Assembly (NCBI RefSeq): GCF_017833035.1
Contig: NZ_JAFIBM010000001.1
Coordinates: forward strand, 744,001 to 808,000
Direction: 5' to 3'
From: Frigoribacterium sp. PvP032
GTDB lineage: Bacteria; Actinomycetota; Actinomycetes; Actinomycetales; Microbacteriaceae
DNA: 64,000 bases
The position numbers and the translations under genes were made by a program. The first letter of the stretch is position 1. Every line of letters begins with the position of its first letter. The notes beneath the pieces were generated by a model, which was not told the DNA's origin, searched no databases, and saw only the letters and a list, made by a program, of their open reading frames with translations. Below are positions 1-64,000 of the stretch, in pieces.

Positions 1-523
1 CCGCCACGATCCGCTCGGCCCCGAACCGCCAGGCGGCGTCGACGTCGCCGCCGAGGCCGAAGCCGCCGGCGAGCTCCATGCTCACGAAGCCGGCGGCCCA
101 CGCGGTCACCGTGCGCGCCGCCTCCAGCGCCCTGTCCTCGCCCGCGAGCGCACCCGCGTGACGCAGGATCGGCCGGCTCGTAGCCGCCCCGAACTCGGGC
201 CGCGCGGTCGGGACGCCCGGCCCCGGCGTCATCACCAGCTGGAACGCCGCCGGCCGCTCGTGCCCGAAGGCGCGGAACCGGTCGACCAGGTCGCCCAGGT
301 CGGCGCTCTGCTCGAGCCGGACGCCCACCTCCTCGAGGGTCGCCTCCGCCACCAGCTGCACGAGCTGGTCCCTGCCCTGCACGCGCTTGTACAAGGAGGG
401 GGCGCGCACGCCGACCCGCTGGGCCACGGCCTGCATGGTGAGGCCGGCCAGCCCCTCCGTCTCGAGCAGGTCGCGGGCGGCGGTGACGATGGCCTCCAAG
501 GAGGTGCGGTCGGGAGTCGGCAT
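1..523 (-). CDS. TetR family transcriptional regulator, WHG-type C-terminal domain (partial, 3' end outside window)
   Basis: The minus strand reads MPTPDRTSLEAIVTAARDLL from the ATG at 523-521 and stays open to the window edge, so about 174 residues are visible and the C-terminus is missing. Residues 8-55 form a TetR helix-turn-helix (GLAGLTMQAVAQ, VRAPSLYKRV). The visible C-terminal part (VTAWAAGFVSMELAGGF) resembles the WHG/TetR_C_33 ligand domain. The gene is divergent from the MBL hydrolase at 577, and a perfect 19-nt inverted repeat lies in the 53-bp gap. I infer an autoregulated repressor of that hydrolase; the inducer is unknown. Confidence 0.85.
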   Translation of the reverse strand, partial: MPTPDRTSLEAIVTAARDLLETEGLAGLTMQAVAQRVGVRAPSLYKRVQGRDQLVQLVAEATLEEVGVRLEQSADLGDLVDRFRAFGHERPAAFQLVMTPGPGVPTARPEFGAATSRPILRHAGALAGEDRALEAARTVTAWAAGFVSMELAGGFGLGGDVDAAWRFGAERIVA

Positions 524-539
524 CCGTCCACCATACCTA

Positions 540-569
540 TTGACCATAGCCATGATGGCTATGTATCGT
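540..569 (+). promoter_or_regulatory. Promoter with embedded TetR-type operator
   Basis: A -35-like TTGACC lies at 540-545. A perfect inverted repeat, CATAGCCAT-G-ATGGCTATG, covers 545-563, between that -35 and a weak -10 (TATGTA, 560-565). A further half-site, TAGCCATCATG, runs into the start codon at 577. The -10 lies 7-12 nt from the ATG and there is no clear Shine-Dalgarno, so the hydrolase mRNA may be leaderless. A repressor bound here would block RNA polymerase. The match to the divergent TetR gene is by position only. Confidence 0.7.
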
Positions 570-576
570 AGCCATC

Positions 577-1299
577 ATGAAGATCAGCGAGCACGTCCAC
601 CGCCTCGGCAACGACATCGTCGCCTCCTACCTCGTCGTCACGCCCGAGGGCGTCACGGCGGTCGACGCCGGCCTGCCCGGCCACCGCCGCGAGCTGCTCG
701 CCGAGCTCGCCCTGCTCGGCCTCGGCCCGGCCGACGTCGCCGGGGTCGTGCTGACGCACGGCGACTCCGACCACGTGGGCTTCGCCGAGTGGCTGCGCCG
801 CGAGCACGGCGTGCCGGTGTACGTCCACCCGGCCGACGCCTCCCGCGCGAAGGGCGGCGGCAAGCCGGCTGGCCTCAAGCAGCAGATGAAGATCGGGGCG
901 ATGCTCGGGTTCCTCACCTACTTCGTCCGCAAGGGCGGCGCGCGGTCCGCGTGGCTCACCGAGGTGGTCGAGGTGCACGACGGCGACGTGCTCGACCTGC
1001 CCGGCTCGCCGCGCGTGATCAGCGTGCCCGGACACTCGGAGGGCAGCGTCGCCGTGCACGTGCCCCTCGCCGACGCGCTCTTCGTGGGCGACGCCCTCAC
1101 GACCCGCCACGTGCTCACCGGTGCCGAGGGGCCCCAGCCGGCGCCCTTCACGGACGAGCCCGAGCGCGCCGTCGCGTCGCTGCGGGCCCTGGTCGACACC
1201 GGGGCGACGTGGGTGCTGCCCGGACACGGCGCGCCCTGGGGCGGAGGAGTCGCCGCCGCGGTCGCCGCCGTCGAGGCCGCCGCCGCGCACCGCGCCTGA
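577..1299 (+). CDS. MBL-fold metallo-hydrolase
   Basis: A 240-residue metallo-beta-lactamase fold protein. The metal ligands are visible: THGDSDH (H61, D63, D65, H66), PGHSEGS with H153, GDAL with D172 and PGHG with H217. The second His of the usual HxHxDH motif is Asp here, which occurs in some subgroups. There is no signal peptide, so it is probably cytosolic. The substrate cannot be read from sequence; members include thioesterases, lactonases and glyoxalase II-like enzymes. It starts directly after the TetR operator and is probably induced by that regulator's ligand. The ATG at 577 is the first in frame after the promoter. Confidence 0.85.
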   Translation: MKISEHVHRLGNDIVASYLVVTPEGVTAVDAGLPGHRRELLAELALLGLGPADVAGVVLTHGDSDHVGFAEWLRREHGVPVYVHPADASRAKGGGKPAGLKQQMKIGAMLGFLTYFVRKGGARSAWLTEVVEVHDGDVLDLPGSPRVISVPGHSEGSVAVHVPLADALFVGDALTTRHVLTGAEGPQPAPFTDEPERAVASLRALVDTGATWVLPGHGAPWGGGVAAAVAAVEAAAAHRA

Positions 1300-1323
1300 T
1301 CTGCGCCGTTGCCCGTCGCACCC

Positions 1324-1371
1324 CGGAGTGGACCATGAACCCCGTCATCACGGGGTGCATCGTCCACTCCG
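1324..1371. repeat. Intergenic palindrome, family C (48 nt)
   Basis: The arms CGGAGTGGAC (1324-1333) and GTCCACTCCG (1362-1371) enclose a nested stem, ACCCCGT (1339-1345) with ACGGGGT (1350-1356). It starts 24 nt after the hydrolase stop codon, so it could terminate that transcript, but no T tract follows. Its build matches the other intergenic palindromes of this window, although the arm sequence is unique here. Confidence 0.7.
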
Positions 1372-1701
1372 AGGTGTTCGCCGTCGCCCAGCTCTCGTCG
1401 CCCAGCGCGCAGACCGCGCGCAGGCAGCATGCGTGCCGCGAGCATCGAGGAGGCGCGGAGGCGACGCGCAGGATCGCTCCCGACGGTCCGCCTCACCGAG
1501 GACGCGCGACGTACCCCCACCCCCGAAGACGGGCGACGACCGCCTCCGGACGGGGGGTGTGAGCGGCCCCGCCGTCGTGGTGCACTGACGTCGTCGCCAG
1601 GCTCGCCGTTCCGGGCCGCAGGCCGGCGCCGAGGTCCAGCCCACGGCGCAGCACCTCCTCGCACGCTCGCTCGCTCCCTCCTCACACCGAAGGACCCTCC
1701 C
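1372..1701. other. Intergenic region, nothing further recognised
   Basis: About 330 nt lie between the family C palindrome and the cellulase start. I see no tRNA, convincing promoter or conserved reading frame. An open frame continuous with the cellulase extends back to 1429, but its residues are Arg/Pro-rich and the secretion signal begins only at 1702. Confidence 0.4.
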
Positions 1702-2751
1702 GTGATCGACCTCGCCCGCGCGGGCGTCGTCGCCGGGGCCGTCGTCGCGCTCGCGGCCGGTCTCGTCGTCGCGCCCCCCGCCTCCTCGTCCCGTGTCTCG
1801 ACCGCGGAGGCTGCGGAGGCCGCGGCTCCCCGCACGACCGCGACCACCACCTCCTCGACGATCCGCACCGCGTCGGCCGCGACCGTCTTCAAGGGCGGGC
1901 TGCACGTCGAGCAGCAAGGCCCGGCGGCCATCGCCGCGACCCAGCTCGCCGCCCAGGGGCGCACCGCCGACGCCGCCGCTGCCCGCACGATCGCGGCGCA
2001 GCCGATCGCGATCTGGCTCGGCTCCTGGTACGACGACGCGATGCTGGTGAAGGTGATCCAGCGCAACCTGGCGGCCGCCGAGAAGAAGGGCACGACGCCG
2101 GTCTTCGTCACCTACGACATCCCCGGCCGCGACTGCGGCGGGCACTCTTCAGGAGGCGCGGCGAACGACGCCGCCTACCTGGCCTGGAACCAGAAGGTCG
2201 CGACGGCACTCGCGGGGCACCGTGCCGTCGTGCTGGTCGAGCCCGACTCGCTGGGGCACCTCAGCTCGTGCCCGGCGATGACCACGACCCGGACCGCGAC
2301 CATCGCGAGCGCCGTCGCCGCGTTCTCGCGCGCCGGGGTTCCCGCGTACCTCGACGGGGGCAACTCGAACTGGGTGAAGCCCGCCGACATGGCCGCGCGG
2401 CTGAGGGCGGCGGGGATCGGGAAGGCGAGGGGCTTCTACACGAACGTCGCGAACTACTACACGGTCGACCAGGAGAGGGCCTACGCCGAGAAGGTCTCCG
2501 CCGCGACGGGCGGGGCCAGGTACGTGATCGACGTCGGGCGGAACGGGCGCGGCTGGAAGGGCACCTGGTGCAACGCTCCCGGCGCGGGGCTCGGACAGAC
2601 GCCGCGCGTGGCGACGTCCGGGACGACCCGGCTCGACGCCCTGCTCTGGGTCAAGACGCCCGGCGCGAGCGACGGCACCTGCGGCGGCGGGCCGGCGGCG
2701 GGCACGTGGTTCCCGTCGTACGCGACGGCGTTGGTCGCGAACCGGCGCTGA
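1702..2751 (+). CDS. Secreted endo-1,4-beta-glucanase, glycoside hydrolase family 6
   Basis: A 349-residue secreted cellulase. The GTG at 1702 is chosen because it follows GAAGGA with good spacing and begins a signal sequence (hydrophobic residues 8-26, then an Ala/Ser/Thr-rich stretch). The GH6 catalytic motifs are clear: YDIPGRDCGG with D144 and VEPDSLGHL with the general acid D182. Further family blocks are FYTNVANYYT, DVGRNGRGWKG and LLWVKTPGASDGTC. The enzyme would cut beta-1,4-glucan outside the cell by inversion. No carbohydrate-binding module is present. It fits a plant-associated or litter lifestyle together with the rhamnoside genes further on. Confidence 0.92.
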   Translation: MIDLARAGVVAGAVVALAAGLVVAPPASSSRVSTAEAAEAAAPRTTATTTSSTIRTASAATVFKGGLHVEQQGPAAIAATQLAAQGRTADAAAARTIAAQPIAIWLGSWYDDAMLVKVIQRNLAAAEKKGTTPVFVTYDIPGRDCGGHSSGGAANDAAYLAWNQKVATALAGHRAVVLVEPDSLGHLSSCPAMTTTRTATIASAVAAFSRAGVPAYLDGGNSNWVKPADMAARLRAAGIGKARGFYTNVANYYTVDQERAYAEKVSAATGGARYVIDVGRNGRGWKGTWCNAPGAGLGQTPRVATSGTTRLDALLWVKTPGASDGTCGGGPAAGTWFPSYATALVANRR

Positions 2752-2807
2752 GCGCCCGCTGGCCCGTCGCGCGCTGGTCGACTTCCTGCCCGTGTGCGCT
2801 GCCGGGG

Positions 2808-2892
2808 CCACAAATGCCGACCGCAGGCGTCATGCAGTTCGGATCCTGACGGGAAAAGCCGCTGTTGCAGCGCGCGCGGTCGGCATTTGCGG
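2808..2892. repeat. Intergenic palindrome, family D copy 1 (85 nt)
   Basis: The arms (2808-2824 and 2876-2892) contain CAAATGCCGACCGC and GCGGTCGGCATTTG, with one mismatch over 17 bp. It lies in the convergent gap between the cellulase and the oxidoreductase. A second copy with the same arms and exactly the same length lies at 47793-47877, also in a convergent gap. It may act as a bidirectional terminator. The constant length suggests a defined element. Confidence 0.85.
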
Positions 2893-3039
2893 AAGACAGG
2901 CCGCCGTGCTCGCGGATCGCTCTCAAAGGACGCGGGCAGTGGGCAGCGTGCAGGGGCCGCAGACGCGCAGGAGGCGCGGTGCGAGCCTCGCTCGCACCGC
3001 GCCTCCTGCAGGCGGCCGGGTCGTCCCGGCGGGGCCGAC

Positions 3040-4155
3040 CTAGAGGGTCGGCTCCGACGGGTCCCAGGCCTCGGCGAGCGGCTCCGGCTTCGCGACCGTC
3101 GAGGCGACCTCGACGACCGAGCGCGACTCCGCGGCCTCGCTGACGGCGAGCAGCACGTCGAGCACGTGCGACGCGACCGCGCCGCTGGCACGCTCGGCGT
3201 CGCCGCCGCGCAGCGCACGGGCGAGGTCGAGCACGCCCGAGCCGCGTCCGTACGTCGAGCCGGCTGCCGCGAGGGTGCTCGGCTCGTCCTGGCCGAAGCG
3301 CCAGATCGTCGAGTCGCCCTCGAAGGTGTTCGGGTCTGGGAGCACGATGGTGCCCTCGGTGCCGCTGATCTCGACGAAGCCCATGCGGGGCAGCGCGTTC
3401 TGGAACGAGAAGGTCGACTGCGCCGACTGCCCGCCCTCGAACGAGATGAGCGCCGCGTGGTGCGTCGGCACCTCGACGGGGAACTCGGTGCCGGCGCGGG
3501 GGCCGCTGCCGATCGAGCGGGTCGTGCGCGACGTCGACGAGACGGCGCTGACCGAGCTGGCGGCGCCGAACGCGTGCACGAGCGTCGTCACGTAGTAGGG
3601 GCCCATGTCGAACAGCGGGCCCGCGCCCTTCGCGAAGAGGAACTCGGGGTCCGGGTGCCACGCGTCCGGCCCCGGCACGTGGAACAGCGTCGTCGCGGTC
3701 AGCGGCTCGCCGATGTCGCCGCGAGCGATGGCGCGCATCGCCGACTGGATGCCGGCGCCGAGCACGGTGTCGGGCGCGCAGGCGACCCTGACCCCTGCGG
3801 CGTCGGCCGCGGCCAGCAGGTCGCTGCCCGACGTGTGGTCGAGGGCGAGCGGCTTCTCGCTCCAGACGCTCTTGCCGGCGGCGACGACCTGACGACCGAC
3901 CTCGGCGTGCACGGCGGGGATCGTCAGGTTGACGACGATCTCGATCTCGTCGATCGCGAGCAGCTCCTCGACAGTGCCGTGGCCGGGCACGCCGTACTCC
4001 TCGGCGCGCGAGCGGGCGCGGTCGGCGATCAGGTCGGCGACGAAGAGGACCTCGAGGTCGGGGAACCTCGTCATGTTCTCGAGGTACGTGCCGCTGATGA
4101 CGCCCGCGCCGATGACGCCGACGCCGACGCGACCCGTGCGGCCGGCGCCGGTCAC
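3040..4155 (-). CDS. Gfo/Idh/MocA family sugar dehydrogenase
   Basis: A 371-residue NAD(P)-dependent oxidoreductase. The N-terminal Rossmann motif is GVGVIGAGVISGTYL, and the family signature EKPLALD supplies the catalytic-site Lys. The C-terminal half (FDMGPYYVTTLVHAFG, EISGTEGTIVLPDPNTFEG) is the usual beta-sheet domain. The GTG at 4155 overlaps the TGA of the upstream isomerase by 4 nt (GTGA), so the two are probably translationally coupled. The pair suggests inositol- or keto-sugar-type metabolism. The substrate is not determinable from sequence. Confidence 0.88.
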   Translation of the reverse strand: MTGAGRTGRVGVGVIGAGVISGTYLENMTRFPDLEVLFVADLIADRARSRAEEYGVPGHGTVEELLAIDEIEIVVNLTIPAVHAEVGRQVVAAGKSVWSEKPLALDHTSGSDLLAAADAAGVRVACAPDTVLGAGIQSAMRAIARGDIGEPLTATTLFHVPGPDAWHPDPEFLFAKGAGPLFDMGPYYVTTLVHAFGAASSVSAVSSTSRTTRSIGSGPRAGTEFPVEVPTHHAALISFEGGQSAQSTFSFQNALPRMGFVEISGTEGTIVLPDPNTFEGDSTIWRFGQDEPSTLAAAGSTYGRGSGVLDLARALRGGDAERASGAVASHVLDVLLAVSEAAESRSVVEVASTVAKPEPLAEAWDPSEPTL

Positions 4156-4955
4156 TTGTCGTTCTCCGCGAGCCACGCGAGCGACTCGGCGATGCCGTCG
4201 AACACGTCCTTGCCGTAGTCGTCGAACTCGACCACGCGCAGCGCGTGCGGCGCGGCGGCGAGCACGGCCGCCACGTCGACGTCGCCCTGGCCGGCCGGCT
4301 TCTGGTTCTTGAACGCGGCGGCGAGGGCCTCCGGCACCTCCAGGGCGCTCTCGCTGCTCGGCAGCGCGGTGGCGATGTCGCCCGAGATCAGACCGTCCTT
4401 GATGTGCAGGAACTGCACGCGGTCGCCCAGCGAGCGCAGCAGGGCAGGGGTGTCCATGCCGCCGACGGTCGACCAGAAGGTGTCGATCTCGAGGACGACG
4501 TCGTCGTTCAGGCGCTCGAGGAAGAACTCGTAGACGGGGCGCCCGTCGACCTTGTTCGCGAACTCCCACTGGTGGTTGTGATAGCCGAACGCCAGCCCTG
4601 CGGCCGCGGCCTGCACCTGCAGCTCGTTGACGCGGTCGGCGATCGCGCGGGCGTCGTCGGCGGTCTGCCAGCGGTCGCTCGGGATGAAGGGGTCGATCAC
4701 GGTTCCGACGCCGAGCTGGGCGGCGGCGGCGAAGGCACGCTCGGGCTCCGTCGAGTCGATGACCGGCGCGTGCGCGGACGGCGCGGTGACGCCCGAGGCG
4801 GCGAAGGCCTTCTCGAGCTCGTCGGCGCGAGCCACGAAGTCGTAGGGCTCGACCTTGGTGAAGCCGATCTCGGCGACGCGGGCGACGGCGCCCTGCAGGT
4901 CGGCCGAGATGGCGTCCCTGACCGTGTAGAGCTGGACGGAGGGTGACGAGGTCAT
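4152..4955 (-). CDS. Sugar phosphate isomerase/epimerase family TIM-barrel protein
   Basis: A 267-residue xylose-isomerase-like TIM barrel. Visible motifs are VQLYTVRD at the start, GYHNHQWEF, EIDTFWSTVGG and FLHIKDG, which provide the Glu/Asp/His metal site of the AP-endonuclease-2/IolE superfamily. The ATG at 4955 is chosen because AAAGGAG precedes it; an in-frame GTG at 5048 has no ribosome site. It is the first gene of the operon with the Gfo/Idh oxidoreductase. Candidate reactions are epimerisation of a keto-sugar or dehydration of an inosose. The exact reaction is unknown. Confidence 0.85.
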   Translation of the reverse strand: MTSSPSVQLYTVRDAISADLQGAVARVAEIGFTKVEPYDFVARADELEKAFAASGVTAPSAHAPVIDSTEPERAFAAAAQLGVGTVIDPFIPSDRWQTADDARAIADRVNELQVQAAAAGLAFGYHNHQWEFANKVDGRPVYEFFLERLNDDVVLEIDTFWSTVGGMDTPALLRSLGDRVQFLHIKDGLISGDIATALPSSESALEVPEALAAAFKNQKPAGQGDVDVAAVLAAAPHALRVVEFDDYGKDVFDGIAESLAWLAENDK

Positions 4956-5042
4956 GGCGAACTCCTTTGTCGTGGTGGATCTCGTGGGCGTGGCGCCGAC
5001 GGCGGCCGGCGCGGTGACGGTCGAGGGCGTGCACGCCAACTC

Positions 5043-5066
5043 TGTCACTTCTGTCGAGCGATGACA
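5043..5066. promoter_or_regulatory. Possible operator in the divergent gap
   Basis: TGTCA (5043-5047) and TGACA (5062-5066) form an inverted repeat with a 14-nt spacer in a locally AT-richer stretch between the isomerase operon and the mannosyltransferase gene. No regulator gene is adjacent. Confidence 0.3.
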
Positions 5067-5130
5067 AAAGGTCTACGAAGATCGACAGGATCGGTCTCGG
5101 GATCGAGGAGGCGCCTCCTAGGCTGACGGG

Positions 5131-6324
5131 GTGCGCCAGCGACTCAGCACCCGGCTGCGGGACGCCCCTCCCGTGGTCGTCGTGCTCGTGCTCTACGCCG
5201 TCTCGCGACTCGTCTCGAGCGCGTGGCTCGGCGGTCTCTTCTCGCTCGCGACCTCGCAGGGCTGGGCGTTCGCGAGCCACCGCGCCGACCCGAGCTTCGC
5301 CTCCTTCTCGGGCTCGTGGGACGCCAGCTTCTACCGCACCATCGCGCAGCAGGGCTACCCGACCGAGCTGCCCGTCGACGACGACGGGCACGTGCTGCCG
5401 AACCCCTGGGCGTTCCTGCCGGCGTTCCCCTGGCTGGTGCGCGGCGTGGCTGCCGTGCTCGGCGTCGACCTCGCCGGGAACGCGTTCTTCGCGATCGGCC
5501 TCGTCGTGGCCGTGATCGCAGGAGGCGGCGCCGCGGTGCTGCTGCACCGTGTCGTCCTCGAGACGGTCGGCCCGCAGAGCGCCCTCTGGGCCGCGGCCCT
5601 CTTCTGCTTCGGCCCGCTCTCGTTCGTGCTGCAGGTCGCCTACGCCGAGAGCTTGCTGCTGCTGCTCACCTTCGGGGCGCTGCTCGCGATGATCCGGCAG
5701 CGGTACCTGCTGATGGTGCCGCTCGGCGTCGTCGCCGCGTTCACCCGACCGGGCGTGCTCGCCCTCGCGTTGGCGCTCGCCGTGACGGCGATCATGCGGC
5801 TGCGTCGCGAGGGGAAGGCGTTCAGGAGGCGCGAACGGGTCTCGGTCGTCGTGGCAGGGCTGCTGATCTCGGCGGCGGGCCTCGCCTGGCCCGTGATCGC
5901 TGACCACGTCACCGGGCGGTCGGGCGCGTACCTCGACACCGAGCTCTCGTGGTGGGTCGGCTTCGTCGGCCGCCAGCACTTCGCGCCGCTGACTCCCTGG
6001 TTCGTGATGGCCGGCACGTTCCTCGGCGTCGCGGGGATCGTGCTCGTCGGGGTGCTGCTCGGCGCCGTGACCTGGGCGTTCACCCGCCGCTCGACGCAGG
6101 CGATGGGCGTCGAGGTCGTCTCGTACGCCGCGAGCTACCTGCTCTACCTCGTCGCCGTGTTCCTGCCGCAGCAGAGCCTGCCGAGGCTGCTGCTGCCCGT
6201 CGCGCCGCTGCTCGGCCACCCCGCGGTCGTGGCCGTGCCGCGCCTCCGGTGGGTCCTGCTCTGGGCAGGCGTCGCGCTGCAGCCGGTCGCGGTCGTGCTG
6301 CTCTGGTTCGTCGGCTACCCCTGA
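5131..6324 (+). CDS. Polytopic membrane protein, PIG-V/GT-C mannosyltransferase-like
   Basis: A 397-residue integral membrane protein with roughly nine to ten hydrophobic segments. After the first membrane segment an extracytoplasmic loop contains SWDASFYRTIAQQGYP. This is the WD-xx-Y-xxIA-xxGY pattern of the PIG-V (GPI mannosyltransferase 2-like) family and other GT-C glycosyltransferases. Such enzymes use a polyprenyl-phosphate sugar to glycosylate lipid or cell-wall acceptors outside the membrane. The GTG at 5131 is the first usable start. A perfect 12-bp palindrome, GGAGGCGCCTCC, lies at 5107-5118 just upstream. Donor and acceptor are inferred only at family level. Confidence 0.75.
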   Translation: MRQRLSTRLRDAPPVVVVLVLYAVSRLVSSAWLGGLFSLATSQGWAFASHRADPSFASFSGSWDASFYRTIAQQGYPTELPVDDDGHVLPNPWAFLPAFPWLVRGVAAVLGVDLAGNAFFAIGLVVAVIAGGGAAVLLHRVVLETVGPQSALWAAALFCFGPLSFVLQVAYAESLLLLLTFGALLAMIRQRYLLMVPLGVVAAFTRPGVLALALALAVTAIMRLRREGKAFRRRERVSVVVAGLLISAAGLAWPVIADHVTGRSGAYLDTELSWWVGFVGRQHFAPLTPWFVMAGTFLGVAGIVLVGVLLGAVTWAFTRRSTQAMGVEVVSYAASYLLYLVAVFLPQQSLPRLLLPVAPLLGHPAVVAVPRLRWVLLWAGVALQPVAVVLLWFVGYP

Positions 6325-6473
6325 CCGTCGTCAGGCCCCCCGTTCAGGGCGACCCACCGTCCCGTGGAGTTCCAGCGGTTACGATGCCGTTCTGCCCGCC
6401 CATCGCGCAGGCACGAACCCCGCCGACCGTCACCGGGTCTGCGCCGTGCCCGCGTCGACCGAGAGGACTCCGC

Positions 6474-7940
6474 GTGACCGACGACCGCGACCGCACCGCC
6501 AGCCGCACCGAGAGGGCCCCCCGCACCCGAGCCGAGGCGCTCGCGGGGAGCCGGTCGGGCAGCCGCACGGGCCGCCGCGCCGCCGAGGCCTCCAGCCGAG
6601 GAGTCGCCCGTCACGGCCGCCTCCGCGCCACCGGCCCGCTGGGCACGATCGGCAAGGTCGTCGCCGGTGCGCTCGCCGTCGTCCTCGTGAGCGGGGCCTC
6701 CGTGGGGGCCATCGCGGCCTACCAGGTGCGCTCCGACCTCGGCACGGGCGTCGCCCTGCCCGCGGCGAAGGGCCAGTCGCCCGTCGTCGCGTCGCCGCCC
6801 ACGATCGACGCGTTCCCCGGCGGCTTCAACGTGCTGATCGTCGGCACGGACAACGACGCCGCACAGGACGAGGGCGAGTTCGGCAAGCGCGACGCGACCC
6901 TGAACGACGTCAACATCCTGCTGCACGTCTCGGCCGACCACTCGAACGCGACGGCCGTGAGCATCCCCCGCGACATGGTCGTGCCCATCCCCGCCTGCGC
7001 CCGCGAGGACGGCAGCGGCTACTACTCGGCGATGTCGGCCCGCCCCATGAACGAGGCCTACTCGTACGGCGGCCTCAGCTGCGTCGTCTCGACGGTCTCC
7101 GAGCTCACCGGGCTCGAGATCCCCTTCGCCGGGATGATCTCCTTCAACGGCGTCATCGAGATGTCGAACGCCGTCGGCGGGGTGCCCGTCTGCGCGGCGA
7201 CCCCCATCAAGGACCGCTACACCGGCCTCGACATCCAGGCCGGCGAGACGGTGCTGCAGGGCGAGCAGGCGCTGCAGTTCCTCCGTACCCGCCACGGCGT
7301 CGGCGACGGCTCGGACCTCGGCCGGATCAGCAGCCAGCAGGTCTACCTGTCGTCGCTGCTGCGCACGGTCAAGAGTGCCGACACGCTCACGAACCCGACG
7401 AAGCTGTACTCGCTCGCCCGTGCGGCGGCGAGCAACATGACGCTCTCCGAGGGGCTCACCGACGTCAACACCATGGTGCAGATCGGCTCGGCGCTGCGCG
7501 ACCTCCCCCTCGACCAGGTCAACTTCGTCCAGTACCCCGGCACGACCGGCGGCAGCGGCGTCTACGAGGGCAAGGTCCAGCCGATCACGTCGGTCGCGGA
7601 GCGGCTGTTCGACGCCGTCCGGGCCGACCAGCCGTTCACGCTCGAGGCCGGCAGCGAGGGGCTCGGCGCCGCGTCCGCCGCCGGCGACGCTGCTGCTGGC
7701 GATGCTGCGGCCGGCGACGCTGCTGCTGGCGACGCTGCGGCCGGTGCTGCTGCGGGAGGCGCGTCGGCGGCTCCCGAGGCGCCCGCCGCCTCCGTGTCCG
7801 GTACGCCTGCCCCCACGGCCCCGGCCGCCGGCACCCCGACCGACCCTGCGGCGGCTCCCTCGGGCCCCGAGGTCATCTCCGGCCTGACGGGCCAGTCGGC
7901 TGCGGAGCAGACCTGCTCGGTCGGCTTCCTGCAGAAGTAG
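6474..7940 (+). CDS. LytR-CpsA-Psr (LCP) family protein
   Basis: A 488-residue LCP phosphotransferase, which links secondary wall polymers from a lipid carrier to peptidoglycan. It has an Arg-rich cytoplasmic tail (1-58), one membrane helix (59-83) and an extracellular LCP domain (about 115-400) with NVLIVGTDN, AVSIPRDMVV, FNGVIEMSNAVGG and FLRTRHGVGDGSDLGR, which carry the Arg/Asp residues that bind polyprenyl pyrophosphate. The GTG at 6474 follows GAGAGGA. The C-terminus is an Ala/Gly/Asp then Pro/Ala/Thr-rich tail that includes an AAGDA repeat encoded by a 30-bp DNA tandem repeat. Confidence 0.93.
   Translation: MTDDRDRTASRTERAPRTRAEALAGSRSGSRTGRRAAEASSRGVARHGRLRATGPLGTIGKVVAGALAVVLVSGASVGAIAAYQVRSDLGTGVALPAAKGQSPVVASPPTIDAFPGGFNVLIVGTDNDAAQDEGEFGKRDATLNDVNILLHVSADHSNATAVSIPRDMVVPIPACAREDGSGYYSAMSARPMNEAYSYGGLSCVVSTVSELTGLEIPFAGMISFNGVIEMSNAVGGVPVCAATPIKDRYTGLDIQAGETVLQGEQALQFLRTRHGVGDGSDLGRISSQQVYLSSLLRTVKSADTLTNPTKLYSLARAAASNMTLSEGLTDVNTMVQIGSALRDLPLDQVNFVQYPGTTGGSGVYEGKVQPITSVAERLFDAVRADQPFTLEAGSEGLGAASAAGDAAAGDAAAGDAAAGDAAAGAAAGGASAAPEAPAASVSGTPAPTAPAAGTPTDPAAAPSGPEVISGLTGQSAAEQTCSVGFLQK
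7681..7740. repeat. 30-bp tandem repeat inside the LCP gene
   Basis: Two almost identical 30-bp units (7681-7710 and 7711-7740) encode the AAGDA-type repeats of the LCP tail. The length is a multiple of three, so copy-number change would not break the frame. Confidence 0.8.
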
Positions 7941-8019
7941 CGCCGCTTCCTCCGCTGCACCTCGCGTGCCCTGCGTGCCTGCCCGCGCGTCGGGGTGCGC
8001 ACCGGGAGGGGGAGGGCGC

Positions 8020-8044
8020 CCCGGCGAGTAACCAGCTCGCCGGG
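8020..8044 (+). terminator. Hairpin after the LCP gene
   Basis: CCCGGCGAG (8020-8028) pairs perfectly with CTCGCCGGG (8036-8044) around a 7-nt loop, 80 nt after the LCP stop. There is no T tract. It is a candidate terminator of the kind common in GC-rich genomes. Confidence 0.5.
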
Positions 8045-8087
8045 ACGACCGGGGATCCCGCGCGGGCGCCCGAACGCGCCGCGGGGG

Positions 8088-8125
8088 CCCTGCGGTGCCG
8101 GGATCAGGGGTTCGGCACCGCAGGG
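8088..8125. terminator. Second hairpin downstream of the LCP gene
   Basis: CCCTGCGGTGCCG (8088-8100) is perfectly complementary to CGGCACCGCAGGG (8113-8125) with a 12-nt loop. It is probably a backup or bidirectional terminator. Confidence 0.55.
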
Positions 8126-8438
8126 GGTGTGACGTCGACGTCGTCGTCGACAGAGATGCCTCCGGCCGGTGCCGCGTCGGATGCGGCACTCCGTCGGGAA
8201 GTGCGTCGGAGGTCTGTGTCGGTGCCGGCGGGGGAGAGTCGCTGCGTCCGGGGACGCCCCGTGCTGCCGGGTGGTGCACGACTCCGCCGTCTCCGGCGCC
8301 AGGGGTACTCTATGAGTCGGCATATAGGTGGACAAGGCCGCAGTGCCCCCCGAACGGGGGATCACCGGGTGAAACACGGGTGACCAGGGCTCCGGCAGGT
8401 GCCGAGGAGGCGCGGCTCGGCCCCTCCAGGAGGCGCAG
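8126..8438. other. Intergenic region, no gene recognised
   Basis: Between the second hairpin and the tRNA-Ser promoter I find no frame with recognisable protein features. A small CCCCC-GAAC-style GC hairpin lies near 8346-8361. Nothing else is supportable. Confidence 0.4.
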
Positions 8439-8468
8439 TTCGGCAGATCGCGTCCGGCCCGCTATGAT
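8439..8468 (+). promoter_or_regulatory. Promoter of tRNA-Ser
   Basis: A good -10 hexamer, TATGAT (8463-8468), lies 38 nt before the mature tRNA. TTCGGC (8439-8444) is the best -35 candidate, at 18-nt spacing. Confidence 0.5.
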
Positions 8469-8506
8469 CGTGGGTGCGCCGTCACGTCCCGCACGAGACT
8501 GCGCAT

Positions 8507-8596
8507 GGAGCCGTCGCATAGTTCGGCCTAGTGCACCACCCTGCTAAGGTGGAGTTCCCTTTGTGGGAACCGTGGGTTCAAATCCCACCGGCTCCG
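8507..8596 (+). tRNA. tRNA-Ser(GCT)
   Basis: A 90-nt serine tRNA. The acceptor stem GGAGCCG (8507-8513) pairs with CGGCTCC (8589-8595), with G as discriminator base. The anticodon stem CCACC/GGTGG encloses CTGCTAA, giving anticodon GCT. It has the long class II variable arm (GTTCCC/GGGAAC) and the T-arm GTGGG-TTCAAAT-CCCAC. It reads AGC/AGU codons. CCA is not encoded. Confidence 0.96.
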
Positions 8597-8599
8597 CGG

Positions 8600-8648
8600 G
8601 GCCCCGTCGCGTTGTGATCTCGCCAGATCGATGCACGGGGCCTTTTTC
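8600..8648 (+). terminator. Intrinsic terminator of tRNA-Ser
   Basis: GGCCCCGT (8600-8607) pairs with ACGGGGCC (8635-8642), followed at once by TTTTTCTTT. It is one of the few classical T-tailed terminators in the window. Confidence 0.85.
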
Positions 8649-8760
8649 TTTGCCCTGGTGCTTTCTCGGCCGGCCGCCGGCCCGGCTCGGCCAGGTCCCG
8701 GGTCAGACGCGTGCGAGCCAGCCGCTCCGCGTCAGCGAACCGCGAGGATGCCGCTCGCCG

Positions 8761-8780
8761 CCGTAGGGAACCCGTGAGGA
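8761..8780 (-). promoter_or_regulatory. Candidate KdpE site upstream of kdp
   Basis: On the minus strand this reads TCCTCACGGGTTCCCTACGG, two similar 8-nt units (TCCTCACG, TCCCTACG) with an 11-nt period, as expected for a dimeric OmpR-type regulator. The same arrangement, 16 of 20 bases identical, lies upstream of the KimA-like gene at 17123-17142. It sits 110 nt before the first kdp ORF. That KdpE binds it is inferred from the shared context. Around it, 8650-8889 holds no recognisable gene. Confidence 0.55.
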
Positions 8781-8889
8781 ACGCCGTCCGGGGCCGTCCC
8801 GCGGTGTCTGCTGGGTGACCGTGCCCCAGTCGGGCACGCGACCGGCGCCGCCGGCCGCACCCGCTCCTCCTGGACTCGGAGTCACCACC

Positions 8890-8973
8890 GTGCTCGACCT
8901 CGTCTACCTGCTCGCCATCGTCGCCGTCATGGCGGTCGTCGCCCTCGTGGCGAAGGGGGTGGAGCGCCTGTGA
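8890..8973 (+). CDS. Tiny single-span membrane protein upstream of kdpF
   Basis: GTG at 8890 opens a 27-residue [19 protein letters not shown], then [11 protein letters not shown]. It is one hydrophobic helix with a short basic tail. Its TGA (8971-8973) overlaps the kdpF GTG (8970-8972), so the two are probably translationally coupled. It resembles KdpF in size and topology but lacks the PEKF ending. I infer an additional small Kdp-associated peptide or an ancient kdpF duplicate; there is no direct evidence of function. Confidence 0.6.
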
Positions 8974-9059
8974 CCGTCCTCGGCATCGTCGCGGTCGTCC
9001 TCGCCGTCGCCGCCCTCGTCTACCTCGTGGTCGCGCTCGTCGCGCCCGAGAAGTTCTAG
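8970..9059 (+). CDS. kdpF: K+-transporting ATPase small subunit KdpF
   Basis: A 29-residue single-span peptide starting GTG at 8970 and ending [12 protein letters not shown], the typical KdpF C-terminus. KdpF stabilises the KdpFABC high-affinity potassium pump in the membrane. Its start overlaps the preceding tiny ORF by 4 nt, and its stop lies 9 nt before kdpA. Confidence 0.88.
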
Positions 9060-9068
9060 GCGGCCGGT

Positions 9069-10745
9069 GTGAACGACACCCTCGCGGGCCTCCTCCAGAT
9101 CGCCACCGTCGTGCTGGTGCTCGTGGTGCTGCACCGGCCGCTCGGCGACCACATGGCGCGCACCTTCACGAGCACCCGCGACCTCGCGGCCGAGCGGTTG
9201 CTCTATCGGGTCATCGGCGTCGACAGCTCGTCCGAGCAGACCTGGCGGGCGTACCTCCGCGGCGTCCTCGCCTTCTCGGTCGTCGGCCTGCTCTTCCTCT
9301 ACCTGCTGCAGCGCACGCAGGCGCTGCTGCCTGCCTCCCTCGGCCTGCCCGCCGTGCCGCCCGACCTCGCGTTCAACACCGCCGCGAGCTTCGTCGCCAA
9401 CACGAACTGGCAGTCGTACTCGCCCGAGCTGACGATGGGCTACGCCGTCCAGCTCGCCGGGCTCGCCGTGCAGAACTTCGTCTCGGCCGCCGTCGGGATC
9501 GCCGTCGCCGTCGCGCTGATCCGCGGCCTCGCCCGCGCCCGCAGCGGCACCCTCGGCAACTTCTGGGTCGACCTGACCCGGTCGGTGACGCGCATCCTGC
9601 TGCCGCTCGCGGTCGTCGCGGCCTTCGTGCTGCTCGCCGGCGGCGTCGTGCAGACGTTCGCCGCGCCCGAGACGGTCGGCACGCTGACCGGCGGCTCGGC
9701 CGTGATCCCGGGCGGGCCGGTGGCCTCCCAGGAGGCGATCAAGCTGCTGGGCACGAACGGCGGCGGCTTCTTCAACGCCAACAGCGCGCACCCGTTCGAG
9801 AACCCGAGCGCCTGGACGAACCTGTTCCAGGTCGTGCTGATGCTCGTCATCCCGTTCTCGCTGCCGCGCACCCTCGGCCGCATGGTCGGCTCGACCCGAG
9901 AGGGCCGGGCGATCGCGGCCGTCATGACGACCATCGCGGTCGTCTCGCTCACCGCGATGACCTGGGCAGAGGTCCGCGGCGCGGGCACCGCTCCGGAGCT
10001 CGCCGGCGGCGCCCTCGAGGGCAAGGAGGTGCGGTTCGGCGTCTGGGGATCGACCCTGTTCGGCTCGACCTCGACCCTCACCTCGACGGGCGCCGTCGAC
10101 TCGATGCACGACTCGTACACGGCGCTCGGCGGCATGGTCGCGATGATCAACATGATGCTCGGCGAGATCGCCCCCGGCGGCGTCGGCTCGGGGCTCTACG
10201 GGATCCTCGTGCTCGCCGTCATCACCGTGTTCATCGCGGGGCTGCTCGTCGGCCGGACGCCCGAGTACCTCGGCAAGGCGATCGGGCCTCGCGAGATCAA
10301 GCTCGCCAGCCTGTACATCCTCGTCACGCCGACGCTCGTGCTGACGGGCACGGCGCTGAGCTTCGCGATCCCCGCGGTGCGCGCCGACGTCGAGGGCACG
10401 TCGATCTGGAACCCCGGCCTGCACGGCTTCAGCGAGGTGCTCTACGCCTTCACCTCGGCCGCGAACAACAACGGCTCGGCCTTCGCGGGCCTCACGGCGA
10501 ACACGCCCTGGTTCAACACGGCCCTCGGCGTCGCGATGCTGCTCGGCCGGTTCGTGCCGATAGTGCTCGTGCTCGCCCTCGCCGGCTCGTTCGCCGCCCA
10601 GGGCAAGGCGCCCGCGACCGCGGGCACCCTGCCGACCCACCGCCCGCAGTTCGTGGGCCTCCTCACCGGCGTCTCCGTGATCGTCACGGCGCTGACCTAC
10701 TTCCCCGTGCTCGCGCTGGGGCCGCTCGCCGAAGGGCTGAACTGA
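9069..10745 (+). CDS. kdpA: K+-transporting ATPase subunit A (channel-like)
   Basis: A 558-residue, ten-span potassium-binding subunit related to the Trk/Ktr/HKT channel superfamily. The selectivity-filter and family motifs are visible: [42 protein letters not shown] and AANNNGSAF. It takes up K+ selectively and passes it to KdpB for ATP-driven transport. GTG start at 9069; length is normal. It is followed 2 nt later by kdpB. Confidence 0.97.
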
Positions 10746-10747
10746 CC

Positions 10748-12982
<2,235 letters not shown>

Positions 12983-13035
12983 CGCACCGCCTCCTGCACC
13001 GCCTCCTGCACCACGTCACCAGAAGAAGGAACCCC

Positions 13036-13641
13036 ATGGACACCCGCTCGACGCTTCGCCAGTACGGCACGGCCCTCCGCGCGATGGTCGTCGCGACCGT
13101 CGTGCTCGGCCTCGGCTACACCCTGCTCGTCACCGGCGTCGGACAGCTGGTGCTGCCGCACCAGGCCGACGGCTCCCGCCTCACGGTCGACGGCCAGGTC
13201 GTCGGCTCGTCGCTGCTCGGCCAGTCGTTCGTCGACGCCGACGGCGCGGCCCTGCCCGAGTGGTTCCAGTCGCGTCCCTCCGCGGCGGGCGACGGCTGGG
13301 ACGCCGGCGCCTCGAGCGGCAGCAACCTCGGGCCGGAGAACGCCGACCTGATCGCCGCGATCGAGGAGCGCCGCGCCGCCGTCGCCTCGCTCGACGGGGT
13401 GGGCCCCGCGTCGGTGCCCGTCGACGCGCTGACCGCCTCGGCCTCGGGCCTCGACCCGGACATCTCCCCCGAGTGGGCCCGCCACCAGGTCGAGCGGGTC
13501 GCCGCCGCCCGGTCGTTGCCCGTCGACGAGGTGCGCGACCTGGTCGAGCAGCACGTCCGGGGACGCGAGCTCGGCTACCTGGGGGAGCCGACGGTCGACG
13601 TGCTCGAGCTGAACGCCGCGCTGGCGGGGCTGGGGTCGTGA
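13036..13641 (+). CDS. kdpC: K+-transporting ATPase subunit C
   Basis: A 201-residue KdpC with one N-terminal membrane helix (about 12-32) and a periplasm-facing domain carrying GSSLLGQSF, FQSRPSAAGDGWDAGASSGSN and the C-terminal VDVLELNAALAGL. KdpC raises the pump's ATP affinity. The strong site AGAAGAAGGA precedes the ATG at 13036. The 53-nt gap after kdpB contains two CACCGCCTCCTG units. An 18-bp imperfect repeat begins in its last codons. Confidence 0.96.
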   Translation: MDTRSTLRQYGTALRAMVVATVVLGLGYTLLVTGVGQLVLPHQADGSRLTVDGQVVGSSLLGQSFVDADGAALPEWFQSRPSAAGDGWDAGASSGSNLGPENADLIAAIEERRAAVASLDGVGPASVPVDALTASASGLDPDISPEWARHQVERVAAARSLPVDEVRDLVEQHVRGRELGYLGEPTVDVLELNAALAGLGS

Positions 13642-13711
13642 GCGCGGCTGGGGTCGTGAGCGGAGCTGGGTTCGTGCGCGCGGCGGGAGCCGTGAGCGCG
13701 GCGCGGGCCGT
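13622..13711. repeat. Imperfect 18-bp tandem repeat at the kdpC-kdpD junction
   Basis: Five degenerate 18-bp units of the kind GAGCGCGGCTGGGGTCGT run from the last codons of kdpC through most of the kdpC-kdpD spacer. It may simply be slippage-grown spacer. No regulator site is recognised. Confidence 0.6.
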
Positions 13712-13738
13712 GTCGGCGGCTCGTGCGAAGCTGAGCGC

Positions 13739-16384
13739 ATGACACGAGGTCGGCTGCGGGTGCTGCTCGGCGCCGCTCCCGGTGTCGGCAAGACCTTCAC
13801 GATGCTCGAAGAGGGCGCGAGGCTGCGCGACGAGGGCAAGGACGTCGTCGTGGCCGTCGTCGAGACCCACGGGCGCGCGGCCACCGCGGCCCGGCTCGGC
13901 GACCTCGAGGTGGTGCCGCGCGAGCGGCACGTGCACCGCGGCGTCGAGCTCGACGAGATGGACCTGGAGGCGGTGCTCGCCAGGGCCCCGCAGGTCGCGC
14001 TCGTCGACGAGCTCGCGCACAGCAACGCCCCTGGCTCCCGGCACGACAAGCGCTGGCGCGACGTGCAGGCCCTGCTCGACGCCGGCATCTCCGTCGTCTC
14101 GACCGTCAACGTGCAGCACGTCGAGTCGCTGGCCGACGTCGTCGAGCAGATCACCGGTGCGGCACAGCACGAGACCGTGCCCGACGCGGTGCTGCGGTCC
14201 GCCGACCAGATCGAGGTCGTCGACCTGGCGCCGCAGGCGCTCCGCGACCGGCTCGCGGCGGGCGACGTCTACCCGGCCGCCCGGGTCGACGCGGCGCTCT
14301 CGAACTACTTCCGGCTGGGCAACCTCACCGCGCTGAGGGAGCTCGCCCTGCTCTGGCTCGCGGACGAGGTCGACAGCGCCCTGCGCGCCTACCGCGTCGA
14401 GCACGGCATCGACGCGGCGTGGGAGGCGCGCGAGCGCGTGGTCGTCGCCCTCACCGGAGGCGCGGAGGGCGAGACGCTGATCCGTCGCGCCGCGCGCATC
14501 GCGGCCCGCAGCGCGGGGGGCGAGCTGATCGCCGTGCACGTCAGCACCCCCGACGGCCTGCGGCAGGGCGCGCCCGGCGCGCTCGCCGCCCAGCGCGCCC
14601 TCGTCGAGAAGCTCGGCGGCAGCTACCACCAGGTGGTCGGCTCAGACGTGCCGAGGGCGCTGGTCGACTTCGCCAAGGGGGCCGACGCCTCCCAGCTGGT
14701 GATCGGCGTGAGCCGACGCAGCCGACTCGCGTCGCTCGTCACCGGCCCGGGCATCGGTGCGACGGTCATCCGGGAGTCGGGCCAGCTCGACGTGCACATG
14801 GTCACCCACTCGGCGGCGGGCCGGGGCTGGTCGCTGCCCAAGCTCGGCGGGGCGCTCTCGCGCTCGCGGGTCGTCGCGGGCTTCGTGCTCGCAGCTGTCG
14901 TCGGCCCGCTGCTCACCTGGCTGCTCGCGGGGCACCGCAGCGAAGACGGCATCGCGGGCACGGTGCTGCTGTTCCAGCTGCTCGTCGTCGTGGTCGCGGT
15001 GACCGGCGGCGTCTGGCCGGCGTTGTTCGCCGCGCTGCTGTCGGGCGTCACCCTCGACCTCTACTTCATCGCGCCGATCTACGAGCTGACCATCGCCGAG
15101 CCGCTGCACCTGCTGGCGCTCGTGCTCTACGTGCTGAACGCCGCCATCGTCAGCTGGGTCGTCGACCAGGCGGCACGGCGCAGCCGCTCCGCAGCGAGGG
15201 CGCTCGCCGAGACCGAGCTGCTCGCGACCGTGTCGGGCAGCGTGCTGCGGGGACAGGACGCACTGGAGGCGCTCGTCGCCCGTACCCGCGAAGCGTTCGG
15301 GCTGACCCGCGTGCGGGTGCTGTCGGGCGACGAGGTGCTGGGCGACAGCGACGGGGCGGGCGACGGTGCTGCTGGTTCTGGTTCTGGTGCTGGTGCTGGT
15401 GCTGGTGCGGGCGACGGCGCAGGCGCAGGTGCCCGTGCTGGTCGGGGCAGCGTCTCGACGCTGCCCGCGGGGGAGCACGGCGTGCTCGAGCTGACGGGCG
15501 AGCCGCTGCAGGCAGGCGACCGACGCCTCCTCGCCGTGGTCGCCGCCCAGGTCGAGGCGGCGCTCGAGCACTCGGCCCTGACCCGCACGGCCGGCCAGGT
15601 CGCGCCGCTCGCCGAGGTCGACCGGATGCGCAGCGCGCTGCTCGCCGCGGTCGGGCACGACCTGCGGCGCCCGCTCGCCGCGGCGACCGCCTCCGTCAGC
15701 GGCCTGCGCCAGCCCGGCGTCGAGTGGAGCGACGCCGACCGCGACGAGCTGCTCGCCACCGCGTGGGAGAGCCTCGAGTCGCTGTCGGCCCTCGTCACGA
15801 ACCTGCTCGACGTCAGCCGGGTGCAGGCTGGCGCGCTCGCCGTCCGGACTGCCGTGGTCGACGTCGACGACGTCGTGCTCGGCGCGCTCGACGAGCTCGG
15901 GCTGGGGCCTGCCGACGTCGAGCTGGCGCTGCGCGCCTCGGTGCCGGCCGTCGTCGCGGACGCCGTCCTGCTGCAGCGCGTGCTGGTCAACCTGCTCGAC
16001 AACGCGCTCCGCCACTCGCCCGACGGCACGCTCGTGCGCATCTCGACCAGCGGCTTCGCCGGCCGGGTGGAGGTACGGGTCGTCGACCGCGGGCCCGGTG
16101 TCCCGCCGGAGCGCCGCGACGAGATCACCGTCGCGTTCCAGCGGCTCGGCGACACCGACAACTCCACCGGCCTCGGACTCGGCCTGGCGCTGAGCAAGGG
16201 CTTCACCGAGGCGATGGGCGGCACCCTCACGATGGACGACACCCCTGGCGGCGGCCTCACCGCCGTCGTCTCCCTGCCCGAGGCCCCGGCCCCCGCAGCC
16301 GGTGCTGATCCTCACGGGATCCCTACGTCGGGAGCGCGATCGGCGCCTCCTGCGGGCGGTATCGTCGTCGAGGAGGGCCCGTGA
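13739..16384 (+). CDS. kdpD: Osmosensitive K+ channel histidine kinase KdpD
   Basis: An 881-residue sensor kinase. The N-terminal KdpD domain carries a Walker A motif (GAAPGVGKTFT, residues 11-21), followed by a universal-stress-like domain (about 230-360), four membrane spans (about 375-475), a GAF region and a HisKA/HATPase core with H640 in VGHDLRRPLA, an N box (NLLDNALRHSP) and GLGLGLALS. It phosphorylates KdpE at low K+. A Gly/Ala/Ser run (about 538-568, DNA near 15350-15445) interrupts the GAF region, probably a slippage expansion. Confidence 0.96.
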   Translation: MTRGRLRVLLGAAPGVGKTFTMLEEGARLRDEGKDVVVAVVETHGRAATAARLGDLEVVPRERHVHRGVELDEMDLEAVLARAPQVALVDELAHSNAPGSRHDKRWRDVQALLDAGISVVSTVNVQHVESLADVVEQITGAAQHETVPDAVLRSADQIEVVDLAPQALRDRLAAGDVYPAARVDAALSNYFRLGNLTALRELALLWLADEVDSALRAYRVEHGIDAAWEARERVVVALTGGAEGETLIRRAARIAARSAGGELIAVHVSTPDGLRQGAPGALAAQRALVEKLGGSYHQVVGSDVPRALVDFAKGADASQLVIGVSRRSRLASLVTGPGIGATVIRESGQLDVHMVTHSAAGRGWSLPKLGGALSRSRVVAGFVLAAVVGPLLTWLLAGHRSEDGIAGTVLLFQLLVVVVAVTGGVWPALFAALLSGVTLDLYFIAPIYELTIAEPLHLLALVLYVLNAAIVSWVVDQAARRSRSAARALAETELLATVSGSVLRGQDALEALVARTREAFGLTRVRVLSGDEVLGDSDGAGDGAAGSGSGAGAGAGAGDGAGAGARAGRGSVSTLPAGEHGVLELTGEPLQAGDRRLLAVVAAQVEAALEHSALTRTAGQVAPLAEVDRMRSALLAAVGHDLRRPLAAATASVSGLRQPGVEWSDADRDELLATAWESLESLSALVTNLLDVSRVQAGALAVRTAVVDVDDVVLGALDELGLGPADVELALRASVPAVVADAVLLQRVLVNLLDNALRHSPDGTLVRISTSGFAGRVEVRVVDRGPGVPPERRDEITVAFQRLGDTDNSTGLGLGLALSKGFTEAMGGTLTMDDTPGGGLTAVVSLPEAPAPAAGADPHGIPTSGARSAPPAGGIVVEEGP

Positions 16385-17076
16385 AGATCCTGATCGCCGA
16401 CGATGACCCGCAGATCCTGCGGGCGCTCAAGGTCACCCTCGGCGCCCACGGCTACGAGATCCACACCGCGTCGGACGGTCGTGAGGCACTCGACGTCGCG
16501 ATGACGCAGCACCCCGACCTGATCATGCTCGACCTCGGCATGCCGAGGCTCGACGGCGTCGAGGTGATCGCCGGCCTGCGCGGCTGGTCGACGGCGCCCG
16601 TGCTCGTCGTCTCGGGCCGCACCGACGCCGCCGACAAGGTCGAGGCGCTCGACGCCGGCGCGGACGACTACGTGACGAAGCCGTTCGCGATGGAGGAGCT
16701 GCTCGCGCGGATCCGCGCGCTCACCCGCCGCCTCGCTCCCGGCGACGACGACGCCCCCGTGGTCGAGTTCGGCGACGTGCGGGTCGACCTGTCGGCCACG
16801 ACCGTGACGCGCGGCGGCGAGCTGGTGCGGCTGACGCCGACCGAGTGGCGCGTGCTCGAGCTGCTGCTGCAGAGCCCCGGCAAGCTCGTCACCCGCGAGA
16901 CCCTGCTGACGCAGGTGTGGGGCGCGTTCCACGCGAAGGACACGGGCTACCTCCGCCTCTACTTCGCCCAGCTGCGCAAGAAGCTCGAGCCCGTGCCGGC
17001 CGAGCCGCGCTACCTCGTCACCGAGCTGGGCATGGGCTACCGCTTCGTGCCGGACGGAGGCGCGGAGAAGTCCTGA
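16381..17076 (+). CDS. kdpE: Response regulator KdpE (OmpR family)
   Basis: A 231-residue response regulator. The receiver domain has an acidic pocket (D7-D9), phospho-acceptor D51 in LIMLDLGMP and K100 or nearby in YVTKPFAMEEL. The C-terminal winged helix shows LTPTEWRVLELLLQSPGKLV and LRLYFAQLRKKLEP. The GTG start overlaps the kdpD stop by 4 nt, so the pair is coupled. It should activate kdp when K+ is scarce. The shared direct repeats at 8761 and 17123 are the best candidate targets. Confidence 0.97.
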   Translation: MKILIADDDPQILRALKVTLGAHGYEIHTASDGREALDVAMTQHPDLIMLDLGMPRLDGVEVIAGLRGWSTAPVLVVSGRTDAADKVEALDAGADDYVTKPFAMEELLARIRALTRRLAPGDDDAPVVEFGDVRVDLSATTVTRGGELVRLTPTEWRVLELLLQSPGKLVTRETLLTQVWGAFHAKDTGYLRLYFAQLRKKLEPVPAEPRYLVTELGMGYRFVPDGGAEKS

Positions 17077-17122
17077 GCGCCTTGACCGGCACGACCGCCT
17101 TGACCGGCAGGCGGTCGTGAAG

Positions 17123-17142
17123 TCCTCACGACATCCTTACGG
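17123..17142 (+). promoter_or_regulatory. Candidate KdpE site upstream of the KimA-like gene
   Basis: TCCTCACG-ACA-TCCTTACG-G is a direct repeat with an 11-nt period, 82 nt before the transporter's GTG. It matches the minus-strand motif upstream of the kdp operon at 16 of 20 positions. It suggests that the two potassium systems share a regulator. Confidence 0.55.
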
Positions 17143-17223
17143 CCGATCGCCCTGCGCTGGGTCACGGCGGGCGTAGCGTGGCTCCGTCGTGCCCTCCCGG
17201 TCGACGAACGACGAGAGGTCACC

Positions 17224-19209
17224 GTGTCCACGACGTCTGAGCAGCGCGACGCCGACGCGCTGGAACCGGCGCTCTCCCGTACGTCGGGGTCGCGCCTCCG
17301 TGGCTGGCTGCTGGGCGGCCTCTCCGAGAACAGCGGCGCCCACCAGGGCCCGCACGCCACGACCGTCGAGAAGACGCACTCGTGGTGGCGCGTCATGTGC
17401 CTCACCGGGGTCGACTACTTCTCGACCCTCGGCTACCAGCCGGCGATCGCCGCCGTCGCGGCGGGCCTGCTCTCGCCGCTGGCGACGATCGTGCTCGTGC
17501 TGCTGACCCTCTTCGGCGCGCTGCCCGTCTACCGCCGCGTGGCCCGCGAGAGCCCCCGCGGCGAGGGCTCGATCGCCATGCTCGAGCGGCTGCTGCCCTG
17601 GTGGGGCGGCAAGGTCTTCGTGCTCGTGCTGCTCGGCTTCGCCGCCACCGACTTCATGATCACCATCACCCTCTCGGCAGCCGACGCCACCGCGCACGCG
17701 GTCGAGAACCCCTTCGCGCCGACGTGGTTCCACGGCGCCGAGGTGCCGATCACGCTGTTCCTGGTGGCGCTGCTGGCCGCGGTGTTCCTCCGGGGGTTCA
17801 AGGAGGCGATCGGCATCGCCGTCGTCCTCGTCGGCGTGTTCCTGGCGCTCAACCTCGTCGTGATCGCCGTGGCGCTCGCCCACGTCGCCGAGAACCCGGT
17901 CGTCATCGGCAACTGGTGGCAGGCGCTGACCTTGCAGCACGGCAACCCGCTCGTGATGGTGGGCATCGCGCTGATCGTGTTCCCGAAGCTGGCGCTCGGT
18001 CTCTCGGGCTTCGAGACCGGCGTCGCCGTCATGCCGCAGATCACCGGCGACGCGAGCGACACCCCGCAGCAGCCCGTCGGCCGGATCCGCGGCGCGCGCC
18101 GCCTGCTCACGTCGGCTGCGATCATCATGAGCTCGTTCCTCATCCTGTCGAGCTTCGTGACCACGCTGCTGATCCCGCAGGAGGAGTTCCAGTCAGGAGG
18201 CGAGGCGAACGGCCGCGCCCTCGCCTACCTCGCGCACGCCTACCTCGGCAACGGCTTCGGCACCCTCTACGACGTCGCCACGATCTGCATCCTCTGGTTC
18301 GCCGGCGCCTCCGCGATGGCGGGCCTGCTCAACATCGTGCCGCGCTACCTGCCGCGCTACGGCATGGCGCCGCAGTGGGCGCGGGCCGTCCGCCCGCTGG
18401 TGCTCGTCTTCACTGCGATCGCCTTCGTCATCACCATCGTGTTCGACGCCGACGTGGACGCCCAGGGCGGGGCGTACGCGACGGGAGTGCTCGTGCTCAT
18501 CACCAGCGCCTCCGTCGCGGTCACTCTCTCGGCCCGCCGGGCCCGTCAGCGCAAGCGGACGATCGCCTTCGGCGTCATCGCCGTCGTCTTCGTCTACACG
18601 ACGGTGGTCAACGTGGTCGAGCGGCCGGACGGCGTCCGGATCGCCGCGATCTTCATCGTGGGCATCATGGCCGTGTCGCTGATCTCGCGGGTGCGGCGGT
18701 CGTTCCAGCTGCGCGCGACGTCGATCTCGTTCGACGACACGTCGCTCGGCTACGTCCGCGAGGACGCCGACGAGTACGGCTCGATCCGCATCATCGCGCA
18801 CGAGCCGGGCCGCGAGGTCGCCGAGATCTACAAGAAGAAGCTCAGCGCGGAGCGCAAGTACAGCGGCATCCCGCAACGCTCGCCCGTGATATTCCTCGAG
18901 GTGCACCCCGGCGACTCGTCCGACTTCGAGGAGGACCTCGAGGTCACCGGCTGCGTCGTGCACGGCTACCGCGTGCTGCGCGTGACGAGCGGCGCCGTGC
19001 CCAACACGATCGCGTCCGTGCTGCTCGCCGTGCGCGACGAGACCGGGGTCGTGCCCGACGTCTACTTCGAGTGGACCGAGGGCAGCCCGCTGTCGAACAT
19101 GGGGCGGTTCCTGGTGACGGGGGCCGGCGAGGTGGCGCCCGTGACGCGCGAGGTGCTGCGGCAGGCGGAGCCGCACCGCTCGCGCCGCCCCGACGTGCAC
19201 GTCAGCTAG
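17224..19209 (+). CDS. APC-superfamily transporter, KimA-like probable K+ importer
   Basis: A 661-residue protein with about twelve membrane helices (residues 55-490) and a soluble C-terminal part of about 170 residues ([21 protein letters not shown] onward, in two blocks). Motifs include [19 protein letters not shown] near helix 1 and the [15 protein letters not shown] loop, as in KimA/YdaO-type proteins, which are proton-coupled K+ importers. It directly follows kdpDE and has the same candidate operator, which supports a potassium role. An amino acid permease is the alternative. GTG start after GAGAGGTCACC. Confidence 0.8.
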
Positions 19210-19257
19210 CCAGCGCCCGCCCGCCGCCCCGCCCGCCCGCGCGCGGGTCACCGTCTC

Positions 19258-19317
19258 GAACCGCGTTCCGAACCATGAACCGCGATAAAACGCGGTTCGT
19301 GGTTCGGAACGCCGTTC
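19258..19317. repeat. Intergenic palindrome, family B copy 1 (60 nt)
   Basis: Two 27-nt arms (19258-19284 and 19291-19317) pair with two mismatches around the loop ATAAAA. The core of each arm is CCGCGTTCCGAACCATGAAC or its complement. It lies in the convergent gap between the KimA-like gene and the AbiEi-like gene. Copy 2, also 60 nt, lies on the other side of that gene. Confidence 0.9.
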
Positions 19318-19324
19318 ATTCCGC

Positions 19325-20404
19325 TCATCCGACGAAGCGCCTGAGGGCGATGCGGGCCGCGGCGTCGACCCGCCGCGGGTCGAGCGCCACGCCCACGCCC
19401 TGCAGCAGCCCGGCCAGCCTCCGGGGCTGAACGACGTCCAGGTACTCGCAGTGGACCACGTGCTCGATCTCGTCCGACTCGAGGAGGCGCCTGTCGCGTC
19501 GCCCACGGTCGCGCACGGCCTCGGCAGGGGTGCGTCTCGCGAGCATCGTGGGGTCGATCAGCTTGATCAGGCCGTTGAACTCGAGGGCGACGTCGTACTT
19601 CGCGAGGAAGGCGTCACACCGCCCGGCGAATCGACCCCGGCTCTCGAACGAGCGCTGCAGGTGGACGTCCGAGAGCCCTAGCTCGAAGAGAAGGAGGCGG
19701 AGCAAGGACTCACCCCCGTTCTCCGCCCAGGGCGACGCGAACTGGACGACGCGGCGGGCGGCACGGTCACCTGGTCGTGAACCGGAGCCGATGAGCCGGA
19801 AGAGCTCCGCCCGGTGCATGGTGAGACGATCGACGACGTCAGGGCCCGTCTCGTGGCCGCTAGGGAGGACGAGGCGACGCAGCACCGCGTCGACGCAGAG
19901 AACGGCGTCGGCGAAGGGCGAGGTGCGCGCCACGTCCACGGCCGTCCTGGAGAAGTCCGTGGCGCTGAGCCCGGACACGACCGCGGTCTCGCTGGCGGTG
20001 ACCTGGCCCGGACGCCGGAAGAGGTGCGTCGACCGAGAGGTCGTCGAGCGGCGCGGATCGACCACGGTGACGACGTCCGGGATGGTCGGGCCCACCCTCG
20101 GGAGGTCGTGCAGGACTGCCGCCGAGGCGTGGGAGACGACGCACACGTCTGCGAGGCCGAGCGTCACCGCTCTCACGAGGACCACGTGTCGACCACGCGC
20201 ATCGAGCCTGCGCAGGCCGTCCGCCGCTGCGTAGGTGCCCTGGTGGATCCTGACGAGCTGACCCCGCCGGACGCGTCGACGGAGGGCGGCCGTCTCACGG
20301 CTGCCGTCCCCGTGCGTGGCGGCGAAGAGCAGCTCGCAGCGAAAGGGGTCGGTCGTGTCGTCCACGGCCTCAGGTTCACGGAGTCCAGCGTCAGGTGCTG
20401 GCAC
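19325..20404 (-). CDS. AbiEi-antitoxin-like N-terminus fused to DUF559/Vsr-like nuclease-fold domain
   Basis: A 359-residue protein. The N-terminal part (LRRRVRRGQLVRIHQGTYAA, 41-60) resembles the AbiEi antitoxin winged helix. The middle (SHASAAVLHDLP) is typical of actinobacterial AbiEi-like proteins. The C-terminal part has an E232...D264...E275-F-N-G...K281 pattern like PD-(D/E)xK DUF559 domains. GTG at 20404 follows GAGGAGG; GTG 20365 is possible. No AbiEii toxin lies next to it, so it is a solitary member. Palindromes of family B lie on both sides. DNA binding or cleavage is inferred from fold only. Confidence 0.7.
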   Translation of the reverse strand: MPAPDAGLREPEAVDDTTDPFRCELLFAATHGDGSRETAALRRRVRRGQLVRIHQGTYAAADGLRRLDARGRHVVLVRAVTLGLADVCVVSHASAAVLHDLPRVGPTIPDVVTVVDPRRSTTSRSTHLFRRPGQVTASETAVVSGLSATDFSRTAVDVARTSPFADAVLCVDAVLRRLVLPSGHETGPDVVDRLTMHRAELFRLIGSGSRPGDRAARRVVQFASPWAENGGESLLRLLLFELGLSDVHLQRSFESRGRFAGRCDAFLAKYDVALEFNGLIKLIDPTMLARRTPAEAVRDRGRRDRRLLESDEIEHVVHCEYLDVVQPRRLAGLLQGVGVALDPRRVDAAARIALRRFVG

Positions 20405-20471
20405 CGCGCCTCCTCGATGTGGGTACCGGGTTGCGGTCGGCAGGTGTGGAGGAGGGACGGGTGGTCACCAT

Positions 20472-20531
20472 GAACCGCGTTCCGAACCATGAACCGCGAC
20501 AAAACCCGGTTCATGGTTCGGAACGCGGTTC
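20472..20531. repeat. Intergenic palindrome, family B copy 2 (60 nt)
   Basis: The arms GAACCGCGTTCCGAACCATG... (20472-20498) and their complement (20505-20531) surround the loop ACAAAA. It has the same length and loop position as copy 1. It lies in the divergent gap between the AbiEi-like gene and glgX, so here it cannot simply be a terminator of a convergent pair. Confidence 0.9.
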
Positions 20532-20583
20532 GGGGCGGGCGGGAGGCGGGCGGGCGCGGGGTACAGAGGGCCGCGCGCTCAGG

Positions 20584-20614
20584 TTGGCCCCGCGGGCCGC
20601 TCAGCCTGTATGTC
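20584..20614 (+). promoter_or_regulatory. Possible promoter of glgX (leaderless)
   Basis: TTGGCC (20584-20589) and TATGTC (20609-20614) are weak -35/-10 candidates. The -10 ends 6 nt before the ATG at 20621 and there is no Shine-Dalgarno, which suggests a leaderless mRNA. Confidence 0.35.
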
Positions 20615-20620
20615 TGGTGC

Positions 20621-22684
20621 ATGACCGCTTCTCGCTCCCTGCCCTACCCCCTCGGCGTCACGCCCCTCGAGGGCGGCGGCGCCCACGTCGCCGTGTACTC
20701 CGAGACCGCCGACCAGATCTGGTTCTGCCTGTTCGACGACGCGGAGGACGGCACCGCCGGCACCGAGACCCGCTTCGAGCTCACCGAGCGCACCGGCCAC
20801 GTGTTCCACACCGTCGTCGAGGAGGCGCGCGTCGGCTCCCGCTACGGCCTGCGTGTCGCAGGCCCCTGGGACCCGGCCGCCGGCCTCCGCCACAACGTCA
20901 ACAAGCTGCTGCTCGACCCGTACGCCACGGCCCTCGACGGCCGCTTCGACTGGGGCCAGGCCGTCTTCGGGCACGACATGGACGAGCCCGAGACCATGGA
21001 CACGACCGACTCCGCGTCGGCCATGCCGCGCAACGTGATCGCCGACCGCGACTTCGACTGGGGCTCCGACGAGCGCCCGCTGACCACCCTCGAGGAGACG
21101 GTCGTCTACGAGGTCCACGTCAAGGGCTTCACGCAGGCGCACCCGGACGTGCCCGAGGAGATCCGCGGCACCTACGCGGGCCTCGCGCACCCGGCCGCGA
21201 TCAAGTACTTCACCGACCTCGGCGTCACCGCCGTCGAGCTGCTGCCGACGCACCAGTTCGTGCAGGACAGCCACCTCGAGGAGAAGGGCCTCCGCAACTA
21301 CTGGGGCTACAACTCCATCGGCTTCTTCGCGCCGCACGACGAGTACGCGTCGGAGGCGGCAGGCACGCGGGGCGGCCAGGTCGCGGAGTTCAAGGCGATG
21401 GTCAAGGCGTTCCACGAGGCCGGCCTCGAGGTGTGGATGGACGTCGTCTACAACCACACGGCGGAGGGCAACCACATGGGCCCGACGATCTCGTTCAAGG
21501 GCATCGACAACGCCGCCTACTACCGCCTGGTCGAGGGCGAGGAGTCGGCGTACTTCGACACCACCGGCACCGGCAACAGCCTGAACGTCAGCCACCCGGC
21601 GGCGCTCGGCCTGATCATGGACAGCCTCCGCTACTGGGTCACCGAGATGCACGTCGACGGCTTCCGCTTCGACCTCGCGACGACGCTGACCCGTCAGGGC
21701 GGCGAGGCCAGCGAGCACAGCGCGTTCCTCACGCTGATCCACCAGGACCCGGTGCTGCAGAGCGTCAAGATGATCGCCGAGCCGTGGGACACCGCCGGCT
21801 ACCAGGTGGGCGGCTTCCCCGCCGACTGGTCGGAGTGGAACGGCAAGTTCCGCGACGACGTCCGTGAGTTCTGGAACGGCGAGCCCGGCGTCCTGTCGAC
21901 CTTCTCCGACCGCGTGCTCGGCAGCCCCGACGTCTACGAGGACTCGCGCCGCTCGCCCCTGTCGAGCGTCAACTTCGTCACGGCGCACGACGGCTTCACG
22001 CTCGCCGACCTCACGATGTACGCGGAGAAGCACAACGACGCGAACGGCGAGGACAACAACGACGGCGAGAGCGACAACAAGTCGTTCAACGGCGGCGTCG
22101 AGGGGCCGACCGACGACGGTGCCGTCAACGAGTACCGCGACCGCCAGCGCCGCAACTTCCTCGGGACGCTGCTGATCAGCGCCGGCGTGCCGATGATCCT
22201 CGGCGGCGACGAGATCGCTCGCAGCCAGGGCGGCAACAACAACGCGTACTGCCAGGACAGCGAGATCTCGTGGTTCGACTGGGAGCGCGCCGACCGCGAC
22301 CTGCTCGCCTTCACGACCGAGCTCATCACGCTGCGTCGTGAGAACCCGGCGCTGCGTCCCGACTGGTTCCGCTACGCGCCCGAGGTCGAGAGCGACGACC
22401 ACGTGCAGGTGCGACGCGCCGACGACCACTCGTTCTCGACGGGCGACTGGCAGCAGGGCGAGAACAAGGCGATCACGTTCGTGCTGACCCACAAGAACGC
22501 TGACGCCTTCGCCTACCTCACCAACGGCTCGACCAGCGTCGTCGAGTTCCAGGTGCCCGAGGCGCCGCACGGCGAGTGGGAGCTCGCGAGCTCCAGCGAT
22601 CCCGACCAGCAGGTCGAGGGGCCGGTGACGACGCTTCTCGTCCGCGACGCGAGTTTCACGCTGCTCCGCAGCCGCGCCTCCTAG
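20621..22684 (+). CDS. glgX: Glycogen debranching enzyme GlgX (isoamylase-type)
   Basis: A 687-residue GH13 enzyme that cuts alpha-1,6 branches of glycogen or limit dextrins. It has an N-terminal CBM48/isoamylase domain (about 8-110) and a catalytic barrel with VYEVHVKGFT, MDVVYNHTAEGN, nucleophile D351 in FRFDLATTL, acid E387 in IAEPWD and D457 in TAHDGFTLADL. The ATG at 20621 is chosen because the conserved N-terminus (PLGVTPLEGGGAHVAVYSE) starts right after it. Two hairpins follow the gene. Confidence 0.95.
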   Translation: MTASRSLPYPLGVTPLEGGGAHVAVYSETADQIWFCLFDDAEDGTAGTETRFELTERTGHVFHTVVEEARVGSRYGLRVAGPWDPAAGLRHNVNKLLLDPYATALDGRFDWGQAVFGHDMDEPETMDTTDSASAMPRNVIADRDFDWGSDERPLTTLEETVVYEVHVKGFTQAHPDVPEEIRGTYAGLAHPAAIKYFTDLGVTAVELLPTHQFVQDSHLEEKGLRNYWGYNSIGFFAPHDEYASEAAGTRGGQVAEFKAMVKAFHEAGLEVWMDVVYNHTAEGNHMGPTISFKGIDNAAYYRLVEGEESAYFDTTGTGNSLNVSHPAALGLIMDSLRYWVTEMHVDGFRFDLATTLTRQGGEASEHSAFLTLIHQDPVLQSVKMIAEPWDTAGYQVGGFPADWSEWNGKFRDDVREFWNGEPGVLSTFSDRVLGSPDVYEDSRRSPLSSVNFVTAHDGFTLADLTMYAEKHNDANGEDNNDGESDNKSFNGGVEGPTDDGAVNEYRDRQRRNFLGTLLISAGVPMILGGDEIARSQGGNNNAYCQDSEISWFDWERADRDLLAFTTELITLRRENPALRPDWFRYAPEVESDDHVQVRRADDHSFSTGDWQQGENKAITFVLTHKNADAFAYLTNGSTSVVEFQVPEAPHGEWELASSSDPDQQVEGPVTTLLVRDASFTLLRSRAS

Positions 22685-22699
22685 GCAGGGCCGGGGCCG

Positions 22700-22730
22700 A
22701 CCCGAGGAGGCGCGCGTCGCCTCCTCGGGT
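22700..22730. terminator. Hairpin after glgX
   Basis: ACCCGAGGAGGCG (22700-22712) pairs perfectly with CGCCTCCTCGGGT (22718-22730) over a 5-nt loop, 16 nt after the glgX stop. Both arms contain the octamer AGGAGGCG that is overrepresented in this window. Confidence 0.75.
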
Positions 22731-22764
22731 CAGGTCACGTCGGTCTCGAGAACTGGAACGAGAA

Positions 22765-22804
22765 CGCCGGAGGGCGGGCACCCTGCGGTGCCCGCCCTCC
22801 GGCG
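22765..22804. terminator. Strong bidirectional hairpin between convergent genes
   Basis: A perfect 17-bp stem, CGCCGGAGGGCGGGCAC (22765-22781) with its complement (22788-22804), and a 6-nt loop. It lies between glgX and the convergent small gene ending at 22824. Confidence 0.8.
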
Positions 22805-22823
22805 TGTGGTGCGGGCGGCGGCG

Positions 22824-23099
22824 TCAGGCCGTCGCGAGCTGACGAGCCGGCTCGACGAAGAAGTCGGCGTAGGACGGGCCGGCGGAGACGACGGCCGCGC
22901 GGGGAGCTCGCGAGGTGCTGCGGCGCTTCGGGTACGCGGCGATGCGCACCGGGGCGACGCTGGACTCGCGTCGGTAGGAGCTGTCGCTCGTGACGTCGAC
23001 CCGGGAGCGGACGTGCCGGACGAGCCGCTCCGGGGCGAGGGCCGCGAGGTCGCGGGCCGACAGGGAGCGGACGGGGGAGCGGGGTGTTGCTGCGGACAT
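22824..23099 (-). CDS. Hypothetical protein, 91 residues, basic
   Basis: I do not recognise it. From the ATG at 23099 it reads MSAATPRSPVRSLSARDLAA and ends PSYADFFVEPARQLATA. It is Arg/Ser/Ala-rich with no membrane segment or signal peptide. The N-terminal third could form an amphipathic helix (ARDLAALAPERLVRHVRSRV). An in-frame start at 23174 would add 25 residues, but these look less protein-like. The strong hairpin downstream supports a real transcription unit. Confidence 0.55.
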   Translation of the reverse strand: MSAATPRSPVRSLSARDLAALAPERLVRHVRSRVDVTSDSSYRRESSVAPVRIAAYPKRRSTSRAPRAAVVSAGPSYADFFVEPARQLATA

Positions 23100-23321
23100 G
23101 TTCGGCTCATTCCCGGCGCCCTGCGAACGCCTGATCGAACTGCGGATGATGATCGTGCCGCCGTGAACCGGCACGTTCCCACTGTCGCAGTCGACCCCGA
23201 AAGTGTCTAGCTCACCTAACTATTGTTCGCGTCGCGGATACCCGTCCTGGCGTCGAGCCGAGTCGCGCCGGGTCGCGCCGGGTTGCGCCGGGTCGAGTCG
23301 AGTCGGGTCGGACCTGCCGGG

Positions 23322-24224
23322 TCAGGAGCGGCGGTCGACCAGGGCGTCGGCCAGCTGCCGTGTGACCTCGGCGTCGATCGCGACCGGCTCGCCGTCCAGC
23401 GACGAGAGCGGAGCCACGAGCCGGCCGCTCGACACGAGCCAGAGCGCGTCGGCACGGCGCACCTCGTCCATCGTCAGCAGCACCTCGGCGACCTCGTGCC
23501 CGAGCGAGCGGAGGATCTCGAAGGCGGCGGCCTGGGTCGTCCCCTCGAGGATCCCCTGGTCGGTGCGGGGCGTCACGTACACGCCGTCGAGGCGGGCGAT
23601 CAGCGACGCCGACGGCCCCTCGAGCGCGTAGCCGTCGCTGCTCACGAAGAGCACGTCGTCGGCACCCCGGCGCGCTGCCTCGCGCAGCACGCTCTTGTTG
23701 ACGGCGTACGAGAGCGTCTTGGCGCCCTGCAGCAGCCACGGCGACGTCTGCGCGACGTCGTGGCGGTAGCCGCGGTCGAGCGACACGACACGGATGCCGT
23801 GCACGCGCTCGTCGTCGTGGTCGGGCATCAGCTCGGTCCGCACCCACGCGGTCGGCGATCCGTCGCCTCCTTCGACGCCTCGCGTCACGACCAGCTTCTG
23901 CAGGAGGAGCGGCGCAGGCTCGTGCAGCCTCGCCGACTCGAGGCAGGCGGCCCGGATCACGTCGAGGTCGAGCTCGGGCAGGTCGAGCAGCGCCGCCGAG
24001 CGTGCGAGCCGGGCGAGGTGCGGCTCGAGGGCCTGGATCGAGCCGTGCGAGACGCCGAGCCCCTCGAAGATCCCGTCGCCGCGCGTGACGCCGAGGTCGG
24101 TGACGTGGATCGTGTGCTCGGACGGGTCGACGACCCGCCAGCCCGTCTCGCCGGGAGCGAGCGGCGGCCCGCCCGCAGCGGCTCGGTCGATCATCACGAG
24201 CACGGGAGGAGCGGAGGCGGTCAT
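23322..24224 (-). CDS. Aminodeoxychorismate lyase-like, class IV aminotransferase fold
   Basis: A 301-residue PLP enzyme of fold type IV. The PLP Lys is K169 in QGAKTLSYAVNKS. VTDLGVTRGDGIFEGL near residue 45, LEGPSASL and the C-terminal GILEGTTQAAAFEI phosphate-binding loop are typical. The best match is PabC, which makes 4-aminobenzoate for folate; a branched-chain or D-amino acid aminotransferase is the alternative. The ATG at 24224 gives the usual length. The adjacent upstream region carries the GACGAWCTAG repeats. Confidence 0.82.
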   Translation of the reverse strand: MTASAPPVLVMIDRAAAGGPPLAPGETGWRVVDPSEHTIHVTDLGVTRGDGIFEGLGVSHGSIQALEPHLARLARSAALLDLPELDLDVIRAACLESARLHEPAPLLLQKLVVTRGVEGGDGSPTAWVRTELMPDHDDERVHGIRVVSLDRGYRHDVAQTSPWLLQGAKTLSYAVNKSVLREAARRGADDVLFVSSDGYALEGPSASLIARLDGVYVTPRTDQGILEGTTQAAAFEILRSLGHEVAEVLLTMDEVRRADALWLVSSGRLVAPLSSLDGEPVAIDAEVTRQLADALVDRRS

Positions 24225-24277
24225 GGGGGCGACGCTAGCAGCGGGCCGCGGGCGGAGGGCAGGCCGCTCGACGGTCA

Positions 24278-24303
24278 CTAGACGAACTAGTCAGACGATC
24301 TAG
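24278..24303. promoter_or_regulatory. Tandem GACGAWCTAG sites, possible operator
   Basis: GACGAACTAG (24281-24290) and GACGATCTAG (24294-24303) form a direct repeat with a 13-nt period, preceded by another CTAG at 24278. CTAG is usually rare in GC-rich genomes, so three copies within 26 nt stand out. The site lies 57 nt upstream of the PabC-like gene on the minus strand and upstream of the candidate RNA on the plus strand. Confidence 0.45.
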
Positions 24304-24314
24304 CGGAAATGGAT

Positions 24315-24375
24315 GTTGACCAGGCTTTTCTCGCGGAGTCAACCCCTGTCGCGGTGTCGCGCGCGGCCGTAGGCT
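24315..24375 (+). promoter_or_regulatory. Possible promoter of the structured RNA
   Basis: An inverted repeat GTTGAC (24315-24320) / GTCAAC (24338-24343) precedes TGTCGC (24348-24353) and TAGGCT (24370-24375) at 16-nt spacing, a reasonable actinobacterial -35/-10 pair. Transcription would start near 24382. Confidence 0.35.
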
Positions 24376-24381
24376 GGCGGA

Positions 24382-24740
24382 GCCCGCCTCGCGCAGGCAC
24401 GTGGCTCTCCGCACCGTCGGAGCTTCACGCAGGGACGATCTCTGCGGAGGGTCACGAGGGGCCGCCTCGGTCGTGCAGGGCCATGCGCCCCTCCAGGGAG
24501 GGGCCGCGCTCCCCGAGCGAGGAGCGCGACCCGGATGCCGTTCCGCGAGCGTGAGCTTCACGGGCAGGGAACGCTCGCGGGGAGCGACATCCTGTGGGAC
24601 CGGTGAGGTCCCGACCCGACAAGGCTACGCGTTCCGTCGAGTCCCCCGGAAGGGGGCCAGCGGACGCGCACGGCATGCACAGGCTGCGCGGAGCAGCCCG
24701 GCCGCGGCCCGTACCCCGGCGAGGTCCCCCGTCCTGCCCA
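24382..24740 (+). ncRNA. Candidate structured RNA with twin identical-loop hairpins
   Basis: This stretch has no convincing coding frame but folds into consecutive hairpins. Hairpin 1 (24401-24455) has a 12-bp stem and the loop GAGCTTCACGCAGGGA. Hairpin 2 (24543-24580) has a perfect 10-bp stem and the loop GAGCTTCACGGGCAGGGA. Others are GCCCCTCC-AG-GGAGGGGC, GGGACC-GGTGA-GGTCCC and CCCCC-GGAA-GGGGG inside a CGCG(T)TCCG/CGGACGCG stem. CCTCGC (24387) can pair with GCGAGG (24719). It is either an independent small RNA or a long leader of the HAD gene. It lacks the conserved motifs of RNase P RNA, tmRNA and SRP RNA. Confidence 0.55.
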
Positions 24741-24763
24741 CGACCGTGCGACAGACTGGCGCC

Positions 24764-25432
24764 ATGAGCACCGAGCAGCCCCGCACGACCCTGACCGCCC
24801 GGGCGGTCGTCTTCGACATGGACGGGACGCTCGTCGACTCGACCGCCCTGGTCGAGCGCATCTGGACCGAGTGGTGCGGCCCGCTCGGCCTGCACCCGGG
24901 CGAGGTGCTCGCCTTCGCGCACGGTCGGCAGACCGCGGACACGGTCAGGCGGTTCCTGCCCGAGCTGGACGAGGAGGCGGTGCTGCGGCACGTCGACGCG
25001 CTGCTGTCGGTCGAGGGCGAGGCCCCCGACGGCGTGGTGGAGATCCCCGGCGCCGCCGCGTTCGTCGCCGCGCTGCCCGGGCAGCTCGTCGCGCTGGTGA
25101 CGAGCGCCCCGGGGGACATCGCGCGGAGCCGCACCGCCGTCGCGGGGGTCGGGCTGCCCGCGGTCGTGCTCGCCTCCGAGGACGTGCCGGCCGGCAAGCC
25201 CGCTCCCGACGGGTACCTGCGGGCGGCCGAGCTGCTGGGCGTCGAGCCGGGCGACGTCGTCGTCTTCGAGGACGCGGAGGCGGGGCTGCAGGCCGCACGC
25301 GCCTCTGGGGCCCAGGTCGTGGTCGTGGGCGACCACGGCGGGCCGGCCGCCGAGGGGCTGACGCGCATCACGGACTACCGCGGCGCCGTGGTCGAGCTCG
25401 GCGACGACGGGCTGCTCACGATCACGCTCTGA
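24764..25432 (+). CDS. HAD superfamily IA sugar-phosphate phosphatase-like
   Basis: A 222-residue HAD hydrolase. The nucleophile motif is FDMDGTLVDS (D18, D20), motif II is VTSAP, motif III lies at AGKPAPDGYL and motif IV is VVFEDAEAGLQAA. The alpha-helical cap after residue 25 places it in subfamily IA with the DL-glycerol-3-phosphatase/2-deoxyglucose-6-phosphatase group, so it probably removes phosphate from a small sugar phosphate. The ATG at 24764 follows the candidate RNA directly and no good Shine-Dalgarno is present. Confidence 0.88.
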   Translation: MSTEQPRTTLTARAVVFDMDGTLVDSTALVERIWTEWCGPLGLHPGEVLAFAHGRQTADTVRRFLPELDEEAVLRHVDALLSVEGEAPDGVVEIPGAAAFVAALPGQLVALVTSAPGDIARSRTAVAGVGLPAVVLASEDVPAGKPAPDGYLRAAELLGVEPGDVVVFEDAEAGLQAARASGAQVVVVGDHGGPAAEGLTRITDYRGAVVELGDDGLLTITL

Positions 25433-25459
25433 GCCAGGACGGCAGCGCCCGCGCGGCCG

Positions 25460-26476
25460 TCAGCCGCTGAGCGGGTGCGAGCCGGCGTGCGAGTCGCGCC
25501 GGCCGATCGCGCGGGCGAAGGCGCGCAGCGTGTCGCCGGAGGAGTGCCGCGGGGTCCAGCCGAGCTGCTCACGCGCGGCGTCCGTCGACATGACGGGGAC
25601 CTTGGCGGCGATGTCGAGCCAGCCGGGCTCCGTCGGCTGCAGGCGCAGCAGCCACGTCACGAGCGCCGCAGCGCGCATCACGCGGTAGGGCACCGGCAGC
25701 AGCCGCGTGCCGAACGCCTCCGCCACCATCTGGGGATCGACGATCGGCTCGGCCGCGAGGTTGAAGGCCCCGCCGACCCGGCGGTCGATCGCGCGCCAGA
25801 AGGCGTCGGCGACGTCGTCGGCGTGCACGACCTGCGACACGAAGCGCGGCGCGAGGGGGAGGAAGGGGAGGCGGTGGTGCTGCATCCACCGGGTGGGGAC
25901 CCAGCGGCCGAGGAACAGGCCGATGATCTCGCGCGCGGCGGCAGGCTGGAACACGAGCCCGGGACGCATCCGGGTCAGGACGACGTCGGGGTGCTTCACG
26001 GCCCACGCGTCCATCAGTCGTTCGTTGACCGCCTTGTGCTTCGAGTAGCTGGAGCGGCGGACGCCCTTGGTCTTGTAGGACTCCGAGACGCGACGCGACT
26101 TGGGGCCGCGGCTGTAGGCGCCGACGGACGACGCGACGAGCACGTGCGGCACCCCGGCCAGCGCGACGGCGTCGAGCACGTGCCGGGTGCCGACGACGTT
26201 GGTGCGCCACATCGCGTCGCGGTCGTGGCTCGGCTGGAGCGCCCAGCCGAGGTGCACGACGGCGTCGGCTCCGACGAACGCCCGTGCCAGCCGGTCGGGC
26301 GAGGCGTCGTCGCCGACGTCGATCGTGAACCACTGGACGTCGCCGTAGGGCGGCGAGGCCGTGCGGGGTGCACGGCGGGCGATGCCGACCAGCTCGGTGA
26401 CGTCGGCTTCGGACTGGAGCCGCGTCAACAGGGCCGTGCCCAGGTTGCCGGTGGCTCCGACGACGACCACGCGCAT
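25460..26476 (-). CDS. NAD-dependent epimerase/dehydratase family (extended SDR)
   Basis: A 338-residue extended short-chain dehydrogenase. The nucleotide motif GATGNLG lies at residues 7-13. SSVGAYS and a later SSYSKHK supply Ser and the YxxxK pair, and RPGLVFQPAA belongs to the substrate side. It acts on a nucleotide sugar or similar compound in the cytosol. The C-terminal half has a hydrophobic stretch (MRAAALVTWLLRL) seen in several actinobacterial relatives. The substrate is unknown. It stands alone on the minus strand. Confidence 0.85.
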   Translation of the reverse strand: MRVVVVGATGNLGTALLTRLQSEADVTELVGIARRAPRTASPPYGDVQWFTIDVGDDASPDRLARAFVGADAVVHLGWALQPSHDRDAMWRTNVVGTRHVLDAVALAGVPHVLVASSVGAYSRGPKSRRVSESYKTKGVRRSSYSKHKAVNERLMDAWAVKHPDVVLTRMRPGLVFQPAAAREIIGLFLGRWVPTRWMQHHRLPFLPLAPRFVSQVVHADDVADAFWRAIDRRVGGAFNLAAEPIVDPQMVAEAFGTRLLPVPYRVMRAAALVTWLLRLQPTEPGWLDIAAKVPVMSTDAAREQLGWTPRHSSGDTLRAFARAIGRRDSHAGSHPLSG

Positions 26477-26631
26477 GCTGCGGTCTCCCTCGCTTCGCTC
26501 TCGGAAAGATGTGGACGCCCTGACCTGCTCACGCTGGCCTGACGTCCCCTCGACCCTACGCGGAGCGCCTGGGCCGCCGCCCGGCGCCGCTCGCCGCGCG
26601 GCACCGCCCGTCGCGCGGCGGGCGCGTCAGT

Positions 26632-26688
26632 CGAGTTGCCCCGGAACGCTGCCTCGCGGCCGGCGAGGCGACATTTCGGGGCAACTCG
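26632..26688. repeat. Intergenic palindrome, family A copy 1 (57 nt)
   Basis: CGAGTTGCCCCG (26632-26643) and CGGGGCAACTCG (26677-26688) are perfect 12-nt terminal inverted repeats separated by exactly 33 nt. Inside is a second stem, GCCTCGC/GCGAGGC. The element lies between two minus-strand genes. Copies of the same total length lie at 36150 and 62389. Confidence 0.92.
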
Positions 26689-26759
26689 TCTCTCACCGGC
26701 GCGAGGGAGCGAGGGCGCGAGGGAGCGAGGGAGCGAAAGGGCGGGATTGCAGGAGGTGG

Positions 26760-27707
26760 TCAGGAGGAGGCAGGGACGCCGGCCGCTGCGGCGATGGTGC
26801 GCACCGCCTCCTCGTCGAGGACGAACACCTCGTCGCCGTCGTGCTCGTCGTGGGCCCGCACGGGCGTCGAGCGCACCGTGCCGTCGGGCAGCAGGTCGAC
26901 GACGAGGAACCCCGAGCCGCGCACGGCCCGCTCGGTGCCGTGCGGTGCGCAGACGTCGGTCTCGTTGGCGACGGCGGGCGCCACGAGCACGGGCACCCCC
27001 GCCAGGGAGCCGACCACGTGGCGGTGGTAGTGGCCGGCGAGGACGACGCGGACGTCGGTCTCCTCGACGACCGCGGCCAGCGCCTCCGGGGCCTGCAGCG
27101 CCAGCGACTGGTGCAGGGTCGTGGGCGCCGGGAGCGGCGGGTGGTGCAGCACGAGCACCGTGCCGCGCGGCGCGGGCTCGGCGAGCAGGTCGCGGAGGAG
27201 GTCGAGCTGCTCCGGGCGGAGCAGGCCGTAGCCCGCCCGCGGCACCGAGGTGTCGAGGGTCACGACGCGCCAGCCGTCGACGAGCGAGACGCCGTCGACC
27301 GGGTGCGCGGGGTCGTGCTGCGCGGGGTCGTGCTGTGCGGGCCCCGGGTGCGCGGGGTCGTGCCGGAGCGCGTCGCGCCCGAGGTGGCCGTCGCCGAGCA
27401 CCTCCGTGAAGCCGGCACGCAGGTCGTGGTTGCCGGGCACGAGCACGACGTCGACCTGCTCGTCCCGGCGCGCGGCCCAGCCCGCGAGGCGATCACGCAG
27501 CAGCTCGTAGGAGGCGGTGCTCCCGTCGTCCGACAGGTCGCCCGAGCCGACCAGCAGCCGGGCGCCCTCGACCCTGGCCGCCTCGGCGAGGACGCGGTCG
27601 AGCGCGGCCAGCGTGTCGACCGAGCCCTGGTGCAGGCTCCCGTCGCCGCTCAGGTGGGAGTCGCTGAGGTGGACGACGCGCAGGGCTCCGGACGGCAGGG
27701 CGAACAT
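26760..27707 (-). CDS. Metallophosphoesterase (calcineurin-like), CpdA-like
   Basis: A 315-residue binuclear metallophosphoesterase. All blocks are present: LSDSHLSGDG (D-x-H), GSGDLSDDGS (GD), VPGNHDLR (GNHD), VLHHPPLP (H) and AGHYHRHV (GHxH). The order and length fit class III 3',5'-cyclic nucleotide phosphodiesterases such as CpdA. A His/Pro/Ala-rich insert after the GNHD block is encoded by a 15-bp DNA repeat (27301-27362). It stands alone and its physiological substrate is uncertain. Confidence 0.88.
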   Translation of the reverse strand: MFALPSGALRVVHLSDSHLSGDGSLHQGSVDTLAALDRVLAEAARVEGARLLVGSGDLSDDGSTASYELLRDRLAGWAARRDEQVDVVLVPGNHDLRAGFTEVLGDGHLGRDALRHDPAHPGPAQHDPAQHDPAHPVDGVSLVDGWRVVTLDTSVPRAGYGLLRPEQLDLLRDLLAEPAPRGTVLVLHHPPLPAPTTLHQSLALQAPEALAAVVEETDVRVVLAGHYHRHVVGSLAGVPVLVAPAVANETDVCAPHGTERAVRGSGFLVVDLLPDGTVRSTPVRAHDEHDGDEVFVLDEEAVRTIAAAAGVPASS

Positions 27708-27747
27708 GCGCCGACCCTACTGGCCGTCGCCGCGCCTCAGGTGCTGC

Positions 27748-28164
27748 CTAGGCCAGGAACTGCTCGACGGGGCCGAGGCGGGCGTCGAGCTTGGCTCCGA
27801 GCTCGGCGAACATCGCGGTGACCGCCTCCCACTGCTCGTGCGAGGGGTTCTGCGGCTCGACGTAGAGGCCGTAGAAACGACGGCCGAGCGCGAGGGTCTC
27901 CAGCAGGACCGTCTCGGTGTCGTCGAGGAACTGCGTGCCGTCCTTGTTCAGGTCGGAGGGCGAGACGTTCAGGCCGGTCAAGGTGCGGAATCCGTTCGCC
28001 GTGAGCGCCTTCGCGGTGGCCGAGCGCGACAGCCTGGGCAGCCGCTGCCGACCACCCTGGGGGTCGCCGTGGATCGTGCTCGCCTCGAGGCGCGCCCGCA
28101 CGTGCGCGAACACGAGCTCCGGCTCGAGCACGGGGTGGGTGCCCGGGGGCGGAGGGGTGGCCAT
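27748..28164 (-). CDS. Hypothetical protein, 138 residues
   Basis: I do not recognise a family. The protein is soluble and mixed alpha/beta, with no signal peptide or membrane segment. Notable segments are LTANGFRTLTGLNVSP, DLNKDGTQFLDDTETVLLE and RRFYGLYVEPQNPSHEQWE. The acidic, Gly-containing DLNKDGTQF loop superficially resembles an EF-hand, but the rest of the loop does not fit. ATG start at 28164. The downstream neighbour is the phosphoesterase on the same strand, 40 nt away. Confidence 0.7.
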   Translation of the reverse strand: MATPPPPGTHPVLEPELVFAHVRARLEASTIHGDPQGGRQRLPRLSRSATAKALTANGFRTLTGLNVSPSDLNKDGTQFLDDTETVLLETLALGRRFYGLYVEPQNPSHEQWEAVTAMFAELGAKLDARLGPVEQFLA

Positions 28165-28331
28165 GTGTCCACTGTGGCAGGGCCTGCGTCGCGCGGTCAG
28201 GCCCAGTTCGGGGCCGACCCGGTCAGGGGTGGTGGCGCCTCCTCGACGCTGTCATCATGCCGGGAGGCAGCGCGGTCGCCGGCCCACGCCGCCCTCCCGA
28301 CGTGCCGGCGACACGACCGAGGGAGCACTCG

Positions 28332-28751
28332 ATGTCCGTCCAGCTCACGCCGTATCTCGCGTTCCGCACCCAGACCCGCGAGGCGCTCGACTTCTACGCC
28401 TCCGTGTTCGGTGGCGTCCCCACCTACAGCTCGTACAGCGAGTACGGCATGGGCGGCCAGGGGGAGGGCGACAAGATCATGCACGGGCAGCTCGCGACCC
28501 CGCACGGGCTCCTCCTCATGGCGGCCGACCGGCCCGACTCGGTCCCCCTCGAGAGCGAGAACGCGATCTCGCTCTCGCTCTTCGGAGCAGCCGAGGACGA
28601 GGACCGGCTGACCGGCTGGTTCGCCGCGCTCGCCGAGGGCGGCACGGTCCACGAGCAGCTCGCGAAGGCGCCGTGGGGTGACAGCTTCGGCCAGCTCGAC
28701 GACCGGTTCGGCATCCACTGGATGGTGAACATCGGCGGCACGGCCGCCTGA
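28332..28751 (+). CDS. VOC family protein (PhnB/glyoxalase-like)
   Basis: A 139-residue vicinal-oxygen-chelate protein of the PhnB/YjdN group. It shows LTPYLAFRTQTREALDFYASVFGG at the N-terminus, a central block with GDKIMHGQL, and a C-terminal WGDSFGQLDDRFGIHWMVN that ends as in PhnB relatives. The fold binds a metal in many members, but the reaction of this subgroup is not known. The ATG at 28332 follows GAGGGAG. The next gene starts 20 nt downstream and may be cotranscribed. Confidence 0.88.
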   Translation: MSVQLTPYLAFRTQTREALDFYASVFGGVPTYSSYSEYGMGGQGEGDKIMHGQLATPHGLLLMAADRPDSVPLESENAISLSLFGAAEDEDRLTGWFAALAEGGTVHEQLAKAPWGDSFGQLDDRFGIHWMVNIGGTAA

Positions 28752-28771
28752 GGGTCCGCGATGATGGACGG

Positions 28772-29161
28772 ATGGACGACTCCGCGCGCTGCCCCTGCCT
28801 GAGCGGCGAGACGTACGGCGCCTGCTGCGGGCCCCTGCACGCGCACGTCGTGCCGGCTCCGACTGCCGAACGGCTGATGCGCTCGCGATACTCGGCGTTC
28901 GTGGTGGGCGACGCCGGGTGGCTGCTCGAGACGTGGCACCCGTCGACGCGCCCGGACGAGCTCGAGCTCGACCCCACGGTGCGCTGGTTCCGGCTCGACG
29001 TGCTGCGGACCGACCGCGGCGGACCGCTCGACGACCGCGGCGTGGTCGAGTTCGCCGCGCACCACCGGGTCGACGGCGTCGCCGAGGTGCAGCGCGAGGT
29101 CAGCCGCTTCGTGCGCGACCGCTCGCGTCGGTGGCTCTACGTCGACGGCGTGCCCGGCTAG
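28772..29161 (+). CDS. YchJ family protein with SEC-C zinc motif
   Basis: A 129-residue YchJ/UPF0225 protein. The N-terminal CPCLSGETYGACCGPLH is a SEC-C-type zinc ligand set. The central AERLMRSRYSAFVVGDAGWLLETWHPSTRP and the C-terminal VEFAAHHR...REVSRFVRDRSRRWLYVDG are the NTF2-like domain. Function is not established. ATG start at 28772. Confidence 0.9.
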   Translation: MDDSARCPCLSGETYGACCGPLHAHVVPAPTAERLMRSRYSAFVVGDAGWLLETWHPSTRPDELELDPTVRWFRLDVLRTDRGGPLDDRGVVEFAAHHRVDGVAEVQREVSRFVRDRSRRWLYVDGVPG

Positions 29162-29353
29162 CCGGCGGGTTGCCGTCGCCCGCGGCGGGTGTGTTCGGCA
29201 TGCGGCGGGTTCCCGTCGTCGGTGGCGGGTGGGCGCTGACCCGCCGGGAGCTGCGGGAGCCCGCCGACTTCGGCAGTGGCCCGGCGTCTGGGGCCCAGGC
29301 GAGCGCGCGCAGGAGGTGCGGATGCGGCGACGAGGAGGCGGTTGCAGCTGCAG

Positions 29354-29752
29354 CTAGGGCTGCGGGGTGCCCTGCGAGTGGGCGTCGGGGTCGAGCTGCC
29401 CGCCCGTCGACGCTCGGCCGAGGGCGTGGGCGAGCTCGGCGAACGCCTCCTGCGACCGAGCCGCGCCGAGCGCGCCGCCCTTGACGAGGCCGGTGCCGAG
29501 GTCCCGGCTGAGGCGCACGACGAGCCGGCCGGAGTCGTCGACGAAGTACTGCAGCCAGAGCACGACGTGGAAGGCCTTGCCGGCGAAGACCCCCAGGAAC
29601 AGCGTCTTGGTGAGATCGCCGCGCACGGCCTTGGTGCTGCCGTTCGGCATCTGCTCGAGCCGGAAGCCCTGCGCCTGGGCCACGTGGTCGACGAGCCTGC
29701 GCGAGTCGTCGTGCGGGCCTGTGAAGAAGTAGTCGTAGCTGCTGTCGGCCAT
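29354..29752 (-). CDS. Hypothetical protein, 132 residues
   Basis: I do not recognise a family. From ATG 29752 (preceded by GGGGGA) it reads MADSSYDYFFTGPHDDSRRL. It is soluble, with a hydrophobic central stretch (LFLGVFAGKAFHVVLWLQYF) that may be a buried strand-helix region or a weak membrane segment. The C-terminal 40 residues are polar. It stands alone; the next gene on the strand ends near 29161 on the opposite side. Confidence 0.65.
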   Translation of the reverse strand: MADSSYDYFFTGPHDDSRRLVDHVAQAQGFRLEQMPNGSTKAVRGDLTKTLFLGVFAGKAFHVVLWLQYFVDDSGRLVVRLSRDLGTGLVKGGALGAARSQEAFAELAHALGRASTGGQLDPDAHSQGTPQP

Positions 29753-29910
29753 GCGTCCCCCGTGTAGTTCCCCTGGCGCCCGAGCGGGCTCCGAGCCACA
29801 ACTTAGCGCGAGTGCCGGCACTCGGACGCCCGCGGGCACGGCGACGCACCGCAGGCCCTGATCCGGTCTGCGGTGCGTCGCCGAGCGCCGCCGTGCGGCT
29901 GCCTCGATGC

Positions 29911-31794
29911 TCAGGCGCGTGCCCGGCGGCGAGCCGCGAGCAGCAGTCCGAGCCCGGCGAGCAGGGCCAGCAGGCCGGCCGCGAGGCCGCCCGTCGACTC
30001 GCCGCCGGTGAACGCGAGGGTGGAGCTGTCGGCTGCCGCCGTGAAGGGCTGACCAGCCGAGGAGGCGGTCGAGAAGGACACGGTGCGTTCGGCGGTCGAG
30101 GCGGTCACGACTCCCTCGCCGGAGTCGGTCGTCACGACGACCTCGCCGCCGCCGGTCGTCGGGACGTCGCCGTCACCCTCGGTCGTCGGGGTGGTGGGGT
30201 CCGACGGGTCGAAGGGGAAGGCGGGCGTCACGGGGATCACCGGGACGGTGGGGTCCGTCGGGTCGACCGGGTCCGTGGGGTCGACCGGGGTGCCGGGGTC
30301 GACGGGCGTCGTGCCGGTGGTGCCCGTCGTGTCGGTGCTGCTGTCGCCGACGACGCTCACCGCGTTGCCGCCCAGGTCGATCGGGATCGTGATGACCGGG
30401 ACGATCTGGGTGCCGCCGAGGATGCCGTCGTCGCCCGAGGTGGTGCTGCCGGTGCCGGTGGCGGGCGTGGTGCTGGTGCCCGTGCCCGTGCCCGTGCCGG
30501 TGGTGCTGCTGTCGCCGATGATGCTGACGGCGTTGCCGCCGGCGTCGACGGGAGCGGTGACGACGGGGACGATCTGGGTGCCGCCGAGGATGCCGTCGTC
30601 GCCCGAGGTGGTGCTGCCGGTGCCGGTGGCGGGCGTGGTGCTGGTGCCCGTGCCCGTGCCCGTGCCGGTGGTGCTGCTGTCGCCGATGACGCTGACGGTG
30701 TTGCCGCCGGCGTCGACGGGAGCGGTGACGACGGGGACGATCTGGGTGCCGCCGGCGATTCCGTCGTCGCCCGAGGTGGTGCTGCCGGTGCCGGTGGCGG
30801 GCGTGGTGCCCGTGCCGATGCTGCTGCCGGTGCTGCTGCTGTCGCCGATGATGCTGACGGCGTTGCCGCCGACGGTGACAGGAGCCGTCACCACGGGGGC
30901 GATCTGGGTGCCCCCGGCGATCGAGTCGTCGCCCGAGGTGGTGCCCGTCGAGCCCGTCCCGGCCGAGCCGGAGCCCGTCGCAGGCGTCGTGCCGACGACC
31001 GGCGTGCTGCCGGTCGAGCTGCTGTCGCCCAGGACGCTGACCGCGTTGCCGCCGATCGTGACCGGCACCGAGACGCCGGGGACGATCTGCGTGCCGCCGA
31101 GGACGGAGTCCTCACCGCTCGTCGTCGCTCCGGAAGTCGCCGGGGTCGACGTGGTCGGGGTCGTCGTCGCCGGTGCGGCGGTGCCCGTGCTCGAGCTGTC
31201 GCCGAGGAGCGACAGCCCGTTGCCCGAGATCGTCACCGGGAGGGCGACGTCGACGAGGGCCTGCGTGCCTCCGCCGATCGAGTCGGTGCCGGAGGTGGTG
31301 GCCGCGGGCGCCTCGACGGGCGCGGCCGGAGCCGGGGCCGGGGCGGCAGGTGCGGCCGGTGCGGCCGGCGCCGTGCTCGCCGCGTCGCCGACGACCGAGA
31401 TCGCGTTGTCGGTGACGGTGATCGGCACGTCGACCGACACGATGCCCTGCGTGCCGGAGAGCAGGCCGGAGTCACCGCTGGTCGTCGTTACCGGAGCGGG
31501 CGCCGGTGCCGGAGCGGGCGCCGAAGCGGGGGCCGGAGCCGGAGCCGGAGCGGGTGCAGGTGCAGGAGCAGGAGCAGGTGCCGCAGCCGCCGTCGCGGTG
31601 CTGTCGCCGACGACGGAGATCGCGTTGCCGAGCGCCGACAGGGGCGCGTCGACGACGGCCCCGATCTGGGTGCCCGAGAGCAGCCCGTCGTCTCCGGTGG
31701 TGGTGGGTGCCGCGTTGGCGGCGGTGGTTCCGAGGGCCCAGAGGCCTCCGACGAAGAGCGCTCCGGTGAGCCCTCTCGAGATGTACTTGTTCAT
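29911..31794 (-). CDS. Secreted surface protein with eight chaplin-like repeats and LAXTG sorting signal
   Basis: A 627-residue secreted protein. The ATG at 31794 follows TTGGAG. The signal peptide is cut near ANA-AP (28/29). Eight repeats of about 38 residues lie near 32, 105, 167, 225, 286, 340, 396 and 452, with consensus SGDDGIxGGTQIVPVVTAP, then V-GGNAVSIIGDSSSTG. This resembles the chaplin core (SGNxVQVPVxVPVNxxGNTISVIG) without cysteines. Linkers are Ala-Pro or Thr-Gly-rich. The end has LAFTG (593-597), a hydrophobic segment and RRRAR, a sortase E type wall signal. I infer an amyloid-like or adhesive surface coat. Confidence 0.75.
   Translation of the reverse strand: MNKYISRGLTGALFVGGLWALGTTAANAAPTTTGDDGLLSGTQIGAVVDAPLSALGNAISVVGDSTATAAAAPAPAPAPAPAPAPAPAPASAPAPAPAPAPVTTTSGDSGLLSGTQGIVSVDVPITVTDNAISVVGDAASTAPAAPAAPAAPAPAPAAPVEAPAATTSGTDSIGGGTQALVDVALPVTISGNGLSLLGDSSSTGTAAPATTTPTTSTPATSGATTSGEDSVLGGTQIVPGVSVPVTIGGNAVSVLGDSSSTGSTPVVGTTPATGSGSAGTGSTGTTSGDDSIAGGTQIAPVVTAPVTVGGNAVSIIGDSSSTGSSIGTGTTPATGTGSTTSGDDGIAGGTQIVPVVTAPVDAGGNTVSVIGDSSTTGTGTGTGTSTTPATGTGSTTSGDDGILGGTQIVPVVTAPVDAGGNAVSIIGDSSTTGTGTGTGTSTTPATGTGSTTSGDDGILGGTQIVPVITIPIDLGGNAVSVVGDSSTDTTGTTGTTPVDPGTPVDPTDPVDPTDPTVPVIPVTPAFPFDPSDPTTPTTEGDGDVPTTGGGEVVVTTDSGEGVVTASTAERTVSFSTASSAGQPFTAAADSSTLAFTGGESTGGLAAGLLALLAGLGLLLAARRRARA
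30421..30925. repeat. 168-bp tandem repeat inside the chaplin-like gene
   Basis: The unit beginning GATGCCGTCGTCGCC at 30421 recurs at 30589 and, with changes, at 30757: three units of 168 bp, or 56 residues each. The first two are nearly identical in DNA, which points to recent duplication or gene conversion and makes copy-number variation between strains likely. Confidence 0.85.
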
Positions 31795-31923
31795 GACGAA
31801 CTCCAAGACGAGATGAGGTGTGGTGCCGCGGTCTCGCGGCGTGGTCGCGTGTGTCGTCGGCAGGCAGGTGCCTGCTGTCGGGCCGGCTGCGGGTGCAGCG
31901 GGGCCCTGACGACGCGACCGACC

Positions 31924-33006
31924 TCAGTCGGGGGAGCTGTCGGTGTCGTACGTGGGCGTCGACGGGAGGTCGTCGTCGCCGTCCGCGGAGCCCGCCGAGA
32001 CGGCCAGGCCGGGAAGTGAGGAGGGGCGGGCTGCGTCGCCGACGACGGCTCCCGCCGAGCCGGCACCTGCGCCCGCGGAACCCGAGCCGGTCGACCCCGT
32101 GCTGCCCGAGGGCAGGCCCGGGAGGCCGTCGTCGCCGATCGGCGAGCGGTCGTCGGCGGGCAGCGGCGAGACGGGCGCAGCGGCGTTCGCCGCGGAGGGG
32201 GAGCCAGCGGAGGAGCTCGACGCCTGGGTCGCGATGCGGTCGCGCAGCACGCTCGCGGGGTCGGCCGCCACGACGTCGGCGGAGCCGGCGGTGGCCTCGT
32301 CGGCCAGGGCCGCCGCGGCCGTGTCGTCGCCCGCGGCGATCCCGGCGGCCGGGGTCGTCGTGCCGTCGAGCGAGACGCCGGCGGACGCGCCAGGCGCACC
32401 GGGCGTGCCGGGCAGGTCAGGAAGGGGCGTCGTGACGGGCGGGACAGGCAGACCCGGTGCCGGTGCCGCAGCGGCGTCGCCGAGGCTGCCGACAGCCGTG
32501 TCCACGACCGCGGCGACGGGCGCCGTGACGGTGGCGACCGGTGCCTGGCCCAAGACTGCGGGGACCACCGGCGTGGCTGCGACGACCGTGTCGACGACCT
32601 GCGCGACGGGGGCGACGACGCTCGAGACGGGCGCGGCCACGGCGACGTGCTGGACGACCTGCGGCACCACCGGCGCCACGGCCTGGACGACCTGCTGCAC
32701 CGGGGGAGCCACCGCCGTGGCCTGGGTCGCGACCTGGGTGACCGTCGACACCGCGCCTCCTGCGGTCGTCCCGACTGCGGCGACGGGAGCGTCGAGCGAC
32801 TGCACGACGCCCCCCACCGCGGACGTGACGCCGCCGAGCAGCGACGAGTCGGCCGGGGGAGCGGCCGGTGCTGCCGACGCGGACGTCGACGAGAAGAACA
32901 GGCTCAGCACCACGGCCGCGAGAGCGGCCAGGCCGGAGACCACGAGGAGGCGCACGAAGGAGAGCGCGGCCGGTCGCCGCATCGTCCCCTCGGCCGTCTG
33001 ATCCAC
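31924..33006 (-). CDS. Secreted Ala/Val/Pro-rich protein adjacent to the chaplin-like gene
   Basis: A 360-residue protein of unknown family. GTG at 33006 is chosen because GAAGAAGG precedes it. An N-terminal signal (Arg-rich, then about 19-38 hydrophobic) is cut near SASA-AP. Residues about 55-165 repeat VVxxVAPVVxxVV-type segments that could form amphipathic strands or helices. The rest is a low-complexity Ser/Gly/Ala/Asp tail ending DTDSSPD. There is no sorting signal or second membrane segment. It precedes the chaplin-like gene by 130 nt on the same strand, so a joint role at the cell surface is likely. Confidence 0.6.
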   Translation of the reverse strand: MDQTAEGTMRRPAALSFVRLLVVSGLAALAAVVLSLFFSSTSASAAPAAPPADSSLLGGVTSAVGGVVQSLDAPVAAVGTTAGGAVSTVTQVATQATAVAPPVQQVVQAVAPVVPQVVQHVAVAAPVSSVVAPVAQVVDTVVAATPVVPAVLGQAPVATVTAPVAAVVDTAVGSLGDAAAAPAPGLPVPPVTTPLPDLPGTPGAPGASAGVSLDGTTTPAAGIAAGDDTAAAALADEATAGSADVVAADPASVLRDRIATQASSSSAGSPSAANAAAPVSPLPADDRSPIGDDGLPGLPSGSTGSTGSGSAGAGAGSAGAVVGDAARPSSLPGLAVSAGSADGDDDLPSTPTYDTDSSPD

Positions 33007-33038
33007 GGCGCACCTTCTTCGGTCGCTGAGCTGCCGCC

Positions 33039-33071
33039 GGGGTGGTTGGGCCCGGCGAGCGGGGTGGTTGG
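33039..33071. promoter_or_regulatory. Direct repeat upstream of the surface-protein operon
   Basis: GGGGTGGTTGG occurs at 33039-33049 and again at 33061-33071, a 22-nt period (two helical turns), 33-65 nt upstream of the secreted protein's start. That spacing suits cooperative regulator binding. A TAGAAA (minus strand, near 33091-33096) could be the -10. Confidence 0.4.
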
Positions 33072-33211
33072 ACCCGCTGTGCCCCTTTTCTACGCCTGCG
33101 GGCCGGAGATGTCCACGAAGATCCCTCATTTGTACCCCGTGACCCACCTGCGGATCACCTGGGGAGGAGGCGCCGGTCGACCTGTCGAGGAGGCGAGCGT
33201 CGCGCCCGGCG

Positions 33212-33739
33212 TCAGGCGAGCGGCAGCCTGAGCTCGAGCTCGAGCTCGCGGCTCTCGGGGTCGAGGACGTACGGCACGGTGACGCCGGTCGGCTCGAAGC
33301 CCCGGCGGCGGTAGTACGCCACCGCGCGCGGGTTGTCCTCGTGGACGTGCAGCGTCAGCGCCGTGCCCTCGGTGCGCGCCCACTCGATCACCGTGTCGAG
33401 CAGGGCATCGGCGACCCCCGCCTCCCTGCCTCGGCTCGTCGGGCGGACGTAGACGCCGACGAGCATCGGCGTGCCCGGCGCGTCGAGGTAGCCGCCCATC
33501 GTGCCGACCCACTCGCCGGTCGTGTCGTCGATCGCCGCCAGCATCACGCTGTGCGGCGCCTGTCCGCGGGCGCCGCGTGCGCGCCACTCTGCCTCGCCGT
33601 GCGTCAGCCCGGTGCTGAGGGACTCGCCGTAGGCGAGCGGGGTGTCCTCGAGCATCTCGAGCCGCAGGTCGCGCACCTGCTGCCAGTCGTCGGCGGTCGT
33701 GCGGCGGATCGTGACGGTGCTCGGCATGCGCGGGCTCAT
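33212..33739 (-). CDS. GNAT family N-acetyltransferase
   Basis: A 175-residue GNAT enzyme. After an N-terminal TVTIRRTTADDWQQVRDLRLEML, the acetyl-CoA site shows VYVRPTSRGREAGVADALLD (a variant of the R/QxxGxG/A loop) and LHVHEDNPRAVAYYRRRGFEPTG. The acceptor is unknown. ATG 33739 overlaps the stop of the DUF429 gene (ATGA), and 33727 is an alternative start. It is the last gene of a three-gene coupled operon. Confidence 0.9.
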   Translation of the reverse strand: MSPRMPSTVTIRRTTADDWQQVRDLRLEMLEDTPLAYGESLSTGLTHGEAEWRARGARGQAPHSVMLAAIDDTTGEWVGTMGGYLDAPGTPMLVGVYVRPTSRGREAGVADALLDTVIEWARTEGTALTLHVHEDNPRAVAYYRRRGFEPTGVTVPYVLDPESRELELELRLPLA

Positions 33740-34683
33740 GCGCCCAGCGTGCCACGCGCTGCGCGACTGCCGCGCGCGGCTCGGCGCGGGGTGCGCCCGA
33801 CGGGCACGGTGCCCTCGGGCGCGGCGAGCCGCTGCGAGTCGCGCGCGGGCGAGATCAGCGTCGCGCGCCGGCCGAGGGCGTCGGGCTCGGCGGCCGCCCC
33901 GAGCACCTGCATCCGCTCGGGGCGCCGTGCCCGCAGCGACGCCGTCCACGCGCAGACGAGGGCGTCGAGCAGGTCCTCGCGGTGCTTGTACGCGCGGTCG
34001 ACGAGCGGCGACGGCTCGTCGACCAGGAGGCGCGACACCGGGTGCGAGAGCAGCCGCAGCGGCGGGTCGGCCGAGTCGAGGGCGGCCAGGCGCGAGATCA
34101 GGTCGTCGCAGGCGAGCGCGCGGGCGCCGCGCCGCTCCTCCTTGGCGAGGGTCGTGTCGGGACGCTTGTAGCGCGGCCGGCGGTCGTCGTAGCCGAGCTC
34201 CGGGGCGCCGACGAGCGTCGTGTACGGGTAGCACTCGAAGTACGAGACGGCGTCGGCGGCGACGGGCGCGACCCCGTCGTCGTACACGGCCCCGGCGGCG
34301 GCGAGGCGCTCGCCGAGGGTGCGTCCGCCGAGCCAGGGCAAGGAGGCGCTGGAGGCGTTCGCCGACACGTGCCACCGACCGTACGCCCGTCCCACGAGCC
34401 GTTCGCTCGGCCGCATGCCGGTCGCGTTCGGCACCAGCACGGGAGCGTCGATCGCGACGTGCGAGCCGGGGGTCGCCCAGCGCAGCGCCCACTCGGTCAC
34501 CTCGTCGACGCCGCGGGCCCAGCCGGCGTCGAGCACGGTGCCGTCGGCGTCGACGACCGCGAGGCCGGTCTCGTTGGCGGGCTTCGTCGGGGTCGAGTCG
34601 CGCCAGGCGAGGTCGATTCCGAGGTAGCGCGGGGCACTGATCGAATGGTGCTCGACGTCGCCGTGGGCAGCAGCGCCGCTCAC
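33736..34683 (-). CDS. DUF429 family protein
   Basis: A 315-residue DUF429 protein, predicted by its family to have an RNase H-like nuclease fold. Visible features are YLGIDLAWRDSTPT with an acidic residue after the first strand, AIDAPVLVPN (second acidic strand), VSYFECYPYTTLVGAPELGYDD (Glu) and DRAYKHREDLLDALVCAWTA (C-terminal acidic helix). This matches four scattered acidic positions. GTG 34683 overlaps the stop of the PAP2 gene. The C-terminal 40 residues are Arg-rich and variable. Its biological role is unknown. Confidence 0.85.
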   Translation of the reverse strand: MSGAAAHGDVEHHSISAPRYLGIDLAWRDSTPTKPANETGLAVVDADGTVLDAGWARGVDEVTEWALRWATPGSHVAIDAPVLVPNATGMRPSERLVGRAYGRWHVSANASSASLPWLGGRTLGERLAAAGAVYDDGVAPVAADAVSYFECYPYTTLVGAPELGYDDRRPRYKRPDTTLAKEERRGARALACDDLISRLAALDSADPPLRLLSHPVSRLLVDEPSPLVDRAYKHREDLLDALVCAWTASLRARRPERMQVLGAAAEPDALGRRATLISPARDSQRLAAPEGTVPVGRTPRRAARGSRAARGTLGA

Positions 34684-35561
34684 GAGCGGCGGTCGAGCTT
34701 CCAGCCGACCCAGGCGGTCACGAGCACGACCCCCGCCGCGGCGAGCCGGGCACCGGTCAGCACCCCGCTGCCGGTCGAGGTGGTCACGCTCATGTCGCTG
34801 CCGATCCCGATGCCCCAGACGAGGCCCGAGATCGTGAGGCAGGCGACGAGCGCGAGCCCCAGCAGTCCGGAAGTCAGGGCGAACGCCTTCGGGCCGACCG
34901 CGTCGACGGCGGCGGGGCTGCGCAGCCGTCCGCGGGCCCGGCCGGCGAGGCGCGAGGCCGTGAACCGCACGGCAGCGAGCCAGAAGAGGGCGACGGCGCA
35001 CGCGCCGACGATGTCGCTCGAGCGGTGCCAGCCGAAGGCGACGGTCTGCTCGGCCACGATGGCGGCGAACGCGGTCCCGATCAGGAACACCAGGGGGCGC
35101 ACGTGCCGGCCGAACGCGGTCATCACGGCGAAGAGAGCGGCGACGGCGATCGTGGTGTGCCCGCTCGGGAAGCTGTTGCCGTACAGCTCGCCGGTGAGGT
35201 CGGGGCGCGGCACGACCTGCTTGAGCACCTGGGTCGTGACCGTCGCGCCGATGATGAGCACGCCCGACTGCAGCGCGGCTCCCGGTCGGCGGCGGAGGAA
35301 CGCGACCAGCATCGTCAGCCCGACGAGCAGCATCAGCGCCGCGGGCGAGATCGCGTCGAGCGCGGAGCCGGAGCCGAGCAGGCGGTCGTCGTCGACCGAG
35401 CTGAGGATGCTGTCCTCGACGGACTGGCCCGTCTCGGTCAGCACTGCCAGGACGTACACGCCGCCGAAGACGACGACGGACGCGCTCGCCGCGACGATCC
35501 ACCGGGCCGACCCGTGTCGCCGGACGGCGCTCGGGGTCGGGAGAACGGGGGCAGCAGTCAC
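34680..35561 (-). CDS. PAP2 family phosphatase
   Basis: A polytopic membrane phosphatase of about 293 residues with the three PAP2 motifs KQVVPRPD, SFPSGHT and GWHRSSDIVG. It is likely to remove phosphate from a lipid (undecaprenyl pyrophosphate or phosphatidic acid) with its active site outside the membrane. The start is uncertain: GTG 35561 follows a TTCTAT -10-like box by 6 nt and would be leaderless, whereas GTG 35600 adds 13 residues. It heads the operon with DUF429 and GNAT, all joined by 4-nt overlaps. Confidence 0.88.
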   Translation of the reverse strand: MTAAPVLPTPSAVRRHGSARWIVAASASVVVFGGVYVLAVLTETGQSVEDSILSSVDDDRLLGSGSALDAISPAALMLLVGLTMLVAFLRRRPGAALQSGVLIIGATVTTQVLKQVVPRPDLTGELYGNSFPSGHTTIAVAALFAVMTAFGRHVRPLVFLIGTAFAAIVAEQTVAFGWHRSSDIVGACAVALFWLAAVRFTASRLAGRARGRLRSPAAVDAVGPKAFALTSGLLGLALVACLTISGLVWGIGIGSDMSVTTSTGSGVLTGARLAAAGVVLVTAWVGWKLDRRS

Positions 35562-35838
35562 TTCCCCATAGAACAGCACCCCTCCTGGACGCCGCCTCAC
35601 ACCCGCCTGGTGATGCGTCGAGAAGGGCGCGACTCACAGGCGGCGGTCGTGCCGTGCCGGGCAGCGGGCCGGCCCCTGGGGCGGCAGGCCGCCTCCTTCG
35701 CCCTCGCCCTGCGCCTGCGCGCATCGCGGCATCGCGGCCTCGCGCCTTGCGCCTGCGCGCCTGGGAGCCGCGGAGGTCGTCGGAGCATGATCGACCCACA
35801 TCAGCCGACACGGTCGGCTCGACACGAGGAGGCGCTCG

Positions 35839-36126
35839 ATGAGCACCACGAACAGCAACGAGCCGCAGCAGGGCGGGGTCACCGACGAGACCGCCGAGTT
35901 CGGCGACCGGTCGCAGGTGCCCGTCGCGGGCAGCACCGAGAACCACGGCGACGTCGAGCAGCCCGTCGCGCCCGGCACCGACGACGAGCCCGACCACCTG
36001 ACCGGCCGCGAGGCCACGGGCGACGTGCTCGACCGCACGGGCTCGGTCGACTCCTCGGACGTCGACGACCTGCTCGGCCGCCGCGAGGACCGCGACGACG
36101 ACCACGAGGGCCCGCGCGCCCCGTAG
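35839..36126 (+). CDS. Small acidic hydrophilic protein (hypothetical)
   Basis: A 95-residue protein starting MSTTNSNEPQQGGVTDETAE. It is very rich in Asp, Glu, Gly and Ser, has no hydrophobic core and is probably disordered. The strong site GAGGAGG, then 7 nt, precedes the ATG. Similar small acidic proteins occur in actinobacteria and are sometimes stress related, but I cannot name a family. The family A palindrome follows 24 nt after the stop. Confidence 0.7.
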   Translation: MSTTNSNEPQQGGVTDETAEFGDRSQVPVAGSTENHGDVEQPVAPGTDDEPDHLTGREATGDVLDRTGSVDSSDVDDLLGRREDRDDDHEGPRAP

Positions 36127-36149
36127 CTCGCGAGCTCGCGTTCTCGCCT

Positions 36150-36206
36150 CGAGTTGCCCCGAACGGCTGCCTCCGGGCTCCGGAAGCGACCGAACGCGGC
36201 AACTCG
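36150..36206. repeat. Intergenic palindrome, family A copy 2 (57 nt)
   Basis: CGAGTTGCCCCG (36150-36161) and CGCGGCAACTCG (36195-36206), one mismatch, are separated by 33 nt. The inner sequence shares GCTGCCTC with copy 1 but is otherwise different. Confidence 0.9.
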
Positions 36207-36247
36207 TCCAGGTGGGCGAGAGCACGAACACGAGGAGGCGCCCTCGA

Positions 36248-36277
36248 TTCGCGAGGACGCCCTCGGTCGTGTAGTGT
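36248..36277 (+). promoter_or_regulatory. Promoter of tRNA-Arg
   Basis: TAGTGT (36272-36277) lies 27 nt before the tRNA, and TTCGCG (36248-36253) is a weak -35 at 18-nt spacing. A CCGGCC-ATTC-GGCCGG hairpin lies between promoter and tRNA. Confidence 0.45.
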
Positions 36278-36304
36278 TTCCCCCGGCCATTCGGCCGGAG
36301 AAAT

Positions 36305-36377
36305 GCGCCTGTAGCTCAACGGATAGAGCATCTGACTACGGATCAGAAGGTTGGGGGTTCGAGTCCCTCCAGGCGCA
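36305..36377 (+). tRNA. tRNA-Arg(ACG)
   Basis: A 73-nt tRNA. The acceptor GCGCCTG pairs with CAGGCGC, with discriminator A at 36377. The D-arm contains AGCTCAACGGATAGAGCA. The anticodon stem TCTGA/TCAGA holds CTACGGA, giving anticodon ACG (inosine-modified), which reads CGU/CGC/CGA. The T-arm is TGGGG-GTTCGAGT-CCCTCC. CCA is not encoded. Confidence 0.96.
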
Positions 36378-36385
36378 CACGAATT

Positions 36386-36421
36386 AGAAAAGCCCTGCCC
36401 TACTCGGTAGGGCTTTTCTTC
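36386..36421 (+). terminator. Intrinsic terminator of tRNA-Arg
   Basis: GCCCTA-CTCGG-TAGGGC (36397-36413) is followed by TTTTCTTCGTTTT. An upstream AGAAAAGCCCT can also pair with AGGGCTTTTCT. Confidence 0.85.
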
Positions 36422-36451
36422 GTTTTGGTGCCTGTCCGGCCGCCTGCCGGC

Positions 36452-36512
36452 GGCCGGCGTCCTGCGGACGCGAGCCTGCAGGGCGGCGTGTGGCCGGCGT
36501 CCTGCGGACGCG
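36452..36512. repeat. 21-bp direct repeat
   Basis: GGCCGGCGTCCTGCGGACGCG occurs at 36452-36472 and 36492-36512 (40-nt period); each contains the self-complementary CGTCC-TGC-GGACG. It lies between the tRNA terminator and the convergent membrane-protein gene and may serve as that gene's terminator. Confidence 0.75.
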
Positions 36513-36540
36513 GGCGTGGCGGCGGCGGGCGTGGGCTGCG

Positions 36541-36810
36541 CTAGTCGTCGACGACCGGAGGTGCGGGGCGAGGGTGACGGATCGTCGCGACGGTGCCCGT
36601 CACGCAGACGGCCGTGGCGACGACGAGCGCGACGAGGATCAGCACGTCCACGAGGGCGGTGCCTCCGGAGGCGGTCGCCATCCTGACGACGACGCTCACG
36701 ACGCAGGTGAGCCACACGAATGCGGCGATGCCCCAGCCCACAGAGGAGCCGCGGAACGTCGGCTTCTGCAGCCGGAGTCGCCCCTGGTCGCGGTTCGTCT
36801 CGTCGTCCAT
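36541..36810 (-). CDS. Small membrane protein, two spans (hypothetical)
   Basis: An 89-residue protein from ATG 36810, preceded by GAGGGGG. After a polar N-terminus (MDDETNRDQGRLRLQKPTFR) come two hydrophobic segments (about 26-44 and 52-76) and a short tail, RHPRPAPPVVDD. I know no family for it. The divergent neighbour is another membrane protein. Confidence 0.65.
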   Translation of the reverse strand: MDDETNRDQGRLRLQKPTFRGSSVGWGIAAFVWLTCVVSVVVRMATASGGTALVDVLILVALVVATAVCVTGTVATIRHPRPAPPVVDD

Positions 36811-36964
36811 CGTCGTGGCCCCCTCGTCGTCGTCGACCTCTCCACCGTACGTCGGGCCCCCTCGCCGGCTCAAGGGCCGGGCCGCGAGTGGGTCCTCCTC
36901 CAGGATGGCGAGCATCGTCCGCCAGAGGGTCGGCACGGGGCGGTCGACCTGTGATGCTCGCGGG

Positions 36965-37588
36965 ATGACGCGCTCTCTCGTGACGACCCTCGGCTGGTGG
37001 CTGCTGGGCGCCTCAGCCGGTCTCGTGCTCGGGGGCGCCACCTCCTTCGGGCAGCAGCACCTGCCCGACGGGCTGCGACCCTTCGCGAACTCGAGCGGCG
37101 GGTGGACGGTCATCACCTTCGCGACGGTCGTGCTGGTCACCCGCAGGCCGAGCGCCCGGAGGTGGTGGACGGCAGCCGGGCTCGGTCTCGTCGTCTTCCA
37201 CGCTGCGGTCCAGGGCTACGTCGTCGCGTCCACCCTGCGCGGGTTCCCCGACTCGTACGGCCCTGGCGACTTCTGGTTCACGGCGGCGACCCTGGCCGGG
37301 CCCGTCATCGGGCTCGCCGGGCTGTGGTGGTGGTCGCCGCGTCCCGTCCTCCGCGCGGTGGGCGTCGCGATCCTGGCCGCGGTGATGATCGGCGACGGCG
37401 TCTCGGGGCTCGTCCGCGTCGCGGAGACGACCGGGACGACCTGGTGGCTGATCAGCATCGCGGTGGGCGTGGTGGCGCTCGGGCGGGTCGTCGTCCGTCA
37501 ACTCGACCGGTGGAGGGAACGCGCGCTCGCCGTCGGGCTCGCGGGCGTCGGGGCGGCGGCCTTCGTCGCCCTGTTCAGCCTGCTCTGA
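36965..37588 (+). CDS. Membrane protein, five to six spans (hypothetical; possibly DUF6518-like)
   Basis: A 207-residue integral membrane protein: MTRSLVTTLGWWLLGASAGLV at the start, about six hydrophobic segments, short Arg-rich loops (TRRPSARRWW, RQLDRWRERA) and a Trp-rich mid-region (GLWWWSPRP). The loops and length resemble DUF6518 proteins of actinobacteria, but I am not certain. No transport or catalytic motif is visible. The ATG at 36965 lacks a clear ribosome site. Confidence 0.65.
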   Translation: MTRSLVTTLGWWLLGASAGLVLGGATSFGQQHLPDGLRPFANSSGGWTVITFATVVLVTRRPSARRWWTAAGLGLVVFHAAVQGYVVASTLRGFPDSYGPGDFWFTAATLAGPVIGLAGLWWWSPRPVLRAVGVAILAAVMIGDGVSGLVRVAETTGTTWWLISIAVGVVALGRVVVRQLDRWRERALAVGLAGVGAAAFVALFSLL

Positions 37589-37604
37589 AGGCGGACGGAG
37601 GGGA

Positions 37605-38495
37605 TCAGGGCTGGTAGAGCGTCGCCACGGCCCCCCGAGCTCCCGGCCGGACCGCGAAGATCGCGCCGGCCAGCGGGTGCGCGTCGCAGTCGCGGGCGGA
37701 GTAGTCCTCGCGGGACGTCGTGATGAAGAGCGTGTCCCCGTCGGGCCCGCCGAAGGCCACGCTGGAGACCTGCGGGGCGTCGACGTGGACGATGCCGATC
37801 AGCTCGCCGGCGGGGTCCTAGCGGTGCACGGCGGAGGCTCCCCACATGGCCACCCACAGGGCGCCCTCGTCGTCGATCGTCATGCCGTCCGGGCTCCCCG
37901 GCTGGGCCGAGAGGTCGAGCGAGCCGTCGAGCCGGAGGGTCGTGCTCCGCGTGAGGTACCGGTCGACGCGGCGGGTCGGGGTGTCGATGTAGTGCATCGT
38001 GCGCCCGTCAGGAGACCAGGCCAGCCCGTTGGAGATCGTGACCCCGGCAATCGCCTCCGTGACCACGCCCTGGTCGAGGACGTAGAGCGACCCGGCGCCC
38101 TGCCGCTTGTCCACGGCCATCGTGCCGAACCAGAACCGGCCGGACGGATCGACCTTCCCGTCGTTCATCCGCCGATCCACGCCGTCCCGGGGCAGGGCGT
38201 CGACGACGGGGGAGACGTCGCCGGCGGTCGAGAGGGACCAGAGGCCGTCGGCGGCCGTGACGACCCAGCCTCCGCGGACGTCGCCGACGACCGCGCCCAC
38301 CGGGCCGTCGAAGCCGATCGACGGACGCAGCGAGAAGCCGTCCCGATCAGGAGCGGCCGAGCGAACGAGGCCCGCGTACTGGTCGACCCACAGCAACGAG
38401 CCGCTGCGCGTGTCCCAGAGGGGCCCCTCGGCGTGGTGCGACACGGGCGGGATGCACATGGTCGCTTCCCAGTGCGCGACGCCGGCGGGCGTCAC
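37605..38495 (-). pseudogene. SMP-30/gluconolactonase family, disrupted by an in-frame TAG
   Basis: The frame of 297 codons runs from ATG 38495 to TGA 37605 but has a TAG at 37818-37820 after GASAVHR. The reading continues in frame with DPAGELIGIVHVDAPQVSSV, FGGPDGDTLFITTSR and a normal end. Relatives usually read (H/R)RYDPxG here, so a single TAC or TAT to TAG change explains it. The N-terminal 225 codons contain EGPLWD, RMNDGKVDPSGRFWFGTM and SNGLAWSPDGRTMHYIDT, the lactonase metal site. Loss of the last blade should inactivate it, unless the stop is read through or is a sequencing error. Its ATG overlaps the GntR stop. Confidence 0.85.
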
Positions 38496-39232
38496 GAGTC
38501 GTGACCCGACGTCGCCGTGACCGCGTCGCCGGTGTGCTCGGGGGTCTCGGGGGTCTCGTCGAGACGGCCGCGCGTCTGGTCGACGAGCGTGCGGGTGAGG
38601 TCTGCTGCCGCGGCGGCGTCGCGAGAGGCCAGAGCGTCCGCGAGCCGGACGTGGATGCCCACGGCCCGCTCGCCTTCGTCGTCGAAGACCGGCACGCTCC
38701 CGGAGTAGCGGAGGCGCAGGGCCGCGAGGACGGTGTCCGAGAGCTGGGCGAGGACGGAGCTCGACGCTGCGGCGACGATCGCCGAGTGGAAGTCGAGGTC
38801 GGCCTGGGCGAACGCGGCGGGGCGTCGATCCCGGTAGGTCGTCGCCATCTCCTCCGCCGCGCGGGCGATCGCTGCCAGCTGCTCCTCGGTGCCCTGTCGG
38901 GCAGCGAACTCCGCGGCGGCGGGCTCGATGATCGCGCGCAGCTGCATGAGCTCGTGGAGCTGCGTGTGCGCGTCGTCGGCCTGGGACCGCCAGGCGATGA
39001 CCTGCGGATCCAGGAGTCGCCAGTGCTCGCGACCCAGGACGGTGATCCCCACTCGCTGTCGGGCGACGACCATCCCGAGCGTCTCGAGGATGCGCAGGGC
39101 CTCTCGGATGACGGAACGGGAGACACCGTGCTCGACGGACAGCGCCTGGATCTTCAGCACCGTCCCCGTCGGCAGCTCACCGCTCACGACGGCGGTGCCG
39201 AGGACCTCGTCGAGGGAGCGTCGGCGGGTCAC
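38492..39232 (-). CDS. FadR/GntR family transcriptional regulator (FCD domain)
   Basis: A 246-residue regulator. The winged helix is at 5-70 (LSVEHGVSRSVIREALRILETLGMV) and the FCD ligand domain follows (QLRAIIEPAAAEFAA, FHSAIVAAASSSVL, HVRLADALASRDAAAA), where Asp/His residues bind a metal and an organic acid. It overlaps the SDR gene before it and the SMP-30 gene after it by 4 nt each. It probably controls this operon in response to a sugar acid and binds the AT-rich divergent gap at 40003-40046. Confidence 0.9.
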   Translation of the reverse strand: MTRRRSLDEVLGTAVVSGELPTGTVLKIQALSVEHGVSRSVIREALRILETLGMVVARQRVGITVLGREHWRLLDPQVIAWRSQADDAHTQLHELMQLRAIIEPAAAEFAARQGTEEQLAAIARAAEEMATTYRDRRPAAFAQADLDFHSAIVAAASSSVLAQLSDTVLAALRLRYSGSVPVFDDEGERAVGIHVRLADALASRDAAAAADLTRTLVDQTRGRLDETPETPEHTGDAVTATSGHDS

Positions 39233-40002
39233 GAGACGGAGGGGACGACGCCTTCGTACGCGCGCTGCGGCAGCTGCGTCGCGAGCTTGCCCCCGCTCAC
39301 GTCGACCAGCGTGCCCGTGATGTAGCCGGCGGCGTCGCTGGCGAGGAACACGAGCAGGTCCGCGATGCTGTCCGCCGTGCCCCAGCGGCGGAGGGTGAGG
39401 GTGTCGAGCAGCCGGTCCTGCGTCGCCTGGGGCATCGTCTCGAAGCCGTTCATCGCGCTCGGCACCATGCCGGGAGCATAGGCGTTGACCGTGACGCCCC
39501 AGGGCCCGAGCTCGCCGGCGAGCACTCGCGTGAACTGCACGACGGCCGCCTTGGACGCCCCGTACGCGGCTGCTCCCACCGACGGCACGATGGCCGCGAA
39601 CGAGGCCGCGTTAAGGATGCGGCCCTGACCGGAGGCCTTCACGTGCGGCAGCACGGCCTGCGACATGAGGAAGACACCCGCGACGTTGACGTCGAAGCAC
39701 CGGCGCCAGTCAGCCAGGTCGAGATCATCCACCCGGCCCTCGACGTTGATCCCCGCGTTGTTGACCAGGACGTCGATGCCCCCGAACGCCTCAGCGACGC
39801 GATCGACCCCGAGCTGCACGGACGCGGGATCGGTCACGTCGCCCTCGATCTCGAGGACGCCCTCCACGGGGTCCTCCGGGAAGGCGACGTCGAATGCCGC
39901 CACGCGTGCGCCCTCGTGCACGAAGCGCTCCACCAGGGCCCGCCCGATGCCCCGTCCTCCGCCTGTCACCAGGACGACTCGGTCAGTCAGGTCCACCAGC
40001 AT
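39229..40002 (-). CDS. SDR family oxidoreductase (sugar-acid or sugar dehydrogenase)
   Basis: A 257-residue classical short-chain dehydrogenase: TGGGRGIGRA (NAD(P) binding, 14-23), NNAGI, an active-site Ser in NAASFAA and YGASK (YxxxK). The C-terminal GYITGTLVDVSGG is typical. With the GntR and lactonase genes it suggests oxidation of a sugar to a lactone and then an acid, as for L-fucose, L-rhamnose or galactose in non-phosphorylating routes. GGGAG precedes ATG 40002. Confidence 0.9.
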   Translation of the reverse strand: MLVDLTDRVVLVTGGGRGIGRALVERFVHEGARVAAFDVAFPEDPVEGVLEIEGDVTDPASVQLGVDRVAEAFGGIDVLVNNAGINVEGRVDDLDLADWRRCFDVNVAGVFLMSQAVLPHVKASGQGRILNAASFAAIVPSVGAAAYGASKAAVVQFTRVLAGELGPWGVTVNAYAPGMVPSAMNGFETMPQATQDRLLDTLTLRRWGTADSIADLLVFLASDAAGYITGTLVDVSGGKLATQLPQRAYEGVVPSVS

Positions 40003-40033
40003 GCGCCACTCCCACCATCGGTAATAGTCTGCT

Positions 40034-40049
40034 TATCATAGAGTTCATG
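40034..40049 (+). promoter_or_regulatory. Leaderless promoter of the second SDR gene
   Basis: TATCAT (40034-40039) ends 7 nt before ATG 40047 and there is no Shine-Dalgarno, so the transcript should begin at or next to the start codon. The AT-rich GTAATAGTCTGCTTATCAT around it is a likely GntR operator region. Confidence 0.5.
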
Positions 40050-40781
40050 AGGGCGACGATGCGAGTGGCCTGGGTGACGGGAGCCGGGAGCGGAGTGGGG
40101 CGCGCGTGCGCTGAGGCCCTGGCTCAGCGGGGATGGACCGTGGCGCTCTCCGGCCGCAGGGCACCCGAGCTGGCCGAGACGGCCGATCTCGTCCGTGCCG
40201 CCGGGGGCACTCCGCTCGAGTTGCCGTTCGACGTCACCGTCGACGACGCTCGCGAACGCGTCGACGCGATCTCCGCCGCGACCGGCGGCGCCGGCCTGGA
40301 CGCGGTGGTCCTCTCCGCCGGCGCGAACACCCCGCGGCGGTCGTGGGCGGATCAGTCGACGACGGAGTTCGCGACGATCGTGCAGACGAACCTCCTCGGC
40401 GTCGTCCGGAGTGCCGACGCCGCGCTCCCCGGGCTGCGCTCCGCGTCGGGCGTGCTGGTCGTCGTGTCCTCGATCGCGGGCTGGCGCCCCTCGCCGGGTG
40501 CCGGGGTCGCCTACAGCGCCAGCAAGGCGGCGCTGGCTCCCGTCGTCCGCACCATCAACGACCAGGAGGCGGAGGCGGGCGTCAGGGCCACGCTTCTCTG
40601 TCCAGGGGACATCGACAGCGACTTCCTGCGACAGCGGCCCGTGGTCCCCGGCGCAGCCGCCCGCTCGGCGATGCTCTCGCCCGCCGACGTCGCAGGCGCC
40701 GCGCTCTTCGCGATCGACGCTCCCTCCCACGTGCGCATCGACGAGCTCGTCATCTCGCCTCTCTCGCAGCGATCTTCCTGA
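40047..40781 (+). CDS. SDR family NAD(P)-dependent oxidoreductase
   Basis: A 244-residue short-chain dehydrogenase divergent from the SDR/GntR operon. TGAGSGVGRACA is the cofactor loop, LSAGANTPR replaces NNAG, the active-site Ser is in VVVSSIAGW and YSASK gives Tyr/Lys. The C-terminus (LSPADVAGAALFAIDAPSHVRIDELVI) is as in YdfG/serine 3-dehydrogenase-like enzymes. ATG 40047 is preferred (leaderless); 40059 is an alternative. It is probably controlled by the same GntR regulator. Confidence 0.87.
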   Translation: MRATMRVAWVTGAGSGVGRACAEALAQRGWTVALSGRRAPELAETADLVRAAGGTPLELPFDVTVDDARERVDAISAATGGAGLDAVVLSAGANTPRRSWADQSTTEFATIVQTNLLGVVRSADAALPGLRSASGVLVVVSSIAGWRPSPGAGVAYSASKAALAPVVRTINDQEAEAGVRATLLCPGDIDSDFLRQRPVVPGAAARSAMLSPADVAGAALFAIDAPSHVRIDELVISPLSQRSS

Positions 40782-40808
40782 TCGGCGCCGCGATCGGCGG
40801 CGCCCTGC

Positions 40809-41846
40809 TCAGCCTGGTCTGACGCTGCTCCCGCGGACGATCAGGCGGGGCGGCAGGACGACCGTCTCGTGTCGGTGGGTCGACGGGTGGTCGAGCTCGT
40901 CCCTCAGGAGGCGCATGGCCTGACCGCCCATCTCCACGCCCGGCTGCCCCACGGTCGTGAGGGGGAGCGTCGTGCCCTGGGCGAAGTGGTTGTCGTCGTA
41001 GCCGGTGATCGACAGGTCGTGAGGGATGTCCACGCCGCCGAGCAGCAGCGACTGGACGATGCCCGACGCGAGGGCGTCGGAGGCGGCCACGATCCCGTCG
41101 GGCCTGTCCGCCACCTCCTGGGCGAGGAGTTCGCTGCCCACGGTGAGGCCGGCGCGCACGGTCAGCGCCGAGGTCGTCAGCAGGCGGAGCGGCACGCCTG
41201 CGTCGCGAGCGGCCGCCGAGGCGCCCTCGAAGCGGTGCCGCACGGCCGTGAGGTCGAGCGGGCCGCCGACGAAGACCAGCTCACGCCGGCCCTGCTCGAG
41301 GAGGTGCTGCGCGGCCAGGCGTCCGCCGAGCACTTCGTCGACGACGACCCCGCAGCTCTCGTCGCCGTCGCCCGGCCAGTTGACGTAGACGACGCGCAGC
41401 CCGCGACGCCGCAGTCGACGCGCCTCGTCCATCGGCCCGTCGAAGGGGGCGAGGACGATGCCCGCGGCCTGGGCCTGCTCGAACAGGTTGAGGTACCCGG
41501 TCTGCTTGTCGAGGTCGACGTCGGAGTTGCCGAGCAGCACCGACTGCTGGCCCAGGTCGGCCTCACGCTCGACGCCCCGCGCGATGTCGAGGAAGTACGA
41601 GTTGCCGAGGTCGACGGCGACGAAGCCGACCAGGGTGCCGCGGCCCGCCGCGAGCGTGCGGGCGGACGTGTTCGGCACGAAGCCCAGGGAGGCGATGGCC
41701 GACTCGACCTTGAGCCGCGTCGCAGGCCGCACCCGGTCGGGAGCGTTCACCACGTTCGAGACGGTGCCCAGCGAGACCCCGGCCAGCCTCGCCACGTCGG
41801 CCATGACCGGCGCGCGGTGCGGAGAGGAAGGGGTCGAGATGCTCAT
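40809..41846 (-). CDS. LacI family repressor of the rhamnoside uptake operon
   Basis: A 345-residue LacI/GalR regulator. The helix-turn-helix reads MADVARLAGVSLGTVSNVVN and the hinge is FVPNTSARTLAAGR. The sugar domain contains GNSYFLDIARGVE, VLLGNSDVDLDKQ and ITGYDDNHFAQGTTLPLTTV. ATG 41846 is the usual length; a second Met 14 residues later begins the helix-turn-helix. It is divergent from the ABC importer, whose promoter has a perfect TGAAGCGCTTCA operator. I infer repression relieved by a rhamnose-type ligand. Confidence 0.92.
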   Translation of the reverse strand: MSISTPSSPHRAPVMADVARLAGVSLGTVSNVVNAPDRVRPATRLKVESAIASLGFVPNTSARTLAAGRGTLVGFVAVDLGNSYFLDIARGVEREADLGQQSVLLGNSDVDLDKQTGYLNLFEQAQAAGIVLAPFDGPMDEARRLRRRGLRVVYVNWPGDGDESCGVVVDEVLGGRLAAQHLLEQGRRELVFVGGPLDLTAVRHRFEGASAAARDAGVPLRLLTTSALTVRAGLTVGSELLAQEVADRPDGIVAASDALASGIVQSLLLGGVDIPHDLSITGYDDNHFAQGTTLPLTTVGQPGVEMGGQAMRLLRDELDHPSTHRHETVVLPPRLIVRGSSVRPG

Positions 41847-41887
41847 CGTGCAGCCGAGCCTAGCTCGCGTCCGGTCGAGATCGGGTG

Positions 41888-41928
41888 TTGACAAGCCCAT
41901 GTCGCCCAGTCAATTATGAAGCGCTTCA
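41888..41928 (+). promoter_or_regulatory. Promoter and LacI operator of the rhamnoside ABC operon
   Basis: A consensus TTGACA (41888-41893) lies 17 nt from CAATTA (41911-41916). The perfect palindrome TGAAGCGCTTCA (41917-41928) follows immediately, over the transcription start, a classic LacI-family arrangement. Confidence 0.8.
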
Positions 41929-41962
41929 AGTTTTTGAGGCGCCCACCATTCAAGGAGGAATG

Positions 41963-43243
41963 ATGTCCCGCACCGCACGCCGTGTCGCTGCCTTCGCCGT
42001 CACCGGCCTGACCATCGCGGGTCTCACCGCGTGCTCGGGCGGCGGATCGGGCCAGGCAGCTACCGAGTTCTCCGTCCTCGGCAACGTCGAGAACGAGGTC
42101 GTCCCTGCAACGCTTCAGACTCTGGCTGACGGTGCGTGCGCCACGGAGAACGAGGCCATGCCGCTCAAGGTCGAGACCGTCCCGCAGACGAACCTCAACC
42201 AGCAGGTCCAGTTGCTCGCCGGCCAGGGCGGCCTCCCCGTCATGTACGCCGTCGACACGAACGAGCTCGTGCAGCAGCTCGACGACGCCGGCTTCGTCGC
42301 GCACTTCGACGAGCTGCTCGACGAGGTCGGCGCCGCCGACTCGATCGAGCCCGCCGCGCGGTCGACCGTCGAGTCGCTCTACGACGGCGAGTTCCTCGTG
42401 CTGCCGACCGAGTACAACATCGAGGGCATCTGGTACAACAAGACGCTCTTCGCCGACAACGGGGTCGACGTGCCCGAGAGCTGGGACGACGTCGTCGCCG
42501 CGGCCGGCACGTTCCAGGACGCCGGGCTCACCCCCTTCGCGGCGAGCGGCGAGCAGGGCTGGCCCCTGACTCGTCTCGTCGGCAACCTCATCGAGCGGGA
42601 GCTCGGTCCCGACGCCCTCCAGGCGGTCGCCGACGGCGACGCCGAGCTGACCGACCCCGAGTACGTCGCCGCGGCCCAGCAGGTCGCCGACCTCGGCGCG
42701 GCCGGCTACTTCGGCGAGGGAGTCGGCTCGATCGACTACGACACGTCGATCAACCAGTTCCTCAACGGCAGCTCGCCGATGCTCTACATGGGCAGCTGGG
42801 TGCTGAGCAACTTCGCCGACGACACGGCGAACCAGATCGGCGAGGACGCCATCGGCTACCTGCCGTTCCCCGCCGTCGACGGCGGCGAGGGCGACAGCAG
42901 CCAGCTCGTGGCCAACGTCGGCCTTCCCTTCACCATCAACCCGAGCGTGCTCAACGACGACAGCAAGGCCTGGGTCAAGTGCATCGCCGAGAACTACGGC
43001 CAGGTCGCTCTCGAGGACAGCAGCCGCATCTCCGGCTTCACGGTGTCGGGCGACGCCGCCGGCACGGCGCTGACGACGGAGGTGCGTGACCGCATCGCGG
43101 ACACCGACACCACCATCCCCTGGTTCGAGGCGTACTTCAGCACGCAGGCGACCACGACCTCGCAGCAGAACGCCGCCCAGCTCGTCACCGGCGCCATCTC
43201 GGCCGAGGAGTTCATGATGCTGGTCCAGGGCGACCTGGGCTGA
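41963..43243 (+). CDS. ABC sugar transporter, substrate-binding lipoprotein
   Basis: A 426-residue extracellular family 1 solute-binding protein. The lipobox LTAC (TIAGLTACSGGG) marks a lipoprotein. EYNIEGIWYNKTLFADNGV, ESWDDVVAAAGTF and NGSSPMLYMGSWVLSNF are the usual ligand-fold segments. AAGGAGG lies five bases before the second ATG (41963), so this start is chosen over 41960. It would bind an oligosaccharide, probably rhamnose-containing given the following GH78 gene. The ATPase is not in the cluster, so a shared MsiK-type ATPase is expected. Confidence 0.92.
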   Translation: MSRTARRVAAFAVTGLTIAGLTACSGGGSGQAATEFSVLGNVENEVVPATLQTLADGACATENEAMPLKVETVPQTNLNQQVQLLAGQGGLPVMYAVDTNELVQQLDDAGFVAHFDELLDEVGAADSIEPAARSTVESLYDGEFLVLPTEYNIEGIWYNKTLFADNGVDVPESWDDVVAAAGTFQDAGLTPFAASGEQGWPLTRLVGNLIERELGPDALQAVADGDAELTDPEYVAAAQQVADLGAAGYFGEGVGSIDYDTSINQFLNGSSPMLYMGSWVLSNFADDTANQIGEDAIGYLPFPAVDGGEGDSSQLVANVGLPFTINPSVLNDDSKAWVKCIAENYGQVALEDSSRISGFTVSGDAAGTALTTEVRDRIADTDTTIPWFEAYFSTQATTTSQQNAAQLVTGAISAEEFMMLVQGDLG

Positions 43244-43255
43244 CGCCTCCTCGAC

Positions 43256-43290
43256 GGGGGCAGGGGCGCGCCGAGCGCGTCCCTGCCCCC
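43256..43290 (+). terminator. Hairpin between binding protein and permease genes
   Basis: GGGGGCAGGG-GCGCG pairs with CGCG-T-CCCTGCCCCC around the loop CCGAG, about 15 bp. It is a partial terminator or 3'-end stabiliser, often found after binding-protein genes to raise their level above the permeases. Confidence 0.7.
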
Positions 43291-43331
43291 GCCGGCCCCT
43301 CCTCGACCACAGCTCGGACCGAAGGCACCTC

Positions 43332-44216
43332 ATGAACCCCCTGCTCGGCGACCGGCGCGCGACCCTGATCCTCATCGGGCCCGCGCTGCTCATCTACTCC
43401 GTCGTGATGCTCGTCCCGATCATCGTCTCGTTCGGGTACACCCTGACGAGCGGCAACGCGATCACGGGCTTCACGTTCTCGGGACTCGAGAACTACCAGC
43501 GCCTCCTCACCGACACCAGGGTGCGCGACGCGCTGCTGCTCACGGTCCGCTACGCCGTGCTGATGACGATCCTGCAGGTCGGCTTCGGCTACCTGCTGTC
43601 GCTCCTGTACGTCTTCGTGCTGCGGAAGTGGTCGAGCGCCGTCCGCACGCTCGTGTTCTTCCCCGTGGTCCTGCCGACCGTCGCGGTCGCGCTGCTGTTC
43701 CAGCAGATGTTCGCGATCGCGCCGCAGAACGGGCTCGTCAACACGGCCCTCGAGGCCGTGGGCCTGTCGTCCGTCGACTGGTTCGGCGACGGCGGCACGG
43801 CCTTCCTCGTGATCATCATCATGGACGTGTGGCGCTCGATGGGCTTCTACGGGGTCCTGCTCTACGCCGGACTGCTGGACATCCCCGAGGAGGTGTTCGA
43901 GTCGGCCCGCATCGACGGCGCCTCGGGCTTCGGGCTCGTCCGCCGCATCGTCCTGCCGCTCTCGCTGCCCGTGCTGGTCTCCTCGTTGATCTTCTCCGTC
44001 AACGGGACGCTCAAGGTCTTCGACAGCATCCTCGCGCTCACGAACGGCGGCCCCGGCACGTCCACCAGCCCCCTGACGATCTACATGTTCGACACGTCGT
44101 TCCGCTTCGGCCAGTACGGCTACGGCAGCACCGTCGCGTTCCTGCTCACGGTCGTGTCCCTGCTGGTGACCGTCTTCATCTTCCGCGCGAACCGCCGCGA
44201 CCTCACGAAGGACTGA
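43332..44216 (+). CDS. ABC sugar transporter permease (MalF/UgpA type)
   Basis: A 294-residue permease with six membrane spans. The EAA loop EVFESARIDGASGFGLVRRIVLP, which docks the ATPase, lies near residue 195. The site GAAGG precedes ATG 43332. It pairs with the next permease, whose ATG starts 4 nt after this stop. Confidence 0.93.
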   Translation: MNPLLGDRRATLILIGPALLIYSVVMLVPIIVSFGYTLTSGNAITGFTFSGLENYQRLLTDTRVRDALLLTVRYAVLMTILQVGFGYLLSLLYVFVLRKWSSAVRTLVFFPVVLPTVAVALLFQQMFAIAPQNGLVNTALEAVGLSSVDWFGDGGTAFLVIIIMDVWRSMGFYGVLLYAGLLDIPEEVFESARIDGASGFGLVRRIVLPLSLPVLVSSLIFSVNGTLKVFDSILALTNGGPGTSTSPLTIYMFDTSFRFGQYGYGSTVAFLLTVVSLLVTVFIFRANRRDLTKD

Positions 44217-44219
44217 CCG

Positions 44220-45143
44220 ATGACCTCCGTCGACACCGCCGTCCCCGCAGTCCCCGCCGTCCCCGGGTCGGCCACGCCCCTCCGCCGTCCTGCGCCGCGG
44301 CGCCGCGGCTCGTCTCGTCGCCGCGTCGGGCAGATCGTCAGCGGCGCTCTCGTCGCGCTCCTCCTCGTCATCGTGGTGGGGCCGCTCGTCTGGATGCTCC
44401 TCGGGTCGTTCAAGACGCAGACCGAGTTCCTCGAGCAGCCCGTCTGGGCCCTGCCCCAGCAGTGGAACTTCGACAACTACGTCTTCGCGTGGACCCAGGG
44501 CAACTTCGCGCAGTACGCGTCGAACTCCGTCCTGACCGTCTTCCCGTCTCTCCTCCTGGTGCTCCTGTTCGGCTCCATGGCGGGCTTCGCGCTCGAGGTG
44601 CTCGTCTGGAAGGGCCGCGGCGCGATCCTCATCACGTTCCTCGCCGGCATCATGGTGCCGACGCAGATGATCCTGCTGCCCCTGTTCGCCGCGTACTTCA
44701 GGCTCGGGCTCACCGGGACGCTCTGGCCGTTGCTCATCACGTACACCGCGACGAGCCTGCCGCTGGCGGTCTTCCTGATGGCCACCTTCTTCAGGGCCGT
44801 CCCGCGCGAGATCTTCGAGGCGGCGATGCTCGACGGCGCCGGGCTGATCCGGTCGTTCTTCCTGGTCGGCCTGCCGATGGTGCGCAACGCGCTCTTCACC
44901 GTCGGGCTGGTGCAGTTCTTCATGCTCTGGAACGACCTGCTCATCGCGCTGACGTTCACGAACTCCGGGTCGCTCCGCACGTTGCAGGTGGGCCTGCTGA
45001 ACTTCACCGGCCAGTTCGGCTCCGTGCAGTACGGCCCGTTGTTCGCGGCGATCTGCCTGAACGTCGTGGCGATCCTCGTGATCTACCTGTTCCTCAACAA
45101 GCAAGTCCAGAAGGGACTGACCGCCGGCGCGGTCAAGGGGTGA
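44220..45143 (+). CDS. ABC sugar transporter permease (MalG/UgpE type)
   Basis: A 307-residue permease with six spans after an Arg/Pro-rich N-terminal tail. The EAA loop reads EIFEAAMLDGAGLIRSFFLVGLP. The final segment NVVAILVIYLFLNKQVQKGLTAGAVKG is typical of MalG relatives. The rhamnosidase ATG follows 2 nt after this stop, so uptake and hydrolysis genes are in one operon. Confidence 0.93.
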   Translation: MTSVDTAVPAVPAVPGSATPLRRPAPRRRGSSRRRVGQIVSGALVALLLVIVVGPLVWMLLGSFKTQTEFLEQPVWALPQQWNFDNYVFAWTQGNFAQYASNSVLTVFPSLLLVLLFGSMAGFALEVLVWKGRGAILITFLAGIMVPTQMILLPLFAAYFRLGLTGTLWPLLITYTATSLPLAVFLMATFFRAVPREIFEAAMLDGAGLIRSFFLVGLPMVRNALFTVGLVQFFMLWNDLLIALTFTNSGSLRTLQVGLLNFTGQFGSVQYGPLFAAICLNVVAILVIYLFLNKQVQKGLTAGAVKG

Positions 45144-45145
45144 CC

Positions 45146-47761
45146 ATGACCGCGACAGTCACCCAGCTCAGGATCGAGCAGGGCCGCGAGGCGCTGGGCC
45201 TCGGCACCCCCCGTCCCCGCCTCAGCTGGCAGCTCGACGGCCCGTCCGACTGGCGGCAGGAGTCCGTCGAGATCTCCCTCGAGGCGGCTGGGCGACAGGT
45301 GGCCACCGCCGTGGTCGCGACCCGCGACCAGGTGCTCGTGCCCTGGCCCTTAGCCGACCTCGCGTCGCGGCAGCGGGTCGAGGTGCGCGTCCGCGTGACG
45401 GGCGACGACGGCTCGACGTCGTCGTGGAGCACCCCGACGACCGTCGAGGCAGGGCTCCTCGCACCGTCGGACTGGCAGGCGCGGCCGGTCGGCGGGTCCT
45501 GGGCGGAGGAGGCAGGCACGGACCGCCGCCCGTCCCGCGTCCGACGTGCCTTCCGCCTCGACGGCGAGGTGGCCTCCGCGCGTCTCTACGCGACGGCCCA
45601 CGGCCTCTTCGAGGCCGAGCTCAACGGCGCCCGCGTCGGCGACGAAGAGCTCTCGCCGGGCTGGACCTCGTACGACACCCGTCTGCGCTACCGCACCTAC
45701 GACGTCGCCCACCTGCTCACGGCCGGCGAGAACGTGGTCGGCGCCTGGCTCGGCGACGGCTGGTACCGGGGGCGCCTCGGCTTCAACGGCGGGTACCACG
45801 ACCTCTACGGGACGGATCTGTCGTTCCTGGCCCAGCTCGAGGTCGAGCTCGTCGACGGGACGCGCGTCGTCGTCGCCACCGACGAGACGTGGGAGGCGGC
45901 GCCCAGCCCGATCTCGTTCAGCGGCCTCTACGACGGCGAACGCCACGACCTGCGGCTCGACGGTGACGGCTGGTCGAGGGCAGGGGCAGCGGCAGGTGGC
46001 GGCTACTGGACTCCCGTGGCCGTGGGCGAGCGCGACCCGCGCACGCTGGTCGCGCCCGAGCAGCCGCCGGTGCGCTGCACCGAGGAGATCGCCCCCGTCG
46101 ACCACTGGACGACCGCGCACGGCACCGTCGTGCTCGACTTCGGCCAGAACCTGGTCGGCCGACTGCGCATCACGGTCGACGGCGAGGCAGGCCACGAGGT
46201 GACGCTGCGCCACGCCGAGGTGCTGCAGGAGGGCGAGCTCTACCGGCGCACGCTCCGCCTGGCCGCGGCGGAGGACGTCGTGACCCTGGGAGGCGGCGGC
46301 CCGGTCACCTGGGAGCCCCGCTTCACGATCCACGGCTTCCGCTACGCCGAGGTCGAGGGCTGGCCGGGGGAGTTCGACCCTGCCGCGGTCGTGGCGCGCG
46401 TGCTGCACACCGACATGGAGCGCACGGGCTGGTTCGCCTGCTCCGACCCCGGCCTCGAGCGCCTGCACGAGAACGTGCTGTGGAGCACCCGCGGCAACTT
46501 CGTCGACATCCCGACCGACTGCCCGCAGCGCGACGAGCGGCTGGGCTGGACGGGCGACATCCAGGTGTTCGCGCCGACCGCCTCCTACCTGTACGACTGC
46601 TCGGGCATGCTCGGCTCGTGGCTGCAGGACCTCGCCGTCGACCAGCTGCCGGACGGCACGGTGCCGTGGTTCGTGCCGCGGATCCCCGGCGGCCCGTCGT
46701 GGGAGCCGATCGAGCCGGGCGCGGTCTGGGGCGACGCCGCGGTGCTGACCCCCTGGACCCTCTGGGAGCGGTTCGGCGACGCCGGCGTGCTGGCGCGCCA
46801 GTGGGACTCGGCCAGGGCCTGGGTCGATCTCATCCTGTCGAGGGCCGGTGACGACCGCGTCTGGGACGAGGGCTTCCAGCTCGGCGACTGGCTCGACCCG
46901 GCCGCCCCGCCGGACGACCCGGCCGACGCGTCGACCGACCGCTACCTCGTCGCGACGGCCTACCTGTACTGGTCGACCCGGCACCTGGCCGCCACCGCCG
47001 GCGTGCTCGGCAAGGCTGCCGAGTCGGCCCGCTACGACGCGATCGCCGAGGAGGTGCGCGAGGCCTTCGTGGGCCGCTTCACCGACGGCCGTGGCCGGAC
47101 CACGAGCGACGCGCAGACCGCCTACGGGCTCGCCGTCGAGTTCGGGCTGGTCGGGGGAGAGGACGCGCAGGCCGCCGGCGAGCGGCTCGCCGAGCTCGTC
47201 GCCGAGGCCGGCAACCGCATCGCGACGGGCTTCGCGGGGACTCCCGTCGTCGCGCCCGCCCTGACGAGGACGGGACACGTCGAGCGGGCGTACGACCTGG
47301 TCCTCGAGCGCTCGTGCCCCTCGTGGCTCTACACCGTCGACATGGGCGGGACGACGATCTGGGAGCGCTGGGACAGCATGCTGCCCGATGGCACGGTCAA
47401 CCCGGGCGAGATGACGAGCTTCAACCACTACGCGCTCGGCGCCGTGGCGGACTGGATGCACGCGACCGTGGCGGGGCTCGCTCCCGCGGCGCCCGGCTGG
47501 CGCCGGGTGCGCTTCGCCCCGCGCCCCGGCGGCGGGCTGACGTGGGCCTCGGGGCGACACCTGTCGCCCTACGGCGAGGTCTCGTCGGAGTGGCGGATCG
47601 AGGGCGACGTGTTCGTGCTCACGGTCGAGCTGCCCGTCGGAACGACGGGCGAGGTCTCCCTGCCCGACGGCACGACCGTCGAGGTGACGCACGGTCGCCA
47701 CGAGTTCACCTGCTCGGCGGTCGCGACCGCGGGCGTCGGCGCCGCTGCCGCCGCGGGCTGA
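45146..47761 (+). CDS. Alpha-L-rhamnosidase, glycoside hydrolase family 78
   Basis: An 871-residue GH78 enzyme. ATG 45146 is used because AAGGGG lies 5 nt before it. The beta-sandwich domains (1-330) include RPSRVRRAFRLDGEVASARLY and GWYRGRLGFNGG. The (alpha/alpha)6 catalytic domain shows DCPQRDERLGWTGDIQVFAPTASY with the general-acid acidic cluster, and TTIWERWDSMLPDG. No signal peptide is present, so imported rhamnosides are cut inside the cell, releasing L-rhamnose for the pathway at 55736-62376. A family D palindrome follows. Confidence 0.95.
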   Translation: MTATVTQLRIEQGREALGLGTPRPRLSWQLDGPSDWRQESVEISLEAAGRQVATAVVATRDQVLVPWPLADLASRQRVEVRVRVTGDDGSTSSWSTPTTVEAGLLAPSDWQARPVGGSWAEEAGTDRRPSRVRRAFRLDGEVASARLYATAHGLFEAELNGARVGDEELSPGWTSYDTRLRYRTYDVAHLLTAGENVVGAWLGDGWYRGRLGFNGGYHDLYGTDLSFLAQLEVELVDGTRVVVATDETWEAAPSPISFSGLYDGERHDLRLDGDGWSRAGAAAGGGYWTPVAVGERDPRTLVAPEQPPVRCTEEIAPVDHWTTAHGTVVLDFGQNLVGRLRITVDGEAGHEVTLRHAEVLQEGELYRRTLRLAAAEDVVTLGGGGPVTWEPRFTIHGFRYAEVEGWPGEFDPAAVVARVLHTDMERTGWFACSDPGLERLHENVLWSTRGNFVDIPTDCPQRDERLGWTGDIQVFAPTASYLYDCSGMLGSWLQDLAVDQLPDGTVPWFVPRIPGGPSWEPIEPGAVWGDAAVLTPWTLWERFGDAGVLARQWDSARAWVDLILSRAGDDRVWDEGFQLGDWLDPAAPPDDPADASTDRYLVATAYLYWSTRHLAATAGVLGKAAESARYDAIAEEVREAFVGRFTDGRGRTTSDAQTAYGLAVEFGLVGGEDAQAAGERLAELVAEAGNRIATGFAGTPVVAPALTRTGHVERAYDLVLERSCPSWLYTVDMGGTTIWERWDSMLPDGTVNPGEMTSFNHYALGAVADWMHATVAGLAPAAPGWRRVRFAPRPGGGLTWASGRHLSPYGEVSSEWRIEGDVFVLTVELPVGTTGEVSLPDGTTVEVTHGRHEFTCSAVATAGVGAAAAAG

Positions 47762-47792
47762 TCAGCACCCGTGCCGCCCGAGGCGCACCGTT

Positions 47793-47877
47793 CCGCAAAT
47801 GCCGACCGCGTCGCCTGCAACAACGGGATTCCCGCGTGTTGCAGCGCCCCCATGAGGCTGCCGGTCGGCATTTGCGG
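47793..47877. repeat. Intergenic palindrome, family D copy 2 (85 nt)
   Basis: CCGCAAATGCCGACCG (47793-47808) pairs perfectly with its complement at 47862-47877. Inside is another stem, CTGCAACA...TGTTGCAG, around ACGGG/CCCG. Arms and length equal copy 1 at 2808, while most of the interior differs. Confidence 0.92.
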
Positions 47878-47921
47878 AGAACGAGCGTCGGTGCGGGCGG
47901 ATCAGGCGGGAGCGGCAGGCG

Positions 47922-48977
47922 TCAGGCGGCGGGGGTCGTGCTCGCGCGCACCACGAGCTCAGGGGCGAAGACGACCCGGCGGGGCGAGCGGCCGGGGTCG
48001 TCGATCTCGTCCTGGAGGATGTCCATCGCGGTCTGGCCGATCAGCGCGCTGGGCTGGCGGATCGAGCTGAGCGGCACCACGGCCGCGCGCGCGAAGTCGA
48101 TGTCGTCGTAGCCGATCAGGGCGACGTCCTCGGGCACGCGCAGGTCGCCGAGCATCACCAGCGACTGCAGCACCCCCATCGCGACGAGGTCGTTCGCCGC
48201 GAAGACCGCGTCGGGGCGCTCGTCGGCCGGGCGGGACATGAGCTCGGCTGCGGCTGAGCGGCCGTGCTCGACCGTGAGGGCCGGGACCTCGACGACCTCG
48301 AGCGTGACCGCCGGACCGTCAGCGTCCGCGCCCTCCGCGTTCGCGCCCTCCGCGTTCGCGGCGCGCACCGCCTCCTGCGCGCCCTGCAGGCGGTCGGCGA
48401 CCTGCTGCAGGTCGAGGGGTCCGCCGACGAACGCGAGACGACGGCGACCGACCGACAGGAGGTGCTCGGCAGCCAGCTGGCCCCCGCGCACGTCGTCGAC
48501 CGACACCGACGAGAAGTCGGTGAGCTCGGCCTGCCGGTCGACGAGCACCGCGGGCGTGCCCCGTCGGCGCAGCCGAGCGAGTCGCGCCGTCACGTCCCCG
48601 ACGGGGGAGATGAGGATGCCGAGGACGCGGTTCTCCTCGAAGAGGTCGAGGTAGTGGGCCTCGCGCTCGACCTGTTGGTCGCTGTTGCCGAGCAGGACGA
48701 CGCGGCCCGCCTTCTCGGCGGCCGTCTCGGCGCCTCGCGCGACGTCGGAGAAGAACGGGTTGCCCCCGTCGAGGATCACGAGGCCGATGGCCCTGCTCGC
48801 CCCCGCGCGGAGCTGACGGGCGGCGTCGTTCCGGACGAAGCCGAGCTCGTCGATCGCCGCGTGCACGCGCTCGACCGTGGCGGGGCTGACCTTGTCGGGC
48901 CGGTTGAGCACGTTGGAGACCGTGCCGACCGAGACGCCCGCCGTCGTCGCGACGTGGCGGATGCTGACCGACTCCAC
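47922..48977 (-). CDS. LacI family repressor of the rhamnose catabolic regulon
   Basis: A 351-residue LacI/GalR regulator: IRHVATTAGVSVGTVSNVLN (helix-turn-helix), FVRNDAARQLRAGAS (hinge) and a sugar domain with LLGNSDQQVEREAHYLDLFEENRV and ALIGYDDIDFARAAVVPLSS. GTG 48977 follows AGGAGG. A short NAEGANAEGADADG insert comes from a DNA slippage repeat. It is divergent from the Rha ABC operon; the operator TGAAACGATTCA lies there and again before the mutarotase gene, so it should control both. Confidence 0.92.
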   Translation of the reverse strand: MESVSIRHVATTAGVSVGTVSNVLNRPDKVSPATVERVHAAIDELGFVRNDAARQLRAGASRAIGLVILDGGNPFFSDVARGAETAAEKAGRVVLLGNSDQQVEREAHYLDLFEENRVLGILISPVGDVTARLARLRRRGTPAVLVDRQAELTDFSSVSVDDVRGGQLAAEHLLSVGRRRLAFVGGPLDLQQVADRLQGAQEAVRAANAEGANAEGADADGPAVTLEVVEVPALTVEHGRSAAAELMSRPADERPDAVFAANDLVAMGVLQSLVMLGDLRVPEDVALIGYDDIDFARAAVVPLSSIRQPSALIGQTAMDILQDEIDDPGRSPRRVVFAPELVVRASTTPAA

Positions 48978-49128
48978 CCGCGCCTCCTGCCCCTGGACCG
49001 TCCTGACCCGCTGGTCGACCGGCCGGTCGACCCGCTGACCGACACCTGGTGTCGACGGGCCGAGTCTAGGCCGGGCCCCCGCCGAGGCGGCGCGCCACGA
49101 CCGGACGCTGCCGTGGCGCAACTGGTGC

Positions 49129-49185
49129 TTGACGCCGCCCCGGCTCGCCCCTACTGTCTTCCCCAACACCTTTTGAAACGATTCA
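49129..49185 (+). promoter_or_regulatory. Promoter and LacI operator of the Rha ABC operon
   Basis: TTGACG (49129-49134), a 17-nt spacer and TACTGT (49152-49157) make a good promoter. The operator TGAAACGATTCA (49174-49185) lies about 10-20 nt downstream of the start site, where a bound repressor blocks elongation. Confidence 0.82.
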
Positions 49186-49208
49186 TTTCTCGATGAGGAG
49201 AACGATCG

Positions 49209-50825
49209 ATGTCGATCGACCCCACGCCTGCCGACCTCTCGCCGACGGCCCCCGTGCTCGAGCTGAGGGGGGCCCGCAAGACGTTCGGCGCCGTGGTCGC
49301 GCTGGCCAGCGGCAGCGTCCAGCTGCGCGCCGGCGAGATCAACGCCCTCGTCGGCGAGAACGGCGCCGGCAAGTCGACGATGGTCAAGATCCTCGCCGGG
49401 GTGCACCAGCCCGACAGTGGTGAGTTCCTGTTCGACGGGCACCCGATCGTGTTCCGCACGCCCGCGGAGAGCAAGGCCGCCGGCGTGAGCGTCATCTACC
49501 AGGAGCCCACGCTGTTCCCCGACCTCACCGTCGCCGAGAACATCTTCGTCGGGCGGCAGCCCACCTCGCGCCTCGGCTTCATCGACCGCGCGAAGATGCG
49601 GTCCGACGCCCGCGCCCTCTTCGAGCGGCTCGGCGTCCCCATCGATCCCGACCGCGTCGCCGAGGGGCTGTCGATCGCCGACCAGCAGATCATCGAGATC
49701 GCGAAGGCCATCTCGCTCGACGCCAAGGTCCTGATCATGGACGAGCCGACGGCCGCCCTCAGCGGCGTCGAGGTCGAGCGCCTGTTCGGCGTCGCCCGCG
49801 CCCTGCGCGACCGCGGCAGCGCCATCATGTTCATCTCGCACCGCTTCGACGAGGTCTTCGGCCTCAGCGACCGCATCACCGTCATGCGCGACGGCGCCTT
49901 CATCTCCGAGCACACGACGGGCGACGTCACCACGGCCGAGATCGTCCGTGCGATGGTCGGCCGCGACGTCGACCAGCTGTTCCCCAAGCAGGAGGCGCGG
50001 ATCGGCGAGCCCGTCGTCACCGTCGAGGGCCTGACGCGGCAGGGCGTCTTCCACGACGTGTCGTTCGAGGTGCGGGCCGGCGAGATCGTCGGCCTGGCTG
50101 GCCTCGTCGGCGCGGGCCGCACCGAGGTCGCCAGGGCGCTCTTCGGCATCGACCGCTACGACGCCGGCAGCGTCACGGTGAACGGCAGGCCGCTCGCCCG
50201 CCGCGACCCGATGGCCGCCATCACCGCGGGCATCGGCTTCGTGCCGGAGGACAGGCGCAAGCAGGGCCTCGTGATGGACATGTCGGTCAGCCGCAACACG
50301 ACGCTGACGCTGCGCAGGACGCTGAGCCGGTTCGGCCTGGTCAGCGCCCGACGCGAACGGGAGGCGGCGGCCGACTGGTCGCGGCGCCTCCAGGTCAAGA
50401 CCGGCAGCCAGGAGCTGCCCGTCGCGACCCTGTCGGGCGGCAACCAGCAGAAGGTCGTGCTGGCCAAGTGGCTGGCGACCGACCCGACGTTCCTCATCGT
50501 CGACGAGCCGACCCGCGGCATCGACGTCGGCACGAAGAGCGAGGTGCACCGGCTGATCAGCGACCTCGCCGGACGCGGCATCGCCGTGCTGATGATCTCG
50601 TCCGAGCTGCCCGAGGTCCTCGGCATGGCCGACCGCGTGCTCGTCATGCACGAGGGGCGGCTCACCGCGACCCTCGACCGCGCCGACGCCACCGCCGAGC
50701 GCGTCATGCACGCGGCGACCGGCTCGGACGCCGCGGACCCGACCGAGGCGGAGCCAACTACGCCGACCACGCCGTCGGCCAGCCCGACCACGCCCCCGAC
50801 AGCGACCGCAGAGGCCAGCCGATGA
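49209..50825 (+). CDS. rhaT: Rhamnose ABC transporter ATP-binding protein (two nucleotide domains)
   Basis: A 538-residue RbsA-like duplicated ATPase. Domain 1 has [16 protein letters not shown] and [11 protein letters not shown]. Domain 2 has [25 protein letters not shown] and [13 protein letters not shown], with the degenerate second Walker A normal for this family. The C-terminal 30 residues are Pro/Thr-rich. Its TGA overlaps the next ATG. Context with mutarotase, isomerase and kinase genes points to L-rhamnose as substrate. Confidence 0.9.
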
Positions 50826-51853
50826 CCACCTCCCACGCCCTCGCCCCCGCGCCGACGTCGGGGCGCTCCCCGTTCGCCTCGGTCCTCAGGCAGCGCGAGG
50901 TGCCCGTAGCGTCGGCCCTCGTCGTGCTGGTGATCGTCACGACGATCGCCAACCCGCTGTTCGTCTCGCCGCAGGGCGTCAAGGACCTGATGCTCAACGC
51001 GACGATCACGGTGATCATGGCCGTGGGCCTCGGCACCGTCATCATCACGAACAACATCGACCTCTCGGTGGGCTCGATCCTCGGGCTCGTCGCCTTCGCG
51101 ACGGGCACGGTGTTCGCCGCCGCCCCGGACATCCCGATCGTGTTCGTGTTCCTGATCGGGCTCGCGATCGGGGCGGTGCTCGGGGCCGTGAACGGGTTCC
51201 TGGTCACCGTCGCCAGGGTGCCGTCCCTCGTGATCACCCTCGGGATGCTCTACATCTACCGCGGCCTCAACAACGCCTGGGCCGGTGGCCAGCAGTACTT
51301 CGCCGGCGACCGCCCCGCCGCCTTCGGGCGCCTGTCGGTCGACACGGTGCTCGGCATCCCGATCATCACGGTCATCGCCGTGGTCGTCGTCGTGCTCGTC
51401 GCCGTGTTCCTGGCGCGGACCCGGCCCGGTCGCGACCTGTACGCCGTCGGCTCGGACGAGGAGGCGGCGCGCCTGTTCGGCATCGCGGTGAGCAGGCGGG
51501 TCGTGACGGCGTTCGTCCTCAACGGCACGCTGACCGGACTGGCGGGCGTGCTCTACGCCAGCCGCTTCAACTCGGTCGGCGCGACGACGGGCACCGGGCT
51601 CGAGCTCGACATCGTGGCCGCGGCCGTCGTCGGCGGCATCGCGATCTTCGGCGGCTCGGGCAGCGTCGTCGGCGCGGCGATCGGCGCCGTGCTGCTGACC
51701 ACCATCACCAGCAGCCTCACCGCCCTCGGCGTCGACAAGTTCTGGCAGCAGGCCATCGTCGGCGTCCTCATCCTGACCGCCATCCTCGTCGAGCGGATCG
51801 CCTCGATCCGCAAGGCCCGACGACTGCGCACGAGCGAGGCCACCAATGCCTGA
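50822..51853 (+). CDS. rhaP: Rhamnose ABC transporter permease
   Basis: A 343-residue RbsC-type permease with eight to ten hydrophobic segments. [40 protein letters not shown] and [19 protein letters not shown] are the family blocks. ATG 50822 overlaps the ATPase stop by 4 nt, and the gene overlaps the next permease by 8 nt. Confidence 0.92.
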
Positions 51854-52958
51854 CCAGACCGTCACCTCCGCTCCTGAGGCGTCCGCCGCCTCCCCGTCCT
51901 CTCCCCGCGCCGGGGCACGCGACCGCGACCCCTCGGCGCGCGCCGAACGAGCGCTGCGCCGCCGTCGCCTCCTCACCGGTCGTGGGGCGATCATGGTCTG
52001 GGCCCTGCTCGCGACCCTGCTCGTCTGTGCCCTCACCGTGCCGCGGTTCGCGAGCGTGCAGACCACCGGGTTCCTGCTGCTCGACGCGATCCCCATCCTC
52101 ATGATCGCCATGCCGATGGCGCTCGTCGTCATCACCGGCGAGATCGACCTGTCGGTCGCCAGCACCGCCGGCCTCACGAGCGCCACGATGGGCGTGCTGT
52201 GGGCGGCGGGCTGGGGGATCCCCGAGATCTTCGTCGTCTGCGTGCTGATCGGCGTCGTCTGCGGCGCCCTCAACGGCGCACTCGTGACGACGGTCGGGCT
52301 GCCGAGCCTCGCGGTCACGATCGGCACCCTCGCCCTCTACCGCGGGCTCGCCCTCGTTGTGATCGGGGACAACGCGGTCGCGAACTTCCCGCCGGGGCTC
52401 ACCTCGTTCTTCACCTCGAAGATCGGCGGCACGGGCATCCCCACGGTGATGATCGGCGTCGTCGTCGTGATCCTCTTCTTCGGCGTGCTGCTGCACTTCA
52501 GCTCGTTCGGCCGGGCCCTGCCCGCCATCGGCTTCAGCAAGGAGGCCGCGAGCTTCGTCGGCGTCCACGTCGGCCGCGCCAAGTTCTGGATGTTCGTCTC
52601 GACCGGCGTCGTCTCGGCGCTGGTCGGCATCTACTGGACCCTCCGCTACTCGAGCGCCCGCAGCGACAACGCGACCGGCATCGAGCTGGCCGTCATCGCC
52701 GCGGTGCTGCTCGGCGGCGTCTCGATCTTCGGCGGCCGGGGCTCGATCCCGGGTGTCGTCGCCGGCGTGCTGATCATCTCGAGCATCAGCTACGCGCTGC
52801 GGCTCGGTGGCATCAGCGACGTCGTGCTCAACGTCGTCACCGGCCTGCTGCTCGTCGGGAGCGTGGTGACGCCGAGCCTGATCTCGGTCGTCCGCGAGAA
52901 GACCCGAGCCAGACGGGCGGCGAGGGCCGTGCTGGCCCGCTCCGCCGAGCACGCCTGA
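51846..52958 (+). CDS. rhaQ: Rhamnose ABC transporter permease, second subunit
   Basis: A 370-residue RbsC-type permease. A charged N-terminal tail of about 45 residues precedes the first span. ITGEIDLSVASTAGLTSATMG, NGALVTTVGLPSLAVTIGTLALYRGLA and FGGRGSIPGVVAGVLI are recognisable. It forms a heterodimer with the preceding permease. The C-terminal RASRRA-type basic tail is cytosolic. Confidence 0.92.
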   Translation: MPDQTVTSAPEASAASPSSPRAGARDRDPSARAERALRRRRLLTGRGAIMVWALLATLLVCALTVPRFASVQTTGFLLLDAIPILMIAMPMALVVITGEIDLSVASTAGLTSATMGVLWAAGWGIPEIFVVCVLIGVVCGALNGALVTTVGLPSLAVTIGTLALYRGLALVVIGDNAVANFPPGLTSFFTSKIGGTGIPTVMIGVVVVILFFGVLLHFSSFGRALPAIGFSKEAASFVGVHVGRAKFWMFVSTGVVSALVGIYWTLRYSSARSDNATGIELAVIAAVLLGGVSIFGGRGSIPGVVAGVLIISSISYALRLGGISDVVLNVVTGLLLVGSVVTPSLISVVREKTRARRAARAVLARSAEHA

Positions 52959-53051
52959 GCCGCGCCCGACCCGCCCCGCCCCGACCCCTCGAACCCACCC
53001 GCACCACCACCCCTCACCCGCACCGTCCCACCCACAGCAAAGGACAGAACG
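52959..53051 (+). other. C-rich, G-poor spacer between permease and binding-protein genes
   Basis: After the rhaQ stop the plus strand is strongly C-rich (for example CCCACCCGCACCACCACCCC) until AAAGGA before rhaS. Such segments can serve as Rho entry sites. No promoter is evident in it. Confidence 0.4.
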
Positions 53052-54116
53052 ATGGAGTTCCCCACCTACACCCGCGGCCGCGCCCTCCGGCGTGCCGCCG
53101 CCGCGGTCGCCGCCCTCGCGACCGTCACCCTCGTCGCCTCCGGCTGCGCCCTCACGGCGGCCAGCGACGACGCCAGCTCGGGCTCCGGCTCGGGCGGCAC
53201 CGAGTCGATCGCCTTCGTGCCGAAGCAGCTGAACAACCCGTACACCGACGTCGTGCTCGGTGGTGGCGAGGCCGCCTCGAAGGCGATCGGCTACGACTAC
53301 AGCGTCGTGGGCCCGCTCGAGGCCAGCGCCTCCTCCCAGGTCACGTTCCTGAACACGCTCACCCAGCAGGGCACGAACGTGATCGTCATCGCCGCGAACG
53401 ACCCCGACGCGGTCGGGCCGGCCCTGAAGGAGGCGCGTGACGGCGGCGCGAAGATCGTCGCGTTCGACTCGGACACCGACCCCGGCTCCCGTGACGTCTT
53501 CGTCAGCCAGACCGACGCCCAGGCCGTCGCGCAGATCCAGATCCGCCAGATGAGCGAGCAGATCGGCGGGCAGGGCGACATCGCCATCCTCTCGGCGACC
53601 GCGAACGCCACGAACCAGAACGAGTGGATCGACTTCATCAAGGAGGAGGTCGACACGAACCCCGACTACGCCGGCATCACGATCGTCTCGACCGTCTACG
53701 GCGACGACGACGACGCGAAGTCGTTCCAGGAGGCGCAGGGCCTGCTGCAGGCCAACCCCGACCTCAAGGGCATCATCTCGCCCACCACGGTCGGCATCGC
53801 CGCCACCGCCCGTTACCTCTCGACCTCCGAGTACAAGGGCAAGGTCGCGCTGACCGGGCTCGGCCTGCCGAACGAGATGCGCGAGTTCGTCAAGGACGGG
53901 ACCGTCACGGCCTTCGCCCTGTGGGACCCGGCCGAGCTCGGCGAGGTCGCGGCCTACGCCGGCCAGGCGCTCGTCGACGGCACGATCACCGGCGAGGAGG
54001 GCGACACCTTCACGGCCGGCGACCTCGGCGACCGCACCGTCGGTGCCGACGGCGTCGTCATCGTCGGCCCGCCGACCGAGTTCACCGCCGACAACATCGA
54101 CGACTTCGACTTCTAG
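53052..54116 (+). CDS. rhaS: Rhamnose ABC transporter substrate-binding lipoprotein
   Basis: A 354-residue periplasmic-binding-protein-like (family 4, RbsB-type) lipoprotein. The lipobox is VASGC (residues about 28-32). FVPKQLNNPYTDVVLGGGE, VIAANDPDAVGPALKEARDGG and FDSDTDPGSRDVFVSQ match the RhaS/AI-2-binding group. AAAGGA precedes ATG 53052. It completes the importer encoded from 49209. Confidence 0.93.
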   Translation: MEFPTYTRGRALRRAAAAVAALATVTLVASGCALTAASDDASSGSGSGGTESIAFVPKQLNNPYTDVVLGGGEAASKAIGYDYSVVGPLEASASSQVTFLNTLTQQGTNVIVIAANDPDAVGPALKEARDGGAKIVAFDSDTDPGSRDVFVSQTDAQAVAQIQIRQMSEQIGGQGDIAILSATANATNQNEWIDFIKEEVDTNPDYAGITIVSTVYGDDDDAKSFQEAQGLLQANPDLKGIISPTTVGIAATARYLSTSEYKGKVALTGLGLPNEMREFVKDGTVTAFALWDPAELGEVAAYAGQALVDGTITGEEGDTFTAGDLGDRTVGADGVVIVGPPTEFTADNIDDFDF

Positions 54117-54132
54117 TCGTCGCGCGGTCCTC

Positions 54133-55635
54133 GTGAGCACCACCACCTCCTCGTCGGTCGGCGACCTGTTGCCGCCGTCCCGGCGTCGCCGCACCCGCGT
54201 CGGCCTCGTGGCCGGCGGGCTGGGCACCTACTGGCCCCAGTTCCCCGGCCTGCTGCCCCAGCTGCAGGAGTCGACCCGCTACGTCGTCGAGCGCTTCGGC
54301 GCCCTCGACGCCGACGTGGTCGACACCGGCTTCATCTCCGACGCACAGGAGGCGCGGGTCGCGGCCGACACACTGCGCCGGGCCGACTGCGACCTGGTCG
54401 TCGTGTTCCTGACGACGTACCTGACCTCGTCGATGGTGCTGCCGATCGCCCAGCGGGCCGGGGTCCCCGTGCTCGTGATCGACCTGCAGCCCACCCCGGC
54501 GATGGACCACGACCGCTTCGACACCGGGCTCTGGCTCGCCTACTGCGGGCAGTGCCCGGTGCCGGAGGTCGCCAACGTGTTCACCAGGGCGGGCATCGAG
54601 TTCCGCTCCGTCACCGGCCACCTCCGCAGCGACCGGGCCTGGAGGCGCATCGAGCGCTGGGTGCACGCCGCCGGCGTCCGCGCACGGCTGCGCGAGGCCC
54701 GACACGGGCTGATGGGCCACCTCTACCCGGGCATGCTCGACGTGTCGACCGACCTCACCCTGCTCTCGACGCACTTCGGCTCGCACGTCGAGGTGCTCGA
54801 GCTCGACGACCTGCGCGTACGGGTCGACGCGGTGTCGGACGCCGAGGTGCGTGAGCGGACGGCGCTCGCCCGCCAGGTGTTCGACGTCGACGCCTCGGTC
54901 GGCGAGGACGACCTCGACTGGGCCGCGCGCGTCTCCGTCGGCCTCGATCGTCTCGTCGACGACTTCGACCTCGACTCGCTCGCCTACTACCACCGCGGGC
55001 TCGAGGGCGAGCAGCACGAGCGGCTCGGGGCCGGGCTCATCCTCGGGGCGTCCCTGCTCAACGCCCGCGGGGTGCCGGCGGTGGGGGAGTACGAGCTGCG
55101 CACCTCCGTCGCGATGCTCGCGGCCCAGGCGCTCGGGGTCGGAGGGTCGTTCACCGAGATCCAGGCGATCAACTTCGACGACGACGTGGTCGAGATGGGC
55201 CACGACGGGCCGGCGCACCTCGCGATCTCGTCGTCACGACCGGTGCTGCGGGGGCTCGGCGTCTTCCACGGCAAGCGCGGCCACGGCGTCAGCGTCGAGT
55301 TCGACGTGCAGCCGGGCCCCGTCACGACCTTCGGCCTCGGTCAGGACCGCGACGGCGCACTGTCGTTCGTCACCAGCGAGGGCACCGTGGTGCCGGGGCC
55401 GCTGCTCGCCATCGGCAACACGACCTCGCGCGTCGACTTCGGCGGCGACCCCGGCGAGTGGGTCGACGAGTGGTCGCGCAGCGGCATCGGGCACCACTGG
55501 GGGCTCTGCGTCGGCCACGTCGCGCGCGACGTCGCGGCGGCCGCGTCGCTGCTCGGCATCGAGCACCGGCACGTCGCGGCGCCGTTCGACGACGCCGACG
55601 GGTTCGAGCGGAGCATGGGCCGCGTGCCGTCGTGA
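54133..55635 (+). CDS. L-fucose/L-arabinose isomerase-like protein
   Basis: A 500-residue member of the L-fucose/L-arabinose isomerase superfamily. The N-terminal Rossmann-like domain starts RVGLVAGGLGTYWPQFPGLL. Metal-site candidates are Glu in GVPAVGEYELRTS, Glu/Asp in GSFTEIQAINFDDD, His in VEMGHDGPAH and HH in GIGHHWGLCVGH, so it looks active. GTG 54133 is chosen; the frame remains open upstream but overlaps rhaS. L-rhamnose isomerase is encoded separately at 56218, so this enzyme probably handles another 6-deoxy or pentose sugar. Confidence 0.8.
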   Translation: MSTTTSSSVGDLLPPSRRRRTRVGLVAGGLGTYWPQFPGLLPQLQESTRYVVERFGALDADVVDTGFISDAQEARVAADTLRRADCDLVVVFLTTYLTSSMVLPIAQRAGVPVLVIDLQPTPAMDHDRFDTGLWLAYCGQCPVPEVANVFTRAGIEFRSVTGHLRSDRAWRRIERWVHAAGVRARLREARHGLMGHLYPGMLDVSTDLTLLSTHFGSHVEVLELDDLRVRVDAVSDAEVRERTALARQVFDVDASVGEDDLDWAARVSVGLDRLVDDFDLDSLAYYHRGLEGEQHERLGAGLILGASLLNARGVPAVGEYELRTSVAMLAAQALGVGGSFTEIQAINFDDDVVEMGHDGPAHLAISSSRPVLRGLGVFHGKRGHGVSVEFDVQPGPVTTFGLGQDRDGALSFVTSEGTVVPGPLLAIGNTTSRVDFGGDPGEWVDEWSRSGIGHHWGLCVGHVARDVAAAASLLGIEHRHVAAPFDDADGFERSMGRVPS

Positions 55636-55664
55636 GCGGGCGCGCGCCCGGTCGCCGGTCCGTC

Positions 55665-55714
55665 TTGCCGAGGGCCCGGACGCACGCTACGCTCGACTCA
55701 TTGAAACGATTCAA
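55665..55714 (+). promoter_or_regulatory. Promoter and LacI operator of the rhaM operon
   Basis: TTGCCG (55665-55670), 17 nt and TACGCT (55688-55693). The operator TTGAAACGATTCAA (55701-55714) covers the start site. It contains the same TGAAACGATTCA as the Rha ABC promoter, which defines a two-operator regulon in this window. Confidence 0.82.
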
Positions 55715-55735
55715 CGACGAACCGGAGACCACCGC

Positions 55736-56221
55736 ATGACCGCCGACGACCACGAGCGCCACGCGTTCCGGCTGCAGGTCGCGCCCGACCGCCTCGACGA
55801 GTACGCGCGTCGGCACGCCGAGGTCTGGCCAGAGATGCTGCAGGCGCTCCACGACAGCGGCTGGCACGGCTACTCGCTCTTCGCCGCCCCGGACGGCCTG
55901 CTCGTCGGCTACGTCGAGGCCATCTCGCTCGAGGCCGCCCAGGCCGCGATGGCCCGGACCGAGGTCAACGCCCGCTGGCAGTCCTCGATGGCCGAGTTCT
56001 TCACGTCGCTCGACGGCACGCCCCCCGACGAGGGCTTCGAGCTCCTCACGCAGGTCTTCAACCTGGAGGCGCAGCTCGGCCTCCCGGGCGGAGGCCGACA
56101 GCCGGCACCTCCGGCCCCCGCGACCACGGCCGCCACGACGGCTGCCGCCACGACGGCTGCCCCCACGACCACGGCGTCATCGACGACGACCGGCACCACG
56201 ACCCCTGGAGAAGCACCATGA
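55736..56221 (+). CDS. rhaM: L-rhamnose mutarotase with C-terminal low-complexity tail
   Basis: A 161-residue protein whose first 110 residues are RhaM: RLQVAPDRLDEYARRHAEVWPEM with Y23 and H27, HGYSLFAAPDGLLVGYVE and TEVNARWQSSMAEFF. It interconverts the anomers of L-rhamnose before isomerisation. The usual length is about 105 residues; here a 50-residue Ala/Thr/Pro-rich tail (from about 115) follows, which is unusual and may be disordered. Its TGA overlaps the isomerase ATG. Confidence 0.92.
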   Translation: MTADDHERHAFRLQVAPDRLDEYARRHAEVWPEMLQALHDSGWHGYSLFAAPDGLLVGYVEAISLEAAQAAMARTEVNARWQSSMAEFFTSLDGTPPDEGFELLTQVFNLEAQLGLPGGGRQPAPPAPATTAATTAAATTAAPTTTASSTTTGTTTPGEAP

Positions 56222-57381
56222 CCACCTTCGACGACATCGCGCCGACGCTGACGCGCCAGGCCATCGAGCTGCCCAGCTGGGCGTTCGGCAACTCGGGCAC
56301 GCGCTTCAAGGTGTTCGGCACGCCGGGCACGCCCCGCACGCCCGAGGAGAAGATCGCCGACGCCGCTCGCGTCCACGAGCACACCGGCCTCGCGCCGAGC
56401 GTCGCCCTGCACATCCCGTGGGACGAGGTCGACGACTTCGGCGCCCTGCGCTCGTACGCCGAGGGCCTCGGAGTCGCGCTCGGCACCGTGAACTCGAACA
56501 CGTTCCAGGACGACGCCTACAAGTTCGGCAGCCTCGCTCACAGCGACGCGGCCGTCCGGCGCAAGGCGGTCGACCACCACCTCCGCTGCCTCGAGATCAT
56601 GCACGAGACCGGCTCGCGCGACCTCAAGATCTGGCTCGCCGACGGCACCAACTACCCCGGGCAGGACTCGCTCCGCCAACGTCAGGACCACCTGGCCGAG
56701 TCGCTCGCCGAGATCTACGCCGGCCTCGGCGACGAGCAGCGCCTCGTGCTCGAGTACAAGTTCTTCGAGCCGGCGTTCTACCACACCGACGTCCCCGACT
56801 GGGGCACCAGCTACGCGCAGGTGAGCGCCCTCGGCGACCGCGCGCTGACCTGCCTCGACACCGGCCACCACGCCCCCGGCACGAACATCGAGTTCATCGT
56901 CATGCAGCTGCTGCGCCTCGGCAAGCTCGGCTCGTTCGACTTCAACTCGCGCTTCTACGCCGACGACGACCTGATCGTCGGGGCGGCCGACCCGTTCCAG
57001 CTGTTCCGCATCCTGTTCGAGGTCGTCGACGGCGGCGGGCTCGACGAGGGCTCGCCCGTGCAGTTCATGCTCGACCAGTGCCACAACGTCGAGGACAAGA
57101 TCCCCGGCCAGATCCGCAGCGTGCTCAACGTGCAGGAGATGACGGCGCGTGCCCTGCTCGTCGACCGTCCGGCGCTCGACTCGGCCCGCGCCTCCCACGA
57201 CGTCCTCGGCGCGAACGCCGTGCTGATGGACGCGTTCTACACCGACGTCCGCCCGGCCCTGGCCGACTGGCGCGAGGGCCGCGGCCTGCCGCGCGACCCG
57301 ATGGCCGCGTACCTCACGAGCGGCACGCCCGAGCGCCTGGCCGCCGAGCGCGTGGGCGGCAAGCAGCTCAGCTGGACCTGA
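56218..57381 (+). CDS. rhaI: L-rhamnose isomerase
   Basis: A 387-residue TIM-barrel isomerase of the RhaI type found in actinobacteria, Bacillus and Pseudomonas rather than E. coli RhaA. Motifs include LPSWAFGNSGTRFKVFGTPG, ALHIPWDEVDDF, LVLEYKFFEPAFYHTDVPDWG and CLDTGHHAPGTNIEFIVMQL, which give Glu, Asp and His metal ligands. It converts L-rhamnose to L-rhamnulose. GGAG lies 9 nt before ATG 56218. Confidence 0.93.
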   Translation: MTTFDDIAPTLTRQAIELPSWAFGNSGTRFKVFGTPGTPRTPEEKIADAARVHEHTGLAPSVALHIPWDEVDDFGALRSYAEGLGVALGTVNSNTFQDDAYKFGSLAHSDAAVRRKAVDHHLRCLEIMHETGSRDLKIWLADGTNYPGQDSLRQRQDHLAESLAEIYAGLGDEQRLVLEYKFFEPAFYHTDVPDWGTSYAQVSALGDRALTCLDTGHHAPGTNIEFIVMQLLRLGKLGSFDFNSRFYADDDLIVGAADPFQLFRILFEVVDGGGLDEGSPVQFMLDQCHNVEDKIPGQIRSVLNVQEMTARALLVDRPALDSARASHDVLGANAVLMDAFYTDVRPALADWREGRGLPRDPMAAYLTSGTPERLAAERVGGKQLSWT

Positions 57382-57487
57382 CCCGCGCCTCCTGCGCCTC
57401 CGACCCGGCGCATGACCCGCGCCTCCCGCGCCTCCCTGACCCGCGCCTCCTCGACCCGACCCTCCTGACCTCGAACGGATCTCCCTC

Positions 57488-59530
57488 GTGACCAGCAGCT
57501 CCACCACCGCAGCCGACCTCGTCGCGCGCAGCAACCGCCTCGGCGCCGACCCGGCGAACACGAACTACGCCGGCGGCAACACGTCGGCGAAGGGCACCGC
57601 GACCGACCCGGCGACGGGCGAGCCGGTCGAGCTGCTCTGGGTCAAGGGCAGCGGGGGAGACCTCGGCACCCTCACCGAGCAGGGCCTCGCGGTGCTGCGC
57701 CTCGACCGTCTGCGCGGCCTCGCGGGCGTCTACCGCGGCGTCGAGCACGAGGACGAGATGGTCGCCGCCTTCGACTACGCCCTGCACGGCAAGGGAGGCG
57801 CGGCGCCGTCGATCGACACCGCGATGCACGGCCTCGTCGACGCGGCGCACGTCGACCACCTGCACCCCGACGCGGGCATCGCGATCGCGACGGCGGCCGA
57901 CGGCGAGCGGCTGACGGCCGAGATCTTCGGCGGCGCCGTGGTCTGGGTGCCGTGGCGCCGACCGGGCTGGCAGCTCGGCCTCGACATCGCCGCGATCAAG
58001 GCGGAGCACCCGGAGGCGCGCGGCACGATCCTGGGCGGGCACGGCATCACCGCCTGGGGCGACACCAGCGAGGAGGCGGAGGCGGCCTCGCGCTGGATCA
58101 TCGAGACCGCGCAGGCCTGGCTCGACGAGCACTCGCGGCCCGAGCCGTTCGGCCCGGTGCTCGGCGGCTACGCGGCCCTGCCCGTCGACGAGCGCCGCGC
58201 GAAGGCCGCCGCCCTGGCGCCCGTCATCCGCGGCATCGCGTCGCACGACCGCCCGCAGGTCGGCTCGTTCACCGACAGCGACGTCGTCCTCGACTTCCTC
58301 GCCAGCACCGAGCACCCCCGTCTCGCGGCGCTCGGCACGAGCTGCCCCGACCACTTCCTCCGGACGAAGGTGCGGCCGTTGGTGCTCGACCTGCCGGCCG
58401 ACGCGACCGTCGAGGAGTCGGTCGCGCGCCTCCGGGAGCTGCACGAGCAGTACCGCCTCGACTACCAGGCGTACTACGACAGGCACGCGACGCCCGACAG
58501 CCCGGCGATCCGCGGGGCCGACCCGCTGATCGTGCTCGTGCCGGGCGTCGGCATGTTCTCGTACGGCGGCGACGCCCAGACGGCCCGCGTCGCCGGCGAG
58601 TTCTACGTCAACGCGATCGCCGTGATGCGCGGCGCCGAGGGCGTCTCGAGCTACGCGCCGATCGACGAGGCCGAGAAGTTCCGCATCGAGTACTGGGCCC
58701 TCGAGGAGGCGAAGCTGCAGCGGCGGCCCGCGCCGAAGCCGCTCGCCACCCGGGTCGCGCTCGTCACCGGAGCCGCGTCGGGCATCGGCAAGGCCATCGC
58801 CACCCGGCTCGCCGCCGAGGGGGCCTGCGTCGTGATCGCCGACCTCGACCTCGCGAAGGCGCAGGCCGCGGCGGCCGAGATCGGCGGGCCCGACGTGGCG
58901 CGCGGCGTCGCCGCCGACGTCAGCGACGAGGCCGCGGTGAAGGCCTCGATCGCGGAGGTGCTGCTCGCGTTCGGCGGGCTCGACCTCGTCGTCAACAACG
59001 CCGGGCTGAGCCTCTCGAAGTCGCTCTTCGACACCACCGAGGCCGACTGGGACCTGCAGCACGACGTGATGGCCAAGGGCTCTTTCCTCGTCGCGAAGAA
59101 CGCCGCCCGCGTGCTCGTCGACCAGGGCCTCGGCGGCGACATCGTCTACATCTCGTCGAAGAACTCCGTCTTCGCCGGCCCGAACAACATCGCCTACAGC
59201 GCGACGAAGGCCGACCAGGCCCACCAGGTGCGGCTGCTCGCGGCCGAGCTCGGCGAGCACGGCATCCGCGTGAACGGCATCAACCCCGACGGCGTCGTGC
59301 GCGGCTCGGGCATCTTCGCGAGCGGATGGGGCGCCAACCGCGCCGCGACCTACGGCGTCGACGAGAAGGACCTAGGCGCCTTCTACGCCCAGCGCACCAT
59401 CCTCAAGCGCGAGGTCGTGCCCGAGAACGTCGCCGCCGCCGTCTACGCCATCTGCACCAGCGACTTCTCGCACACGACCGGGCTGCACGTGCCGGTCGAC
59501 GCGGGGGTCGCCGCGGCGTTCTTGCGATGA
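57488..59530 (+). CDS. rhaEW: Bifunctional rhamnulose-1-phosphate aldolase / lactaldehyde dehydrogenase
   Basis: A 680-residue two-domain enzyme. The N-terminal 400 residues are a class II aldolase (NTNYAGGNTSAKG, LLWVKGSGGDLGTL, HLHPDAGIA for Zn His ligands). The C-terminal 260 are a short-chain dehydrogenase (TGAASGIGKA, NNAGLS, YSATK). Known RhaEW-type enzymes split rhamnulose-1-phosphate into DHAP and L-lactaldehyde and oxidise the latter to L-lactate. GTG 57488. The 106-nt gap before it repeats GACCCGCGCCTCC. Confidence 0.92.
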   Translation: MTSSSTTAADLVARSNRLGADPANTNYAGGNTSAKGTATDPATGEPVELLWVKGSGGDLGTLTEQGLAVLRLDRLRGLAGVYRGVEHEDEMVAAFDYALHGKGGAAPSIDTAMHGLVDAAHVDHLHPDAGIAIATAADGERLTAEIFGGAVVWVPWRRPGWQLGLDIAAIKAEHPEARGTILGGHGITAWGDTSEEAEAASRWIIETAQAWLDEHSRPEPFGPVLGGYAALPVDERRAKAAALAPVIRGIASHDRPQVGSFTDSDVVLDFLASTEHPRLAALGTSCPDHFLRTKVRPLVLDLPADATVEESVARLRELHEQYRLDYQAYYDRHATPDSPAIRGADPLIVLVPGVGMFSYGGDAQTARVAGEFYVNAIAVMRGAEGVSSYAPIDEAEKFRIEYWALEEAKLQRRPAPKPLATRVALVTGAASGIGKAIATRLAAEGACVVIADLDLAKAQAAAAEIGGPDVARGVAADVSDEAAVKASIAEVLLAFGGLDLVVNNAGLSLSKSLFDTTEADWDLQHDVMAKGSFLVAKNAARVLVDQGLGGDIVYISSKNSVFAGPNNIAYSATKADQAHQVRLLAAELGEHGIRVNGINPDGVVRGSGIFASGWGANRAATYGVDEKDLGAFYAQRTILKREVVPENVAAAVYAICTSDFSHTTGLHVPVDAGVAAAFLR

Positions 59531-59570
59531 GGGCAGCTGCGATGGGGCAGTCCGCGACGAGGGACGCGCG

Positions 59571-61133
59571 ATGAGCGAGACCGGCCCGGTGCCGTCGGGC
59601 AGGTCGGGCGGCGTCGTCGTGGCGGTCGACCTCGGTGCGACGAGCGGTCGGGTCGTGCTCGGCCACGTCGACCGCGACGGCGTCCGGCTGCAGCACGTCG
59701 CCCGGTTCGCGAACGAGCCGGTCACGGTGCCCCTGGGCCGGGGCGACGGCCAGGGCGCAGGAGGCGCGGGCCGCGTCGGCCTGCACTGGGACGTCCTGGG
59801 GCTCTGGCGGTCGGTCGCCGCGGGACTGACGCAGGCCCTCCGCGACGAGCCGGGCGTGGCGTCGATCGGGGTGGACTCCTGGGCCGTGGACTACGGGCTG
59901 CTGCGTGACGGCCGCCTCCTCGGTGCTCCGTCCCACTACCGCGACGAGCGGTCGGCGGCGGGGGTCGAGGTGGTGCACGCCGTCGTCCCGCCCGCGGAGC
60001 TCTTCGCCCGCACCGGCCTGCAGCACCTCCCCTTCAACACCGTCTTCCAGCTCGCCGCCGACCACGCGTCGGGAGTGCTCGCCCCGGCCGATCGTGCCCT
60101 GCTCGTGCCTGACCTCTTCTCCTGGTGGCTCACCGGCACGGCCGCGACCGAGCGGACGAACGCCTCGACGACCGGTCTGCTGTCGCCGGTGACGGGGGAG
60201 TGGGACGTCGAGCTGATGGGCCGGCTCGGGCTCGCCCCCGACCTGTTCGCGCCGCTCGTCGACCCTGGTGCCTCGCTCGGGCCGCTGCTGCCGTCGGTCG
60301 CCGCGGCGATCGGGGCACCGGCGTCGCTCGGGGTCACGGCGGTCGGCTCGCACGACACCGCGTCGGCAGTGGTCGCCGTGCCGCTGACGGGCGACGACGC
60401 CGCGTACGTGTCGAGCGGCACGTGGTCGCTCGTCGGCCTCGAGCTCCCCTCGCCCCTGCTCGGCGAGGACGTGCGCGCGGCCGGCTTCACGAACGAGGGC
60501 GGCGTCGACGGGCGGGTGCGGTTCCTCAAGAACGTGTCGGGCCTGTGGCTGCTGAGCGAGTCGATGCGCGCGTGGAGCCGCTCGGGCACCTCGGGCATCT
60601 CGGGCGCCGCCGCCGTCTCGGCCGCCGAGCGCAGCAGCGACCTGGCGGCCCTGATCGCCGAGGCGGCGGCCGTGACCCGGCCCGTCGCCGTCTTCGACGC
60701 CACCGACGAGCGCTTCACGCCGCCGGGCGACATGCCGGCACGGATCGAGGCGTGGTGCGTCGAGCACGACGTCGAGCCGCCGCGCGGTCGCGCCGAGACT
60801 GTGCGCAGCATCCTCGAGTCGCTCGCGGCGGCGTACGCCGCGACGCTGCGCGACGCCGAACGACTCTCGGGCCGCACGATCAGGACCGTGCACGTCGTCG
60901 GGGGCGGCTCGCAGAACGAGCTGCTCTGCCAGCTGACCGCCGACCGCACGGGATGCGCCGTGCTGGCCGGGCCGGTCGAGGCCACGGCGCTCGGCAACGT
61001 GCTCGTCCAGGCCCGTGCAGCCGGTCTCGTGCACGGGAGCCTCGAGTCCCTGCGTGCCCTGGTGCGTCGCAGTTCCTCCCCAGTCCGGTACGAGCCGCGG
61101 ACCACCGCGGCCGCCACCCCGAAGAAAGGCTGA
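59571..61133 (+). CDS. rhaB: Rhamnulokinase (FGGY family)
   Basis: A 520-residue sugar kinase. [17 protein letters not shown] is the N-terminal phosphate loop and [12 protein letters not shown] carries the catalytic Asp. Further blocks are [24 protein letters not shown] and the second signature [22 protein letters not shown]. It phosphorylates L-rhamnulose at O-1. GAGGGA precedes ATG 59571. The position between aldolase and lactate dehydrogenase genes supports rhamnulose as substrate. Confidence 0.94.
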
Positions 61134-61137
61134 GACC

Positions 61138-62376
61138 GTGGTCCAGCGTCAGTTCCCCAAGCCCGTCGAGCTGCTCGAGTACCTGAGCTTCAAGAAGCCC
61201 GAGCTCGACGGGCGCAAGCGTCGCCTCGAGGCCGCCCTGACGATCGAGGACCTGCGGGCGATCGCGAAGCGCCGCACGCCGAAGGCCGCGTTCGACTACA
61301 CGGACGGCAGCGCGGAGGCGGAGATCTCGATCACGCGGGCCCGGCAGGCGTTCGAGGACGTCGAGTTCCATCCCGAGGTGCTGCGGGACGTGGCCGAGAT
61401 CGACACGACGGCGACGGTGTTCGGGGCGCCGTCGGCGATGCCTTTCGCGATCGCGCCGACCGGGTTCACCCGTCTCATGCAGACCGAAGGAGAGACGGCC
61501 GGCGCCTCGGCTGCGGCGGCGGCGGGCATCCCGTTCACCCTGTCGACGCTGGGGACGACGTCGATCGAGGACGTGAAGGCAGCCAACCCGCACGGGCGGA
61601 ACTGGTTCCAGCTCTACGTCATGCGGCAGCGCGACATCTCGTACGGCCTCGTGGAGCGGGCGGCGGCCGCCGGGTACGAGACCCTCTTCTTCACGGTGGA
61701 CACCCCGGTCGCGGGGGCGCGCCTCCGGGACAAGCGGAACGGGTTCTCGATCCCGCCGCAGCTGACGCTGGGGACGGTGCTCGACGCGTTGCCCCGACCG
61801 TGGTGGTGGTACGACTTCCTCACGACGGACAAGCTGGAGTTCGCGTCGCTGAGCGCCACCGGCGGGACGGTCGGCGATCTGCTCGACCTGGCGATGGACC
61901 CCACGATCAGCTTCGACGACCTGCGGATCATCCGCGAGATGTGGCCGGGCAAGCTGGCGGTGAAGGGCGTGCAGAGCGTCGACGACGCGAAGAAGTTCGT
62001 GGACGCGGGAGTCGACGGGATCGTGCTGTCGAACCACGGCGGGCGGCAGCTCGACCGGGCGCCGATCCCCTTCCACCTCCTCCCGGAGGTGGTGCGCGAG
62101 GTGGGCGCTGACACCGACGTCCTCGTCGACACCGGCATCATGAACGGCGCCGACATCGTCGCGTCCGTCGCGCTCGGGGCCAAGACGACGCTGATCGGGC
62201 GGGCGTACCTCTACGGGCTCATGGCCGGCGGGCGGCAGGGCGTCGACCGCACGATCGAGATCCTCTCGGACCAGGTCGTCCGGACGATGAAGCTGCTCGG
62301 CGCGCACTCGCTCGAGGAGCTGGAGCCGCGGCACGTGACCCAGCTCGAGCGCCTCGGGCCGCGCGCCCGCAGCTGA
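61138..62376 (+). CDS. lldD: L-lactate dehydrogenase (FMN-dependent, quinone)
   Basis: A 412-residue FMN alpha-hydroxyacid oxidase-family enzyme: [42 protein letters not shown] (FMN Lys) and [12 protein letters not shown] with catalytic H300. It oxidises L-lactate to pyruvate and passes electrons to the respiratory chain. As last gene of the rhamnose operon it would consume the L-lactate made by the bifunctional aldolase. GTG 61138, with GAAAGG upstream. Confidence 0.94.
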
Positions 62377-62388
62377 CGTCGAGGCCGA

Positions 62389-62445
62389 CGAGTTGCCCCG
62401 AACTGCTGGCGGGAGGACGTGGGGGCAGCAGATCGGGGCAACTCG
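62389..62445. repeat. Intergenic palindrome, family A copy 3 (57 nt)
   Basis: CGAGTTGCCCCG (62389-62400) and CGGGGCAACTCG (62434-62445) are perfect and again separated by 33 nt. The inner part has its own CTGCT/AGCAG stem. It lies 13 nt after the lldD stop, so it could end the rhamnose transcript. Confidence 0.92.
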
Positions 62446-62539
62446 CCTGGCCCACGACATGACCGGCGGCGAGCGAGCGGGTCGCGTCACGAGCCGTCAC
62501 CGGCGTGCGGGTGTCGGCGGCGGCGGGCAGGGTGGGGGG

Positions 62540-63517
62540 ATGAGCTCCGCCGTGCCGAACGCCGTCACCCCGCAGCCCCTCGACCAGACGCCCGTGGTCC
62601 ACGTGCTGCACGACAACGAGGAGTGGCTGCCGCCGCTGCTCGCCGCGCTCGACGACGCGGGGGTGCCGCACGCCGAGCACCTGCTCGACGGGAGCTCGTT
62701 CGACCTCTCGTCCGCGCCTCCTGCGGGGGTGTTCTGGTCGCGCCTGAGCGCGTCGGCCGCGACCCGCGGCAGGGCGACCGCGAAGGAGGTGGCGCGCGCG
62801 ACCCTGCGCTGGGCCGAGCGGCACGGTCGCCGGGTCGTGAACGGCAGCGGCGTGGTCGAGCTCGAGGTGAGCAAGGTCGCGCAGTACCTGGCCCTGTCGG
62901 CGCACGGCTTCGACGTCCCGCGGACGGTCGCGGTCTTCGGCACCGACGACCTGAAGGCGCGGGCGCGCGAGCTGCCGACGCCGTTCATCACGAAGCACAA
63001 CCAGGGCGGCAAGGGCATCGGGGTCCGCCGGTTCGACGACCTCGAGTCGTTCGACGCCTGGGTCGACGGCCCCGACCCCGAGCAGCCCGCCGACGGCGTG
63101 ATGTTGCTGCAGGAGTACCTGCAGGCCGAGGAGCCGTTCGTCACCCGCGCCGAGTTCGTGGGCGGCCGCTTTGTCTACGCGGTCAGGGTCGACACGTCCG
63201 CCGGCAGCTTCGAGCTGTGCCCGGCGGACGCGTGCGTCGTCCCGGCGGGTGCCGACCCGGCGACCTGGGCCCCCTTCGCGGTGCGCCCGTCGGTGACGGC
63301 GGAGCACCCGCTCGTGGTCCGGCTCGAGGAGTTCCTCGCCGCCCAGGGCATCGAGGTCGCCGGCGTCGAGTTCATCGAGACCGTCGACGGCCGCGTCGTG
63401 CCCTACGACGTCAACACGAACACGAACTACAACCCCGACGTCGAGCGCGAGTCGTCGCTCTCGGCGACGGCGGCGCTCGCCGCGTTCCTCGGGGGCGCGC
63501 TGGCGGCCGCGGCGTAG
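62540..63517 (+). CDS. ATP-grasp protein, RimK-like ligase
   Basis: A 325-residue ATP-grasp enzyme. TPFITKHNQGGKGIGVRRF is the ATP-binding Lys/Gly loop, MLLQEYLQ follows, and VAGVEFIETVDGRVVPYDVNTNTNYNPDVE supplies the Mg-binding Glu/Asn residues. Such enzymes join an amine or amino acid to a carboxylate (as RimK, GshB and cofactor ligases do). The substrate is not evident. ATG 62540 follows a G-rich stretch. An in-frame region upstream to 62393 overlaps the palindrome and is not used. Confidence 0.85.
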   Translation: MSSAVPNAVTPQPLDQTPVVHVLHDNEEWLPPLLAALDDAGVPHAEHLLDGSSFDLSSAPPAGVFWSRLSASAATRGRATAKEVARATLRWAERHGRRVVNGSGVVELEVSKVAQYLALSAHGFDVPRTVAVFGTDDLKARARELPTPFITKHNQGGKGIGVRRFDDLESFDAWVDGPDPEQPADGVMLLQEYLQAEEPFVTRAEFVGGRFVYAVRVDTSAGSFELCPADACVVPAGADPATWAPFAVRPSVTAEHPLVVRLEEFLAAQGIEVAGVEFIETVDGRVVPYDVNTNTNYNPDVERESSLSATAALAAFLGGALAAAA

Positions 63518-63530
63518 CGCCGCCGAGGCC

Positions 63531-63600
63531 GCCGCGCGGGTCGCGCCGCGCGGGTCGCGCCGCGCGGGTCGCGCCGCGCGGGTCGCGCCGCGCGGGTCGC
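63531..63600. repeat. 14-bp tandem repeat, five perfect copies
   Basis: GCCGCGCGGGTCGC is repeated five times without mismatch (63531-63600), immediately before the family E palindrome. Each unit can partly self-pair. It is a likely length-variable site. Confidence 0.95.
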
Positions 63601-63602
63601 GC

Positions 63603-63654
63603 CGCGAAGGCGACAAAGCGACGCGGGGCCCCGCGGAGGTTTGTCGCATTCGCG
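63603..63654. repeat. Intergenic palindrome, family E (52 nt)
   Basis: CGCGAAGGCGACAAA (63603-63617) pairs with TTTGTCGCATTCGCG (63640-63654), one mismatch. The interior holds the perfect palindrome CGCGGGGCCCCGCG (63622-63635). It lies in a convergent gap and is a likely bidirectional terminator. Confidence 0.85.
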
Positions 63655-63687
63655 TCGGGACAGCCCGGGGGCGCGGCCGCCAGCGCG

Positions 63688-63981
63688 TCAGCGGCCGTCG
63701 AACAGCTCGACGACCTGGCGCCGCACCGAGGCGCGGTCGGTGATCGGCGCGGGCCACGGCACGGTGAGCACGCCCTCGGCGCCGTCGGCGTCCGTGACCG
63801 ACCAGGTCGTCTCGAGCGCGTCGAAGCCGAGCATCAGCGCGGCCGTCGCCCCCGGGGCCCCGTGCCGCCGCACGATCACGACCCCGTCCGAGGCGTGGTC
63901 GTCGCGCATGTGCGCGAGGACCGCCTCCACGACGTCGTCGCCGAAGGGCAGCCGCCGGGCGTCGGCGTCGGCGCGGCTCAC
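63688..63981 (-). CDS. DUF2470 domain-containing protein
   Basis: A 97-residue protein consisting of one DUF2470 domain, with AVLAHMRDDHASDGVVIVRR (the M-x-DDH signature), LMLGFDALETTWSV and a C-terminal RRQVVELF helix. The same domain forms the C-terminus of HugZ-type heme-utilisation proteins, but the stand-alone form has no established function. GTG 63981 is the only start inside the window; a longer N-terminus beyond the edge is possible. Confidence 0.8.
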   Translation of the reverse strand: MSRADADARRLPFGDDVVEAVLAHMRDDHASDGVVIVRRHGAPGATAALMLGFDALETTWSVTDADGAEGVLTVPWPAPITDRASVRRQVVELFDGR

Positions 63982-64000
63982 GAGGCTGCTCCCGCCACGG

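Follow-up and report, generated by a model that had tools for sequence, protein, structure and literature searches.

By mechanism, the described systems that appear closest to the two RNAs reported here are RosA of Bacillus subtilis and the CJnc180/CJnc190 pair of Campylobacter jejuni, with relatedness shown for neither. RosA, according to its authors the first confirmed RNA sponge of a Gram-positive bacterium, was shown in cells to act as a sponge of the C-rich small RNAs RoxS and FsrA, and is under CcpA control (PMC8216469). Sponges have a section of their own in a review (PMC8383071), and the examples that we found in the literature come from Gram-negative bacteria and the Firmicutes. Among the matches listed in our literature search, which had preprints and most subscription papers outside its scope, there was no pair of small RNA and sponge from the Actinobacteria and no small RNA from Frigoribacterium or Frondihabitans; the main text of the paper on the mycobacterial 6C/B11 RNA does not contain the word "sponge" (PMC10470900). 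Here we describe a Frigoribacterium locus for which the best reading is a convergent pair of stand-alone small RNA genes: X1, which would belong to a base-pairing small RNA family (X), and Y1, a candidate loop-mimicking antagonist. We assign this reading a probability of roughly 0.6. That two small RNA families are present is very likely, and a sponge relation of Y to X is the best explanation suggested by the comparisons given below.

The locus lies in the window (the whole 64-kb stretch of DNA that was analyzed) between the genes for a class IV aminotransferase and a HAD hydrolase, in a genome of 3.33 Mb (G000); the coordinates of its features are collected in table 1. A sequence-only reading had described a structured RNA here, with two hairpins presenting almost the same loop on unrelated stems. 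Both hairpins and both loops were found where it had placed them, and the near-identity of the loops is reflected in the 10-mer GAGCTTCACG, which is present twice with a spacing of 133 nt. This recurrence is not due to chance, since both loops recur at the orthologous loci of genomes of the same genus; positions 24549-24574 have 100% identity in seven of these in the DNA search. The structure was borne out by folding of X1, which on the minus strand gave a z score of -6.11 and on the plus strand of -3.29, with 0 of 200 shuffles as good in either case. The proposed selection on loops carried by differing stems was supported as well: the stems vary among copies, and the loop is constant.

Two smaller elements of that reading stood only in part. 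The stem carrying a GGAA loop does exist (CCCCCGGAAGGGGG, 24643-24656), but it sits on the upstream side of the X1 promoter-like box and belongs to neither RNA; the four genomes of this clade retain the inverted repeat in slightly altered form. The terminal pairing of 24387-24392 with 24719-24724 is a perfect 6-mer match, but is absent from the minimum-energy fold, and conservation beyond the nearest relatives does not extend to 24719-24724. An Rfam scan, suggested as a check, returned no relevant family for the region: The whole window at the gathering score gave two tRNAs and nothing else, the region at E up to 10 gave three irrelevant subthreshold matches, and six related loci had no match (6C included). 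Many open reading frames overlap across this GC-rich DNA, the HAD frame open to 24401 among them, and small frames at 24309-24551 (plus strand) and 24235-24561 (minus strand) had no Pfam match. A coding region was rejected on these grounds and because the loop's context, stems and lengths are different in the other copies; of the options raised beforehand, a noncoding trans-acting small RNA is the one that the comparison favors.

Table 1. Features of the X1/Y1 locus and its flanks (positions in the window)
Feature	Position	Strand	Basis or remark
Class IV aminotransferase (aminodeoxychorismate lyase by NCBIfam)	23322-24224	-	
CTAG-N5-CTAG box (24278-24290) and third CTAG (24300-24303)	24278-24303	.	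Upstream of Y1; putative MarR-type operator
-10-like TAGGCT of Y1	24370-24375	+	Expected start near 24382
Short 5' hairpin of Y1 (GCCTCGCGCAGGC)	24386-24398	+	Sequence; fold pairs in slightly different register
Hairpin 1, body of Y1	24400-24456	+	G.U versus A.C counts; RNAalifold
Y1 loop GAGCUUCACGCAGGGA	24420-24435	+	Complement of X loop minus 2 central nt
Terminator-like hairpin of X1	24501-24532	-	Tail from 24500 downwards
Hairpin 2 of X1	24543-24580	-	Perfect 10-bp arms; R1 and R2 model matches
X1 loop UCCCUGCCCGUGAAGCUC, putative seed	24553-24570	-	Loop motif conserved in genus
Hairpin 3, 5' hairpin of X1	24596-24612	-	Fold
-10-like TAGCCT of X1	24622-24627	-	Expected start near 24615
HAD hydrolase gene	24764-25429	+	Likely start, picked by analyst; frame open back to 24401

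X1 is predicted to be a minus-strand small RNA gene of ~120 nt, transcribed from ~24615 to ~24493. A -10-like box precedes it, it contains three hairpins, and its end resembles a terminator. This layout recurs throughout the family. In 45 X copies collected by an exact 15-mer, a TANNNT box lies 50-62 nt before CCCTGCCC in 43 (L267 and L271 are without it), and in 44 a strong GC-rich hairpin begins 30-41 nt downstream of the first base of CCCTGCCC; since the sequences are related, these counts do not represent independent events. No -35 boxes were identified, and CTCCCTGGAGGG, the tail of X1 here, is U-poor; both count against the two-gene reading. To describe the core we used R1, a covariance model of 14 sequences on the plus strand of the window, trained on X1 copies that already carried the CCCUGCCCGUGAAGC loop. 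Among the Frigoribacterium matches of R1 with E no higher than 4.5e-4, CCCTGCCCGTGAAGC is exact in 33/34, all but a G007 copy with one base altered. One base of the X loop is changed in L306, a third X-type copy in its genome (G007, contig 2, 1149064). For X2, an alignment of 11 sequences has 96.4% of cells paired and eight pairs with two-sided changes, and 0/500 shuffles were as high for either value; against this, another covariation measure, which admits further pair types, was reached by 87/500 shuffles. Upstream of the -10-like box, the X3 copies (L105, L113-L117) share a conserved block and most X1 copies of one clade (L031-L037) carry TGTCGCGACA, each a possible regulator site.

With what look like its own promoter, a conserved exposed seed, an intrinsic terminator and a stand-alone gene, X has the features expected of a trans-acting small RNA. 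A scan for X targets with one 11-mer in six genomes gave 66 matches, against 22 with the reversed pattern. No convincing conserved leader site emerged from the 30 of the 66 matches that were fetched and compared: Where matches resembled each other, they were X copies, one repeat internal to G000, or two pairs with similarity over 660-700 nt.

Y1 is predicted to be a plus-strand small RNA gene of ~75-90 nt, from ~24382 to ~24457. The Y-type set comprises 20 sequences, including a doubtful candidate in G003 (L262) without a -10 box and without the usual neighbors; in 19 of the 20, a TANNNT box precedes GCUUCAC (in one, GCUUUCAC) by 52-63 nt. Hairpin 1 shows two-sided changes in 6 of 11 RNAalifold pairs. 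Y1 folded on the plus strand gave a z score of -2.27 (6/200 shuffles as good) and on the minus strand of -1.60 (16/200); in the model, the Y1 loop is open only in part (mean 0.4). Two MAFFT alignments (A3 and A6) mis-register the stems across clades and were excluded from model building. A second Y, designated Y2, was found in G000, G001, and G011. In G000 (contig 1, ~2746777, L109) it has its own -10-like box, and its neighbors include an ABC-F-type ATPase gene and msrA; the open reading frames flanking the G001 copy resemble those in G000.

Boxes, terminators, and the balance of G.U against A.C cells lead us to read X as minus and Y as plus. The X2 stem has 33 G.U versus 4 A.C cells on the X strand, and the Y stem 27 versus 2 on the plus strand (nine stem pairs, 19 sequences). 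X1 alone carries a weak strand signal (A.C 10 vs. G.U 7 on the plus strand, ten sequences). Over the 45 X terminator-like hairpins, G.U cells number 42 versus 17 A.C, with 25 hairpins leaning to the X strand and 5 to the opposite one, and the tails have 6.9 pyrimidines in 9 on the X side versus 4.2 on the opposite side. These hairpins were located with a strand-neutral finder, which still misplaced the one in L268; it was used instead of a cruder finder that over-extended the stems and scored 28 in favor of the X strand and 16 against it, T being slightly more frequent on the opposite side. Constrained folding came out for the proposed strand in 15/20 Y and 31/45 X segments, and for the opposite strand in 5/20 and 13/45. 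With X on the minus and Y on the plus strand, the loop that seems to occur twice becomes a loop and a loop's complement, in two opposite transcripts.

The distribution of the two RNAs also indicates separate genes. At the DNA level, 21 of the 60 relatives searched gave matches, namely 15 of the 16 Frigoribacterium genomes (not G007) and six others with short matches. R1 recovered the core in each of the 16 Frigoribacterium genomes, and every one of them had a second copy too. The second X of G000, X2, is located at 77764-77899 of contig 1 (L048, L118), lies near a short-chain dehydrogenase gene and closely resembles Frondihabitans copies. One clade of Frigoribacterium has X3 copies, Frondihabitans has copies of the X1, X2, and X4 types, and the highest number of X copies found in a genome is four (G236). 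R2, a model built from 11 X2 sequences on the X strand, gave matches at E up to 0.001 in 16 of 398 Microbacteriaceae genomes and only 2 of 85 genera, under strict filters by which weak matches are lost. In 299 family genomes at E up to 0.01, R1 also picked up single weak matches (best 9.0e-5) in 12 genomes, each from a different other genus; these were not repeated by R2 at E up to 0.001, and the one inspected (L067) has a terminator-like hairpin and no loop. It should be noted that the loop pattern by itself is no evidence, as at least 92 of 150 family genomes match it. In a contig pattern scan, 12 among the matches listed (at least 80 records) were Frigoribacterium or Frondihabitans, and a -10 box was present in none of three records inspected as decoys from the 68 others listed.

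As no Y model was built, the spread of Y was judged through patterns and by eye only; on this basis no convincing copy was recognized in two of the 16 Frigoribacterium genomes (G003 and G006), nor any in three of the six X-bearing Frondihabitans genomes (G124, G236, G318), and a Y beside X was found in G019, G186, and G280. X1 and Y1 lie side by side in 11/16 Frigoribacterium genomes, between the aminotransferase and HAD genes in four (G000, G001, G011, G012) and beside a MarR-family gene in seven (G005, G008, G009, G010, G013, G014, G015), where an MFS transporter gene is on the other side in 6/6 tested. In G002, G004, and G007, X1 is beside MarR and Y1 at the aminotransferase locus, 36-57 kb apart; in G003 and G006, X1 is beside MarR. 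X2, X3, and X4 are all present without a recognized Y.

The relation between the two families is seen in their loops. The Y1 loop is the complement of the X loop without its two central bases, and in each of the 20 Y-type sequences the loop matches that of X along both flanks and fails at or near the middle. The failure takes several forms: Two central bases are missing in the G000 and G005 clades (ten sequences), AC stands opposite CC in the Y of G002, G004, and G007, a single base is missing in the three Y2 and two Frondihabitans Y copies, the third Frondihabitans Y has one base missing and an extra U in the first half, and the doubtful G003 sequence has a single central mismatch. The loop-loop duplex of Y1 and X1 is predicted at -28.9 kcal/mol, and those of seven X-Y pairs at -27.8 to -35.3 kcal/mol, compared with -38.6 for the exact complement. 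Exact complements of the X loop outside X genes were seen at three places (G013, G015, G124), all in stretches with long open frames; G015 has one further exact match. Y has the complementarity to a conserved small RNA region that characterizes sponges, provided that the loop is the functional region of X, as seems probable. The strongest hint is the combination of pairing flanks with an unpaired center, which suggests that the pairing itself is selected and a perfect duplex avoided; alternatively, the center of the Y loop may simply drift freely. A cis-encoded antisense pair was considered and is not supported, given that the Y1 hairpin is predicted to end at 24456 and the terminator-like hairpin of X1 at 24501, with complementarity restricted to the loops and interrupted.

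Conservation, structure, strand, boxes, terminators, complementarity, and separate genes are supported by comparative sequence, and a model can be drawn from them. X would be a set of multicopy base-pairing small RNAs (X1-X4) that present one C-rich seed loop, CCCUGCCCGUGAAGC, on changing stems. The Y hairpin loop, GAGCUUCACG-CAGGGA, would pair with the X loop on either side of a central bulge or mismatch and occupy the seed, freeing the mRNA targets of X; Y would thereby restrain X, and the central interruption may serve to avoid cleavage. Because the X loops are identical, one Y could titrate all X siblings. Interrupted target mimics are known for plant microRNAs. A more far-reaching version, in which sibling fixed-loop small RNAs would all be titrated by centrally interrupted mimics (Y1 and Y2), sequestered without cleavage and with Y under a MarR-type switch, is tentative, and the odds are against it in full.

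CTAG boxes are common to the promoter regions of Y and MarR (24278-24303; L280-L295). The exact CTAG-N5-CTAG occurs once in the 64-kb window, in which CTAG alone occurs 22 times. Eleven of the 16 Frigoribacterium genomes have the exact box within 300 nt upstream of a MarR-family gene, and in seven of these 11 the intergenic region with the box is common to the MarR gene and Y1; several Y copies and G000's own MarR gene have inexact variants only. A MarR-type protein might bind these boxes; at a guess, Y would then be turned on and X off in response to its inducer.

Other explanations were weighed against the sponge reading. The same two RNAs could have their roles swapped, Y acting as regulator through a G-rich loop and the X copies as antagonists of it. 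Both loops are conserved, and X is multicopy (up to the four found in G236), as a buffer might be; X is present, however, in 16/16 Frigoribacterium genomes, whereas Y was not recognized in 2/16 of these nor in 3/6 Frondihabitans, and the X loop is near-invariant whereas the Y loop varies at its center, so that we regard the swap as unlikely. The loops could also bind a protein, with Y as a CsrB-like decoy of CsrA, which recognizes A-N-GGA in a hairpin loop: G000 encodes CsrA (contig 1, 3277722-3277877, L319; 85 bits at a cut-off of 27), AGGGA lies within the Y1 loop, and ...CAGGGA fits the motif. The corresponding bases, however, are AGGGG in G002, G004, G007, G008, G010, the doubtful G003 sequence and L065, and AGGGC in Y2 and L062, and the conserved portion is that complementary to the X loop, which makes a decoy a distinctly improbable reading.

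Even less probable is that X is a mobile or repeat-like hairpin family without regulatory function, its complementarity to Y being left over from duplication. Several X copies per genome in different places, and one loop carried as a direct repeat on the plus strand, would agree with this; it is opposed by the -10-like box in 43/45 copies and the terminator-like hairpin in 44/45, at a near-fixed distance and with differing stems, and by the likeness of X2 across two genera. We give least credence to a proposal of the sequence-only reading, a single structured plus-strand RNA acting as a riboswitch-like leader of the HAD gene or as a tandem aptamer. Both hairpins can form on the plus strand too, and the HAD frame, with a likely start at 24764, is open to 24401. 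Folded whole as a plus-strand RNA, the 359 nt are unremarkable (z -1.52, 7/100 shuffles as good); strand-specific wobble and terminator polarity oppose a single RNA of 360 nt, and an Rfam match is absent. A tandem aptamer is not supported, as the hairpins probably belong to opposite transcripts, are located apart in three genomes, and include X copies without Y. The neighbors differ in most genomes: The HAD gene adjoins X1 in 4/15 Frigoribacterium X1 loci (G015 left out), and at the seven X+Y loci that adjoin a MarR-family gene no HAD gene was found, on which grounds a HAD leader of the riboswitch type was rejected.

Read as an antagonist and its small RNA, Y and X make up a compact, testable pair, and the fixed central interruption, if it is a rule, would bear on how a bacterial sponge can hold its partner without destroying it. 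The locus also carries a caution, in that the apparent repetition of a loop on one strand can arise from a loop in one transcript and its complement in another that runs in the opposite direction. Within the Actinobacteria, X resembles 6C/B11 of mycobacteria, a small RNA with C-rich loops thought to pair with G-rich mRNA sites; B11, as described, has two C-rich loops, whereas X has one fixed loop of mixed sequence and no Rfam match (PMC10470900). Y would resemble RosA as a stand-alone RNA whose G-rich regions face the C-rich target-binding regions of more than one small RNA (PMC8216469). A further likeness would be control by a transcription factor, CcpA for RosA and, as a guess, a MarR-type protein for Y. 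RosA, which is known from work in cells, is ~229 nt long and has three G-rich regions, whereas Y, as predicted from sequence, has ~75-90 nt with a single, centrally interrupted loop and is often convergent with X1; the two are likened by mechanism and not by sequence comparison. With CJnc190/CJnc180, the locus would share the arrangement of a small RNA and an RNA antagonist on the opposite strand (PMC8687705). CJnc180 and CJnc190 are described as mutually antisense with perfect complementarity, whereas X1 and Y1 have predicted bodies free of overlap and would pair through their loops only, with an interruption; and in contrast to the single locus of CJnc180/CJnc190, X1 and Y1 sit apart in three genomes (PMC8687705).
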